From Closterium sp. NIES-65 (Eukaryota; Streptophyta; Zygnematophyceae; Desmidiales; Closteriaceae), in NCBI GenBank assembly GCA_948144175.1, contig CANXME010002414.1:162501-226500 (forward strand): a DNA stretch of 64,000 nt. Direction: 5' to 3'. Below are positions 1 to 64,000 of this stretch, in pieces (positions within the stretch are counted from its first letter, which is position 1; each line of letters opens with the position of its first letter). The notes beneath the pieces were generated by a model. That model made no database searches and had not been told where the DNA came from. It saw nothing but the letters and a program-made list of their open reading frames with translations. The translations under genes were made by a program, and so were the position numbers.

Positions 1-540
1 GTCACAACGGGCAAGTGAGGAGGAGGAGGGAGAGTGAGGGGAGAGGAGACAGGAGGCGACGGCTGAAGCTGCAGACACACGGGCAACAGGAGGCAGACTG
101 GCACAGCGGCTACCGGACAGCGCCCGGACTACAGGAGTAACAGGCCCCGCGGCTCAAATAGCGGCGGACGGGCAACGGACCCACGGGCGGCTGGCACAGC
201 TGGCTACGACTGGGCTACCGGGACAGCGCCCCGGACTACAGGTGCTGCTGACGACAAACTGGCAACCTCCGCTCATCCTCCCGCACACAGTCCCACCCCC
301 CTGATACACACCCACTGCTACACCACTAGCTCTACTCCCACGCACCCCCCTAAAACCCTAAACCCAGTCTCCCACACAACCACCCCCCTCAGCGACAGCT
401 GCAGCAGTGGGAGACAAAGGAGGAGGAGGAGCAAAGGGAGGAAAGTACACTGGCCACCCCCATACCTGCCACCCCACAGCGCGGCCCCCTCAGGTCGCCT
501 CGACGGACGACGGGAATTGGGGGGGAGGGGAGAAAAAGGG

Positions 541-900
541 GGGGGGGGGGGGACGGGGCCGGGGCCGCGACGAGGGGCGGGGCCGCGACGGTCGGGGCGG
601 GGCCGCGACATAGGGCGGGGCCGCGACGTAGGGCGGGGCCGCGACATAGGGCGGGGCCGCAACGTTGGGCGGGGCCGCGAAGGTAGGGCGGGGCCGAGCC
701 GGGCAGGCGCACGGGCGGCGACGGGCCGGGGCGGGGCCGCGACGAAGGGCGGGGCCGAGCCGGGCAGGCGCACGGGCGGCGACGGGCCGAGGCGGGGCCG
801 CGACGTAGAGCGGGGCCGCGTCAAGGGGCGGGGCCGCGACGTAGAGCGGGGCCGCGTCAAGGGGCGGGGCCGCGACGATCGGGGCGGGGCCGCGACGTAG
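541..900. repeat. GC-rich leader minisatellite
   Basis: Imperfect tandem units of about 18-20 bp with core GGGCGGGGCCGCGACGTAG. Two larger units near 660-720 and 740-800 share an inserted segment. No coding is proposed; the open frames through it are low-complexity Arg/Pro/Gly strings. It lies in the leader of the left-edge LTR element, as comparable arrays do in the other elements. Confidence 0.8.
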
Positions 901-1076
901 TGGAGAAGCCCGCCGCGCGCCTCGGGGCGCACAGCGGGCAATGAACCGCCGCGCGCCTCGGGGCGCACGGCGGGCAGAAAACCGCCGCGCGCCTCGGGGC
1001 GCACGGCGGGAGGAAAAAGTAGCAGCGGAAGCGAGGTGGTAACCCACCCACAGGATCGATCCAAGGGGATCGACCT

Positions 1077-1088
1077 GCTCTGATACCA
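1077..1088 (-). other. Primer-binding site (initiator tRNA-Met type)
   Basis: The minus strand reads TGGTATCAGAGC directly after the LTR. This is the complement of the plant initiator tRNA-Met 3' end used by most copia elements. Confidence 0.8.
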
Positions 1089-1218
1089 TGTCAAAATTAG
1101 AAGGAAGAAAGAGGATTGAACTAGCAAGAATGAGGATACAAATAGCAAACCCTAGAAGGGTTGTACTCGCTATAGAGCACCCCACTACAGGCTAGAACAA
1201 TAAGATAATATTATGACA
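1089..1218 (-). repeat. 5' LTR of the left-edge element
   Basis: A 130-bp block bounded by TGTCA and TGACA, adjoining a primer site at 1077-1088. It shares the GTAGTGGGGT-type core of the short copia LTRs in this window. Confidence 0.75.
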
Positions 1219-1348
1219 GGTCCCATTCCAATGCTTTTTCAGGCATGGGACTACCGCACAGCCCAATTATTGCACTGAGAATGGCATTTGACTAATTCAA
1301 AACATCAACGCCCTGTGTTCAGATTTGCTCCCAAAGTTACACGACCAA

Positions 1349-2359
1349 ATGATCAACATGCTCGCGCAATCTCGCGCCGATTCTACGATCCGGACATATG
1401 AACCATACTGGGCCAAGTTTCGAGCCTTCTGCACAAAAGTGAACCTCCCATTTCTTCCGGCATCCGACATGACCCTCGCGCTCTACCTGGTACACGCAAT
1501 CCGACGCAAAGCCACCCTGTCCGTAGTGCAGCTGACGTGCTCGGCGGTCAGCTTCGCTCATCGCATGACTGGGAGCAAATGCCCGACAACCGGACCGTTC
1601 ACCACCCAAGTCCGTGACTGTGCAAAACGACACTTCCCTCGCCCTACTCGTATGAAGGAACCCGTATCGATCCAACAGGTCCGGGACATGGCCGCGAGTT
1701 ACTTGCAGTCCGACGATCCCGCGACGTTTCAGAAAGGGTTGATCCCCATCCTCATGTACTCAAGATTCCTGCGATATTCTGACCTGGCAGCCATAAAATG
1801 GCAAGACATCCAATTCGACGACGCGGTCATGTGGATTCTCATACCACACTCCAAGACCGATCAGGCTGGTCATGTCACTTGGATTCCCATTGCAGCAACG
1901 ACAGACCCTTGTTGCCCAGTGCGCTGCACCCAACGCTTCATCCAACTTGCCGGCTATGGCCCACAGTCAGAGGGACCATTGATTCGGGTCTTCGGCCACG
2001 CTTCAACCAGTGAGGGCGAAGCAAGGCCACCCTCATACACCACGATCCGGAACTGGTGCAAGGAAGCCTTCGCAAAGGTGGGCCTTGGAGACCTGCAGCT
2101 CGGCACACATTCTTTCCGAAAAGGTGCAGCCACAATAGCAGCCAACACGGGCGTGCCAGACAGGGTCTTCAAACGGCTGGGCAGATGGCGAAGCGACTCA
2201 GCAAAGGAAATGTATGTTACACCATACGTCGAGCCTCTTATCGAAGCCTCCCGTAACCTACAAGACCTGACGCATGCAGCGTCATCGGCACAACACTCAG
2301 AGGCACTCGTACGCAACCGGAGGCCCCCGCTGCCCATGTCTCAGAGACCCCATTTGTAA
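1349..2359 (+). CDS. Tyrosine recombinase (DIRS-like or other YR transposon)
   Basis: An uninterrupted 336-codon frame from the ATG at 1349. It has the tyrosine-recombinase layout: an N-terminal SAM-like, helix-rich DNA-binding region (RTYEPYWAKF, DMTLALYLV), then a catalytic domain with an Arg in SRFLRYSDLAAIKW, the box H-S-F-R in GTHSFRKGAAT, a Trp in LGRWRSDSAKEMYV and a nearby Tyr nucleophile (MYV or TPY). These enzymes cut and join DNA through a covalent phosphotyrosine. In algae and plants they occur mainly in DIRS-type retroelements and other YR transposons, where the gene is often last. No RT is visible upstream, because the LTR element ending at 1218 interrupts the sequence. The stop codon lies inside a 57-bp repeat (2350-2406) that recurs at 2732-2788. 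A domesticated or Crypton-like gene is possible; no GCR1-type C-terminal domain is seen. Confidence 0.8.
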   Translation: MINMLAQSRADSTIRTYEPYWAKFRAFCTKVNLPFLPASDMTLALYLVHAIRRKATLSVVQLTCSAVSFAHRMTGSKCPTTGPFTTQVRDCAKRHFPRPTRMKEPVSIQQVRDMAASYLQSDDPATFQKGLIPILMYSRFLRYSDLAAIKWQDIQFDDAVMWILIPHSKTDQAGHVTWIPIAATTDPCCPVRCTQRFIQLAGYGPQSEGPLIRVFGHASTSEGEARPPSYTTIRNWCKEAFAKVGLGDLQLGTHSFRKGAATIAANTGVPDRVFKRLGRWRSDSAKEMYVTPYVEPLIEASRNLQDLTHAASSAQHSEALVRNRRPPLPMSQRPHL

Positions 2360-2406
2360 TGAGATCGATGCCAATTGATAAGAATAAGAAAGCAAGCTTT
2401 CTCAAT
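2350..2406 (+). repeat. Terminal-type direct repeat with hairpin, copy 1
   Basis: This 57-bp block spans the recombinase stop codon and ends in a near-perfect hairpin, AAGAAAGCAAGCTTTCTC. It recurs with few changes at 2732-2788. Confidence 0.7.
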
Positions 2407-2710
2407 ATTATAATTTTTAAACACACATTGTGTTTTTTAAAATTGTGTATTGTGAAAGCGAAGCTGCTTGTACTGCACAATTGGCATCGTCGAAGCGCGC
2501 TAAACGCCCTTCTCCAACTACAAAAACCGTGGGTTGGAGTTCATTTCCCTCCACCCACGCTTCTCGATTTTCAAACGGCTCACTCAACATTCCCACCACC
2601 CACCCCAGAGTAAACCGCCTTGCTAATGCCACTTGGATAGGGTACATCTTAGCTAGTGTTATTCGATTGCACTAGCTTGTGTTCAACGTTGATGCAAATG
2701 TTGTAATAAG
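2407..2710. other. AT-rich spacer, no gene seen
   Basis: It lies between the two hairpin repeats. Open frames are short and match nothing recognised. It begins with an A/T-rich stretch (2405-2450). It is probably part of the recombinase-bearing element. Confidence 0.5.
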
Positions 2711-2788
2711 CCATTTGTAATGAGAACGATGCCATTTGTAATGAGAACGATGCCAATTGATAAGAATGAGAAAGCAAGCTTTCTCAAT
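2711..2788 (+). repeat. Direct repeat with hairpin, copy 2, plus an extra 21-bp unit
   Basis: 2711-2731 and 2732-2752 are identical 21-bp units starting CCATTTGTAATGAG. 2753-2788 repeats the hairpin segment (GAGAAAGC AA GCTTTCTC). Copy 2 ends exactly where the truncated LTR of element O begins (2789), which suggests it is the right boundary of the recombinase element. Confidence 0.7.
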
Positions 2789-3538
2789 TGACTCGATATT
2801 GAGCAGTTGCCCGAGTCGCACTGTACCGTCATCGCCCGGATATAAGACGTATATATCTTATCTCATACACTAGAAAAAAGGCTTGGGTTATCTTGTATTT
2901 GGGGAGGTTTTGGGTGTCTTATAATTCTTATAAATGGAAAGTTTTTTAAACTACTTAGAAATATTTTCACGCATCTTGAAAAGAGTTTCTCATTAAGAGT
3001 GTGGATGCTGCGAAGGTGCCACTTTGGCAACCATTGTTCGGGACGCCACGTAATCCCGAATACTTGCAGAGGCAAATTTGGTAGTACGTGAGTCAGCACG
3101 TGGCAGAATTCGCGTGTCGCAAGGGTAAAAATGTACGCGGTATTTCAATTTTCACTATAAGACATTGCAGTTTCGATTACAAGACACATATGTCTTATCT
3201 CGTACACACAAATAGGTGTCGTATAAAAAGGCTAGCCTGTTTATGAGAGACACCCATACAATAAACAACCCCTGTCTACTATTCAACACTGTCTTATATC
3301 CGGGCGATGACGGTATCGAACCGCAACAGCAAACAACAAAGCAGTTATTAATCGTATCTCTTTGTATTCCTTGTACTCCTATATAAACCTTTGTACTTGC
3401 TTGTTTTAATCAACTTACTTTGCCCTCACATACTAGCGCAAGGTGGTTCACAAGTCTTCATTAAACGCTTCCGCTATTACATCATCCTACCTTGAATTTA
3501 GTCCTACAAAGATCCTAAGGGCCTTTTTCAGCCCAACA
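2789..3538 (+). repeat. 5' LTR of element O, 5'-truncated and split by a MITE
   Basis: Without the MITE and its extra TA (2826-3315) the remaining 260 bp match 40140-40400 closely, ending CAGCCCAACA next to the primer site. The complete 3' LTR is 425 bp, so about 164 bp of the 5' end are absent. The recombinase element abuts this point. Confidence 0.85.
2826..3313. mobile_element. 488-bp MITE with 23-bp TIRs and TA duplication
   Basis: Both ends carry a perfect 23-bp inverted repeat beginning CCGTCATCGCCCGGATATAA. TA flanks both sides (2824-2825, 3314-3315). The undisturbed LTR copy near 40176 has a single TA, so this is a clean insertion. There is no ORF. The interior is AT-rich with repeated ATAAGAC/GTCTTAT motifs. 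The TA duplication fits the Tc1/mariner-pogo group; the superfamily is inferred. Confidence 0.85.
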
Positions 3539-3553
3539 TGGTATGAGAGCAGG
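3539..3553 (+). other. Primer-binding site of element O
   Basis: TGGTATGAGAGCAGG directly after the LTR end differs by one base from the usual initiator tRNA-Met complement. Confidence 0.75.
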
Positions 3554-3639
3554 TTATGATAAAATTCAACTCTTAATACCTACAACATCAAGAAGACATG
3601 CCTACCCGGAAGGAGAGAAGCTCCTCCAACGGCTGACGA

Positions 3640-3868
3640 GCAGTGTACCACTCACGAAGCTGGTGGGGGGAAGGGGTCTCACGAGTGAGCTGCTGCTGCT
3701 GCTGCTGGCGCTGACCACCACCGGAGCCGACCCTCTGCGTAGAGCCGCCCCGACCAGCTCGACCTCCGCCGCCGCTACCTCCACCACCGCCTCCACCTCC
3801 GCCATCTCCGCCCGCACCGCCACCACCGCCTCCTCCTCCGCCTCCACTCCCGCCACTAGCGCGGACAA
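3640..3868 (-). pseudogene. Captured gag fragment of a GC-rich copia
   Basis: It matches about 25165-25345, the gag Gly-rich region of copia B, in the same orientation. On the minus strand it encodes the Gly-rich tract. It has no LTRs and no clear target duplication. It lies between the presumed gag start of O (ATG at 3598) and the rest of O's gag, so it is an insertion or a gene-conversion patch. It is too short to have a function of its own. Confidence 0.7.
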
Positions 3869-3869
3869 G

Positions 3870-4149
3870 AGAGGACACTGGACGCACTTCAAGTTCAGTC
3901 GCAGTTCGCGCACGTCCTAAAACTGCAAACATCTAAGCCTTTCGACAGGAAGGACTTCTTTACCTGGTCGTTCGAATTCGAGCTGATGATGGAAGGCGCG
4001 CAAATCCTTGGCTTCTTCGACGGGTCCCTGCCATACCCAACACACGAACACAGTACGACAAACAACAATATACGTATCAGTCAATGATAGCGTATACAAT
4101 CCTACTGAGGAATGTCACACCAAATCAGCAGCAGAATATATGGTCTTAC
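3870..4149 (+). pseudogene. Element O gag, N-terminal part (broken)
   Basis: Encodes a typical copia Gag (UBN2-type) N-terminus: FDRKDFFTWSFEFELMM, then a GFFDGSLP motif. One frameshift occurs near 4035. The frame then runs to an IWSY motif, where a hAT element interrupts it at 4149/4150. The continuation is at 27456 (YGNSAELAYNHLKNLY). The captured fragment at 3640-3868 separates it from its start codon. Confidence 0.8.
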
Positions 4150-4391
4150 CAGGGCTGACGCTATCAGACTATTTAGTCTGATTAGTCTGACGAATCAAAC
4201 CTCCCACTTGCTGGAAAATGACTTCCCAGAATAGTGCAAATTTTATCCCTGAATGCATCAGACTTATGTATTGGGGCTCCTGATAACATGTAATAGGCTT
4301 CAGACTTAGCTGTTTCTGGTGCCTTACTGTACAGAGTATGATATCTGTGGGCCCTGAATTCGTGCTTATCGTAACGAAGGTTCGGGGAAGT
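4150..4391. other. Left segment of the hAT element
   Basis: Holds the terminal repeat and an inverted cluster CAGACTATTTAGTCTG at 4165-4180. No gene. It ends with GAAGT, the duplicated target of copia A. Confidence 0.75.
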
Positions 4392-4523
4392 TGTGAGAAT
4401 GAGAACGAGAATGGAATGACTGTGAATGAAGTGAGTACATATAGGAAACCCTAATTGGGTTGTACCCCCTATGGGATACCCCACTATAGCCTACACAAAT
4501 AAATAAGCTATAATGTTTTGACA
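4392..4523 (-). repeat. 3' LTR of copia A
   Basis: 132 bp, the partner of 11580-11711. Next to it inside the element is the run CCCCCATAGGCAAAGTGGGG (minus strand: a purine-rich tract ahead of the LTR), conserved in all relatives here. Confidence 0.9.
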
Positions 4524-4737
4524 CACCCCCATAGGCAAAGTGGGGAGAACAAGGGGTCAAAAGACCAGTCAAGCAAAGCAAGGCAAAGCTCAGGGTGGAT
4601 CACAAAGTCACCACACATTCCGAGCACAAGCTCAAAGGCCAAAAGGCCAGTTCACGTGCAAGAACACATATATATAGATATAAAAGAGGCTAAGCAAGCA
4701 AGAGCAAGAGTATATATAAGTGACGGTACAAGCAAGG

Positions 4738-7700
4738 TCAAGAAGTGAGCAAGTGAGGCAAGACAGGCACAAGACCCAACTGAGTGCAAAAGCGCTGATG
4801 ATCACAAGGCGCAAGTGCCTTGGTGAAGACATCAGCAGTGTTGGCCTCAGAGGCCACGTACGCAAGCCGCAACTGTCCACGCTGCTGTAGCTCACGAGCA
4901 AGAAAGTAGCGGAGAGCAATGTGCTTTGTCCTGTGCTCCAGTCGCTGCTCTCGACACAAGGCCAGCATGGCCTTGTTGTCTACGTACAGGACTGGAGGAG
5001 AACGAGGCGGCTCTCTAAGGTCGGTCAGCAGGTAGGTGAGCCAGCGAAGCTCCTGGGCAGCCATAGCCCCGGCGTAGATCTCAGCCTCACAACTGGAGCC
5101 GAGAACAGAAGACGAGCGGGTAGCCCGCCACGAAACAGAGCCGGAACCGAGGTTGAAGGTGTAACCCTGTGACGACCGCTGCGTAGCCTGGTCGTCAGCC
5201 CAAGAAGCGTCCGCGTGCCCAGTGAGGACCACTGGACTCCGCCCTCCAAGCACTAGCCCCATGCCCGACGTACTGCACAGGTAGCGCAACACCCTCTTCG
5301 CTGCAGCCATGTGCTCTGGTCGGTGTCTCCCAGGAGCAACATAGCGTGCGAGAATGCTAAGAGGGTATGCAAGGTCAGGTCGAGTGCAGGTCATCAGGTA
5401 CATGAGGCAGCCAACAAGCTCTGCATACGGGCCACTCGACTCTACGGACTCATCCGAAGGCAGAGCTGAGAGCGAGTGGCGAGTAGGCCGAGGAGTGGCC
5501 TGAGGCGAAGAGTACGTGAAGCCGAAGCGCTGAAGGACCTGCTGCACCATGTGTGACTGAGTCAAGGTAATGGTGCGGCGTGCTCTGTCCCGGGTGATCT
5601 GCAAGCCAAGGTAGCTGCGCAGTTCACCCAGGTCAGTGCACGTGTGTCTCTTCTGCAGCTCGGACTTCACGTAGGCGAGTCCAGCAGTGTCAGCAGTGGC
5701 AAAGACCAAGTCGTCGACGTACACGAGGATGTAGAACGGCGGCAGAGAGGTGTCGGTGCGTAGAAACAGCGACGGGTCGGCAATAGAAGGAGCAAACCCA
5801 AGAGCCGCGAACGTAGTCCTCAGTGTGTCGTGCCACTCACGGGGCGCCTGGCGGAGACCGTAGACTGGACGCCGGAGACTCCACTGGGTACCAGGAGGGA
5901 AAGACCCAGTGAAGCCAGGTGGGCGGCGCAGCCAGATCTCCTCGTGCAGGCTGCCCTGCAAGAACGCAGTGCTGAAGTCGAGAGAGTGCAGCTCGTAGTC
6001 ACGGTGAGCAGCAACGTGCAGCAGTACCCGAAGAGTGGTCATCTTCGGGGTGGGGGAGAAGGTCTGAAAGTAGTCAACCCCCTGCTGCTGACTGAAGCCA
6101 CGAACCACGTAACGCGCCTTGAAGACAGGCGGAGAACATGGCGGCCGCTTCACCCTGAAGATCCACATGCCACTGACGATGTTCGCCCCAGGAGGGGGGA
6201 CAGCGTCAACGTAGGTGCTTGTGGACTTCCAGGAAGCCATCTCTGCATCCATAGCTGCCTGCCACTGAGAGGAGTAGGGACCCTCTATCGCCTCCGCGTA
6301 AGAGCGCGGAGTCGGGATGTCAAGTGCATCTGGGTCTCCCTCAGGGGTAAGCAGTACGGACAAGAGATGCGGTGAAGCGGCTGCCAGGCACTGGAACTCC
6401 TCCTGCCTGTCCTCGAGGACGTCCGTGCCAAGGGCACACTCACCCCCGACGGACGGAGGACAGACAGACTCAGACTCTGCGACAAGACTAGCAGTGTAGT
6501 CTAAGCGACAGCGAGCAGCAAAGTCGACGAGCTCAGTAACGAGGGCAGACGCAGCAGAAGACTCGAAAGAAGGGTCAGTGACGACAGTAGCAAGGAAACG
6601 CGTGACAGTAGGACTGGCAGCACGAAGAGAGTACGACTCCGGGTCGGCAAGAGCAGGAAGAGAGGACTCAGGAGGAGAAGGTAAAGGGGCACGCAGAGGA
6701 GCAGTGGACGGGCGCAGTGACATCTGGTGCGTGCCAGGGACAGAAGGAGGACGCTGACGCGAACTGCGACCACTAGCGCATGCAGGACGAACAGGTGACG
6801 CAGGACGAGACGCCGGCTCACGACGCTCTGTAAGACCTCCAGTAGGACCAGCGTAGGGAGAAAGAGCAGGTAAGGGGGAAGTAGGCTGTAGCTGTGACTG
6901 GGACAGGACAGGCTGTGGACGCTCTAAGAGAGGAGGAGAGCCAGTAGAAGGTGGAAGACCAAGAACCTGCTGCAGGAGTGGAACGAAGTACGGTCGAGGC
7001 CGCGCGGCGACGCCAGACACAGCAGGGACAGCACCAGTATCCCCAGCAGGAGCACCCGCTCCAGTAGCACCTCCAGCAGCACCCCCAGCAGCTCCACAAC
7101 CCCCAGCAGCACCAGGAGCACCGCCAGCAGGACCGCTAGCGGTAGTCCCAGCGCCAACACCCTCAGCAGCACCAGCTCCAGTCGAACCCGCAGGCCCAGC
7201 AGCTCCAGTACTCCCAGTACGAGCACCTCCGGGACCCGCGACAGCAGCACCCTCAGCAGTCGAAGAACCTCCAGTACCAGCAGTACGCCTCCAGCGCTGG
7301 GCAAGCCACTCACGCAGCTCCTGTGGGGAGAGTGGCTCTCGGCGAGACGAAGCACCCGGCGAACCTCCAGGCGAAGAAACTCCAGGCTCAGCACCCCCAG
7401 GCACAGCACCTCCAGGCTCAGCACCCCCAGGCTCAGCACCCCCAGGCTCAGCACCCCCAGGCACATCACCCCCAGGCTCAGCACCCCTAGGCTCAGCACC
7501 CCCAGGCTCCGCACCCCCAGGCTCAGCACCCCCAGTCTCAGCACCCCTAGGCACAGTACCCCTAGTCGCAGCACCCCTAGGCTCAGCACCCGCAGCAGCA
7601 CCAGAGTCACCAGTGACCTCAACAGGCTCGACCGCGTCTACCTGGGACACACCTGAAGGGGCAGGACCCTGAGGGGGGAGGGGGTCTACCGGGGGGGGAC

Positions 7701-9607
7701 CTGGTACCAAGAAGAGCGGGGGTGGGGGGAGGGACGGAGTGCGGTAGGGGAAGAGGCGGTAGTAGGGTACCGACTCGTCGAACGTGACGTCCTGGGAGGA
7801 CAGAACACGGCGAGAGGTGGGGTGGTAGAACTGCCACCTAGGGGCGTTGGGGGGGAACCCCAGGAAGACGCAGGGAGCAGCACGAGGGGACAACTTGTCC
7901 GCAGACAAGTCGCGGACAAACGCACGAGATCCCCAGACCCGGAACGCCGACGCATCGCCAACCTTCCCCGTCCACAGCAGGGCTGGGGAGGTCTCCGGCC
8001 TGGAGACTCTCGGGTGAAGGTTGATCTGGTGCGCCGCGTACCTCACCGCAAACGGCCACAGAAAATGGGGGGCAGCCGCATGCATCATAGACGTACGAGC
8101 GACGTCCATGACCATGCCAATGCGGCGCTCAGCAATCCCATTTAGCTGCGGTGAGTCCGGAAGCGTGAAGGTCTGACGGATGCCTCGCGCACGACAGTAG
8201 GCTCGCAGAAGGCCAGAGGAGAACTCTCCGCCTCTGTCCGAGTGCAGACGCAGAACAGGAAAGTCCGAGCCAAAGCTCTGCCTGAGCTGGAGACGAGCTG
8301 CGCGGATCTAGTCGATCAGCACCGCAGAGACATCACCCTTGCTGCGCAAAGGGAAGACTGTGGTGTAACGCGAGTAGTCGTCAACAACAAGCAGGAAGTA
8401 GCGCTCGTGACCCTGTCCACGGACGCGGGCGGGGCCCCACACGTCCATGTGAAGCGTCTGCAACGGGGCCTCAGTCGGAGGAAACTGGGAGGAGTGAGGG
8501 GCAGCACGCTGGCGCCCCTCGACACAGGGGACACAGGAAGGGCCAGGGCCCTGAGGAAGGGGAGGGAGGGACCGGGGGAGACCAGACACAAGAAGACGGG
8601 AGGCCATGCCTCTCAGCCGAAGCAGAGAGGGGTGACCAAGGCGGTGGTGCCAGAGGAGAGTCTCGTGAGACAGGAGACGACACGAACAGGGGGCAGACCC
8701 AGGACCAGACCTGGACGCTGCAGTAAACACCTGACCAGACGCAGGGACCCTTCCAGACTCAGTAACTGGGGGGGAAGCAGTGGTCAGTGTGTACAGGCTC
8801 GACCCTGGCTGACGGGTAAACGTAGCCAGGTGTCGACCTGTGCTAGCCTCTGTGCAGTGCGTCACCCGCTGACGAGCAGGGGTGAACTGGTGGACTCCCG
8901 CATCCTGTAGGTCAGCACCACTCACCAAGTTCGTAGAGAACGAGGGGAGGTAGAGACCAGACAGGGTGCCAGAGGGAGCCGCCGGACACGGGAGGACAGT
9001 GGAGAAGCGAGACAGGACAGGACCCCCTGAGGGGTCAGCCAGGGAAACTGCAACCGGCCGACTAAGCGGCGTAAGTGTGGTGCGATCCCGAAAGAAGGAG
9101 CGAGAGGGCCCAGAGTCAAGGGTGAAGGTGTGAGAGGCCGAAGCCGACGTAGTACCTGAGAGTGCAGACTCACCAGTACCTGGGGACGCAGACACACTAG
9201 CACCCAGAGCAGCAGCGTCGCAAGCACCTAGGGCAGCAGCCTCACCAGTACCTAGAGCAGCAGTCTCAATGCCCGGGTCGGGCGGAAAACACCGGTAACA
9301 GTCACCCTCATCACTAATAGTCACAGCATACATGGCAGCAAGGATAGCATCAAAGTCAAGATCAAAGATGGCTACGCCAGCCCTAGACAGCTCTCCCCAG
9401 CGGGGGATCTCCGTGGCCTCCGGAAACTGCTGACGCCAAGCGTCCGTCAGGCGCCCAAAACAGCGCTGGGTGGGGTGGGCACCCCCACACTGCTCACCCT
9501 CGCGGTGGCCGGTGCGAAGGACGTAGGTGCAGGGACCAAGACCCCCACCACGCTGACGCTGCGTGTACCACTCACGGAGCTGCTGAGGGGTGGGGACGTC
9601 GCGAGAA

Positions 9608-9638
<31 letters not shown>

Positions 9639-10674
9639 ACTGACCACCCCTAGTGCCGCTCCGCTGTGAAGTGCCACTCCGACCACCTCCACCACCTCCT
9701 CCTCCACCTCCTCCACCTCCGCCACTGCCGCCACCCCCGCCAGTACCGCCGCCGCTGACGCCGCCTCCGCCACCACTGCTGCCACTAGCACCCCCACCCC
9801 CACCACCTCCTCCACCGCCACCCCCACTCCCTCCGCCGCCTCCACCTCCACCGCCACCGCCCCCGCTAGCCCCACCCGCTCCCTTGCCCCCCTTGCCCTT
9901 GCCAGGGTGACGTCTCCCGCTAGGGGCAGACGCCGCACCGACCGACTCAAGACCAACGACGTCGGCCGCAGCGGCAGAGGCGACAGAGGGCAAGAGAGGG
10001 GAAGGAGAACACCCCTCAAAGATGGGGGCGCGGGGGTCACCTCGAGAGGCACCTACAGCGACGATGCTCTTCTCCGCTGCTAGGAGGGCCTTCTCTAGGC
10101 TGTCGACTGTGAGAGTGGTGGGACAGACCGCAAGGAAGTGGTCCCGGACTACACGAAGGGAGTCGGGGAGGCAGGTGACTAGAAAGTAGAGAGTGATGTA
10201 CTTGGGGGGGGGGTTCTTGGCGCAAAAGTCAGCAGGAAGCGCAGCGCGGTAGCGGGTGTCACTAGTGCGGAGGTGCGTAATGAGATCAGCGACTGTGGGA
10301 AAGGCGGCAAGGTCAGGGAAGAGGAAGGGTAGCATGAGGCGGCTCAGTGCAGCAGTGGCAGGGGAGGAGTAGCGCGCAACTACAGCGTCGTACAAGGTCT
10401 GAGCACTCTTGTACTGACTAAAGTGCGCACGCTCAGAGGTGGGGAGGTGGCGACGCACAGCAAGACGTGCAGCAGCATCGCGCGTAGTCCACTGGGAGCG
10501 AACAGTAGGGTCAGCATCAGCAGCAGGGGCAGGGGAAGCGCCAGAGGTAAGGTCAAAGAGAGAGAGGCCGTCTGCCCTATCGCACTGTAAGAATAGCTGC
10601 AGGTTATCTACCCAGATCTCAAAGTCAATGGCCCGACCCTCAGCGTCAAAAGCGAGGACACTGGGGATAGCCAT
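4738..10674 (-). pseudogene. Copia A gag-pol polyprotein, one nonsense codon
   Basis: About 1,978 codons from the ATG at 10674 to the stop at 4738, in one frame, interrupted by a TAG at 8308-8310 where relatives have Trp. Order: Gag (MAIPSVLAFDAEG start); a long Gly tract; the CCHC motif C-x13-C-x3-H-x4-C; protease with DSG (LDSGPS; relatives have DSGAS); GAG-pre-integrase zinc site (HHRLGHPS, then CVPC); integrase core with DVWGP and SDRGGEF; a GGAEP-repeat linker; RT with YVDD (about 5715-5726); RNase H with HADASW and YVDNKA; a C-terminal LPHLLTS. The stop lies between the first and second integrase Asp, so RT and RNase H need readthrough. The one lesion suggests recent activity. Confidence 0.9.
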
Positions 10675-10739
10675 GACGACAGACGCCTAGCAGTGCAAGC
10701 AGTAGGGTGAGGGCAGTGCAGTGAAAAAGAAGGCTCTGT

Positions 10740-11460
10740 GCTCACCAGACTGGGCAGAACGGGCGGTCTCGAAGTAGGGCAGCTTAGCGGCTGGCGGCTC
10801 GGCTGCTGGGCGGCTCGGCTGCTCGGCGGCTCGGCTGCTGGGTGGCTCGGCGGCTCGGCTGCTCGGCTGCTGGGCGGCTCGGCGGCTCGGCGGCTTGGCT
10901 GTTGGGCGGCTCGGCTGCTGGGCGGCTCGGCGGCTCGGCTGCTGGGCGGCTCGGCGGCTCGGCGGGCAGCTGCTGGGCGGCTCGGCGGTCAGCGGCTGGG
11001 CGACCCGGCGGTCGGGCGGCTCTTGTTCAGGGCGGCGCGGCGGTCGTAGGTAGGGCGGCGGGTGGGCCGCAGAGTAGGGCGGCGGGGCCGTGATGTAGTA
11101 CGGCTGGGTCGTCGAAAAAGGGCGGCGGGGCCGCAACGTAGGGCGACGGGGCCGTCGAAGTAGGGCGGCGGGGCCGCGAAGGGTAGGGCGGCGGGGCCGC
11201 GACGTAGGGTAGGGCGGCGGGGCCGCGACGTAGGGCGGCGGGGCCGTCGAAGTAGGGCGGCGGGGCCGCAACGTAGGGCGGCGGGGCCGTTGAAGTAGGG
11301 CGGCGGGGCCGCGACGTAGGGCGGCAGGGCCGCGACGTAGGGCGGCGGGGACGTCAAAGGGTAGGGCGGCGGGGCCGCGACGTAGGGCGGCGGGGCCGTC
11401 TAAGGGTAGGGCGGCGGGGCCGCGAGAGTAGGGCGGCGGGGCCGCGACCAAAAAGGCAGC
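10740..11460. repeat. GC-rich leader minisatellites of copia A
   Basis: Two arrays: about 10790-11040, built on GGCTCGGCGGCTCGGCTGCT; and about 11050-11450, units of about 20 bp with core GGGCGGCGGGGCCGCGACGT. Both lie between the primer site and gag. Open frames here are low-complexity shadows. Confidence 0.8.
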
Positions 11461-11579
11461 GCGACGGGCCGCTAGGGGGAGGGCGACACGACGGGTCGCT
11501 AAAAAAAAGAACGCGCGCCTCGGGCGCGCTTCGGTGGGCCCAAGAAACAGTCCCTAGGAGGGGACCTGCTCTGATTCCA

Positions 11580-11711
11580 TGTGAGAATGAGAACGAGAAT
11601 GGAATGACTATGAATGAAGTGAGTACATATAGGAAACCCTAATTGGGTTGTACCCCCTATGGGATACCCCACTATAGCCTACACAAATAAGTAAGCTATA
11701 ATGTTCTGACA
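11580..11711 (-). repeat. 5' LTR of copia A
   Basis: 132 bp. The primer site lies next to it at 11568-11579 (minus strand TGGAATCAGAGC). Confidence 0.9.
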
Positions 11712-11716
11712 GAAGT

Positions 11717-12299
11717 TTCGTCCCGATATACACCCAAGAGGTTGCAGTGGGGTGTCAGAACGTGTGCAAAGCACACTGCACCAGTTGGGGACACCTGAGT
11801 ACACTCAGTATTCTATTCACCACCCATATCAGATAGTTTCATTAGGAAGGTAACCGTTGAAGCATGAAATTAACTTGAACCAATATGCGATGTTGTGCGG
11901 GTCGCTTCGTGCGCATCGAATTGGTGGGTGACAACATGAAAAGTAACGCAAATTAATGCTGATTTCGTGCCTTTTTTCCGCGCCAAAATGGGTGAAATTC
12001 ATGTAATCCTCAATGCGGGGAGAAGTGATTGGGGCATACCATGTGTAGAGATGTTGAAAATCTCTACTGCCTGGTTCTGGCACACTGCCTGCTGCCAGCT
12101 CAGCTGCGTGGCGGCTCGCCCATCCAGTCGCGCAGTGAACAGTACGTGTTTAACAGGGCGCGGTGCAAAGCTGGTAAAAAAACAATTCTAAATTTGAATG
12201 GTCAAAAGTTCCGAAATGCACAACGTAGAACCGACTTGAAAATAATATGAGCCGTGTTCAACGATTGTCTTGTTTCGAACAGGTGGTTCAAGAAGTCTC
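11717..12299. other. Middle segment of the hAT element
   Basis: Sequence between the duplications of copias A and B. Only short open frames are present and none is recognised. A small palindrome GTGTGCAAAGCACAC lies near 11761. It ends in GTCTC, the target of copia B. Confidence 0.7.
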
Positions 12300-12426
12300 T
12301 GAGAAAACTAGAACGAGAATGAGTTGACTAAGGAATGAAAGTGATACAAATATGAAACCCTAGAATTGTGTACCCCTTACTGTCTAACCCGCTACAGCCT
12401 ACAGGCTAGATCATATAAGTTTGACA
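12300..12426 (-). repeat. 3' LTR of copia B
   Basis: 127 bp, partner of 27126-27254. The family's conserved 3' UTR follows at 12427-12559 until copia C begins. Confidence 0.85.
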
Positions 12427-12559
12427 CACCCCCATAGGCAAAGTGGGGGAGAACAAGGGGTCACAAGACCAGTCAAGCAAAGCAAGGCAAAACAAGCTCA
12501 GGGTGGATCTAAACGTCACCACACATTTTGAGCACAAGTTCAAGGCCAGAAGGCCAGTT

Positions 12560-12682
12560 TGTCAAACATTATATATGTTGTAGTTGTTTAGGTTACAGTG
12601 GGTTAGCCTATAGGGGGTACACAATTCTAGGGTTTCCTACTTGTACTCATTTCATTGTTAGTTCATTCATTCCTGTTCAACA
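12560..12682 (+). repeat. 5' LTR of copia C
   Basis: 123 bp from TGTCAAAC to TTCAACA, followed by TGGTATAGAGCAGG, an initiator-Met-type primer site lacking one base. Confidence 0.8.
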
Positions 12683-12732
12683 TGGTATAGAGCAGGTCCT
12701 TCCTAGAACCGATTTTTTTTAAGGCCCACCAC

Positions 12733-13330
12733 TACCTACCTACCTACCTACCTACCTACCTACCTACCTACGCCCTAGGGCGCCTCGGTTTTCTCGCCCC
12801 TAGAGGCCCCGAACGGCCCACGCGCTCGCCCCTAGAGGCACCGTCGGCCCCACGTTCACCTCCCTAGAGGCCCCGATTGGCCCCGCGCTTGCCCTTAGCG
12901 GCCCCTTACGGCCCCGCGCTCGTCCCTAAAGGCCCCGATCGGCCCCGCACTCGCCCTTAGCGGCCCCATACGGCCCCGCGCTCGCCCATAAAGGCCCCGA
13001 TCGGCCCCGCACTCGCCCTTAGAGGCCCCGATCGGCCCCGCGCTCGCCCTTAGAGGCCCCGATCGGCCCCGCGCTTGTCCCTAGAGGCCCCGATCGGCCC
13101 CCCCGCGCTCGCCTCTAGAGGCCCCGAACGGCCCCACCCAGAACGAGCCGCCCAAACCGAGCAGCCCGAACCGAGCCGCCCAATCCGAACCGAGCCGCCC
13201 GACCCGAGCCGCCCAGCCCTAACCGAGCCGCGCCGCCCGAACCTAGCCACGCCGCCCTTACCGAGCCGCGCCGCCCTACCTGTACCGAGCCGCGCCGCCC
13301 TACCTGTACCGAGCCGCCCTACCTGTCCTT
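12733..13330. repeat. Leader repeats of copia C
   Basis: A (CCTA)n microsatellite at about 12733-12771, then units of about 30 bp built on GAGGCCCCGATCGGCCCCGC to about 13130, then CCGAGCCGCCC-type units to 13330. All lie between the primer site and gag. Confidence 0.8.
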
Positions 13331-14944
13331 GGGGTGCCCCTACTGCTTTTCCTACTACTGCTTCTATTACTCTTACTACTGCTATGGCTAGCCCTCTTGT
13401 GCTAGCTTTCGATGCTGAGGGCCGCCCAGTGAAGTTCGAAACCTGGCTTGATGACCTACACCTCTTCCTACAGCTCACTGCCAAGGAAGACATCTCACTG
13501 TACGATCATGCCATAGGCCACGCTACTGCTCCTGCTGCTACTGCTGACAGCACTGCTCGCTCACAGTGGTAGACTCGTGACGCCCACGCTCGCTTCGCTA
13601 TTTGCAACTCTCTGCCGATAGATGAGCGCGAGCACTTTGGATAGCACAAGACTGCGCAGGCACTGTACACTGCTGTCGTTGCCCGCTACTCCTCACCGGC
13701 CTCTGCCGCACTAGGCCGTCTCTCTCTTCCTTACCTGTTCCCCGACTTAGCCTCTTTCCACACAGTCGCTGACCTCATTACACACCTCCGCACTAGTGAG
13801 GCTCGCTTCCGCGTCGCTATGCCTGATGAGTTCCTTGATACGATCCCACCCCCGCTCTGGCTCACTCTCTACCACCTAGTCACGCGCCTCCCTGACACTC
13901 TGCGCTCAGTCAGGGACCACTTCCTAGCTCGCTGCCCCACTGAGCTCACCATTGCCCTCCTCGAGAAGGAACTCCTTGCAGCTGAGACTAGCATAGTCGC
14001 TGTAGGTGCCTCTCGTGGCGACCCCCGTACCCCGTTCTTTGAGGGGTGTTCTCCTTCCCCCCTTCTTCCCTCTGTCGCCTCTGCTGCTGCTGTCGACCTC
14101 CTTGGTGCTGAGAAGGTCGGGACTGCGTCTGCTTCGAGCGGGCGCCGCAGCGGCAAGGGCAAAGGGGGCAAGGGCGGTGGCGGTGTTAGCGGGGGAGGCA
14201 GTGGTGGGGGAGGTGGTGGCGGTGGGGGTGGTGGCGCGACTGGAGGGACAGCTGGCATCGGTAGGGGGGGGGGTGGCGGCAGCGTCGGGGGAGGTGGCCG
14301 GGGCGGAGGAGGTGGTGGGGGTGGCGGTGGACGCGGCGGCGGCAGGGGTTGGGGTGGTCGAGGAGGTGGTGGCGGCGGTGGTGGTCGTGGAGGCACTGGC
14401 GGTGGCCAGGGCCAGCAGCACACTCCGTCGCCCCAGGAGGTCCGTGAGTGGTACTCTCAGCATGGGGGGGGGGGGGGGGGTGGCCTTAGCTGCACGTACG
14501 TCATTCGCACTGGTGACCGCACTGGCCAGCCGTGTGGGGGACCGCACGCCACACAGCGTTGCTTTGCTCGTCTGAACGACGCTTGGCGTGTTCAGTTCCC
14601 TCAGGCCACTGAGCTGCCCCGCTGGATTGATTTCCTGAAGAGGGGGATTGATATCTATGCTTTAGACTTTGATGCTATTCTCACTGCTATGTATGTGATG
14701 TCTACTAGTGGAGCGGGTGCTGAGTACCTGTGTGTCCCGCCCGACCCGAGCATTAGGACTAGTGCGTCTGCCGCTTCAGGTACTCGAGTGACTGCTACCC
14801 CAGGAGCTGGTGAGGCAGCTGCTCTAGGTGCTTGTGCGTCTGCCCCCCCTGGTACTGAGTCGACTACAGCACTGCACTCCTTCACACTGGACTCAGGTGC
14901 CTCTCGCCGCTTCTTTCGTGACCGCACTGCCCTTGAGCCACTTG

Positions 14945-15153
14945 TGTCAGAATATATTTGCTGTCTAGCCTGCAGTGGGGTACTCTGTAATGAGTACAAC
15001 CCAATTTAGGGCATTGTACTTGTATCCCAACTCTTGCTAGTGAAACCCCTTCTCTTTCAAAAATCTCTCGATACTTTCCTAACCCTCTCGAACTCGATCA
15101 CCTAGGCACCTACACTATGGCTTCTAAGCCTACCCTTGCTTAAGATTTTAAGA
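14945..15153 (+). repeat. 5' LTR of the LARD
   Basis: 209 bp. It ends GA rather than the usual CA and adjoins TGGTATTAGAGC. Its first part shares the CAGTGGGGTACTC core of the short copia LTRs. Confidence 0.88.
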
Positions 15154-15605
15154 TGGTATTAGAGCTTAACGCTCCTGGCCTGTGGCCCCACTCGATTCCG
15201 CTGCCCGATTGTGTGTCGTGCGCCCCGTGGCGCACGACCACCTTTTTTTCTTCCCGCCACGCGCTCGGGGCGCGTGGCGGTTTTCTGCCCGCCGTGCGCC
15301 CCGAAGCGCGCGGCGGGTACCTACCTCGTCGCGGCGTCTTGGGAGCCCGCGCGCTGGCCCCGACCGTCGCCTCGTCGCGGCGTTTTGGGGGCCCGCACGC
15401 AGGTCCCTCCCGTCGCCTCGTCGCGGCACTTTCGGGGCTCGCAAGCCGGCCCCTCCCGTTGCCTCGTCGCGGCGCCTTAGGGGCCTGCGCGCGGTCCCCT
15501 CTCGTCGCCCGTCGCGGCACTTTCGGGGACCTGCGCGGCTCCCTAGCACGTCACCCTTCAGGGCACAATGGGGGCCGCGCCCTTCCCCTCCCCTCCGTCC
15601 TGCTT

Positions 15606-16440
15606 TCCGCTGCAGCAGCCCCAGCAGCTGCAGCCCCTGAAACGGCCACCGCAGCAGCAGCAGCTCCAGGAGCCGCCGCCCTAGCAGCAGCCCCTGGGGC
15701 CGCCCCAGTAGCAGCAGCCCCGGGAGCAGCCGCCCCAGCAGCTGCTGCCTCTGGAGCGGCCACCCCAGCAGCAGCAGCTTGTGGAGCAGCCGCCCCAGCA
15801 GCAGCAGCCTCGGGAGCAGCAGCCCCGGGAGCAGCCGCCCCAGCAGCAGCAGCCCCGGGTGCAGCCGCCCCAGCAGCAGCCACTGGAGCAGCCGCCCCAG
15901 CAGCAGCTGCCTCTGAAGCGGCCACCCCAGCAGCAGCAGCCCCTGGAGCCGCTGCTACTGCAGCAGCCACCCCACCAGCAGCAGCACGTGGAGCAGCAGC
16001 AGCAGCAGCAGCCCCAGCAGCTGCAGCCCCTGAAACGGCCACCGCAGCAGCAGCAGCTCTAGGAGCCGCCGCCCCAGCAGCAGCCCCTGGGGCCGCCCCA
16101 GTAGCAGCAGCCCCGGGAGCAGCCGCCCCAGCAGCTGCTGCCTCTGGAGCGGCCACCCCAGCAGCAGCAGCTTGTGGAGCAGCCGCCCCAGCAGCAGCAG
16201 CCCCGGGAGCAGCCGCCCCAGCAGCAGCAGCTTGTGGAGCAGCTCCAGCAGCAGCAGCCCCGGGAGCAGCCGCCCCAGCAGCAGCAGCCCCGGGAGCAGC
16301 CGCCCCAGCAGCAGCCACTGGAGCAGCCGCCCCAGCAGCAGCTGCCTCTGAAGCGGCCACCCCAGCAGCAGCAGCCCCTGGAGCCGCTGCTACTGCAGCA
16401 GCCACCCCACCAGCAGTAGCACGTGGAGCAGAAGTAGCAG
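15606..16440 (+). repeat. CAG-rich tandem duplication in the LARD
   Basis: A segment of about 393 bp beginning at 15613 is repeated from 16006 with the same landmark (GCAGCCCCTGAAACGGCC), itself built from CAG/GCC runs. In different frames it reads as poly-Ala or poly-Gln/Pro. Confidence 0.8.
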
Positions 16441-16599
16441 CAGCCGCCCCAGCAGCAGCCCCAGCAGCGGCAGCCACTGGAGCAGCCGCACCAGCAGCAG
16501 CCGCCCCTGGCCCCTGCAGTAGCCGCTCATGGACCAGGTGCAGCCGTGGGGGGTGAGTGTTGGGGTGCTAGTTGTGGGGGTGTCGGTTGTGCGTGCCGT

Positions 16600-17040
16600 C
16601 CCCTCCTCCTCCTCCTCCTTCGTCTCCCACTGCTACAGCTCTCGCTGAGGGGGGTGGATGTGTGGGAGACTGGGGTTTAGGGTTTAAGGGGGGGTGGGTG
16701 GGAGTGGAGCTAGCGGTATAGCAGCGGGTGTGTGTCGGGGGGTGGGACTGTGTGCGGGAGGATGAGCAGAGGTTGCCAGTCTGTTGTCCGCAGCACCTGT
16801 AGTCCGGGCGCTTAGTCCGGTAGCCCAGTGAGTTTGTTGCTGCGCCAGTCGCCCGAGGGTCCGTTGCCCGTCTGCCGCTACTTGAGCCGCGGGGCCTGTT
16901 ACTCCTGTAGTCCGGGCGCTTAGTCCGGTAGCCACTGTGCTCGCCACTCCTGTTGCCCGTGTGTCTGCAGCTTCAGCCGCCGCCTTCTATCTCCTCTCCT
17001 CTCACTCTCCCTCCTCCTCCTCACTTGCCCGTTGTGACCA
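16600..17040 (+). repeat. Block shared by the two non-autonomous elements
   Basis: It matches the reverse complement of about 1-430 along nearly its whole length. It contains two copies of a motif near TGTAGTCCGGGCGCTTAGTC and a GGGTTTAGGGTTTAAGG stretch. It is absent from the autonomous copias in the window. Confidence 0.8.
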
Positions 17041-17183
17041 CCACTAGCTTTGCTGATAATTGTGCACTTTAACTATTGCTTCTTGAACTTGTGCTCAGAA
17101 TGCGTGGTGACATTGTGATCCACCCTGAGCTTGTACTGCTTTGCCTGCTCTGCTGATTACACCCCACTTTGGCTATGGGGGTG

Positions 17184-17392
17184 TGTCAGAATATATTTGC
17201 TGTCTAGCCTGCAGTGGGGTACTCTGTAATGAGCACAACCCAATTTAGGGCATTGTACTTGTATCCCAACTCTTGCTAGTGAAACCCCTTCTCTTTCAAA
17301 AATCTCTCGATACTTTCCTAACCCTCTCGAACTCGATCACCTAGGCACCTACACTATGGCTTCTAAGCCTACCCTTGCTTAAGATTTCAAGA
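17184..17392 (+). repeat. 3' LTR of the LARD
   Basis: 209 bp, nearly identical to 14945-15153, preceded by a CTATGGGGGTG tract like that of the autonomous elements. Confidence 0.88.
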
Positions 17393-19259
17393 ACTTGCTC
17401 GGCCGGTTGCTGTCTCCCTCGCTGACCCCTCTGGGGGTCCGGTCATTGCGACCTCCTCCACTGTCCTTCTCTGTCCTGCGGTCCCGTCGGGCACACTGTC
17501 AGGTCTCCACCTCCCCTTGTTCTCTACGAACTTGGTAGCAGGTTGTGCACTCCAGGACGGGGGTGTTCACCAGTTCACCCCTGCCTACGAGCGTGTGACA
17601 CACTGCACGTGTGCTCGTACGGGCCGCCGCTTGGCTACCTTCACCCGGCAGCCGGGGTCGGACCTGTACACACTGACTACTGCGTCCCCTCAGGTCGCTG
17701 CGTCTGCGTCTGCGTCCGCGTCAGGTCAGCTGTCTGCCCCCTGCTCGTGTCGCTCTCTAGCGCACGAGACTGTCCTCTGGCACCACCGACTTGGCCACCC
17801 GTCAGTGCAGCGCCTTCGTGCCATGCACTCCCGGTACCTTGTCTCTGGTCTTCCCAGGGTCCTCCCTCCCCTCCCACCCTCGCCCGTCTTCCCTGTGTCG
17901 AGGGGCGGCAGCGCGCCGCTCCTCACTCCTCGTTTCCCCCAACGACTGCTCCTTTGCAGACGCTCCACATGGACGTGTGGGGCCCAGCCCACGTCCGTGG
18001 TCAGGGTAAGGAGAGGTACTTCCTGATAGTTGTTGACGACTACTCGCGCTACACCACGGTCTTCCCCTTGCGCACCAAGGGTGAGGTCCCTGATGTCTTA
18101 ATCCCTTGGATCCGCAGAGCCCGTCTTCAGCTCAGCGAGCGTTTCCACTCGGACTTTCCTGTCCTGCGCTTGCACTCTGACAGAGGTGGTGAGTTCTCCT
18201 CCAACCTCTTGGCAGCCTACTGTGCTGAGCACGGCATTGAGCAGTCGTTCACGCTTCCGGCCTCTCCACAGCAGAATGGGGTTGCGGAGCGCCGCATTGG
18301 CCTGGTCATGGAGGTCGCCCGTACCTCCTTGATCCATGCGGCTGCCCCCCACTTTCTGTGGCCGTTTGCGGTTCGGTACGCTGCGCATCAGCTCAACCTC
18401 TGGCCCCGTGTCTCCTTACCGGAGACCTCGCCCACACTGCTGTGGACGGGGGAGGTTGGCGATGCGTCGCGCTTCCGGGTCTGGGGATCTCGAGCTTTTG
18501 TCCGCGATACGTCTGCGGACAAGCTCTCCTCCCGTGCTGTTCCCTGCGTCTTCCTCGGCTTTGTCCCGGACGCGCCTGGTTGGCAGTTGTACCACGCCAC
18601 CTCGCGCCGGGTCTTGCCCTCTCAGGACGTCACTTTTGATGAGTCCGTCCCCTACTACCGCCTCTTCCCCTACCGCACTGCCCCGCTCCCCCCCCGCCTC
18701 TCTTCCTCGCGCGAGGTGCTGCTATCGTAGACCCCCTCCCCCCTCAGGGTGCCGCTCCCTCAGGTGTGTCTCAGGTAGACCCGGTTGAGCCTGTTGAGGT
18801 TGCTGTCGACTCTCGTCCTGCTGGGGGTGCGGAGCCTGGGGGTGCGGAGACTGGGGGTGCAGAGCCTGGTGGTGCGGAGACTGGGGGTGCTGAGCCTGGG
18901 GGTGCGGGGCCTGGGGGTGCTGAGCCTGGGGGTGTTGAGCCTGCGGGTGCTGAGCCTGGGGGTACTGAGCCTGGGGGTGCTGAGCCTGGGGGTGCTGAGC
19001 CGCAGCATCCGGAGTCAGGGGGTTCTGAGTCTGGAGGTACTGGGCATGAGGGTCCTACACCTGGAGGAGGCCTCTCCTCGGAGCAGCTTCGTGAGTGGTA
19101 CTTACAGTACTGCAGCCTCCGGAGAGGTACCTCTGGAGCCAGGCGTACTACAGGGACTGGTGCTGGTGCTTCTCTTCCTAGTCGGGAGCTCCCCTCCCGT
19201 GAGCGGATCCGTGAGTGGTACGACCGGCGCTGCACGCTTCGGAGTGGCGCGCCTGTTGT

Positions 19260-19800
19260 CCCGGACCCTGCTGCTGCTGGTGCTGCGGACCCGGCCGTTG
19301 GAGCTGCTGCTGGTGCTGCGGACCCGAGCGTTGGAGCTGCTACTGGTACTGCAGACCCGGGCGTTGGAGCTGCTGCTGGTGCTGCCGACCCGGGCGTTTG
19401 AGCTGCTGCTGGTGCTGCGGACCCGGGCGTTGGAGCTACTGCTGGTGCTGCGGACCCGGGCGTTGGAGCTGCTGCTGGTGCTGCGGACCCGAGCGTTGGA
19501 GCTGCTGCTGGTGCTGCGGACCCGAGCGTTGGAGCTGCTGCACGTGCTGCGCACCCGGGCGTTGGAGCTGCTGCTGGTGCTGCGGACCCGGGCGTTGGAG
19601 CTGCTGCTGGTCCTGCGGACCCGGGCGTTGGAGCTACTGCTGGTGCTGCGGACCCGGGCGTTGGAGCTGCTGCTGGTGCTGCGGACCCGGGCGTTGGAGC
19701 TGCTGCTGGTGCTGCGGACCCGGGCGTTGGAGCTGCTGCTGGTGCTGAGGACCCGGGTGTTTGAGCTGCTGCTGGTACTGCGGACCCTGGCGCTGGTGTC
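19260..19800 (+). repeat. 33-bp minisatellite in the copia C linker
   Basis: About 16 tandem units of 11 codons (GCTGCTGGTGCTGCGGACCC core). They read GAAAGAADPGV in the frame that continues the integrase-RT linker. Confidence 0.85.
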
Positions 19801-20337
19801 TCTGCTGGTTCTGGAGTTGCTGTGCGGCAGCGGCCGTACTTCGTTCCGCTCCTTCTGCAGGTTCTTGGTCAGCTTCCTCCTCCTTGTCCTCCTCCCTCCT
19901 TAGGGTGTCCTCCGTCTGCCTCCTCTCTCCCTGGTCCTGCTCCTTACACTGGTCCGACTGGAGGTCTTACTGAGCGTCGTGAGCCTGAGTCTCCTCCTGC
20001 GTCGCCTGAGTCTCGCCGTGCGTCACCTGTCCGTGCTGCTCTCACTGCTGGTCGTGTCCCTAGTCAGCGTCTTCCTGCTGTCCCGGGCACTCACCGGATG
20101 GCGCTTCGTTCTTCCACTGCTCCACAGCGTGTCCCACTGCCGTCTCCTCCTGCGTCCTCTCTTCCTGCTCTTGCTGACCCGGGGTCAGACTCCCTTCGTG
20201 CTGCCACTCCTACTGTCACGCGTCTCCTTGCTACTGTCGTAACTGACCCTTCCTTTGAGTCTACTGTTGCTTCTGCCCTCGTTGCTTCGCTCCTTGACTT
20301 TGTGATTACATATATATATGTAACAGCACAAGCAAGG

Positions 20338-23300
20338 TCAAGAAGTGAGCAAGTGAGGCAAGGTAGGCACAAGACCTAACAGAGTACAGAAGCGCTGATG
20401 ATCACAAGACGCGAGTGCCTTGGTGAAGATATCAGCAGTGTTGGCCTTAGAGGCCACGTACGCAAGGCGCAGCTGACCGCGCTGCTGCAGCTCACGAGCA
20501 AGGAAGTAGAGAAGAGCGATGTGCTTCGTTCTGTGCTCCAGTCTGTGCTCCCGACACAAGGCCAACATGGCCTTGTTGTCTACGTACAGAACTGGAGGAG
20601 AACGAGGCGGCTCTCCCAGGTCAGTCAGCAGGTAGGTGAGCCAGCGTAGCTCCTGTGCAGCCATGGCCCCTGCGTAGATCTCAGCCTCACAACTGGAGCC
20701 GAGAACAGAAGACGAGCGGGTAGACCGCCACGAAACAGAGCCGGAACCAAGGCTGAAGTTGTAACCCTGTGACGACCACTGCGTAGCCTGGTCGTCAGCC
20801 CAAGAAGCGTTTGCGTGACCAGTGAGGACCACTGGAATCCGCCCTCCAAGCACAAGCCCCATGCCCGACGTACTGCACAAGTAGCGCAACACCCTCTTCG
20901 CTGCAGCCATGTGCTCTGGTCTGTGTCTCCCAGGAGCAACATAGCGTGCGAGAATGCTAAGAGGGTATGCAAGGTCAGGTCGAGTGCAGGTCATCAGGTA
21001 CATGAGGCAGCCAACAAGCTCTAAGTACGGGCCACTCGACTCTACGGACTCATCCGAAGGCAGAGTTGAGAGCGAGTGGCGAGTAGACAGAGGAGTGGCC
21101 TGAGGCGAGGAGTACGTGAAGCCGAAGCGCTGAAGGACCTGCTGCACCATGTGTGACTAAGTCAGGGTAATGGTGCGGCGTGCTCTGTCCCGGGTGATCT
21201 GCAAGCCAAGGTAGCTGCGCAGTTCACCTAGGTCTGTGCACGTGTGTCTCTTCTGCAGCTCAGACTTCACGTAGGCGAGTCCAGGAGTGTCAGCTGTGGC
21301 AAAGACCAAGTCGTCGACGTACACGGGGATGTAGAACGGAGGCAAAGAAGTGTCGGTGCGCAGAAACATCGACGGGTTGGCAGTAGAAGGAGCAAACCCA
21401 AGAGCCGCGAACGTAGTCCTCAGTGTGTTGTGCCACTCACGAGGTGCTTGGCGGAGACCGTAGACTGGCCGCCAGAGGCTCCACTGGGTACCAGGAGGAA
21501 AAGACCCAGTGAAGCCAGGTGGGCGGCGCAGCCAGATCTCCTCGTGCAGGCTGCCCTGCAAGAAAGCAGTGCTGAAGTCAAGAGAGTGAAGCTCGTAGTT
21601 ACGGTGAGCGGCTATGTGCAGCAGTACCCGAAGAGTGGTCATCTTCGGGGTGGGAGAGAAGGTCTGAAAGTAGTCAACTCCCTGCCGCTGACTGAAGCCA
21701 CAAGCCACGTAACGCGCCTTGAAGACAGGCGGAGAACCCGGCGGCCGCTTCACCCTGAAAATCCACATGCCACTGACGATGTTCGCCCCAGGCGGGGGAA
21801 CCTCGTCAATGTAGGTGCCCGTGGACTTCCAGGAAGCCATCTCTGCGTCCATGGCTGCCTACCACTGAGAGGAGTAGGGACCCTCTATCGCCTCCGCGTA
21901 AGAGCGCGGAGTCGGGATGTGTGGTGCATCCGGGTCTCCCTTAGGGGCAAGTAGCATGGACATGAGATGGGGTGAAGCAGCCGCAAGACACTGGAACTCC
22001 TCCTGCCTATCCTCAAGGACGTCCGTGCCAAGAGCACACTCACCCCCGACGGACGGAGGACAGACAGACTCACCCTCAGCAACTAGACTAGCAGCGTAGT
22101 CTAGACGACAGCGAGCAGCGAAGTCGACAAGCTCAGCAACTAGGGCAGACGCCGCAGTGGACTCAAAGGAAGGGTCAGTGACGACAGTAGCAAGGAGACG
22201 CATGACAGTAGGACTGGCAGCACGAAGGGAGTCTGACTCCGGGTCAGCATGAGCAGGAAGAGAGGACTCAGGCGGAGAAGGCAAAGGGGCACGCAGAGGA
22301 GCAGTGGATGGACGCAGAGACATCTGGTGCATGCCGGGGACAGGGGGAGGAGGCTGACGCGAACCACAACGACTAGTGCGAGCAGCAAGGACAGGCGACG
22401 CAGGACGAGACGCAGGCTCACGACACTCAACAAGACCTCCAATAGGACCAATGTAGGGAGAAGGAGCAGGCAGAGGAGAGGTAGGCTGTAACTTTGACTC
22501 GGACTGGACAGGCGGTGGACACTCTAAGGGAGGAGCCGGACTAGCAGAGGGTGGAATACCAAGAACCTGCTCAATGAGCAGAACGAAGTACGACCCAACC
22601 GCTCAGCACCACCAGCACCAGAAGGGACAGCACCAGCACCCCGAACGACAGCACCAGCGCCAGCAGCACCCCCAGCTCCAGCAGCGCAAACTCCAGCACC
22701 CTCAGAGGCACCAGCACCAGAAGAACCCTCACCGCCAACACCCCCAGCAGCTCCAGCTCCACCCGGACCACCAGAAGACATAGCAGGTCCACCAGCTCCA
22801 GCACCCCCAGTAGCACCGACGCCCGCACCACCACCAGCTACAGTACTAGAAGCACCCGCAGGCCCAGCAGCTCCAGTACTCCCAGTACGAGCACCTCCGG
22901 GACCCGCGGCACCAGCACCCTAAGCAGCAGCAGAACCTCCAGCACCCGCAGCACCTCCAGCTCCAGCAGCACGCCTCCAGCGCCGGGCAAACCACTCACG
23001 CAGCTCCTGTTGAGAGAGTAGCTCCCGCCGGGACGAAGCACCCGAAGAACCTCCTAGCCCAGCACCACCAGACGCCACACGAGCAGGCCAAGTACCCTCA
23101 GACTCCGCACCCCCAGATGCAGCACCCCTAGGCTCAGCACCCCCAGGCGAAGCACCCTTAGGCTCAGCACCCCCAGTCGCAGCACCCCCAGACTCAGCAC
23201 CTCCAGGCTCAGCATCCCCAGACCCCGCACCCGCAGGCTCAGCACCCCTAGCAGCACCAGAGTCAACAGCTACCTCGACAGGCTCGACTGCGTCTACCTG

Positions 23301-26220
23301 GGACACACGTGAGGGGGCAGGACCCTGAGGGGGGAGGGGGTCTACTGGAGGGGGACCTGGCGTAAGGAAGAGCGGCGGGGGCGGGAGGGACGCAGTGCGG
23401 TAGGGGAAGAGACGGTAGTAGGGAACCGACTCGTCAAACATGACGTCCTGGGAGGACAGAACACGACGCGAGGTGGGGTGGTAGAACTGCCAGCCTGGCG
23501 CATCAGGGGGGAAGCCAAGGAAGATGCAGGGAACAGCACGAGGGGACAACTTGTCCGCAGACAAGTCGCGAACAAATGCCCGAGATCCCCAGACATGGAA
23601 CGCAGACGCATCGCCAACCTTCCCCGTCCACAGCAAAGCAGGGGAGGTCTCCGGCATGGAGACCCGGGGCTGAAGGTTGATCTGATGTGCCGCGTACCTG
23701 ACCGCAAACGGCCACAGAAAATGGGGGGCAGCCGCATGGACCATGGACGTACGAGTGACGTCCATGACCATGCCAATGTGGCGCTCAGCAATCCCATTTT
23801 GCTGCGGAGAGTCCGGAAGCGTGCAAGTCTGGCGGATGCCTAGTGCATGACAGAAGGCTCGCAGAAGGCCAGAGAAGAACTCTTCGCCTATGTCGGAGTG
23901 CAGACGCAGAACAGGAAAGTCCGAGCCGAAACTCTCTCTGAGCTGGAGACGAGCTGCGCGGATCCGGGCGATCAACACCTCAGTGACCTCACCCTTGCTG
24001 CGCAAGGGGAAGACTGTGGTGTAACGCGAGTAGTAGTCAACCACCAGCAGGAAGTAACGCTCGTGACCCTGTCCACGGACGCGGTCTGGGCCCCACACGT
24101 CCATGTGAAGCGTCTGCAGCGGAGCCTCTGTCGGAGGAAACTCGGAGGAGTGAGGAGCAGCGCGCTGCCGCCCCTTGACGCAGGGAACGCAGGTGAGGGC
24201 AGGCCCCAGAGGAAGGGGAGGGAGGGACCGGGGGAGACCAGAGACAAGGACACGGGAAGCCATACCTCAAAGACGAGGCAGGGAGGGGTGACCAATGCGG
24301 TGGTGCCAGAGGAGAGTCTGGTGAGACAGGAGACGACACGAGCAGGGGGCATACTCAGGGCCAGACCTGGACGCCGCAGCAAACACCTGACCCGACGCGG
24401 CTACCTGAGTTGACTCAGCGACTGGAGGAGACTCAGTAGTCAGTGTGTACAGGCTTGACCCCGGCTGATGGGTAAACGTGGCCAAGTGACGGCCCGTACG
24501 AGCACAGGATCAGTGGGTCACTCGCTGACTCGCAGGAGTGAACTGGTGAACCCCTGCATCCTGGAGGTCAGCACCACTCACCAAGTTCGTAGAGAATGAG
24601 GGGAGGTAAAGACGTGACAGGGTGCCAGAAGGGGCCGCCGAACACGGTAGAACAGTGGAGAAGTGGGCAAGGACAAGACCCCTAGAGGGGTCTGCCAGGG
24701 AGACTGCCACTGGCCGACTAAGCGGCGTGAGCGTGGTGCGGTCTCAAAAGAAGGAGCGGGAAGCACCCGAGTCAAGGGTGAAGGTGTGGGTGGCCGGAGC
24801 CGACGCGGTACCTGAGAGCGCAGACTCACCAGCACCTGGGGCAGCAGACTCACTGGCACCTAGAGCAGCAGCCTCAATGCCCGGGTCAGGCGGAAAACAC
24901 CGGTAACAGTCACCCTCATCACTAATAGTCACAGCATACATGGCAGCAAGAATAGCATCATAATCAAGATCAAAGATCGCAACCCCCGCCCTAAACAGCT
25001 CACCCCAGCAAGGGATCTTAGTAGCGTCGGGGAATTGGTGATGCCAAGCATCCGTCAGACGGCCGAAGCAGCGCTGAGCGGAGTGCGGACCCCCACACTG
25101 CTCACTCGCGCGGTCGCTGGTACGGAGAACGTAGGTACAGGGGCCATCACCCCCACCCCGCTCACGAGCAATGTACCACTCACGAAGCTGCTGGCGCTCA
25201 CCACCACCGGAGCCGACCCTCTGCGTAGAGCTGCCCCGATCAGCTCCACCTTCGCCGCCGCTACCTCCACCACCGCCTCCACCTTCGCCACCTCCGCCCG
25301 CACCGCCACCACCGCCTCCTCCTCCGCCTCCACTGCCGCCACTAGCGCCCCCACCCCCGCCACCACTCCCACCGCCACCCCCACCCCCTCCGCCGCCTCC
25401 ACCGCCGCCTCCACCACCCCCGCCAGCTCCTCCAGCGCCCTTGCCCCCCTTGCCCTTGCCTGAGCGGCGTCTCCCGCTAGGGGCAGACGCAGCTCCGACT
25501 GACTCAAGACCAACGAGGCCGGCCGCAGTAGCAGAGGAAACAGAGGGCAAGAGGGGGGGGGGGGAGCACGCCTCAAAGACAGGGGTACGAGGGTCACCAC
25601 GAGAGGCTCCTACAGCGACTATACTCTTCTCTACTGCTAGGAGGCGCTCCTCGAGGAGGTCAACGGTGAGAGTGGTGGGGCAAACAGAGAGAAAGTGGTC
25701 CCTGACCGAGCGAAGGGTGTCAGGGAGCCGGGTGACTATGTAGTAGAGGGTGATGTACATAGGGGGGGGGGTTCTTGGCGCAGAACTCAGCGGGAAGCGC
25801 AGCGCGGTAGCGAATGTCACTAGTGTAAAGGTGCGTAATGAGGTCAGTGACTGTGGGAAAAGCGGCGAGGTACGGCAGTATGAGGCGGCTAAGAGCAGCT
25901 GTGGCAGGGAAAGAGTAGCGTGCAACTACAGCGTCGTACAAGGTCTTTGCACTCTTGTACTGACTGAAATGCGCGCGCTCAACGGTTAGTAAGTGGCGGC
26001 GCACAGCAAGGCGGGCAGCAGCATCGCGCGTGGTCCACTGTGAGCGAACAGTGGCATCAGCATCAGCAGCAGGGGCAGGAGAGGCACCTGAAGTGAGGTC
26101 AAAGAGGGAGAGACCGTCTGCCCTATCGCACTGTAGGAAAAGCTGCAGATCATCTACCCAGACCTCAAAGTCAACAGCCCGACCCTCAGCGTCAAAGGTG
26201 AGAACACTGGGGGTGGCCAT
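20338..26220 (-). pseudogene. Copia B gag-pol, multiply broken
   Basis: Gag begins at 26220 (MATPSVLTFDAEG). The frame shifts at a G-run near 25770. Stops end frames at 24744 (after SGASRSFF, in the protease), 24510, 24267 and 22920, with further breaks near 22500, 21857 and 21155. The order of Gly tract, CCHC motif, protease, integrase, linker, RT (YVDDLVFA near 21315) and RNase H is kept. It is clearly older than copias A, D and E, which agrees with its more diverged LTRs and with its being a target of copia C. Confidence 0.88.
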
Positions 26221-26339
26221 GACAGCAGTAGACTAGCAGAGAGAGCAGCGGGGTAGGGCTGTGCAGTGGCAGAGGCGCTGCTCTTACCGGGTCGGTGGGG
26301 CGGGCCTAGGCAGGCCGGCAGGGACAGGGCCGCGACTGC

Positions 26340-27010
26340 AGTGACTGCGGCGTCTCGGCTGCGGTGATGTGGCGGCTCGGCGGCTCGGCTGCAGGGCGGC
26401 TCGGCGGCTCGGCGGCTCTACGGCTGGGCGGCTGGGCGGCTCGGCGGCAAAGGCGGCTCGGCAGCTCGGCGGTGACGGCGGCTCGCCTGCTCGGCGGGGC
26501 CGGGAAGGGCGGCGGAGGGGCTGAGGAAGGGCGGCGACGGGGCCGCAAGGGGCGGCAACTGGGCCGCTAAAGGGCGGCGACGAGGCCGCTGAAGGGCGGT
26601 GACGAGGCCGCCAAAGGGCGGCGACGGGGCCGCGGAAGGGCGGCAATGGGGCCGCGGAAGGGCGGCAACGGGGCCGCGGAGGGGCGGCGACGTGGCCGCT
26701 GAAGGGCGGCGACGAGGCCGAGGGGGGGAGGGGCCGGCGACGGGGCCGCGAGGGCGGCGCGACGGGGCCGCGAAGGGGCCGCGAGCGGCCATGAGAGGGA
26801 CCGCACGGGGCCGAAAGGGGCCTCGACGGGCCGCGAAAGGGGTCGTGAGGGGCCGTGGGAGGGGCCGCGAGGGGCTGCTAGGGGCCGCGAGGGCGGCGCG
26901 ACGGTGCCGCGAGGGCGGCGCGACGGGGCCGCGAGGGGCCGCTAAGGGGCCGCGAGGGGCCGCGAGGGCGGCGCGACGGGGCCGTAAGAGGGCGCGACAG
27001 GCCACTAAGG
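26340..27010. repeat. GC-rich leader arrays of copia B
   Basis: Units such as GGCGGCGACGGGGCCGC and GGCCGCGAGGGCGGCGCGACG repeat between gag and the primer site (27114-27125). No gene is proposed. Confidence 0.78.
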
Positions 27011-27125
27011 GGAGACACACGGGGCGCGACTCGGGCAGGGGCTAAGCGCACTCCGGGCAGGAAAAAAAAATCGATATTTGGTGGGCCCTAGGAAAAGTTC
27101 CCACTAGGGAACCTGCTCGATACCA

Positions 27126-27254
27126 TGAGAAAACTAGAACGAGAATGAGTTGACTAAGGAATGAAAGTGATACAAATATGAAACCCTAGAATTGTGTACC
27201 CCTGAGTGTCTAACCCGCTACAGCCTACACATGCTAGATCATATAAGTTTGATA
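27126..27254 (-). repeat. 5' LTR of copia B
   Basis: 129 bp next to a primer site. It ends TTTGATA where the partner has TTTGACA. Confidence 0.85.
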
Positions 27255-27259
27255 GTCTC

Positions 27260-27447
27260 TTCAGCAACTATGCACCGCGCCCTAAAAGGTTTCCCTGAAA
27301 TTGACTCGGCATCACTGAACAATCAGACAACGGGTTTTCTCGTCACTGAGCAATCAGACTGCCCGTTTTCTGGCCGAAGTGCCTTCAGACTAGAAGCGAT
27401 TTTTTTTGGGGGGGTCAGGGAGCCTAGAAATTGAAACGTCAGCCCTG
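27260..27447. other. Right segment of the hAT element
   Basis: It carries CAGACT motifs, a T8G7 run near 27401 and the right terminal inverted repeat. No gene. Confidence 0.75.
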
Positions 27448-27455
27448 GGTCTTAC

Positions 27456-28497
27456 CGGGGATACGGCAACTCTGCAGAGCTCGCGTACAACCACTTGAAG
27501 AACCTGTATCAAGCAACAGACAGTGTTAACCAAAGTCGGTTAATGGCGCAATTGACAACGGTCGAAATGAAATCGGACGAGAAGGGAATGGCGTATATCA
27601 GTCGTTGCCGCGAATTGCGCGACAAGCTTCTTCGATGCGGAGGGTCGATTTCAGAAGACGCCTTTGCCACGGTCGTCATCGGCGGCCTTGGTCCTCACTG
27701 GCGCTCCACTCGCGCCATACTCCGAGCCCACGGAAAAATTTCCGAAGCAGCACTTTGCGCCGAAATCCACGCCGAGCAGCAAGACATGGACATGCAAGAA
27801 GAACGACACAAGAAAAAGGCGTCAATACCCGAATTCGCGTTTCACACTCAACGGCGCTACAACAACAACAACAATCGACTGAAAATCGTACCTCCTTTCT
27901 GTCACCTCTGCAAGACTTCAGGGCATCCTCGTACGCACTACCCGAATCGACAGCAGTCAACGTCACCGCAACGCCAGCTTCGCCTTTCAAGCAGTCAAGT
28001 CGCCTCAACGCAAGCGAATCCGACCACTCAAGTACAAGGCTCAACACCATCGACGAGACAGCCTGCGAAAGGAACAAGAAACATCGTCAGTTGCATGGCA
28101 CGGCTAACTGACTCCTGCGTGATAGAGTCACCACCACTTTACTCACCGGAAGAGTACCTCTACAACAGCACGCCTCGCCGCGAGTCACTCCAACCAAATC
28201 TGACATACGCCGCCATCGCTCAAAGTGAGCCGTCCGGGAAGGATACGTGGTTCTTGGATAGTTGTTGTGGACAGCACATGTGCTCTTCAGGACGCTTCGT
28301 TCAACGTGAACACCAACTTCAACGCGAGGTCGTCATCACCGTTGCCATCAATCAGAACCTGCGCACACGACGACAAGGTGTATTGCAACTTCAGTCACGA
28401 GAGATAAACGTCATACTCCAAATGTCGAAAGTTTTGATAGCAGAAGGACTCGGCTACAGCTTACTGAGCGTCAGTCAACTGATGGCGAAGGGCATAC
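27456..28497 (+). pseudogene. Element O gag C-terminus and protease start
   Basis: One open frame. It holds the Gag core (KNLYQATDSVNQSRLMAQL, GGLGPHWRSTRAIL), then a classical knuckle C-x2-C-x4-H-x4 whose last Cys is now Tyr (CHLCKTSGHPRTHY). The protease site reads FLDSCCGQHM, so the Gly of DSG is replaced. Both catalytic features are therefore damaged. The frame runs to LLSVSQLMAKGI, where copia D is inserted at 28498. Confidence 0.85.
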
Positions 28498-28631
28498 TGT
28501 CAGAACATTATAGCTGATGCATGTTTGTAGGCTATAGTGGGGTAGCCCATATGGGGTACAGGTTCCTAGGGTTTGTTATTTGTACCAATTTCTGACTTAG
28601 TCATTTCATTCCCTGTTTACCTATCTTCACA
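28498..28631 (+). repeat. 5' LTR of copia D
   Basis: 134 bp, TGTCAG to TTCACA. The primer site TGGTATAGAGCGGG follows at 28632. The LTR carries the family core TAGGCTATAGTGGGGTAGCC. Confidence 0.93.
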
Positions 28632-28839
28632 TGGTATAGAGCGGGTCCCTCTTAAGGACCGATTTTTTTTAGGGCCCACCCACGATATTCTCTCTGCCCG
28701 GAGCGCCCTACTCTCCCCGAGGCGCGCTCCCCCCCCCCCCCTTAGTGCATTTCCCGCTGCCTTTGTGGGCCCCCCGCGAGTCGCGCGCGAATTTTTTTTT
28801 TAGCGCGCGCGGCTCGGGCCCACGTCGCGCGGGCTTTAC

Positions 28840-29570
28840 GGCCGCGCCGCGCCGCCCTCTCGGCCCGGCTGCGCCCCACCGCCCTCGAACCGGCCACGCG
28901 GCCGCTTCGTCGCGGCCGCGGGCCCTGTTTCTGACGGCCCCGCCGTCCCTTTTTTGACGGCCCGCCGCTGCATTCTGCCGGCCCCGCCGTTTCCTGTCAC
29001 GGCCCCGCCGTCCCCTCTCCCGGCCCCGCCGCTGCACCTTCCCGGCCCGCCGCTGAGCCCTGACGGCCCGCCGCTGCACCTTTTGACGGCCCGCCGCTGC
29101 ACCCTTTGACGGCCCGCCGCTGCACCCTGACGGCCCGCCGCTGCACCTGTTGACGGCCCGCCGCTGCACCCTGTCGGCCCGCCACTACACGTGTCCCGGC
29201 CCCACCGGCGCACCTCTGCTGGCCCCGCCACTGCACACCTGGCCCCGCCGTCCCCTGTCCCGGCTTGCCGCTGCACCTGTCCCGGCCCGCCGCTGCACCT
29301 TTTCCCGGCCCGCCACTGCACCTGTCCCGGCCCCGCCGGCCTCTGTCCAGGCCCCGCCACTGCACTGCGGCCGGACCGCCCAGCAGCAGCCGAGCCGCCC
29401 AGCAGCAGCCGAGCCGCCCAGCAGCAGCCGAGCCGCCCAGCAGCAGCCGAGCCGCCCAGCAGCAGCCGAGCCGCCCAGCAGCATCCGAGCCGCCCGGTAC
29501 CCGGGCCGCCCGAGCCGCCCGAGCCGCCCGAGCCGCCCGAGCCGCCCGAGCCGCCCGAGCAGCCCGAGCG
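28840..29570. repeat. GC-rich leader arrays of copia D
   Basis: Units on CGGCCCGCCGCTGCACC (about 28970-29360), then CAGCAGCCGAGCCGCC (about 29385-29490), then GAGCCGCCC (29510-29560). The frame is open from upstream of the gag ATG, giving a possible Pro-Glu-Pro repeat extension; the conserved start at 29626 is preferred. Confidence 0.8.
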
Positions 29571-29625
29571 GCCTGCTGCTGACCTACCCGACTCTCCCAT
29601 CCCGGTGAGACTTTCAGCTGCTGCC

Positions 29626-32600
29626 ATGGCCACCCCCAATGTTCTCACTTTTGACGCTGAGGGGAGGGCCATTGACTTTGCCGTCTGGATCGAGGACCTG
29701 CAGCTGTACTTACTGTGTGATGCGGTAGATGAGGTCTCTCTCTTTGACTTTGTCTCTGGCGCTGTCCCTGCCCCGCCTGCTGATGCTGACTCTGCCGTTC
29801 GCTCCAAGTGGGCGACCCGCGATGCTGCTGCACGTCTTGCTGTGCGTCGCCACCTCCCTTCCTCTGAGCGTGCCCACTTTAGTCAGTGCAAGACCGCTCA
29901 GGCCTTGTACGACGCTGTAGTTGCGCGCTACTCCTCCCCTTCCTCCGCTACCCTTAGCCGCCTCATGCTACCGTTTCTCTTCCCTGACCTCGCTTCCTTT
30001 CCCACTGTTGCTGACCTCGTTACCCACCTCCGCGCTAGTGACACCCGCTACCGCGCTGCCCTTCCTGCTGAGTTCCGCGCTGCGAACCCTCCTCCCATGT
30101 ACATCACTCTCTACTTTCTCGTCACCCGTCTCCCTGAGTCCCTTCGTGTCGTTAGGGACCAGTTTCTCTCTGTCTGTCCCACCACTCTCACTGTCGACCT
30201 CCTTGAGGAGTCCCTGCTAGCGGCTGAGAAGAGTATTGTCGCTGTAGGGGCCTCTCGGGGTGACCCTCGCACCCCCATCTTTGAGGGGTGTGGTCCTTCC
30301 CCCCTGCTGCCCTCTGTCGCCTCTGCCGCTGCGGCCGACCTCGCTGGTTTTGAGTCGGTCGGCGCGGCGTCTGCCCCCAGCGGCAGACGCCGCCCTGGCA
30401 AGGGCAAGGGGGGCAAGGGAGTGGGTGGAGCTAGAGGGGGCGGTGGAGGAGGCGGTGGGGGTGGAGGGGGGAGTGGGGGTGGCGGTGGGGGTGGTGGCGG
30501 GAGTGGAGGTAGTAGTGGCGGCGGTGGAGGCGGAGGTGGCGGCGGAGGTGGTAGCGGAGGAGGCGGTGGGAGCGGTGGGAGCGACGGTCCTAGTGGGGGA
30601 GGTGGCGGTGGAGACGGGGGTGGCGGTGGAGGCGGGGCTGGCGGTGGAGGAGGGGGTCGGAGTGGCTCGTCCCAGCGGAGCAGCTCTGGGGGTGGCCAGC
30701 GCCAGCAGCAGCAGCAGCAGCAGCCGCAGCAGCAGCCGCAGCAGCAGCAGCGCTCTCGCACCGTCCCCGGCCCTCAGCAGCTCCGTGAAATGGTACTTGC
30801 AGCGTCAACGCGGTGGTGCGCTTGGTCCCTGCCCCTACGTTCTTCGCAGTGGTGACCGTGCAGGGGAGAGGTGTGGAGGCGCCCACACGGCCCGTCGCTG
30901 CTTTGGCCGCCTGACCGACGCCTGGCGTCAGCAGTTTCCGGAGGCCGCTGAGATCCCCCGCTGGGGAGAGCTGTCTAGGGCTGGTGTAGCTATTTGTGAT
31001 CTTGACTTTGATGCTATTCTCTCTGCTATGTATGCTGTGACTGGTAGTGATGAGGATGACTGTTACCGGTGTTTCCCGCCCGACCCGGGCATTGGTACTG
31101 CCGCGTCAGGTACTAGTGAGGCTGCTGCTCTAGGTGCCAGTGCGTCTGTGCTCTCAGGTACTGGTGAGTCCGCCCTCTCAGGTACTCTGTCGGCTTCGGC
31201 CTCTCACACCTTCACCCTTGACTCTGGAGCGTCTCGCTCCTTCTTTAGGGACCGCACCACTCTCACGCCGCTCAGTCGGCCTGTTGCGGTGTCTCTGGCG
31301 GACCCCTCTGGGGGGCCTGTCCTGTCTCGCTTCTCCACTGTCCTCCCGTGTCCGGCGGCCCCCTCTGGCACCCTGACTGGTCTCTACCTCCCCTCGTTCT
31401 CGACGAACTTGGTGAGTGGTGCTGACCTCCAGGATGCGGGTGTCCACCAGTTCACCCCTGCTCGTCAGCGGGTGACCCACTGTACGGAGGCGGATACAGG
31501 TCGCCACCTGGCTACGTTTACACGTCGGCCGGGGTCGAGCCTGTACACACTGACCACTGCTTCTCCTCCAGGTACTGCGTCTGGTAGGGTCCCTTCGTCT
31601 GGTCAGGTGTTTGCCGCAGCGTCCAGGTCTGGTCCTGAGTCTGCCCCCTGTTCGTGTCGTCGTCTGTCTCACGAGACCCTCCTCTGGCACCACCGCCTTG
31701 GCCACCCCTCTCTGCTTCGGCTCAGAGGCATGGCCTCGCGGGTCCTTGTGTCTGGTCTTCCCCGGTCCCTCCCTCCCCTTCCTCCGGGCCCTGGCCCTGC
31801 CTGTGTCCCCTGTGTCGAGGGGCGCCAGCGTGCTGCCCCTCACTCCTCCGAGTTTCCTCCGACAGAGGCCCCGTTGCAGACGCTTCACATGGACGTGTGG
31901 GGCCCAGCCCGCGTCCGTGGACAGGGTCAGAAGCGCTACTTCCTGCTGGTGGTTGACGACTACTCGCGTTACACCACAGTCTTCCCCTTGCGCAGCAAGG
32001 GTGAGGTCACTCAGGTGTTGATCGACTGGATCCGCGCAGCTCGTCTCCAGCTTCGGAGGAGCTTTGGCTCTGACTTCCCTGTTTTACGTCTGCACTCGGA
32101 CAGAGGCGGAGAGTTCTCCTCTACCCTCCTGAGTGCCTACTGTCGTGTGCGAGGCATCCGTCAGACCTTCACGCTTCCGGACTCACCACAGCAGAATGGG
32201 ATTGCTGAGCGCCGCATTGGCATGGTCATGGACGTCGCTCGTACGTCCATGATGCATGCGGCTGCTCCCCATTTTCTGTGGCCGTTTGCGGTCAGGTACG
32301 CTGCGCACCAGATCAACCTCCACCCCAGGGTCTCTCGACCGGAGACCTCCCCAGCCCTGCTGTGGACGGGGAAGGTTGGCGATGCATCGGCGTTCCGGGT
32401 CTGGGGATCTCGTGCGTTTGTCCGCGACCTGTCTGCGGACAAGCTGTCCCCTCGTGCTTCTCCCTGCGTCTTCCTGGGGTTCCCCCCCGACGCCCCTGGG
32501 TGGCAGTTTTACCACCCCACCTCTCGACGTGTTCTGTCCTCCCAGGACGTCACGTTCGACGAGTCGGTACCCTACTACCGCCTCTTCCCCTACCGCACTC

Positions 32601-35599
32601 CGTCCCTCCCCCCACCCCCGCTCTTCTTGGTACCAGGTCCCCCCCCGGTAGTCCCCCTCCCCCCTCAGGGTCCTGCCCCTTCAGGTGTGTCCCAGGTAGA
32701 CGCGGTCGAGCCTGTCGAGGTCACTGGTGACTCTGGTGCTGCTGCGGGAGCTGAGCCTGGGGGTGCGGAGTCTCGGGGTGCTGAGCGTGGGGGTACTGTG
32801 CCTGGGGGTGCTGAGCCTGGGGGTGCTGAGCCTGGGGGTGCTGTGCCTGGGGGTGCTGTGCCTGGGGGTGCTGAGCCTGGGGGTGCTGAGCCTGGGGGTG
32901 CTGAGCCTGGAGGTGCTGTGCCTGGGGGTGCTGAGCCTGGGGGTGCTGAGCCTAGGGGTGCTGAGCCTGGAGGTGTTGTGCCTAGGGGTGCTTCGTCTCG
33001 CCGGGAGCCACTCCCCCCACAGGAGCTGCGTGAGTGGTTTGCCAGGCGCTGGAGGCGTGCTGCTGGTGCTGGTGGTTCTTCGGCTGTGGAGGGTACTGCT
33101 GCCACGCGTCCTGGCGGTGCTCGTACTGTGGGTGCTGGAGCTACTGGGTCTGAGAGTTCTCCTGGAGCTGGTCCTGCTGAGGGTGTTGGCGCTGAGCCTG
33201 CGGTTGGCGGTCCGACTGACTGTGCTCCTGGTGCTGCTGCTGGAGGTTCTGGAGCTTCTGGTGGTTCTGCTGGAGGTGCTGCTAGAGTGGGTGCTCCGGA
33301 CGGGGCTGCTGCTGCTGTTCCTTCTGTTTCTGGTGTCGCCGCGCGGCCCCGACCGTACTTCGTTCCGCTCCTGCAGCAGGTTCTTGGTCTTGCACCTCCT
33401 CCTGCTCCCTTAGAGGGTCCGCGGCCTGTTCAGTCACAGCCACAGCTACAGCCTGTCTCCCCTTTGCCTGCTCCTTCTCCCTACACTGGTCCGACTGGAG
33501 GTCTTACTGAGCGTCGTGAGCCTGCGTCTCGTCCTGCGTCGCCTGTTCGTACTGAGCGCGCTAGTGGTCGCGGGTCGCGTCAGCGTCCTCCTCCTGTCCC
33601 TGGCACGCACCGGATGTCACTGCGTCCGTCCACTGCTCCTCTGCGTGCCCCTTTGCCTTCTCCTCCTGCTTCCTCTCTTCCTGCTCTTGCCGACCCTGAG
33701 TCAGACTCTCTTCGCGCTGCCAGTCCTACTGTCACGCGTCTCCTTGCTACTGCTGTCACTGACCCTTCCTTCGAGTCGTCTGCTGCGTCTGCCCTTGTCA
33801 CTGAGCTTGTCGACTTTGCTGCACGCTGTCGTCTAGACTACGCTGCTCGTCTTGTCGCTGAGTCTGAGTCCGCCTGTCCTCCGTCCGTCGGGGGTGAGTG
33901 TGCCCTTGGCACGGACGTCCTCGAGGACAGACAGGAGGAGTTCCAGTGTCTAGCCGCTACTTTACCCCGTCTCGCGTCTGTACTGCTAGCCCCTGAGGGA
34001 GACCCGGATGCACTAGACATCCCGACTCCGCGTTCTTACGCGGAGGCCGTAGAGGGTCCCTACTCCTCTCAGTGGCAGGCAGCTATGGATGCAGAGATGG
34101 CTTCCTGGAAGTCCACAGGCACCTACGTTGACGCGGTTCCCCCTCCTGGGGCGAACATCGTCAGTGGCATGTGGATCTTCAGGGTGAAGCGGCCGCCGGG
34201 CTCCCCGCCTGTCTTCAAGGCGCGTTACGTGGCTCGTGGCTTCAGTCAGCGGCAGGGAGTTGACTACTTTCAGACCTTCTCTCCCACCCCGAAGATGACC
34301 ACTCTTCGGGTGCTGCTGCACATAGCCGCTCAGCGCGACTACGAGCTTCACTCTCTCGACTTCAGCACAGCGTTCCTGCAGGGTAGCCTGCACGAGGAGA
34401 TCTGGCTGCGCCGTCCGCCTGGCTTCACTGGGACTTTCCCTCCTGGCACCCAGTGGAGCCTCCGACGGCCAGTCTACGGTCTCCGCCCGGCACCGCGTGA
34501 GTGGCACGACACACTGAGGACTACGCTTGCGGCTCTTGGGTTTGCTCCTTCTACTGCTGACCCGTCGCTGTTTCTTCGCACCGACACTTCCCTGCCGCCG
34601 TTCTACATCCTCGTGTACGTCGACGACTTGGTCTTTGCCACAGCGGACACTGCTGGACTCGCCTACGTGAAGTCCGAGCTGCTGAAGAGACACACGTGCA
34701 CAGACCTGGGTGAAGTGCGCAGCTACCTTGGCTTGCAGATCACTCGGGACAGAGCACGCCGCACCATTACCCTGACTCAGTCACACATGGTGCAGCAGGT
34801 CCTTCAGCGCTTCGGCTTCACGTACTCCTCGCCTCAGGCCACTCCTCTGCCTACTCGCCACTCACTCTCAGCTCTGCCTTCGGATAAGTCCGTAGAGTCG
34901 AGTGGCCCGTATGCAGAGCTTGTTGGCTGCCTCATGTACCTGATGACCTGCACACGACCTGACCTTGCATACCCTCTGAGCATCCTTGCACGCTATGTTG
35001 CTCCTGGGAGACACCGACCAGAGCACATGGCTGCAGCGAAGAGGGTATTGCGCTACCTGTGCAGTACGTCGGGCATGGGGCTAGTGCTTGGAGGGCGGAG
35101 TCCAGTGGTCCTTACTGGGCACGCGGACGCTTCTTGGGCTGACGACCAGGCTACGCAGCGGTCGTCACAGGGTTACACCTTCAGCCTTGGTTCCGGCTCT
35201 GTCTCGTGGCGGTCTACTCGCTCGTCTTCGGTTCTCGGCTCCAGTTGTGAGGCTGAGATCTACGCCGGGGCCATGGCTGCACAGGAGCTTCGCTGGCTCA
35301 CCTACCTGCTGACTGACCTTGGAGAGCCGCCTCGTTCTCCTCCAGTGCTGTACGTAGACAACAAGGCCATGCTGGCCTTGTGTCGAGAGCAGCGCTTGGA
35401 GCACAGAACGAAGCACATTGCTCTCCGCTACTTCCTTGCTCGTGAGCTGCAGCAGCGTGGTCAGTTGCGACTTGCTTACGTGGCCTCTGAGGCCAACACT
35501 GCTGATGTGTTCACCAAGGCACTTGCGCCTTGTGACCATCAGCGCTTTTGTACCCAGCTGGGTCTTGTACCTGTCTTGCCTCACTTGCTCTCTTCTTGA
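29626..35599 (+). CDS. Copia D gag-pol polyprotein, one frameshift
   Basis: Gag from 29626 (MATPNVLTFDAEG) runs through a Gly tract and a Gln run. Near 30788 the family motif REWY is broken by one extra base, and the frame continues to 35599. Downstream, in order: CCHC-like motif C-x13-C-x3-H-x4-C; protease DSGAS (Asp near 31220); pre-integrase HHRLGHPS and CVPC; integrase DVWGP (near 31892) and SDRGGEF (near 32098); GGAEP pentapeptide linker (32755-32990); RT with YVDD (34615-34626); RNase H with HADASW, SCEAEIYAG and YVDNKA. These make capsid, protease, integrase, reverse transcriptase and RNase H for cytoplasmic particles and nuclear integration. Relatives read the motif in one frame, so I treat the extra base as a mutation or assembly error rather than programmed shifting. 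All pol motifs are otherwise intact. Confidence 0.9.
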
Positions 35600-35803
35600 C
35601 TTTACTTGTACTTTGACATATATATACTTGCTCTTGCTTGTCTAGTTTTATATATATGTCTGTACTCCTGCATGTGAACTGGCCTCTGGCCCTGCTCTTG
35701 TGCTCGGACTGTGTGGTGACTTTGTGATCCACCCTGAGCTTGTTTTGCTTTGCTTGACTGGTCTTGTGACCCCTTGTTCTCCCCCACTTTGCCTATGGGG
35801 GTG

Positions 35804-35937
35804 TGTCAGAACATTATAGCTGATGCATGTTTGTAGGCTATAGTGGGGTAGCCCATATGGGGTACAGGTTCCTAGGGTTTGTTATTTGTACCAATTTCTG
35901 ACTTAGTCATTTCATTCCCTGTTTACCTATCTTCACA
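35804..35937 (+). repeat. 3' LTR of copia D
   Basis: 134 bp, matching the 5' LTR, preceded by a CTATGGGGGTG purine-rich tract. Confidence 0.93.
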
Positions 35938-37696
35938 CATACACCTCGAAGCCGATAGCACCACTCAGGAGTTCAAGTTGGACCAGGGGAAGGGCGGTCT
36001 CTACATCGGAAAGGCGGTTCTGAAGAACAATGTCTTCGTCCTCGACTTCGTCCCAGATCTCGGCACTGTGGACAGTGACGGGATCGTCACCTTCACCTCT
36101 TGGACGCACCCGCCGGATCTCGACCCCGACTTCAGTCCGGAAGGCTTCTGGTATTTGCATACCATCCCTGATGCAGAACGAACACGCGCGTTAGTAACAA
36201 TTCAACATTCGGCAGTAGCAGAGACAACGACGGTAGTAGCAGAGACAACATCGGCAGCAGCAGAGACAACGACGGCTGTAGCAAACACAACATCGGCAGC
36301 AGCAGAGACAACTATCAAAATAGTAGATTAATCTTAGGCGCCATGGCTAGGTTTTGAGGAAAACGAGAGTAGCGAGGGAGAAGTTGTACCAACAAAAAGA
36401 GGGTGATTCAATATTGAGCGAGGGTACAAATAGGAAAGAACCAACAAGAAAGGTGCACCACCAACTAAGAGAATGCTATAACTACAGTAACCAATCCTAC
36501 AGGCAGTTACATATAGAAAATATTAACTTATATTTTCCGACAACAACAACGGCAGCAGCAGAGACAACGACGGCAGTAGCGGCAGCAACAACGACACCGA
36601 TCGCTGGTTTTTCAACGACACCAGTCCTCGTCGATGAATCACCACCAACACCCGCGCAGCAGTTGAATCCGGCTCCACGAGAAGTCCACAGAAGTGCCAA
36701 CTTCACCGCCGGCTTCTACTCCAACTCCGACGCGTATCGACGCTCACCCGGACACCGCGCCTCTGAAGACATCTGGCACGCACGCATGGGACACCCAAGC
36801 AACACTGTGTTAAATAATACAATCAGAGCAGTAGTTCTTGACAAGGACTCGTTAAGACTACTCGATGGCAGAGAGCTTCAACGGGCACGAGGAACATGTC
36901 TTACCTGCCCCGAGGCCGACTTACCACATCAGCCGTTCACTTCTCATCACAACCCGAGCGCACCTGCTTACGCACCACTCGAGAAGGTGTACAGCGACAT
37001 CCTGTACAACCGGGAACCAGGACAAGGAGCATACAATTTTACGATCACCTTCATCGACGCCGCCACCCGCTACGTCTGGCACCTAAACCTTCCTAGCCGC
37101 GACATGGCCTTCGAAGCCTTCGTTGCCTGGCTACCAGTAGCAGAGAGAGAATCGGGCGTGAAGCTGAAAAGCTTCCAGTCAGACGGAGGAGGAGAATACA
37201 CCTCTCAGTGATTCAAGCTGTACCTGGCGGAAAGGGGAATCAAGCGACTCATCTCCCTTCCCTACGCCCATCAACAGCAAGGTGTAGCAGAAAGAATGAA
37301 CCCTGCATAACAGCATGCGCAAGCTGTTACGTGGCATGCGGCTACCCAATCACCAGTGGTCTGAGGCAATGGACCACGCCGTCATGCTGCACAACTTGCT
37401 CTCGTCATCATCGCTTCCGAACAACGCATCACCACATCTGCTGTGGACAGGGAAACAGGGCAGCACAAAAATGTTACGAGTTTTTGGATGCATGGTACAG
37501 TACCGACCCCCAGCAGCACGAGCAGGCCGATTTTCTCAACGCGCACAGTGGGGATTACACCTGGGCATCGAAAAGAACTACAACGCGTGGAAAATCTTCG
37601 ACATCCACTCTAAGGAAACAGTAGCAGCATGTGATGTAATTTTCTACGAGCGACTCACGCTCCAGACATACCTTGCCAACCTGCAAGAAGACCAAG
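35938..37696 (+). pseudogene. Element O pre-integrase and integrase (broken)
   Basis: It resumes after CATAC with the end of the protease region (GKGGLYIGKAVLKNNVFVLDF). Next comes a low-complexity ACAACGACGGCAGTAGC-type linker, then the pre-integrase zinc site (WHARMGHPSN, CLTC) and integrase core (YSDIL, FIDAATRYVW, FQSDGGGEYTS). A TGA at 37209-37211 follows YTSQ, and the next frame carries the distal integrase with a shift near 37300. An AT-rich stretch at about 36327-36538 splits the linker. It ends at the TRIM. Confidence 0.82.
36327..36538. other. Unassigned AT-rich insert in the element O linker
   Basis: About 210 bp, unlike the flanking repeat linker, which continues on both sides. 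GGGTACAAATAGGAAA inside it resembles a phrase in the short copia LTRs, so a decayed solo LTR is possible. No clear ends or duplication. Confidence 0.35.
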
Positions 37697-38039
37697 TGTC
37701 AGAATCCCAACCACCAACCATTGGGATAAAAGGGCTTGTTAAGTAGCGGGTCAGTGCGCCCATAACCCCGCCGGCCAACGTGCCTGTAACCCTCCCCTAG
37801 GATCAATCGGGGATCACCAGTGGACCTCTGACACCCCCCCGCACTGGGATGCCCGAAGTGCATACACCGGGATTCGAACGCGAGACCTTCGCTCTGATAA
37901 CATGTTAGAATTCCAACCACTAACCATTGGGATAAAAGGGCTTGTTAAGTAGCGGGTCAGTGCGCCCATAACCCTCCAGGCCAACGTGCCTGTAACCCTT
38001 CCCTAGGATCAATCGGGGATCACCAGTGGACCTCTGACA
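37697..38039 (-). mobile_element. TRIM copy 1, 343 bp
   Basis: Two 137-bp terminal repeats (37697-37833 and 37903-38039), TG...CA ended, flank a 69-bp interior. CCAAG lies on both sides (37692-37696, 38040-38044). On the minus strand the interior starts TGTTATCAGAGC, an initiator-Met-type primer site, followed by CGTTCGAATCC, a match to the pol III B box. There is no coding. The terminal repeats differ at about seven positions, so it is older than copia D. It is inserted in the integrase/RT linker of element O. Confidence 0.88.
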
Positions 38040-38044
38040 CCAAG

Positions 38045-39975
38045 ATCCCACAGGTGGTTTTCGTGGCGACCGAGCCTTCGCCTCGGCAGCGGACGAAGCT
38101 GACTGGGACGAGCAGAATGTGGACAACACATAAGAAGAAGCTGGGCCTCTTCCGTTCTGCTCCGTCGATGTTCCCATGGACGAAGATAACCCTCGCGAAA
38201 GTGTCAACGCCGAAACCTTCTACTATTTCGCCGACAACGGTTACGTAACACCTGCGACAGTCAACACCAATGAAGCAGAACGAGTAGGGCCAAATTTTAT
38301 ACATGATCCAGAAGCGGGAGATGAAGCAGCTTATCCCGACGACGCAAATCTCCCCCGCTACTCACAGAGTGGACTGCAAATTCTCGGCCTCGTCACCGCA
38401 GTCCACGGCACGGCTCTTCCTAAGGAGCCTGCGACAATTCAGCAGGCTCTGGGGGGGGAACATAGGGAGAAATGGCGTGAAGCCATGGACAGAGAGTTAA
38501 AAGCACTGGAGGAACGGAACACATGGAAAGTCGTTCTCATCAGCATGGCAAGAAACAAGACCATTCTCACCAGGAAATAGGTCTTCCGCGTTAAAACGAA
38601 AGCAGATGGCACAATTGAGAAGTTCAAAGCACTCTGGGTTGTGCGTGGATTCGATCAGGAGCACGGACGGGACTTCACCAAGACATTCGCACCGGTCAGC
38701 CGACACACCTCACTTTGAATCCTCCTCGCGATCGCCGCCATGAAAAAGAAGAAGCTACGACAGATCGATGTCGCCAACGCGTTCCTCTACGCACCTGTCG
38801 ACGTGGAGATCTTCGTCGAGCTCCCACACGGCTCCAACGGAGAGCCTAATCAAGTCTGTCAGCTACTGAAGTCGCTCTACGGCATCAAACAAGCCCCGAG
38901 GCTATGGCAACAGTACCTACACGCCAGGCTCGTCCGCATCGAGTTCCGCCAGCTACCTCACGACCAAGGAATGTACCGGTTTACAAAAGGCACCGATTAC
39001 ATCCTGCTCATTGTTTACGTAGACGACTTGCTCTACATCGGCTCCGCCGACGGCATCACCACCTGGTTCAAAGGGGAGTTACAGAAGGATATCACGCTCA
39101 CGGTCTCCTCTACCGTCACACAGTACCTCGATCTGAACATCCGGGAAGAAGAGGCGCGATCTACCTCAACGCCGCTAAATACGCCGACACCATCGCCAAA
39201 CGCTTCGCACTCACGCCAACTACCATCTCCATGCCATATCGCTACACGGCAGGACTCCCCTCAAGCCTGCCGGGATACGCGACTACCAGAGGAAGCTGGG
39301 ATGCCTTCTCTTCGCAGCTGTCACCTGCTTCCCGGACCTATCGTACTCTGCAAGTCAACTCGCCACCTACATTAAAAGGCCTGAAGCTGAACACATGGCG
39401 GAGCTCGACCGCGCTCTTCACTACCTCGTCAGTACACCAACGATCGGCCTGACCTACTACAAGAACGGAACTACAACGCCTAAGCTAACCGGCTACGTCG
39501 ACGCCAATCACGCTGGAGATTCTGACAACAGACGCTCGCGCACAGGCTACATCTACCGTCTCGAACCTATCGCGTGGCAGTCGAGCAAGCAGGAATTAAT
39601 CGCTCTCTCCTCAGCTGAAGCAGAATATATTGCACTCTGTTCAGCCACCAAGGAAGGATTGTACCTTCGCGAACTCTTGGAGGAAGCGAAGCTGGCTGAG
39701 TTACCCAGCTTCACTCTGTTCTGCGACAACCAATCTGCAATTCGCATCGCCAACAAAAACGGATTCTCGAACAGAACGAAGCATATCGCCCTGCGATATT
39801 TCTTCGTGAAAGACGAGATCGAAAAGGGGAGACTTGAATTATCCTATTGCCCCACGTCCGAGATGGCAGCTGATTACTTGACCAAGAAGCTCGGAAAGCA
39901 GAAGTTCGAGTACTGCATGCTGCTGACTGGACAGAGCCACGTCACCAGCAGCGACACTCCAGAAGCGAAGGGGAG
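38045..39975 (+). pseudogene. Element O reverse transcriptase and RNase H (broken)
   Basis: The RT starts with EHREKWREAMDRELKALEE and FRVKTKADGTIEKFKAL. A stop precedes 38581 and a TGA follows near 38716. Then DVANAFLYAP, LLKSLYGIKQAPRLW and YVDDLLYIG (about 39019) lie in one frame. The frame changes near 39160. RNase H follows at about 39395-39991 with GYVDANHAGD, SSAEAEYIAL, CDNQSAIRIA and the tail SEMAADYLTKKLGKQKFEY. The catalytic motifs can still be read, but the frame breaks make it non-functional. Confidence 0.85.
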
Positions 39976-40400
39976 TGTTGGGAACAAGTAATCTAAATGC
40001 GCCTCTGTCGTGTCGAAACACCAAGTCAGAAGCGAAGCAGAACATATCGAAGCATCGGCGAGTCAACCCTCGGAGGTTGAAACAACAGTTGGAGGTTACG
40101 AGAAAGTCAAAGGTCAGCGCGACAGCAAGGACACACAACTGACTCGATATTGAACAGTTGCCAGAGTCGCACTGTATCGAACCGCAACAGCAAACAGCAA
40201 AGCAGTTATTAATTGTATCTCTTCGTATTCCTTGTACTCTTATATAAACCTTTGTACTTGCTTGTTTTAATCAACTTACTTTGCCCTCACATACTAGCGC
40301 AAGGTGGTTCACAAGTCTTAATTAAACGCTTCCTCTATTACATCATCCTACCTTGAATTTAGTCCTACAAAGATCGTAAGGGCCTTTTTTCAGCCCAACA
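39976..40400 (+). repeat. 3' LTR of element O
   Basis: 425 bp with ends TGTTGGG and CCCAACA, directly after the purine tract GAAGCGAAGGGGAG. Its last 261 bp match the truncated 5' LTR. It overlaps the last codons of the RNase H frame. It ends about 270 bp beyond the stop codon of the PAT10-like gene. Confidence 0.9.
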
Positions 40401-40669
40401 AAATCTTCTGTATCATTGCTTCTGCGTGTAACAAGCTGGGACGACTAGTGTACGGCTTGATGCCAGTTGAATAGAAGAAAACAGTATTACATGACAAGTG
40501 GCAAGCGTTGCGTTGAGCTCTTGAAATGAGGAAAGCATGGTATGGCATATGCCATTAGTCACCATCCAAAGAAGCCTGATGCACACTCCCATGCAGCAGG
40601 ACAATAAGAACTGAACTAAAACGGAGCTATGGTACAGGCGGGGTCCCTGATGGAGGAGCGGGCATCGCA
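40401..40669. other. 3' flank of the PAT10-like gene
   Basis: Lies between the end of element O and the PAT10-like stop codon. It probably holds the gene's 3' UTR on the minus strand. No polyadenylation signal could be assigned and no separate gene is seen. Confidence 0.5.
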
Positions 40670-43600
40670 TCAGGAGCAACACGGCCCCCACGTCCGTGAG
40701 CGAGTGGTGTATGCCCCAGAGGCCATGGCGTGCAGCACGGCTGGCGATGGGACGGCATAAATCGGCAGCACATGGCGACTGAGGCAGCACAGGTGCAGCA
40801 CATTGCGGCAGGCGCCCTGGCTGAACGGATGGACGTCCCCGGGTACCGACCTGCAGTGTGGTGCAGCACGCAGCGATGGACGGGGAGTGCGCACTCAGTG
40901 ATGCGTCGGCGGACAGGAATGTGCCTGGCATGTCGCACGTCAATGCAGGTGCCTGGCATGTGAACGCATGTGCCTGGGACGTGAAGGTATGTGCATGGTA
41001 TGTCAATGCATGTGCATGGTATGTCAATGCATGTGACTGGTATGTCAATGCATGTGCCTGGTATGTCAAGGCATGTGCCTGGCATGTCAATGCATGTGCC
41101 CGGCATGTCAAGGCATGTGCCTGGCATGTCAATGCATGTGCCCGGCATGTCAATGAATGTGCCTGGCATGCACAACGCACCGCAGATAGGAGATGCGATG
41201 CTTCCTGGTGGCTTCATATGTTGTCTGTGCCGTGAGAATAAGGTGCCTGCATGGCAAAGCACGGCATGGCATGGCGTAACATGACCTCGCATGGCATAGC
41301 ATGGCAAGACACGCAGTCAGCCACAGAGAGGGGAGAGTCGTATAGACATGAGACATGCAGATCAAGTCAGCGAGTCACGAGTGGATGGCAGAGGGACTGA
41401 CGTGTGGCAGAGTGACTTGACTCACGTGTGGCAGAGTGACTTGACTCACGAGTGGCAGAGGGACTTGACTCACGAGTGGCAGAGTGACTTGACTCACGTG
41501 TGGCAGAGTGACTTGACTCACGAGTGGCAGAGTGACTTGACTCACGTGTGGCAGAGTGACTTGACTCACGAGTGGCAGAGTGACTTGACTCACGTGTGGC
41601 AGAGTGACTTGACTCACGAGTGGCAGAGTGACTTGACTCACGTGTGGCAGAGTGGCTTGACTCACGAGTGGCAGAGTGACTTGACTCACGTGTGGCAGAG
41701 TGACTTGACTCACGAGTGGCAGAGTGACTTGACTCACGAGTGGCAGAGTGACTTGACTCACGTGTGGCAGAGTGACTTGACTCACGAGTGGCAGAGTGAC
41801 TTGACTCACGAGTGGCAGAGTGACTTGACTCACGAGTGGCAGAGAGAGTCGACTCACGAGTGGCGGAGGGACTGATGTGTGGCAGAGCGACTCACGAGTG
41901 GCGGAGGGACTGATGTGTGGCAGAGCGACTCACGAGTGGCGGAGGGACTGATGTGTGGCAGAGCGACTCACGAGTGGCGGAGGGACGTGACTCACGTGTG
42001 GAAGCACACGAGGATGGCGAGGAACACGGCGAGCGGCAGCAGCAGCGCCGTGAACGCCAGCGCTGACAGCTGGTGCTCCAGCCTGGTGCCCGGTGGGGAG
42101 GGGGTGGACAGTGGAGGGGGACATGGAAGGTGGTGCATGGATGGCGATGGGGGAGGGCACACGGAAGAAGGGGGTGAGAGAGAGGTGGTTGGCATGCCGT
42201 GGACGGGGTGAGGTGGGCGTGAGGGGAGGTGAGGCAGGGATGGGGCAGGAGGGACGGACCAGTGGTTGGGTGAGATGGGGGCGGTGAAGGCGGAGAGGCA
42301 GATGAGCAGCGACCAGCACGTGAGGCAGCACTCCAACACCAGGTACACCCTGCTCCGCCATGCCGTGCCGTGCCATGCCAGGGGGTGGTAAGAGGAAATG
42401 GTATAAGGGCGTGGGAGCAGGGGGGTGGAGGAGGGGACAAACGCAATAGAGCAATTGATTGTGGTCAAGTGAAAGTGGTTTATTCCGTTATGTGTGGGAG
42501 AGCTACCACAGCCTAATAGCTTAACCTCATGCACATCAGAAACAGGTAGCAGGGGGGAGCGTGGTTACCAGAAGCGCGCGTGGTTACCAGAAGCGCGCGT
42601 GGTTACCAGAAGCGAGCGTGGTTACCAGAAGCGAGCGTGGTTACCAGAAGCGAGCGTGGTTACCAGAAGCAAGCGTGGTTACCAGAAGCGAGCGTGGTTA
42701 CCAGAAGCGAGCGTGGTTACCAGAAGCGCGCATGGTTGCGCAGGCCGATGCATGTGGAGACCCAGAAGCAGTGGTGATCGAAGCGCAGCACACAGCGGCC
42801 GCAGTCGTAGCAGTGCTTGGCGCGCACTGGTTGCTGCACTCGGCAGTACGGGCACCACCGCCGCGCACTGCTGGGATTGAGAAGGTGGGGGGGGGAGTGG
42901 AGGGAGGAACTTGAGGTAGGCACTACCATGGGCAGGAGAGAGTGTCGGAAGCTATTGCAGAGAGATGGGGGGTTGCAAGAGATGCAGCGCAGGAGGCAAG
43001 AGAGAGATGACGTGGTGTGCGCGAGAGGGAGGGAGTGGTGGGGAGACCTGAATTGGGAGACGAGGAAATTTGACTGCGCTGCTGTGAGTCGAGATGGCTG
43101 TGCTGGCAGGGGCAGCAGCAACAATCTTGCCCCTCCTTCCCTCCCTTCAACACCCCCTCCCTCCCCCTCTTCTCCCCCATCACCCTTATTTCCCACCCTC
43201 GCAGCACCCCACGCCCGTGCCCCACAGCAGCTACGTCCCTCCCACTCTCCCTCTGCAGCCTCCGCCCCTCTCTCTACGTCATCGCACGGTGCATCCGCCC
43301 CATCACCACACCAGCGGCACCCCCTGTCCCCGCACCACCTGCACCCCACGTGCCCGCACCACCGGCAGCCGGGCAGGCAGGGGGCGAGCAGGGCCCAGGG
43401 GCCATGGGCGCGCTCAGCACTGGGAGCAAGCGGAAGGGGTTGAGAGTGCAGACCAGACTCCCCCCTGCCCCCCTCGCCACCCCCTTTCCCCCTGGGAGGG
43501 GGCAGGGGCACCACCACGCAGGATGGGGAGGACTGGCGCACAGCCCGTGGTGCAGAGGGGTGGGGTGAGGCGAGGAGAGGAGTGAGGAGGCCGGGGAGGA

Positions 43601-45885
43601 CAGCAGACTCGCCTGCTGCTGCCCTGCGGGCGTGTGACAGGCGGAGCGCGTCGGACGCAGAGGGTGAGGGCGAGGGCGAGGGAGAGGGTGGGGCGGCATG
43701 TGGGAGGGAGGACTCGGGTGGAGTGGACCATCTGGAGGAGGTGAGAGATGAATGGGACGAGTGCGATGGTTGGGATGGATGGGATGCATGGGAGGAGGGG
43801 GCTGCAGCAAGGGAAGCATCATCCCTGCTCGTCTCATCCTTCACCCCATCCAGCAATGCACTCTCACCCCCTTTGACGCCCACCCCATCCACTGCCCCAT
43901 CGCACTCCTCCTCAGCTTCACTAACCCCATCCTCTGTGTCGCCCTTCACTTCAACCTCCCCTGCCCCCTGTGGTGTTGCTGCTGCCGTTGCTGCTGCCAT
44001 TGCTGGTGCCACTTGTGCTGCCACTGCAACTGCAGCTGAAATCGAGTTGGCGGGTGAAGCTGCTCGTCCCGCCTGTGGCGGTGCAGGCGCTGCCTCTGCT
44101 TGCGGAAGAGACACAGTAGGAGCGGGGGACGCTGGTGAAGGCGGTGGCACGGCGTGTGTGGCGACATGGCGTGCATTGGCTGCTGCCACGGCTGCCTGCA
44201 GGCTGCCAGCCACATCCTGCACGTACCTGCCGCCCAGGATGCATGCACACCATTCGCATGCCATTCACACATTCGCATGCCATTCACACATTCGCATGCC
44301 ATTCACACATTGGCATGCCATTCACACATTGGCATGCCATTCACACATTGGCATGCCATTCACACATTGGCATGCCATTCACACATTGGCATGCCATTCA
44401 CACATTGGCATGCCATTCACACATTGGCATGCCATTCACATGCCATTCGGATGCCACTTGCAGGCTATCCACATACCATTCAGATGCCATGCTTATGCCA
44501 TTCCAGTAAATCACATTGAATTCACATGCCATTCACATGCCATTCACATGCCATTCACATACCATTCGCATGCCACTCAAATGCCAATCGCATGCCATTC
44601 ACGTGCCATCCATGTGCAGTTGGACGGTGGATAAAAGGGGTGTGGGAGGCAGGTGATGGACAGAACAACGGCGGTAAGGTTGGGACTGGGGAGAAAAACG
44701 GAGGAACAGAAGAGAACGCACATGCAATGGGGTCATGCACGGAGCTTGGCTCATGCATAGAGCAGAGCGGAGCAGAGCAGATCAGAGCAGGGCATAGCAT
44801 AGCAGAGACGAGCAGAGCAGAGCAGCAGAGCAGAGCGAAGCAAGGAGCACGCACCCAGGCGAGGAGCCCGAGGTGTAGAGGTACTGCAGCAGCGTGGCGA
44901 GGAAGAGCACCCCGTAGCACACCGCTTCCGCCCTGCGCAGTGCGGGGCAAGACGGGGGATGGCGGGAGGGTGTGGGAAGAGGGAAGGTGAATGGGGTGAG
45001 GATGATGAGATGATGCGCGTTGCATTCCAGGCAGTGGCACGCCTGCATGGTAAGCGGCCACTCTCTGGTTACCACATACCGCACATGAAAGCCACCACAT
45101 GCCAGCTGCAGTGGTTACCTACCAGCTGCAGTGGTTACCTACCAGCTGCAGTGGTTACCTACCAGCTGCAGTCGTTATCCTATAACGCTGTGTTGACCAC
45201 GCACCAGATGCTGTGGATACGACACACCACATTTCACACCTGATGTTTACCACGCACGCACGCACCCCACGGGCTGCTGCACAAGGGCCTGCGCGAGCGA
45301 CGTGTTGAGCAGCAGCAGCGCCGCCGGCACCACCACGTGCAGCACCGCCCACCCCACGCGCGCACTCACCGCCGTCTGCTGCGCTGCTCGCGCACGCCGC
45401 GAGGGGCAAGGCATGCAGGGAGGCGCAGAGCGGTGCGGAGAGGCAGAGAGGGGGAACGCAGCGGGGGTGGGGGAAGGCAGGGAGAGGGAGCACAGCGGTG
45501 GATAAGAAGGTAGAGAGGGGGAGCGGGAGAAGTGAGAGGTGGGATGACGGAGAGGAGGTGGGCCGTGGCGACAAGGCAGCGGCCACGCGCCGCTTCCACG
45601 CGCGTGGAGGCGGCCGCGAGGGCAGCAATGAGTCAACAAAGAGCGATCCGGGGCGATCTTAGCGGCAGGACGAAGCAGGTTGGTGGGACGCAACGATGTG
45701 ATTCGCAATCCAGTGTTGGCGCGGATCGGATACGCATTTCTTACACGCCCATTCCCACGCGCACCTTCCTTCACCCTGGCTCGCAGCACGTCGTCTCGAA
45801 TCTCGGGAGTGGGCAGGTCGCTCGACGACCCTCGCTCGTTCGGACTCGGCACCCACGGCAGCACCAGGTTCGGCAGCCGCGCCAT
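40670..45885 (-). CDS. PAT10: DHHC S-acyltransferase, PAT10-like, multi-exon
   Basis: Predicted exons: 45885-45765 (tentative), 45386-45266 (start tentative), 44932-44855, 44226-42721, 42349-42260, 42082-41998, 41246-41181, 40850-40670. The six junctions from the second exon onward are GT-AG and phase 2. Features in order: a short N-terminus, TM1 ([17 protein letters not shown]), TM2 ([16 protein letters not shown]), SPG where many relatives have DPG, a Ser/Pro/Ala-rich stretch, then the Cys-rich domain [23 protein letters not shown] and CIGLRNH, TM3, TM4, TTYE (TTxE motif) and [11 protein letters not shown] (C-terminal PaCCT-type motif). DHHC enzymes auto-acylate on the DHHC Cys and pass palmitate to protein cysteines at Golgi or vacuolar membranes. 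The C-terminal motifs match what I recall of Arabidopsis PAT10 better than other PATs. The large fourth exon may hide an intron ending near 42870. Confidence 0.82.
40930..41172. repeat. 21-bp minisatellite in intron 7 of the PAT10-like gene
   Basis: About 11 units of GGTATGTCAATGCATGTGCA type. The array starts about ten bases downstream of the exon 7 donor (minus strand). Confidence 0.85.
41397..41995. repeat. Splice-donor minisatellite in intron 6
   Basis: About 20 units of 24 bp (TGACTTGACTCACGTGTGGC core, alternating GTG and GAG variants) at 41397-41860, then about 3.5 units of 38 bp up to the donor. On the minus strand the units carry GTGAGT, many after CACAC, repeating the junction CACAC|GTGAGT of exon 6 (41998/41997). 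Confidence 0.88.
42558..42729. repeat. Splice-donor minisatellite in intron 4
   Basis: Nine units of 19 bp. On the minus strand each reads CGCTTCTG|GTAACCACGC or a close variant: the last 8 bases of the DHHC exon plus the donor. The authentic junction (42721/42720) is the first unit. Confidence 0.9.
44245..44625. repeat. 19-bp minisatellite in intron 3
   Basis: About nine units of CATTCACACATTGGCATGC up to about 44440, then looser CATGCCATTCA units to 44620. It lies just upstream of the acceptor of the fourth exon (44226) on the minus strand. Confidence 0.85.
44755..44854. repeat. AGCAGAGC microsatellite at the start of intron 3
   Basis: Irregular AGCAG/AGAGC repeats within about 15 bases of the donor of exon 3. 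Confidence 0.6.
45108..45178. repeat. 20-bp tandem repeat in intron 2
   Basis: About 3.5 units of CAGCTGCAGTGGTTACCTAC. Each unit contains GTAACC and CTGCAG on the minus strand, resembling donor and acceptor signals. Confidence 0.75.
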
Positions 45886-46478
45886 GCGAGCCAGCACCGC
45901 GCTAAGGTTAGCCTGATAAGGCCGCGGAATGTTTATGCGGGCGGTGGGGGGAACATGGACGACCGTGCGCGATCGTGCTCTGGATGTTTGCCGCTGTCCT
46001 AATTAGTAGTGGCGAGGCACTCTGGAAGACGGGATTCGACCTTTGTAGTCTCCACATATTTTCGTTGCCTCAGTGCATAGGGGCGGGGAAACGAGACAAC
46101 ACCCCGATCTTGACGAGGATGCTTCATACACTCTCTTAGATTTTGATCCTATACCGTATATAGAAACCTTTGGTTGTTCAATGTCGTTATGGGTGCAAAT
46201 GAGTGAGTGAACAAAGATTGCACTATTCAAGCAAAAACAGTACATTGAGCGAAGGAAAGAGCGAATGCTAGATAGAGAACTAGCGTGGTAGTGATAACGA
46301 GCAAATTGTGGGGTGCGTGACGGAACTGGCTCCGAGGTTGGTGTAAAAACAATAAGTTTGTATAGTGTTAGGCTATGATGGGGCTAGCTTCAGGGGGTAA
46401 TGTTACAAATACGGTAGTAAATTAAGAAAGACGCAGTGCATATCTGACAGCAGAAAGCGAAGCATGCAAGAAGTACAG
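45886..46478. other. Upstream region of the PAT10-like gene
   Basis: No gene is recognised. It should hold the promoter on the minus strand, but no clear TATA element was assigned. At about 46345-46400, AGGCTATGATGGGGCTAGC resembles the core of the short copia LTRs and may be a decayed solo LTR. Confidence 0.4.
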
Positions 46479-47009
46479 GAAGTGCAGTAGGCGCTATTCA
46501 TTCTCGGACGCCGATGACCAATGATGCTCGCAACCCTCCCACGCCCCTGCTCGCTTGGCAATAGGCCCAGACAAGCGCAGCCACGTGATCCTGCGGAAGA
46601 AAAACGCTCGGAATGAGCGCTTCCAACCCCAAAATGCGAAAGGATCTGCACATGTGCAAGAAGTGCAGCGGGCACTCTTCATTCGCGAGCGCCGATGACC
46701 AATGATGCTCGCAACCCTCCCACGTCCTTGCTGGATTGGAAATAGGCCCAGACAAGCGCAGCCATGTGTCCCGGTGGAAGAAAAATTCTCGGAACAAGCG
46801 CTCTAGCCTCAAAACGTGGAAGGATCCGCACATGTGCAGGAAGTGCAGTGGGCGCTCTTCATTCGCGAGCCGATGACCAATGCTGCTCGCAACCCTCCCA
46901 CTCCCTTGCTAGCTTGGCAATAGGCCCAGACAAGCACAGCCATGTGACCCGGCGGAAGAAAAACGCTCGGAACGAGCGCTTCTAGCCTCAAAACGCGGAA
47001 GGATCGCAC
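46479..47009. repeat. Three-copy tandem repeat, 180-bp unit
   Basis: Units start at GAAGTGCAG at 46479, 46660 and 46840 (spacing 181 and 180). They contain CCGATGACCAATG and GGCAATAGGCCCAGACAAGC. The third is cut at 47009/47010 by the LTR of element F. Frames on the minus strand stay open across units, but no protein family is recognised. Confidence 0.88.
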
Positions 47010-47123
47010 TGTGAAGATTAGAACGAGGAATGAAATGACTATGAAACAGATGGGTACAAATATGAAACCTAAAAGTGTTGTACCCCATAGTATCTACCCC
47101 ACTATAGCCTACAAAGACTACAT

Positions 47124-47255
47124 TGAGAAGAATTGAACGAGAATGGAATGACTATGAATGAAGTGAGTACAAATAGGAAACCCTAATTGGGTTGTACCCC
47201 CTATGGGATACCCCACTATAGCCTACACAAATAAGTAAGCTATAATGTTCTGACA
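47124..47255 (-). repeat. 3' LTR of copia E
   Basis: 132 bp, partner of 54501-54632, followed inward by the conserved CCCCCATAGGCAAAGTGGGG end. Confidence 0.9.
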
Positions 47256-47467
47256 CACCCCCATAGGCAAAGTGGGGGAGAACAAAGGGTCACAAGACCA
47301 GTCAAGCAAAGCAAATCAAAGCTCAGGGTGGATCACAAAGTCACCACACATTCCGAGCACAAGTTCAGAGGCCAGAAGGCCAGTTCACATGCAAGAACAG
47401 ATATAGAGATATACAAGAGTAAAGCAAGCAAGAGCAAGAGTATATATAGGTGAAGGTACAAGCAAGG

Positions 47468-50400
47468 TCAAGAAGTGAGCAAGTGAGGCAAGACAGGCAC
47501 AAGACCCAGCTGCGTGCAGAAGCGCTGATGATCACAAGGCGCAAGTGCCTTGGTGAAGACATCAGCAGTATTGGCCTCAGAGGCCACGTACGCAAGTCGC
47601 AACTGTCCACGCTGCTGTAGCTCATGAGCAAGAAAGTAGCGAAGAGCAATGTGCTTTGTCCTGTGCTCCAGTCGCTGCTCTCGACACAAGGCCAGCATGG
47701 CCTTGTTGTCTACGTACAGGACTGGAGGAGAACGAGGCGGCTCTCCAAGGTCGGTCAGCAGGTAGGTGATCCAGCGTAACTCTTGTGCAGCCATAGCCCC
47801 GGCGTAGATCTCAGCCTCACAACTGGAGCCCAGAACAGAAGACGAGCGGATAGCCCGCCACGAGACAGAGCCGGAACCAAGGCTGAAGGTGTAACCCTGT
47901 GACGACCGTTGCGTAGCCTGGTCGTCAGCCCAAGAAACGTCCGCGTGCCCAGTGAGGACCACTGGACTGCGCCCTCCAAGCACTAGCCCCATGCCCGACG
48001 TACTGCACAAGTAGCGCAACACCCTCTTCGCTGCAGCCATGTGCTCTGGTCGGTGTCTCCCAGGAGCAACATAGCGTGCGAGAATGCTAAGAGGGTATGC
48101 AAGGTCAGGTCGTGTGCAGGTCATCAGGTACATGAGGCAGCCAACAAGCTCAGCATACGGGCCACTCGACTCTACGGACTCATCCGAAGGCAGAGCTGAG
48201 AGCGAGTGGCGAGTAGGCAGAGGAGTGGCCTGAGGCGAGGAGTACATGAAGCCGAAGCGCTGAAGGACCTGCTGCACCATGTGTGACTGAGTCAGGGTAA
48301 TGGTGCGGCGTGCTCTGTCCCGGGTGATCTGCAAGCCAAGGTAGCTGCGCAGTTCACCCAGGTAAGTGCACGTGTGTCTCTTCTGCAGCTCGGACTTCAC
48401 GTAGGCGAGTCCAGCAGTGTCAGCTGTGGCAAAGACCAAGTCGTCGACGTACACGAGGATGTAGAACGGCGGCAGAGAGGTGTCGGTGCGCAGAAACAGC
48501 GACGGGTCGGCAGTAGAAGGAGCAAACCCAAGTGCCGCCAGCGTAGTCCTCAGTGTATCGTGCCACTCACGTGGCGCCTGGCGGAGACCGTAGACTGGAC
48601 GCCGGAGACTCCACTGGGTACCAGGAGGGAAAGACCCAGTGAAGCCAGGTGGGCGACGCAGCCAGATCTCCTCGTGCAGGCTGCCCTGCAAGAAAGCAAT
48701 GCTGAAGTCGAGAGAGAGCAGCTCGTAGTCACGGTGAGCAGCAACGTGCAGCAGTACCCGAAGAGTGGTCATCTTCGGGGTGGGGGAGAAGGTCTGAAAG
48801 TAGTCAACTCCTTGCCGCTATCTGAAGCCACGAGCCACGTAACGCGCCTTGAAGACAGGCGGAGAACCCGGCGGCCGCTTCACCCTGAAGATCCACATGC
48901 CACTGACTATGTTCGCCCCAGGAGGGGGAACAGCGTCAACGTAGGTGCCTGTGGACTTCCAGGAAGCCATCTCTGCATCCATAGCTGCCTGCCACTGAGA
49001 GGAGTAGGGACCCTCTATCGCCTCCGCGTAAGAGCGCAGAGTCGGGATGTCAAGTGCATCCGGGTCTCCCTCAGGGGCTAGCAGTACAGACGCGAGATGA
49101 GGTGAAGCGGCGGCCAGACACTGGAACTCCTCCTGCCTGTCCTCAAGGACGTCCGTGCCAAGGGCACACTCACGCCCGACGGACGGAGGACAGGCAGACT
49201 CAGACTCAGCGACAAGACTAGCAGCGTAGTCTAGACGACAGCGCGCAGCAAAGTCGACGAGCTCAGTGACAAGGGCAGACGCAGCAGAAGACTCGAAAGA
49301 AGGGTCGGTGACAGCAGTAGCAAGGAGACGCGTGACAGTAGGACTGGCAGCACGAAGAGAGTCCGACGCCGGGTCGGCAAGAGCAGGAAGAAAGGAAGCA
49401 GGAGGAGAAGGCAATGGGGCACGCAGAGGAGCAGTGGACGGACGCAGAGACATCCGGTGCGTGCCAGGGACAGGAGGAGGACGCTGACGCGAACCGCGAC
49501 CTCTAGTGCGTGCAGTACGAACAGGCGACGCAGGACGAGACGCAGGCTCACGACGCTCAGTAAGACCTCCAGTCGGACCAGCGTAGGGAGAAGGAGCAGG
49601 CAAAGGGGAGGCAGGCTGTAGCTGTGACTGTGACGGGACTTGCTGTGGACCCTCTAAGGGAGGACCAGGAGAAGGTGTAAGACCAAGAACCTACTGCAGG
49701 AGCGGAACGAAGTACGGTCGGGGCCGCGTGGCGACGCCTGAAACAGCAAGGACAGCACCAGTACCCTCAGCAGGAGTACCCGCTCTAGCAGCACCTCCAG
49801 CAGCACCAGAACCTCCAGCAGCACGAGGAGCACTGCCTGTCGGACCGCCAGCGGTAGTCTCAGCGCCAACACCCTGAGCAGCACCAGCTCCAGGAGAACC
49901 CGCAGGCCCAGCAGCTCCAGTACCCACAGCACGAGCACCTCCGGGACGCGCGGCAGCAGCACCCTCTGCAGCCGAAGAACCTCCAGCACCAGCAGCACGC
50001 CTCCTGCGCTGGGCAAACCACTCACGCAGCTCCTGTGGGGAGAGTGGCTCTCGGCGAGACGAAGCACCTCCAGGCGGAGAACCTCTAGGCTCAGCACTCT
50101 CAGGCAAAGCACCTCCAGGTGGAGCACCCCCAGGCTCAGCACCCCCAGTCTCAGCACCCCCAGGCTCAGCACCCCCAGACTTAGTACCCGCAGGCTCAGC
50201 ACCCCAAGGCTCAGCACCTCCAGACTCCGCACCCCCAGGCTCAGCACCCCCAGGCTCAGCACCCCCAGGCTCAGCACCCCCAGGCTCAGCACCCCCACCA
50301 GCACCAGAGTCACCAGTGACCTCGAGAGGCTCGACCGCGTCTACCTGGGACACACTTGAAGGGGCAAGACCCTGAGGGGGGAGGGGGTCTACCGGAGGGG

Positions 50401-53377
50401 GACCTGGTACCAAGAAGAGCGGGGGCGGGGGGAGGGACGGAGTGCGGTAGGGGAAGAGGCGGTAGTAGGGTACCGACTCGTCGAACGTGACGTCCTGGGA
50501 GGACAGAACACGTCAAGAGGTGGGGTGGTAGAGCTGCCACCCAGGGGCGTCGGGGGGGAACCCCAGGAAGACGCAGGGAGCAGCGTGAGGGGACTGCTTG
50601 TCCGAAGACAAGTCGCGGACAAACGCCCGAGATCCCCAGACCCGGAACGCCGACGCATCGCCAACCTTCCCCGTCCACAGCAGGGCTGGGGAGGTCTCCG
50701 GCCTGGAGACCCTGGGGTGGAGGTTGATCTGATGCGCCGCGTACCTGACCGCAAACAACCACAGAAAATGGGGGGCAGCCGCATGCATCATAGACGTAAG
50801 AGCGCCGTCCATGACCATGCCAATGCGGCGCTCTGCAATCCCATTTTGCTGCGGTGAGTCCGGAAGCGTGAAGGTCTGGCGGATGCCTCGCGCACGACAG
50901 AAGGCACGCAGAAGGCCAGAGGAGAACTCTCCGCCTCTGTCCGAGTGCAGACGCAACACAGGAAAGTCCGAGCCAAAGCTCTGCCTGAGCTGGAGACGAG
51001 CTGCGCAGATCCAGTCGATCACCACCTCAGTGACATCACCCTTGCTGCGCAAGGGGAAGACTGTGGTGTAACGCGAGTAGTCGTCAACCACCAACAGGAA
51101 GTAGCGCTCGTGACCGAGTCCACGGACGCGGGCAGGGCCCCACACGTCCATGTGAAGCGTCTGCAACGGAGCCTCTGTCAGAGGAAACTGGGAGGAGTGA
51201 GGGGCAGCACGCTGGCGCCCCTCGACACAGGGGACACAGGCAGGGCCAGGTCCCTGAGGAAGGGGAGGGAGGGACCAGGGGAGACCAGACACAAGAAGAC
51301 GGGAGGCCATGCCTCTGAGCCGAAGCAGAGAGGGGTGGCCAAGGCGGTGGTGCCAGAGGAGAGTCTCGTGAGACAGACGGCGACACGAACAGGGGGCAGA
51401 CTCAGGACCAGACCTGGACGCTGCAGCAAACACCTGACCAGACGAGGGGACTCTACCAGACTCAGCACCGGGAGGAGAAGCAGTGGTCAGTGTGTACAGG
51501 CTCGACCCTGGCTGACGTGTAAACGTAGCCAGGTGGCGACCTGTGCTAGCCTCTGTGCAGTGTGTCACTCGCTGACAAGCAGGAGTAAACTGGTGGACAC
51601 CCACATCCTGTAGGTCAGCACCACTCACCAGGTTCGTAGAGAACGAGGGGAGGTAGAGACCAGTCAGGGTGCCAGAGGGAGCCGCCGGACACGGGAGGAC
51701 TGTGGAGAAACGAGACAGGACAGGACCCCCTGAGGGGTCAGCCAGGGACACCGCAACTGGCCGACTAAGCGGCGTGAGAGTGGTGCGGTCCCGAAAGAAG
51801 GAGCGAGACGCTCCAGAGTCAAGGGTGAAGGTGTGAGAGGCCGAAGCCGACACAATACCTGAGAGGGCAGACTCACTAGTACCTGAGAGCACAGACGCAC
51901 TGGCACCTAGAGCAGCAGCCTCACTAGCACCTGACGCAGCAGTACCAATGCCCGGGTCGGGCGGGAAACACGGGTAACAGTCACCTTCATCACTAACAGC
52001 CACAGCATACATGGCAGCAAGGATAGCATCAAAGTCAAGATCAAAGATAGCTACACCAGCCCTAGACAGCTCTCCCCAGCGGGGGATCTCAGAGGCCTCC
52101 GGAAACTGCTGGCGCCAAGCGTCGGTCAAGCGGGCGAAGGACGTAGGTGCAGGGACGTAGGTGTGGGTGCCCCGACACTGCTCACCCGCGCAGTCGCCGG
52201 TGCGAAGGACGTAGGTGCAGGGACCGAACGCCCCACCACGCTGACGCTGCGAGTACCACTCACAGAGCTGCTGAGGGGCGGGGACGTCGCGAGAGCGCTG
52301 CTGGTGCTGCTGCTGCTGGCGCTGACCACCCCCAGTGCTGCTCCGCTGGGATGAGCCACTCCGACCACCTCTACCACCGCTACCTCCGCCTCCGCCACCA
52401 CCGCCGCCACCGCCACCCTCGCCCTCGCCGCTCCCACTGCCACCTCTGCCCCCACCTCCGCCGCCACCTCCGCCTCCACTGCCGCCACCAGTACCTCCAC
52501 TCCCGCCTCCACCCCCACCGCCACCCCCACTCCCCCCGCCGCCCCCACCTCCTCCGCCACCGCCCCCGCTAGCTCCACCCGCTCCCTTGCCCCCCTTGCT
52601 CTTGCCAGAGCGGCGCCTACCGCTGGGGGCAGACGCCGCACCGACCGACTCTAAACCAACGAGGTCGGCCGCAGCAGCAGAGGCGACAGAGGGTAACAGG
52701 GGGGAAGGAGAACACCCCTCAAAGATGGGGGTGCGCGGGTCACCACGAGAGGCCCCTACAGCGACTATGCTCTTCTCGGCCGCTAGCAGGGACTTCTCGA
52801 GGAGGTCGACAGTGAGGGTGGTGGGACAGACAGAGAGAAACTGGTCCCTAACAGCACGAAGGGACTCAGGGAGACGGGTGACTAGAAAGTAGAGGGTGAT
52901 GTACATGGGAGGGGGGTTTTCGGCGAGGAAGGCAGCAGGAAGCGCAGCTCGGTAGCGAGTGTCACTAGCGCGAAGGTGGGTAAAGAGGTCAGCGACTGTG
53001 GGAAAGGCAGCAAGGTCAGGGAAGAGGTACGGTAGCATGAGGCGGCTCAGTGTAGCAGTGGAAGGGGAGGAGTAGCGCGCAACTACAGCGTTGTACAAGG
53101 CCTGAGCGGTCTTGCACTGACTAAAGTGGGCACGCTCGGAGGAAGGGAGGTGGCGACGCACAGCAAGACGTGCAGCAGCATCGCGTGTGGCCCACTTGGA
53201 GCGAACAGTGGGGTCAGCATCAGCAGGAGGGGCAGGGACAGCGCCAGAGGCAAAGTCAAAGAGAGAGATGTCATCTACGGAATCGCACTGCAAGTACAGC
53301 TGCAGGTCCTCGACCCAGACCGCTAAGTCAATGGCGCGACCCTCAGCGTCAAAGGCCAGGATACTAGGGGTGGCCAT
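47468..53377 (-). pseudogene. Copia E gag-pol, three in-frame nonsense codons
   Basis: Gag starts at 53377 (MATPSILAFDAEG) and the frame is kept to the stop at 47468, about 1,969 codons. Stops lie at 50513-50515 (TGA where relatives have CGA), 49691-49693 (TAG for CAG) and 48818-48820 (TAG for CAG). Protease DSGAS, pre-integrase HHRLGHPS, integrase DVWGP and SDRGGEF, RT YVDDLVFA and RNase H YVDNKA are present. The zinc motif is altered: after GEQC the usual GGAH...C is replaced by an inserted repeat (RGTHTYVPAPTSF). Nonsense mutations without frameshifts suggest moderately recent death. Confidence 0.9.
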
Positions 53378-53509
53378 GATAGCAGTGGACAGTCTCACCA
53401 GAGAAGAAGGGTCGAGCAGCTCAGTAGGACAGCAATACCGCAGCTCAGCAACTCCGCCGGCCCAGGAGTAGCAGCAGCCCCACAGGATCTGGCTCTCAGC
53501 ACCGTAGAC

Positions 53510-54390
53510 GGCTCGGGCGGCTCGGGCGGCTCGGGCGGCTCGGGCGGCTAGGGCGGCTCGGGCGGCTCGGGCGGCTCGGGCGGCTCGTGCGGCTCGGGTG
53601 ACGCGGGGGCTCACGGGCGGCGCGGGCGGCTGCACGGGCGGCTCACGGGCGGCTGCACGGGCGGCTGGGGCGGCTCACGGGCGGCACGGTGGGCGACTGC
53701 ACGAGCGGCTGCACGGGCGGCTGCACGGGTGGTTGCACGGGCGGTTGCACGGGCGGTTGCACGGGCGGCGCACGGGCGGCTGCACGGGTGGCGCGTCGGG
53801 CTGCAGCACGGGCGGTGGGGCCGCAGTAAGAGAGGCGGCGGGGCCGCAATGGGGGCCGTAGCGGGGCTGCAGCGGGGCCTAAGCGGGGCCGAAGCGGGGC
53901 CGTAGCGGGGCCGACGAGGGGCTGCAGCGGGGCCTAAGCGGGGCCGAAGCGGGGCCGTAGGGGGGGGGCCGACGCGGGGCTGTAGCGGGGCCGTAGCGGG
54001 GTCGGAGAGGCCGTAGCGGGGCAGTAGTGGGGGCCTAGGCGGGGCCGACGAGGCCTAAGCGGGGCCGTAGCGGGGCCTAGGCGGGGCCGATGAGGCCTAA
54101 GCAGGGCCGTAGCGGGGCCTAAGCGGGGCCTAAGCGGGGCCGACAGGGCCTAAGCGGGGCCGACAGGGCCTAAGCGGGGCCGACGAGGCCTAAGCAGGGC
54201 CATAGCGGGGCCTAGGCGGGGCCGACGAGGCCTAAGCGGGGCCGTAGCGGGGCCGTAGCGGGGCCTAAGCGGGGCCGGCGGGGCCTAAGCGGGGCCGACG
54301 GGGCCTTAGCGAAGCCGACGCGGGGCCGTAGCGGGGCCTAAGCGGGGCCGACGGGGCAAAGCGGGGCCGCGACCAAAGTGCGGCGGGATC
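53510..54390. repeat. GC-rich leader arrays of copia E
   Basis: Three successive arrays: CGGGCGGCT units (53515-53600), CACGGGCGGTTG units (53630-53800) and GGGGCCTAAGCGGGGCCGAC-type units of about 20-25 bp (53860-54360). They lie between gag and the primer site (54489-54500). Confidence 0.8.
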
Positions 54391-54500
54391 GCGTAGGTAA
54401 GGGCGACACGAAGGGTCGCTAAAAAAAAGAACGCGCGCCTCGGGGCGCGCTTCGGTGGGCCCTATGAACAGTCCCTAGGAGGGGACCTGCTCTGATTCCA

Positions 54501-54632
54501 TGAGAAGAATTGAACGAGAATGGAATGACTATGAATGAAGTGAGTACAAATAGGAAACCCTAATTGGGTTGTACCCCCTATGGGATACCCCACTATAGCC
54601 TACACAAATAAGTAGGCTGTAATGTTCTGACA
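54501..54632 (-). repeat. 5' LTR of copia E
   Basis: 132 bp next to the primer site (minus strand TGGAATCAGAGC). Confidence 0.9.
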
Positions 54633-54939
54633 TACATCACATATACTTTGACACACCCCCATAGGCAAAGTGGGGGAGAGCAAGGGGTCACAAGACCAGT
54701 CAAGCAAAGCACAGCAAGCTCAGGGTGGATCCCAACGTCACCACACATTCCAAGCACAAGTTCAAAGGCCACAAGGCTAGTTCACATGCAGGATTATATA
54801 AATATAAAGCTAAACATGCAAGTGCATGTATATATATAGGCCACAGTACAAGCAAGGTCAAGAAGTGAGCAAGTGAGGCAAAGTAGGCACAAGGCGCTGA
54901 TGATCACAAGGCGCGAGTGCCTTGGTGAAGACATCAGCA

Positions 54940-55313
54940 TGTCAGTAGATCTGCACTGTGGATGCCCGATTGATCCTGGAGAGGGTTACAGGCGCGTTTG
55001 CCTGGGGGGTTATAGGCGCACTGACCCGCTACTGAAACAAGCCCTTTTATCCCAATGGTCTAGTGGTTGGGATTCTAACTAGTATCAGAGCGGTCTCGGG
55101 TTCGATTCCTGGTGTATGCACATGTAGGCCGTTGCCACTGTGCTTAGTCCTGGGCCTCCCATTGTGGGAGGGTGTCAGTAGATCTGCACTGTGGATGCCC
55201 GATTGATCCTGGAGAGGGTTACAGGCGCGTTCGCCTGGGGGGTTATGGGCGCACTGACCCGCTACTGAAACAAGCCCTTTTATCCCAATGGTCTAGTGGT
55301 TGGGATTCTGACA
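54940..55313 (+). mobile_element. TRIM copy 2, 374 bp, with pol III-like A and B boxes
   Basis: Terminal repeats at 54940-55079 and 55173-55313 flank a 93-bp interior (55080-55172). CAGCA flanks both sides (54935-54939, 55314-55318), and the host sequence, F's 3' end, continues across it. The primer site is TAGTATCAGAGC at 55080. TGGTCTAGTGG at 55056-55066 (end of the repeat) and GGTTCGATTCC at 55099-55109 (interior) match tRNA A and B boxes, with starts 43 bases apart as in tRNA genes. There is no coding. Confidence 0.9.
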
Positions 55314-55318
55314 CAGCA

Positions 55319-55517
55319 GTGTCGGCCTGAGAGGCTACATAAGCAAGTCGGAGCTGACCACGCTGCTGCAGCTCACGAGAAAGGAAGTAGCGAAGAGCAA
55401 TGTGCTTCGTTCTGTGCTCTAGTCTGTGCTCCCGACACAAGGCCAGCATGGCCTCGTTGTCTACGTACAGGACTGGAGGAGAACGAGGCAGCTCTCCAAG
55501 GTCAGTTAGCAGGTAGT
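55319..55517 (-). pseudogene. Element F RNase H fragment
   Basis: It encodes the RNase H end: YLLTDLGELPRSPPVLYVDN, then HRTKHIALRYFLSRELQQRG and AYVAS. It is truncated on the N-terminal side at about 55517, where unrelated sequence begins, and split on the other side by TRIM copy 2. Confidence 0.85.
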
Positions 55518-56035
55518 GAGCTAGACTACGGGGGTTGGCACGAACTACTAGAGGTGATCGTAGCTTTGCTTGGTTCCTTAGTGCTTGCACATTCACGGGA
55601 GAAATCAGCAAGAGTTTCACTAACAAAGTTGGAATTTTAGAATAATTCAACAAGCAATGACAAAAATGACTACATCAGACACCTAGCAACCCTGCTGCTA
55701 GCCTGGTCGACCGCCAGCACAGCTCAGCCGATCGCCTCCCAGAGTTGCGTAGAGGAGCCGCACCAGTACTGCAGAAAGGTGACCTGCCAATGGAGCAGGT
55801 CGACTGCGTGCCAACGCTGCAGCAGAGCGGCTGTCCAGCGTTGCTCCGTAGAACACAGCAGTGTGCACGCTCGCAGGTGTGCGCAGACGATTGGCCCGAC
55901 TTGCCTTGTTGGGCATTCGTCGGCTATTGTCTGCGCCTGACGAGCCACATCGACTACGGGATACCAGCCCGCAGTCGCCTGCGCCATCGCGACCTCGACG
56001 ACGTTCGCGTGCCTCCGCAGAACTCGTCAAGCAGG
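55518..56035. other. Unassigned sequence beside the satellite
   Basis: About 520 bp of moderate GC. Open frames run on the plus strand (55745-56131) and on the minus strand, the latter mostly extensions of the satellite frames. No domain is recognised. It may be the ancestral flank of element F. Confidence 0.4.
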
Positions 56036-59000
56036 TTACCCGGTGTGATGGAAAGCGGGAGATTGGGCGGGGTGATGGAAAGCGGGAGAATGGGGCGGGG
56101 TGATGGAAAGCGGGAGAACGAGCCGGGGTGATGGAAAGCGGGAGAATGGGGCGGGGTGATGGATATCGGTAGAATGGGGCGGGGTGATGAAAAGCGGGAG
56201 AATGGGGCAGGGTGATGGAAAGCGGGAGAATGGGGCAGGGTGATGGAAAGCGGGAGAAAAGGGCGGGGTGATGGAAAGAGGGAGAATGGGGCGGGGTGAT
56301 GGAAAGCGGGAGATTGGGGCGGGGTGATGGAAAGCGGGAGAACGGGGCGGGGTGATGGAAAGTGGGAGAATGGGGCGGGGTGATGGAAAGCGGGAGAATG
56401 GGGCGGAGTGATGGAAATCGGTCGAATGGGGCGGGGTGATGGAAAGCGGGAGAATGGGGCGGGGTGATGGAAAGCGGGAGAATGGGGCGAGGTGATGGAA
56501 AGCGGGAGAATGGGGCGGGGTGATGGAAAGCGGGAGGATGGGGCGGGGTGATGGAAAGCGGGAGAATGGGGCGGGGTGATGGAAGGAGGGAGAATGGGGC
56601 GGGGTGAATGGAAAGGGGGAGAATGAGGCGGGGTGATAGAAAGCGGGAGAATGGGGCGGGGTGATGGAAAGAGGGAGAATGGGGAGAATGTGGCGGGGTG
56701 ATGGAAAGTTGGAGAATGGGGAGAATGGGGCGGGGAGATTGAAAGCGGGAGAATGGGGAGGGGTGATGGAAAGCGGAAGAATGGGGCGAGGTGATGGAAG
56801 GAGGGAGGAAGGGGCGGGATGATGGTAAGCGGGAGAACGGGGCGGGGAGATTGACAGGGGGAATGGGGCAGGGTGATGGAAAGCGGGAGAATGGGGCGGG
56901 GTGATGGAAAGCGGGAGAATGGGGCGGGGTGATTGAAAGCGGGAGATTGGGGTGGGGTGATGGAAAGCAAAAATGGGGCGGGGTGATGGAAAGCGGGAGA
57001 ATGGGGCGGGGAGATTGAAAGCGGGAGAATGGGGTGGGGTGATGGAAAGCGGGAGAATGGGGCGGGGAGATGGAAAGCGGGAGAATTGGGCGGGGTGATG
57101 GAAAGCGGGAGAATGGGGCGGGGTGATGGAATGCGGGAGAATGGGGCGGGGTGATTGAAAGCGGGAGATCGGGGTGGGGTGATGGAAAGCAAAAATGGGG
57201 CGGGGTGATGGAAAGCGGGAGAATGGGGCGGGGAGATTGAAAGCGGGAGAATGGGGTGGGGTGATGGAAAGCGGGAGAATGGGGCGGGGAGATGGAAAGC
57301 GGGAGAATTGGACGGGGTGATGGAAAGCGGGAGAATGGGGCGGGGTGATGGAATGCGGGAGAATGGGGCAGGGAGACGGAAGGAGGGAGAATGGGGCGGG
57401 GTGATGGAAGGAGGGAGAATGGGGCGGGGTGATGGAAGGGGGGAGAATGGGGCGGGGTGATGGCAAGCGGGAGATTGGGGCGGGGTGATGGAAAGCGGGT
57501 GAATCGGGCGGGGTGATGGAAAGCGGGAGAATGGGGCAGGGTGATGGAAGGAGGGAGAATGGGGCGGGGTGATGGAAGGAGGGAGAATAAGGTGGGGTGA
57601 TGGAAAGCGGGAGAATGGGGCGGGGTGATGGAATGCAGGAGAATGGGGCGGGATGATGGAAAGTGGGAGAATGGGGCGGGGTGATGGAAAGCGGGAGAAT
57701 GGGGCGGGGCGATGGAAGGAGGGAGAATGGGGCGGGGCGATGGAAGGAGGGAGAATGGGGCGGGGTGATGGAAAGCGGGAGATTGGGGCGGAGTGATGGT
57801 AAACGGGAGAATGTGGCGGGGTGATGGAAAGCGAGAGAACGGGGCAGGGTGATGGAAAGCGGGGGAATGGGGCGGGGTGATGGAAATCGGTAGAATGGGG
57901 CGGGGTGATGGAAAGCGGGAGAATGGGGCGGGGTGATGGAAAGCGGGAGAATGGGGCGGGGTGATGGAAAGCGGGAGGATGGGGCAGGGTGATGGAAGGA
58001 GGGAGAATGGGGCGGGGTGATGGAAGGAGGGAGAATAAGGTGGGGTGATGGAAAGCGGGAGAATGGGGCGGGGTGATGGAATGCAGGAGAATGGGGCGGG
58101 ATGATGGAAAGTGGGAGAATGGGGCGGGGTGATGGAAAGCGGGAGAATGGGGCGGGGCGATGGAAGGAGGGAGAATGGGGCGGGGCGATGGAAGGAGGGA
58201 GAATGGGGCGGGGTGATGGAAAGCGGGAGATTGGAGCGGAGTGATGGTAAACGGGAGAATGTGGCGGGGTGATGGAAAGCGAGAGAACGGGGCGGGGTGA
58301 TGGAAAGCGGGAGAGTGGGGCGGGGAGATTGACAGGGGGAATGGGACGGGGTGATGGAAAGCAAGAGAATGGGGCGGGGTGATTGAAAGCGGGAGATTGG
58401 GGTGGGGTGATAGAAAGCGAAAATGGGGCGGGTTGATGGAAAGCGGGAGAATGGGGCGGGGAGATTGAAAGCGGGGGAATGGGGTGGGGTGATGGAAAGC
58501 GGGAGAATGGGGCAGGGTGATGGAAAGCGGGGGAATGGGGCGGGGTGATGGAAATCGGTAGAATGGGGCGGGGTGATGGAAAGCGGGAGAATGGGGCGGG
58601 GTGATGGGAAGCGGGAGAATGGGGCGGGGTGATGGAAAGCGGGAGGATGGGACGGGGTGATGGAACACAGAAGAACGGGGCGGGGTGATGGAAGGAGGGA
58701 GAATGGGGCGGGGTGAATGGAAAGGGGGAGAATGGGGCGGGGAGATGGAAAGCGGGAGATTGGGGTGGGGTGTTGGAAAGCGGGAGAATGGGGCGGGGTG
58801 ATGGAAGGAGGGAGAATGGTGAGGGGTGATGGAAGGAGGGAGAATGGGGCGGGGCGATGGAAAGCAGAGAATGGGGCGGGTTGATGGAAAACGGGAGAAT
58901 GGGGCGTGGTGATGGAAAGCGGGAGAATGTGGCGGGGTGATGAAAGGAGGGACAATGGGGCGGGGTGATGGAAGGAGGGAGAATGGGGCAGGGCGATGAA

Positions 59001-62000
59001 AAGCGGGAGAATTGGGCGGGTTGATGGTAAGCGGGAGAATGGGGCGCGGTGATGGAAAGCGGGAGAATGGGTCGCGGTGATGGAAAGCGGGAGAATGGGG
59101 CGGGGTGATGGAAAGCGGGAGAATGGGGCGGGGTGATGGAAAGCGGGAGAATGGGGTGAGGTGATGGAAGGAGGGAGAATGGGGCGGGGTGATGGAAGGC
59201 GGGAGAATGGGGCGGGGTGATGGAAGGAGGGAGAGTGGGGCGGGGTGATGGAAAGCGGGAGAATGGGGCAGGGTGATGGAAAGCGGGAGAATGGGGCAGG
59301 GTGATGGAAAGCGGGAGAATGGGGCGGGGTGATGGAAAGCGGGAGAATGGGGCGAGGTGATGGAAGGAGGGAGAATGGGGCGGGGTGATGGAAGGCGGGA
59401 GAATGGGGTGGGGTGATGGAAGGAGGGAGAATGGGGCGGGGTGATGGAAAGCGGGAGAATGGGGCGGGGTGATGGAAAGCGGGAGAATGGGGCGGGGAGA
59501 TTGTAAGCGGGAGAATGGGGTGGGGTGATGGAAAGCGGGAGAATGTGGCGGGGAGATGGAAAGCGGGAGAATTGGGCGGGGTGATGGAAGGCGGGAGAAT
59601 GGGGCGGGGTGATGGAAAGCGGGAGAATCGGGCGGGGTGATGGAAAGCGGGAGAATGGGGCGGGGTGATGGAAGGAGGGAGAATGGGGCGGGGTGATGGA
59701 AAGCGGGAGAATGGGGCGGGGAGATGGAAAGCGGGAGAATGGGGCAGGGTGATGGAAAGCGAGAAAATGGGGCGGGGTGATGGAAAGCGGGAGAATGGGG
59801 CGGGGTGATGGAAAGCGGGAGAATGGGGCGGGGTGATGGAAAGCGGGAGATTGGGGTGGGGTGATGGAAAGCGGGAGAATGAGGCGGGGTGATGGAAGGA
59901 GGGAGTATGGGGCGGGGTGATGGAAGGAGGGAGAATGGGGCGGGGCGATGGAAAGAGGGAGAATGGGGCGGGTTGATGGAAAGCGGGAGAATGGGGCGCG
60001 GTCTTGGAAAGCGGAAGAATGCGGCACGGTGATGGAAAGCGGGAGAAAGGGGCGGGGTGATGGAAAGCGGGAGAATAGGGCGGGGTGATAGAAAGCGGGA
60101 GAATGGGGCGGGGTGATGGAAGGAGGGAGAATGGGGCGGGGTGTTGGAAGGCGGGAGAATGGGGCGGGGTGATGGAAAAAGGGAGAATGGGGCGGGGTGA
60201 TGGAAAGTGGGAGAATGGGGCGGGGTGATGGAAAGCGAGAGAATGGGCGGGGTGATGGAAAGCGGGAGAATAGGGCGGGGTGATGGAAGGAGGGAGAATG
60301 GGGCGGGGCGATGGAAGGCGGGAGAATGGGGCGGGGTGATGGAAAGCGGGAGAATGGGGCGGGGTGATGGAAGGCGGGAGAATGGCGCGGGGTGATGAAA
60401 AGCGGGTGAATGGGGCGGGGTGATTGAAAGCGGGAGAATAGGGCGGGGTGATCGAAAGCGGGAGAATGGGGCGGGGTGATGGAAAGCGGGAGAATGGGGC
60501 GGGGTGATGGAAAGCGGGAGATTGGGGTGGGGTGATGGAAAGCGGGAGAATGGGGCGGGGTGATGGAAGGAGGGAGAATGGGGCGGGGTGATGGAAGGAG
60601 GGAGAATGGGGCGGGGCGATGGAAAGAGGGAGAATGGGGCGGGTTGATGGAAAGCGGGAGAATGGGGCGCGGTGATGGAAAGAGGAAGAATGGGGCACGG
60701 TGATGGAAAGCGGGAGAAAGGGGCGGGGTGATGGAAAGCGGGAGAATAGGGCGGGGTGATAGAAAGCGGGAGATTGGGGCGGGGTGATGGAAGGAGGGAG
60801 AATGGGGCGGGGAGTTGGAAGGCGGGAGAATGGGGCGGGATGATGGAAGGAGGGAGAATGGGGCGGGGTGATGGAAAGCGGGAGAATGGGGCGGGGTGAT
60901 GGAAAGCAGGAGAACATGGCGGGATGATGGAAAGCGGGAGAACTGGGCGGGTGATGGAAAGCGGGAGAATCGGGTGGGTTGATGGAAGGAGGGAGAATGG
61001 GAAGGGGTGATGGAAGGAGGGAGATTAGGGCAGGGTGATCGAAGGAGGGAGAATGGAGCGGGGCGATGGAAAGCGGGAGAATGACACGAGGTGATGGAAA
61101 GCGGGAGAATGGGGCGGGGTGATGGAAAGCGGGAAAATGGGGCGGGGTGATGGAAAAAAGGAGAATGGGGCGGGGTGATGGAAGGAGGGAGAATGGGGTG
61201 GGGTGATAGAAAGCGGGTGAATGGGGCGAGGTGATGGAAAGCGGGAGAATGGGGCGGGGTGATGGAAGGCGGGAGAACATGGCGGGGTGATGGAAAGCGG
61301 GAGAATAAGGCAGGGTGATGGAAAGCGGGAGAATGGGGCGGGGTGATCGAAAGCGGGAGAATGGGGTGGGGTGATGGAAGGAGGGAGAATTGGGCGCAGT
61401 GATGGAAAGCGAGAGGATGGGGCGGGGTGATGGAAAGCAAGAGAATGGAGCAGGGTGATGGAAAGCGGGAGAATGGGACGGGGTGATGGAAAGTGGGAGA
61501 ATGGGGCGGGGTGATGGAAAGTGGGAGAATGGGGCGGGGTGTTGGAAAGCAAGAGAATGGGGCGGGGTGATGGAAAGCGGGAGAATGGGGCGGGGTAATG
61601 GAAAGCGGGAGAATGGAGCGGGGTGATGGAAGGAGGGAGAATGGGGCGGGGGGATGCAAAGCGGGAGAATGGGGCGGGTTGATGGTAAGCAGGAGAATGG
61701 GGCGCGGTGATGGAAAGCTGGAGAGTGGGGCGGGGTGATAGAAAGCGGGAGAATGGGGCACGGTGATGGAAAGCGGGAGAATGGGGCAGGGTGATGGAAA
61801 GCGGGAGAATGGGGTGGGGTGATGTAAAGCGGGAGAATGGGGCGGGGTGATGGAAGGAGGGAGAATGGGGCGGGGTGATGGAAGGAGGGAGAATGGGGCG
61901 GGGTGATGGAAGGAGGGAGAATGGGGCGGGGTGATGGAAAGCAGAAGAATGGGGCGGAGTGATGGAAAACGGGAGAATGGGGCGCGGTGATGGAAAGCGG

Positions 62001-64000
62001 GAGAATGGGGCAGGGTGATGGAAAGCGGGAGAATGGGGCGGGGTGATGTAAAGCGGGAGAATGGGGCGGGGTGATGGAATGCGGGAGAATGGGGCGGGGT
62101 GATGGAACACGGGAGAATCGGGCGGGGTGATGGAAAGCCGGAGAATGGGGCGCGGTGATGGGAAGCGGAAGAATGGGGCACGGTGATGGAAAGCGGGAGA
62201 AAGGGGCGGGGTGATGGAAAGCGGGAGAATAGGGCGGGGTGATAGAAAGCGGGAGAATAGGGCAGGGTGATGGAAGGAGGGAGAATGGGGCGGGGTGTTG
62301 GAAGGCGGGAGAATGGGGCGGGGTGATGGAAGGAGGGAGAATGGGGCGGGGTGATGGAAGGAGGGAGAAAGGGGCAGGTTGATCGAAGGAGGGAGAATGG
62401 AGCGGGGTGATGGAAAGCGGGAGAATGGGGCGGGGTGATGGAAAGCGGGAGAATGGGGCGGGGAGATGGAAAGCGGGAGAATGGGGCGGGGTGATGGAAG
62501 GCGGGAGAATGGGGCGGGATGATGGAAAGCAGGAGAATGGGGCGGAGTGATGGAAAGCGGGAGAATAAGGCGTGGTGATGGAAAGCGGGAAAATGGGGCG
62601 GGGTGATGGAAAGCGGGAGAATGGGGCGGGGTGATGGAAAGAGGGAGAATGGGGCGGGGTGATGGAAAGCGGGAGAATGGGGCGGGGTGATGGAAAGCGG
62701 GAGATTGGGGTGGGGTGATGGAAAGCGGGAGAATGGGGCGGGGTGATGGAAGGAGGGAGAATGGGGCGGGGTGATGGAAAGCGGGAGAATGGGGCGGGGA
62801 GATGGAAAGCGAGAGAATGGGGCGGGGTGATGGAAGGCGGGAGAATGGCGCGGGGTGATGGAAAGCGGGAGAATGGGGCGGAGTGATGGAAAGTTGGAGA
62901 ATGGGGCGAGGTGATGGAAAGCGGGAGAATGGGGCGGGGTGATGGAAAGCGGGAGAACATGGCGGGATGATGGAAAGTGGGAGAATAGGGCTTGGTGATG
63001 TAAAGCGGGAGAATAGGGCGGGGTGATGTAAAGCGGGAGAATGGGGCGGGGTGATGGAAAGCGGGAGAATCGGGCAGGGTGATGGAAAGCGGGAGAATGG
63101 GGCGGGGTGATGGAAGGAGGGAGAATGGGGCGGGGTGATGGAAGGAGAGAGAATGGGGCGGGGCGATGGAAAGAGGGAGAATGGGGCAGGTTGATGGAAA
63201 GCGGGAAAATGGGGCGCGGTGATGGAAAGCGGAAGAATGGGGCACGGTGATGGAAAGCGGGAGAAAGGGGCAGGGTGATGGAAAGCGGGAGAATGGAACG
63301 GGGTGATGGAAGGAGGGAGAATGGGGGGGGTGTTGGAAGTCGGGAGAATGGGGCAGGGTGATGGAAGGAGGGAGAATGGGGCTTGGTGATGGAAAGCGGG
63401 AAAATGGGGCGGGGTGATGGAAAGTGAGAGAATGGGCGGGGTGATGGAAAGCGGGAGAATGGGGCGGGGTGATGGAAGGAGGGAGAATGGTGCGGGGCGA
63501 TGGAAGGCGGGAGAATGGGGCGGGGTGATGGAAAGTTGGAGAATGGGGCGAGGTGATGGAAAGCGGGAGAATGGGGCGGGGTGATGGAAAGCGGGAGAGC
63601 ATGGCGGGATGATGGAAAGCGGGAGAACTGGGCGGGTGATGGAAAGCGGGAGAATCGGTTGGGTTGATGGAAAGAGGGAGAATGGGAAGGGGTGATGGAA
63701 GGAGGGAGATTGGGGCAGGGTGATCGAAGGAGGGAGAATGGAGCGGGGCGATGGAAAGCGGGAGAATGACACGAGGTGATGGAAAGCGGGAGAGTGGGGC
63801 GGGGTGATGGAAAGCGGGAAAACGGGGCGGGGTGATGGAAAAAAGGAGAATGGGGCGGGGCGATGGAAAGAGGGAGAATGGGGCGGGTTGATGGAAAGCG
63901 GGAGAATGGGGCGCGGTGATGGAAAGCGGAAGAATGGGGCACGGTGATGGAAAGCGGGAGAATAGGGCGGGGTGATAGAAAGCGGGAGAATGGGGCGGGG
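56036..64000. repeat. Satellite array, 28-bp unit, runs off the window
   Basis: The unit is GGGGCGGGGTGATGGAAAGC plus GGGAGAAT (28 bp). By length it holds about 280 copies. Common variants are GGAAGGAGGGAG, GGGGAGATTG and GGTTGATGG. Because 28 is not a multiple of three and the minus strand of the unit lacks stops, all three minus frames stay open over long stretches, giving a 28-residue periodic Pro/His/Ser/Phe string. No start context, splice sites or domain support a gene. Confidence 0.95.

Follow-up and report, generated by a model that had tools for sequence, protein, structure and literature searches.

How a retrotransposon of a few hundred bases is transcribed is a question raised by two TRIM copies in a 64-kb stretch of the Closterium genome (hereafter the window, which means the whole stretch analysed). 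In these copies, A and B boxes of the kind found in tRNA genes lie on either side of the primer-binding site (PBS), one in the LTR and one in the interior. We favour the reading, at a probability of about 0.6, that they belong to a Closterium TRIM family mobilised in trans by Ty1/copia elements, and are transcribed by RNA polymerase III (pol III) from a tRNA-type promoter split by the LTR/interior boundary.

Anatomy and integration of the two window copies

Copy 2 (54940-55313, plus strand) has an interior flanked by a 140-bp 5′ LTR (54940..55079) and a 141-bp 3′ LTR (55173..55313) of 97.9% identity, the 5′ LTR having lost one terminal base at its junction with the primer site. This primer site is itself mutated (TAGTATCAGAGC, 55080..55091); intact copies read TGGTATCAGAGC, the complement of the 3′ end of the host initiator tRNA-Met. 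The polypurine tract (PPT), as read from the sequence, is GTGGGAGGG (55164..55172). Copy 1 (37697..38039, minus strand) represents a second subfamily, with LTRs of 137 bp each (38039-37903 and 37833-37697) and the PBS TGTTATCAGAGC at 37891..37902. In both copies TGTCAG starts each LTR, CTGACA ends the 3′ LTR, and an initiator-Met-type primer site and a purine-rich tract preceding the 3′ LTR are present. With an LTR pair, a PBS, a PPT and a length of 343-375 bp, the elements are TRIMs as originally predicted (<1000 bp, no proteins). The longest frame wholly within copy 2 has 81 codons and no protein relative was found for it; a protein search with an antisense frame of copy 2 returned nothing. 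A G-to-A difference between the LTR ends of both window copies looked odd and was set aside, as other copies have it in either LTR or in neither.

Copy 2 is flanked by the target-site duplication CAGCA (54935..54939, repeated at 55314-55318) and copy 1 by CCAAG (CTTGG in the element's own orientation). A copia RNase H frame is interrupted by copy 2. When the flanks of copy 2 are joined, minus one duplication, four further copia copies of the window align across the site at 82-86% identity, providing four empty sites. No empty counterpart of copy 1 was found within the 64-kb window; one reading frame continues across its joined flanks.

Several other features were seen in the window. An open frame at 1292-2356 holds a Phage_integrase (tyrosine recombinase) domain (E 3.3e-11), possibly, at a guess, from a DIRS- or Crypton-like element. 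A frame at 42720-44264 (minus strand) ends in a DHHC palmitoyltransferase domain (E 4.9e-18) and is probably an exon of a host gene. A 28-bp tandem-repeat array runs from 55931 to about 61000; its minus strand holds an open frame of 1662 codons. Two copia elements, at 4392-11711 and 28498-35937, have LTRs of 132 and 134 bp that are 97.7% and 100% identical, respectively; the second is apparently nested in another copia.

A tRNA-like box pair straddles the primer site

The A box of copy 2 (TGGTCTAGTGG, 55056..55066) lies at the end of the 5′ LTR and the B box (GGTTCGATTCC, 55099..55109) in the interior, beyond the primer site. Their starts are 43 bases apart, and the positions given for the element, for both boxes and for the primer site between them in the original prediction were all verified. 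Box pairs were scored against TRGYNNARNGG or its 12-base form together with GGTTCGANTCC, with starts 30-70 bases apart, and compared with 1000 dinucleotide shuffles. The pair straddling the initiator-Met primer site of copy 2 has no mismatches, which none of the 1000 shuffles equalled.

The best pair in copy 1 has two mismatches, equalled by 9/1000 shuffles. However, the A partner in this pair begins at 37934 and is a different A-like string, lying 8 bases upstream of the true A-box counterpart, and the score is therefore flattering. Copy 1 had been described as keeping a good B box and a weaker A box: the B box (CGTTCGAATCC, 37870..37880, minus strand) stands with one mismatch, whereas the A box (TGGTTAGTGG, 37917..37926, minus strand) is one base short, at 10 bases. 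On both strands of the 64-kb window there were no further B box pairs at two mismatches or fewer. T4 occurs in both window copies at one and the same LTR position, just 5′ of the A box, and nowhere else. The 3′ LTR of copy 2 carries a second A box that is not followed by a B box inside the element.

Eukaryotic tRNA-Glu genes have D arms similar to the A-box string. In a public viral collection the string TGGTCTAGTGGTTNGGAT occurs at five places, of which four fall within tRNA genes, two for Asp and two for Glu, and in one of these genes (L004) the A-to-B distance, by count in the sequence, is 43 bases as in copy 2. The PBS plus B-box pattern occurs at three places in viral contigs, which we read as unrelated, and the exact LTR core at none in either IMG/VR or GTDB contigs, records that possibly do not include the window's own genome. 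As the source of the A box tRNA-Glu gained no support from the host genome: the 14 matches to a strict host pattern divide into 7 with a span of 53 bases and 7 with a span of 56, both spans being those of the element itself, and none could be identified as a host tRNA gene carrying the exact D-arm string.

The box pair is part of a core kept across the genome

Genome counts cover the 874-Mb, 2400-contig assembly that contains the window. A first look with the copy-2 query gave 1,551 candidates and one with the copy-1 query 759, and the best 40 of each were scored. The best-scoring 40 of the 1,551, taken with their flanks and thus biased toward intact copies, comprise 33 distinct copy-2-type insertions, 28 of which have a perfect 5-bp duplication. 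Together with the duplications of both window copies and the empty sites of copy 2, this bears out the LTR-type integration that had been predicted. The LTR pairs of the 33 differ by 0-4.3%, bar one mis-cut comparison (0.738), and differences this small point to recent activity of the family.

Boxes were tallied in 32 rows of these insertions (two share one locus name). The A box fits the consensus in 31 and the B box in 27, and the spacing is 44 in 30; the exact 12-base primer site is present in 26, CAA in 30 and TTTT in 31, and an extra T4 occurs within the unit in one. Intact copies thus carry TGGTATCAGAGC with the boxes 44 bases apart; for copy-1-type units the distance is mostly 47. Eleven such units were taken from the best 40 of 759, a set that is likewise biased toward intact copies and may count one insertion twice where two haplotypes carry it. 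All 11 have a fitting B box and nine a fitting A box, the spacing among the nine being 47 in eight and 44 in one.

Genome-wide, an exact pattern of primer site (9 bases) and B box (10 bases) was found at 3,559 places and its reversed control at none, the former count probably including haplotype duplicates since some insertions have identical flanks on different contigs. An exact A box stands at the tRNA-like distance in 2,610 of the 3,559 units (73%). The box pair thus persists in thousands of units and in two subfamilies. How it compares with the rest of the element depends on the control: the U3 11-mer AGGGTTACAGG, common to both window copies, is retained in 1,834 units (52%), a drop to which subfamily differences and distance may contribute, whereas the LTR 11-mer GGGTTATGGGC is retained in 2,704 (76%). 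The A box is better kept than the one and not better than the other, and so conservation marks a core rather than the boxes alone.

Among the places listed, some units follow one another on the same strand at intervals of about 205-237 bases, which is what an LTR and an interior together measure. Such tandem units were seen at C10:183903/184139 (183903-184193), C105:580805/581010/581247 (580805-581301) and C43:1848515-1848804, those on C105 showing the spans of both subfamilies.

The two subfamilies are about 80% alike. Aligning real copies (L024 and one in L038) with the window copies showed that they share a core of CAAGCCCTTTT, A box, LTR end, primer site and B box, and differ in U3 and the remaining interior. 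Near-identity runs from about LTR base 60 to GTATGCAC in the interior, the exceptions being three bases inserted behind the primer site, isolated changes close to the LTR/primer junction and one B-box letter. This letter is the N position of the consensus; the copies seen have T, A or G there. The 10-base A box is found in three copy-1-type copies (copy 1, L059 and L062). Because both LTRs of copy 1 have it, a copy-1-type element may have been mobile with the short form, which speaks against the promoter reading. L059 and L062 also share a changed primer site (TGGTATCCGAGC); they represent either a lineage that spread with both changes or one insertion on two haplotypes. L063 was found by the copy-1 query yet is without the 3-base insert after the primer site, and may be a recombinant between the subfamilies.

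The core is tRNA-like without being a tRNA

A tRNA covariance model had been suggested as a test of the region. No tRNA row appeared at E<=10 in either window copy or in the intact copy-2-type L024, which returned only T-arm rows of tmRNA, from the same clan. The highest score came from an intact copy-1-type relative in L038, at 15.8 bits (E=1.6 over all Rfam), below the gathering score of 29; in its alignment the A box takes the place of the D arm and the B box that of the T arm. ARAGORN called no tRNA in the element, Rfam gave none at gathering score in the window copies, and no 5S row was returned at E<=10 in four element copies. A direct tRNA gene is therefore rejected. The suggestion that the element might prime on, or mimic, tRNA found no positive support: no acceptor stem is seen, and the primer site is an ordinary site for the 3′ end of the initiator tRNA.

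A tRNA, or a SINE derived from one, could instead have been captured at the LTR/primer junction and now be hitchhiking there with no present promoter role. The sub-threshold match in L038 and the occurrence of the A-box string in D arms of real tRNA genes are in keeping with such a relic, and a SINE insertion was proposed by Kojima for the origin of Helenus (PMC10886601). However, U3 and the interior have diverged between the two subfamilies, which are about 20% apart, and both boxes have stayed intact in each; we regard this origin without function as improbable.

A stronger competitor, still unlikely in our estimate, is an ordinary pol II TRIM in which the R-U5-primer region forms RNA hairpins for packaging or priming, the boxes being loops and not promoters. 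The lowest-energy fold of the core is indeed three hairpins in a row in examples of both subfamilies. The first, ATCCCAA/TTGGGAT (55049..55073, plus strand), would present the A box as its loop. The second, UCUGA/UCAGA, would form a 7-base loop from the LTR end and primer site at the place of the anticodon arm in a tRNA; the third resembles a T arm. Across 67 LTR-end contexts the A-box hairpin closes on its loop with A-T in 59, G-T in five and G-C in three, and never with A-C, a pattern with a probability of 0.0012 if the contexts were independent, which they are not; only LTR ends matching the search frame were tallied. Examples of the G-C form are L037 (copy-2 type) and L067 and L068 (copy-1 type). 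These paired changes favour a structural role for the A-box hairpin too, although the test is weak because the copies are related. The equal retention of the nearby GGGTTATGGGC also speaks for this reading.

Set against this, the loops fit the pol III consensus boxes at tRNA-like spacing. Moreover, T-stem position 64 is mismatched in three copy-1-type copies (L061, L065 and L069) with the 11-base B box unchanged, which favours a B box that acts at the DNA level. The whole proposed transcript folds no better than shuffles (z -0.87), and the same is true of the 5′ LTR.

The primer tRNA and a second complement in the LTR

As reference for the host primer tRNA we took the plant initiator tRNA-Met sequence; among 33 host matches, 6 places are identical to it over 72 bases. 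The B box might be a mere extension of the primer site, given that a T arm looks much like its own reverse complement and pairing with the T arm of the initiator tRNA would imitate a B box. One copia primer site in the window does continue with AGGTCGATCC, a near complement of the initiator tRNA T arm. However, copy 2 reads GGTTCGATTCC, which is exact to the sense B box, the sole exact complement of at least 8 bases to the initiator tRNA in that stretch is the primer site itself, and no other copia primer site of the window matches the extension beyond its first few bases (AGGT). On the sense match and the lack of further complement this explanation is disfavoured, and we consider it very improbable.

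A second complement to the tRNA lies in the LTR. In the 3′ LTR of copy 2, GGGTTATGGGC (55240..55250, plus strand) is an exact 11-base complement of host initiator tRNA positions 30-40, in the anticodon-loop region, and its 5′ LTR counterpart GGGTTATAGGC (55007..55017) differs by one change. A complement of 11 bases was reached by 1-2 of 500 base shuffles for three of the four window LTRs; for the mutated 5′ LTR of copy 2 the complement is only 8 bases, equalled by 57/500. With its primer site and this LTR complement, the element would seem to resemble the complement of its primer tRNA rather than the tRNA.

Known retroelements also contact the primer tRNA away from the main PBS. Ty3 has a 5′-3′ bipartite primer site, so that one tRNA bridges the RNA ends, and HIV-1 U5 contacts the anticodon loop of its primer tRNA. 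The Closterium TRIM is like both in having a second complement; unlike theirs, its contact is a prediction from complementarity and retention. Since GGGTTATGGGC lies near the 3′ end of the proposed RNA, by analogy with Ty3 one tRNA could possibly bridge the 5′ and 3′ ends.

A proposed promoter split by the LTR/interior boundary

Returning to the pol III reading, the A box closes the LTR, the B box comes after the primer site, and only a 5′ LTR joined to the interior would make a complete promoter. As no B box follows the A box of the 3′ LTR, only the complete 5′ end would be a promoter. The sequence CAAGCCCTTTT occurs before the A box (55038..55048, plus strand) and again in the 3′ LTR (55271..55281). 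By comparison with plant tRNA genes, its CAA is the proposed start, about 10 bases before the tRNA-equivalent start, and its T4 (55278-55281 in the 3′ LTR) the proposed terminator. CAA triplets that precede plant tRNA genes by no more than 10 bases are reported to serve as start sites, and about 36-45% of the tRNA genes of angiosperms have one (PMC11700998). A transcript from 55038 to 55281 would be about 244 bases long with some 11 identical bases, CAAGCCCTTTT, at both ends; this repeat would serve as R in strand transfer, and initiator tRNA-Met would prime at TGGTATCAGAGC. A weak point is that T4 also occurs about 8 bases after the proposed start and would have to be read through.

Copia is a putative helper. 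The window copia and the TRIM have the TGTCA start and an initiator-Met-type PBS in common; a comparison within the 64-kb window found no resemblance between their LTRs or interiors other than short matches at chance level. For one copia polyprotein of the window, all 120 listed of 7,462 scored matches are from Closterium, at 66-95% identity, which identifies the host as a Closterium, a zygnematophyte alga.

We put forward only tentatively a fuller scheme, in which the pol III promoter exists at the junction alone and is absent from 3′ and solo LTRs, the primer site replaces the anticodon arm, the start motif and T4 create R, and GGGTTATGGGC lets one primer tRNA bridge both RNA ends, offsetting a very short R.

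Comparison with known TRIMs and implications

The proposal that a tRNA-type promoter would be a new alternative to Cassandra was anticipated by Helenus, TRIMs with tRNA-like LTRs described in 2024 from fungi, animals and Selaginella. That description proposes a pol III promoter (TRIMp3) for them and suggests copia as helper of the fungal forms; plants are represented by Helenus-1_SMo of Selaginella alone, in which LTRs of 120 bp flank an interior of 85 bp (PMC10886601). The Closterium element is like Helenus in being a TRIM with conserved tRNA-like A and B boxes, a PBS and a PPT, and like the plant and fungal forms in its 5-bp duplications. However, the tRNA-like sequence of Helenus lies in the LTRs, whereas here the A box is in the LTR and the B box in the interior; on the description available this sets the Closterium TRIM apart, and it is not a member of Helenus as defined.

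Transcription of Cassandra is described as starting and ending in the 5S sequence of its LTRs, leaving 18 repeated bases at the RNA ends (PMC10886601). The Closterium element shares with it a plant host, the PBS TGGTATCAGAGC (PMC10886601, PMC7215508) and tandem units that share LTRs, as in Cassandra arrays (PMC7215508). Its proposed RNA would also start and stop inside the LTRs with a short terminal repeat (about 11 bases against 18). In contrast to the 5S-derived promoter in each Cassandra LTR, its boxes are of tRNA type and split. SMART (FRetro129) is likewise a very short non-autonomous LTR element with a PBS and a PPT; its LTRs hold a TATA motif, and the terms tRNA, pol III and polymerase III are never used in the text of its paper (PMC3281118).

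Thus tRNA-like TRIMs are already in print, and the split placement was not found there: in the open-licence literature we found no account of a promoter cut by the LTR/interior boundary, nor of such an element in Closterium. If pol III does make the RNA, the promoter layout itself would keep solo and 3′ LTRs silent, and the family would offer a clear test of how LTR elements transcribed by pol III acquire their terminal repeats.
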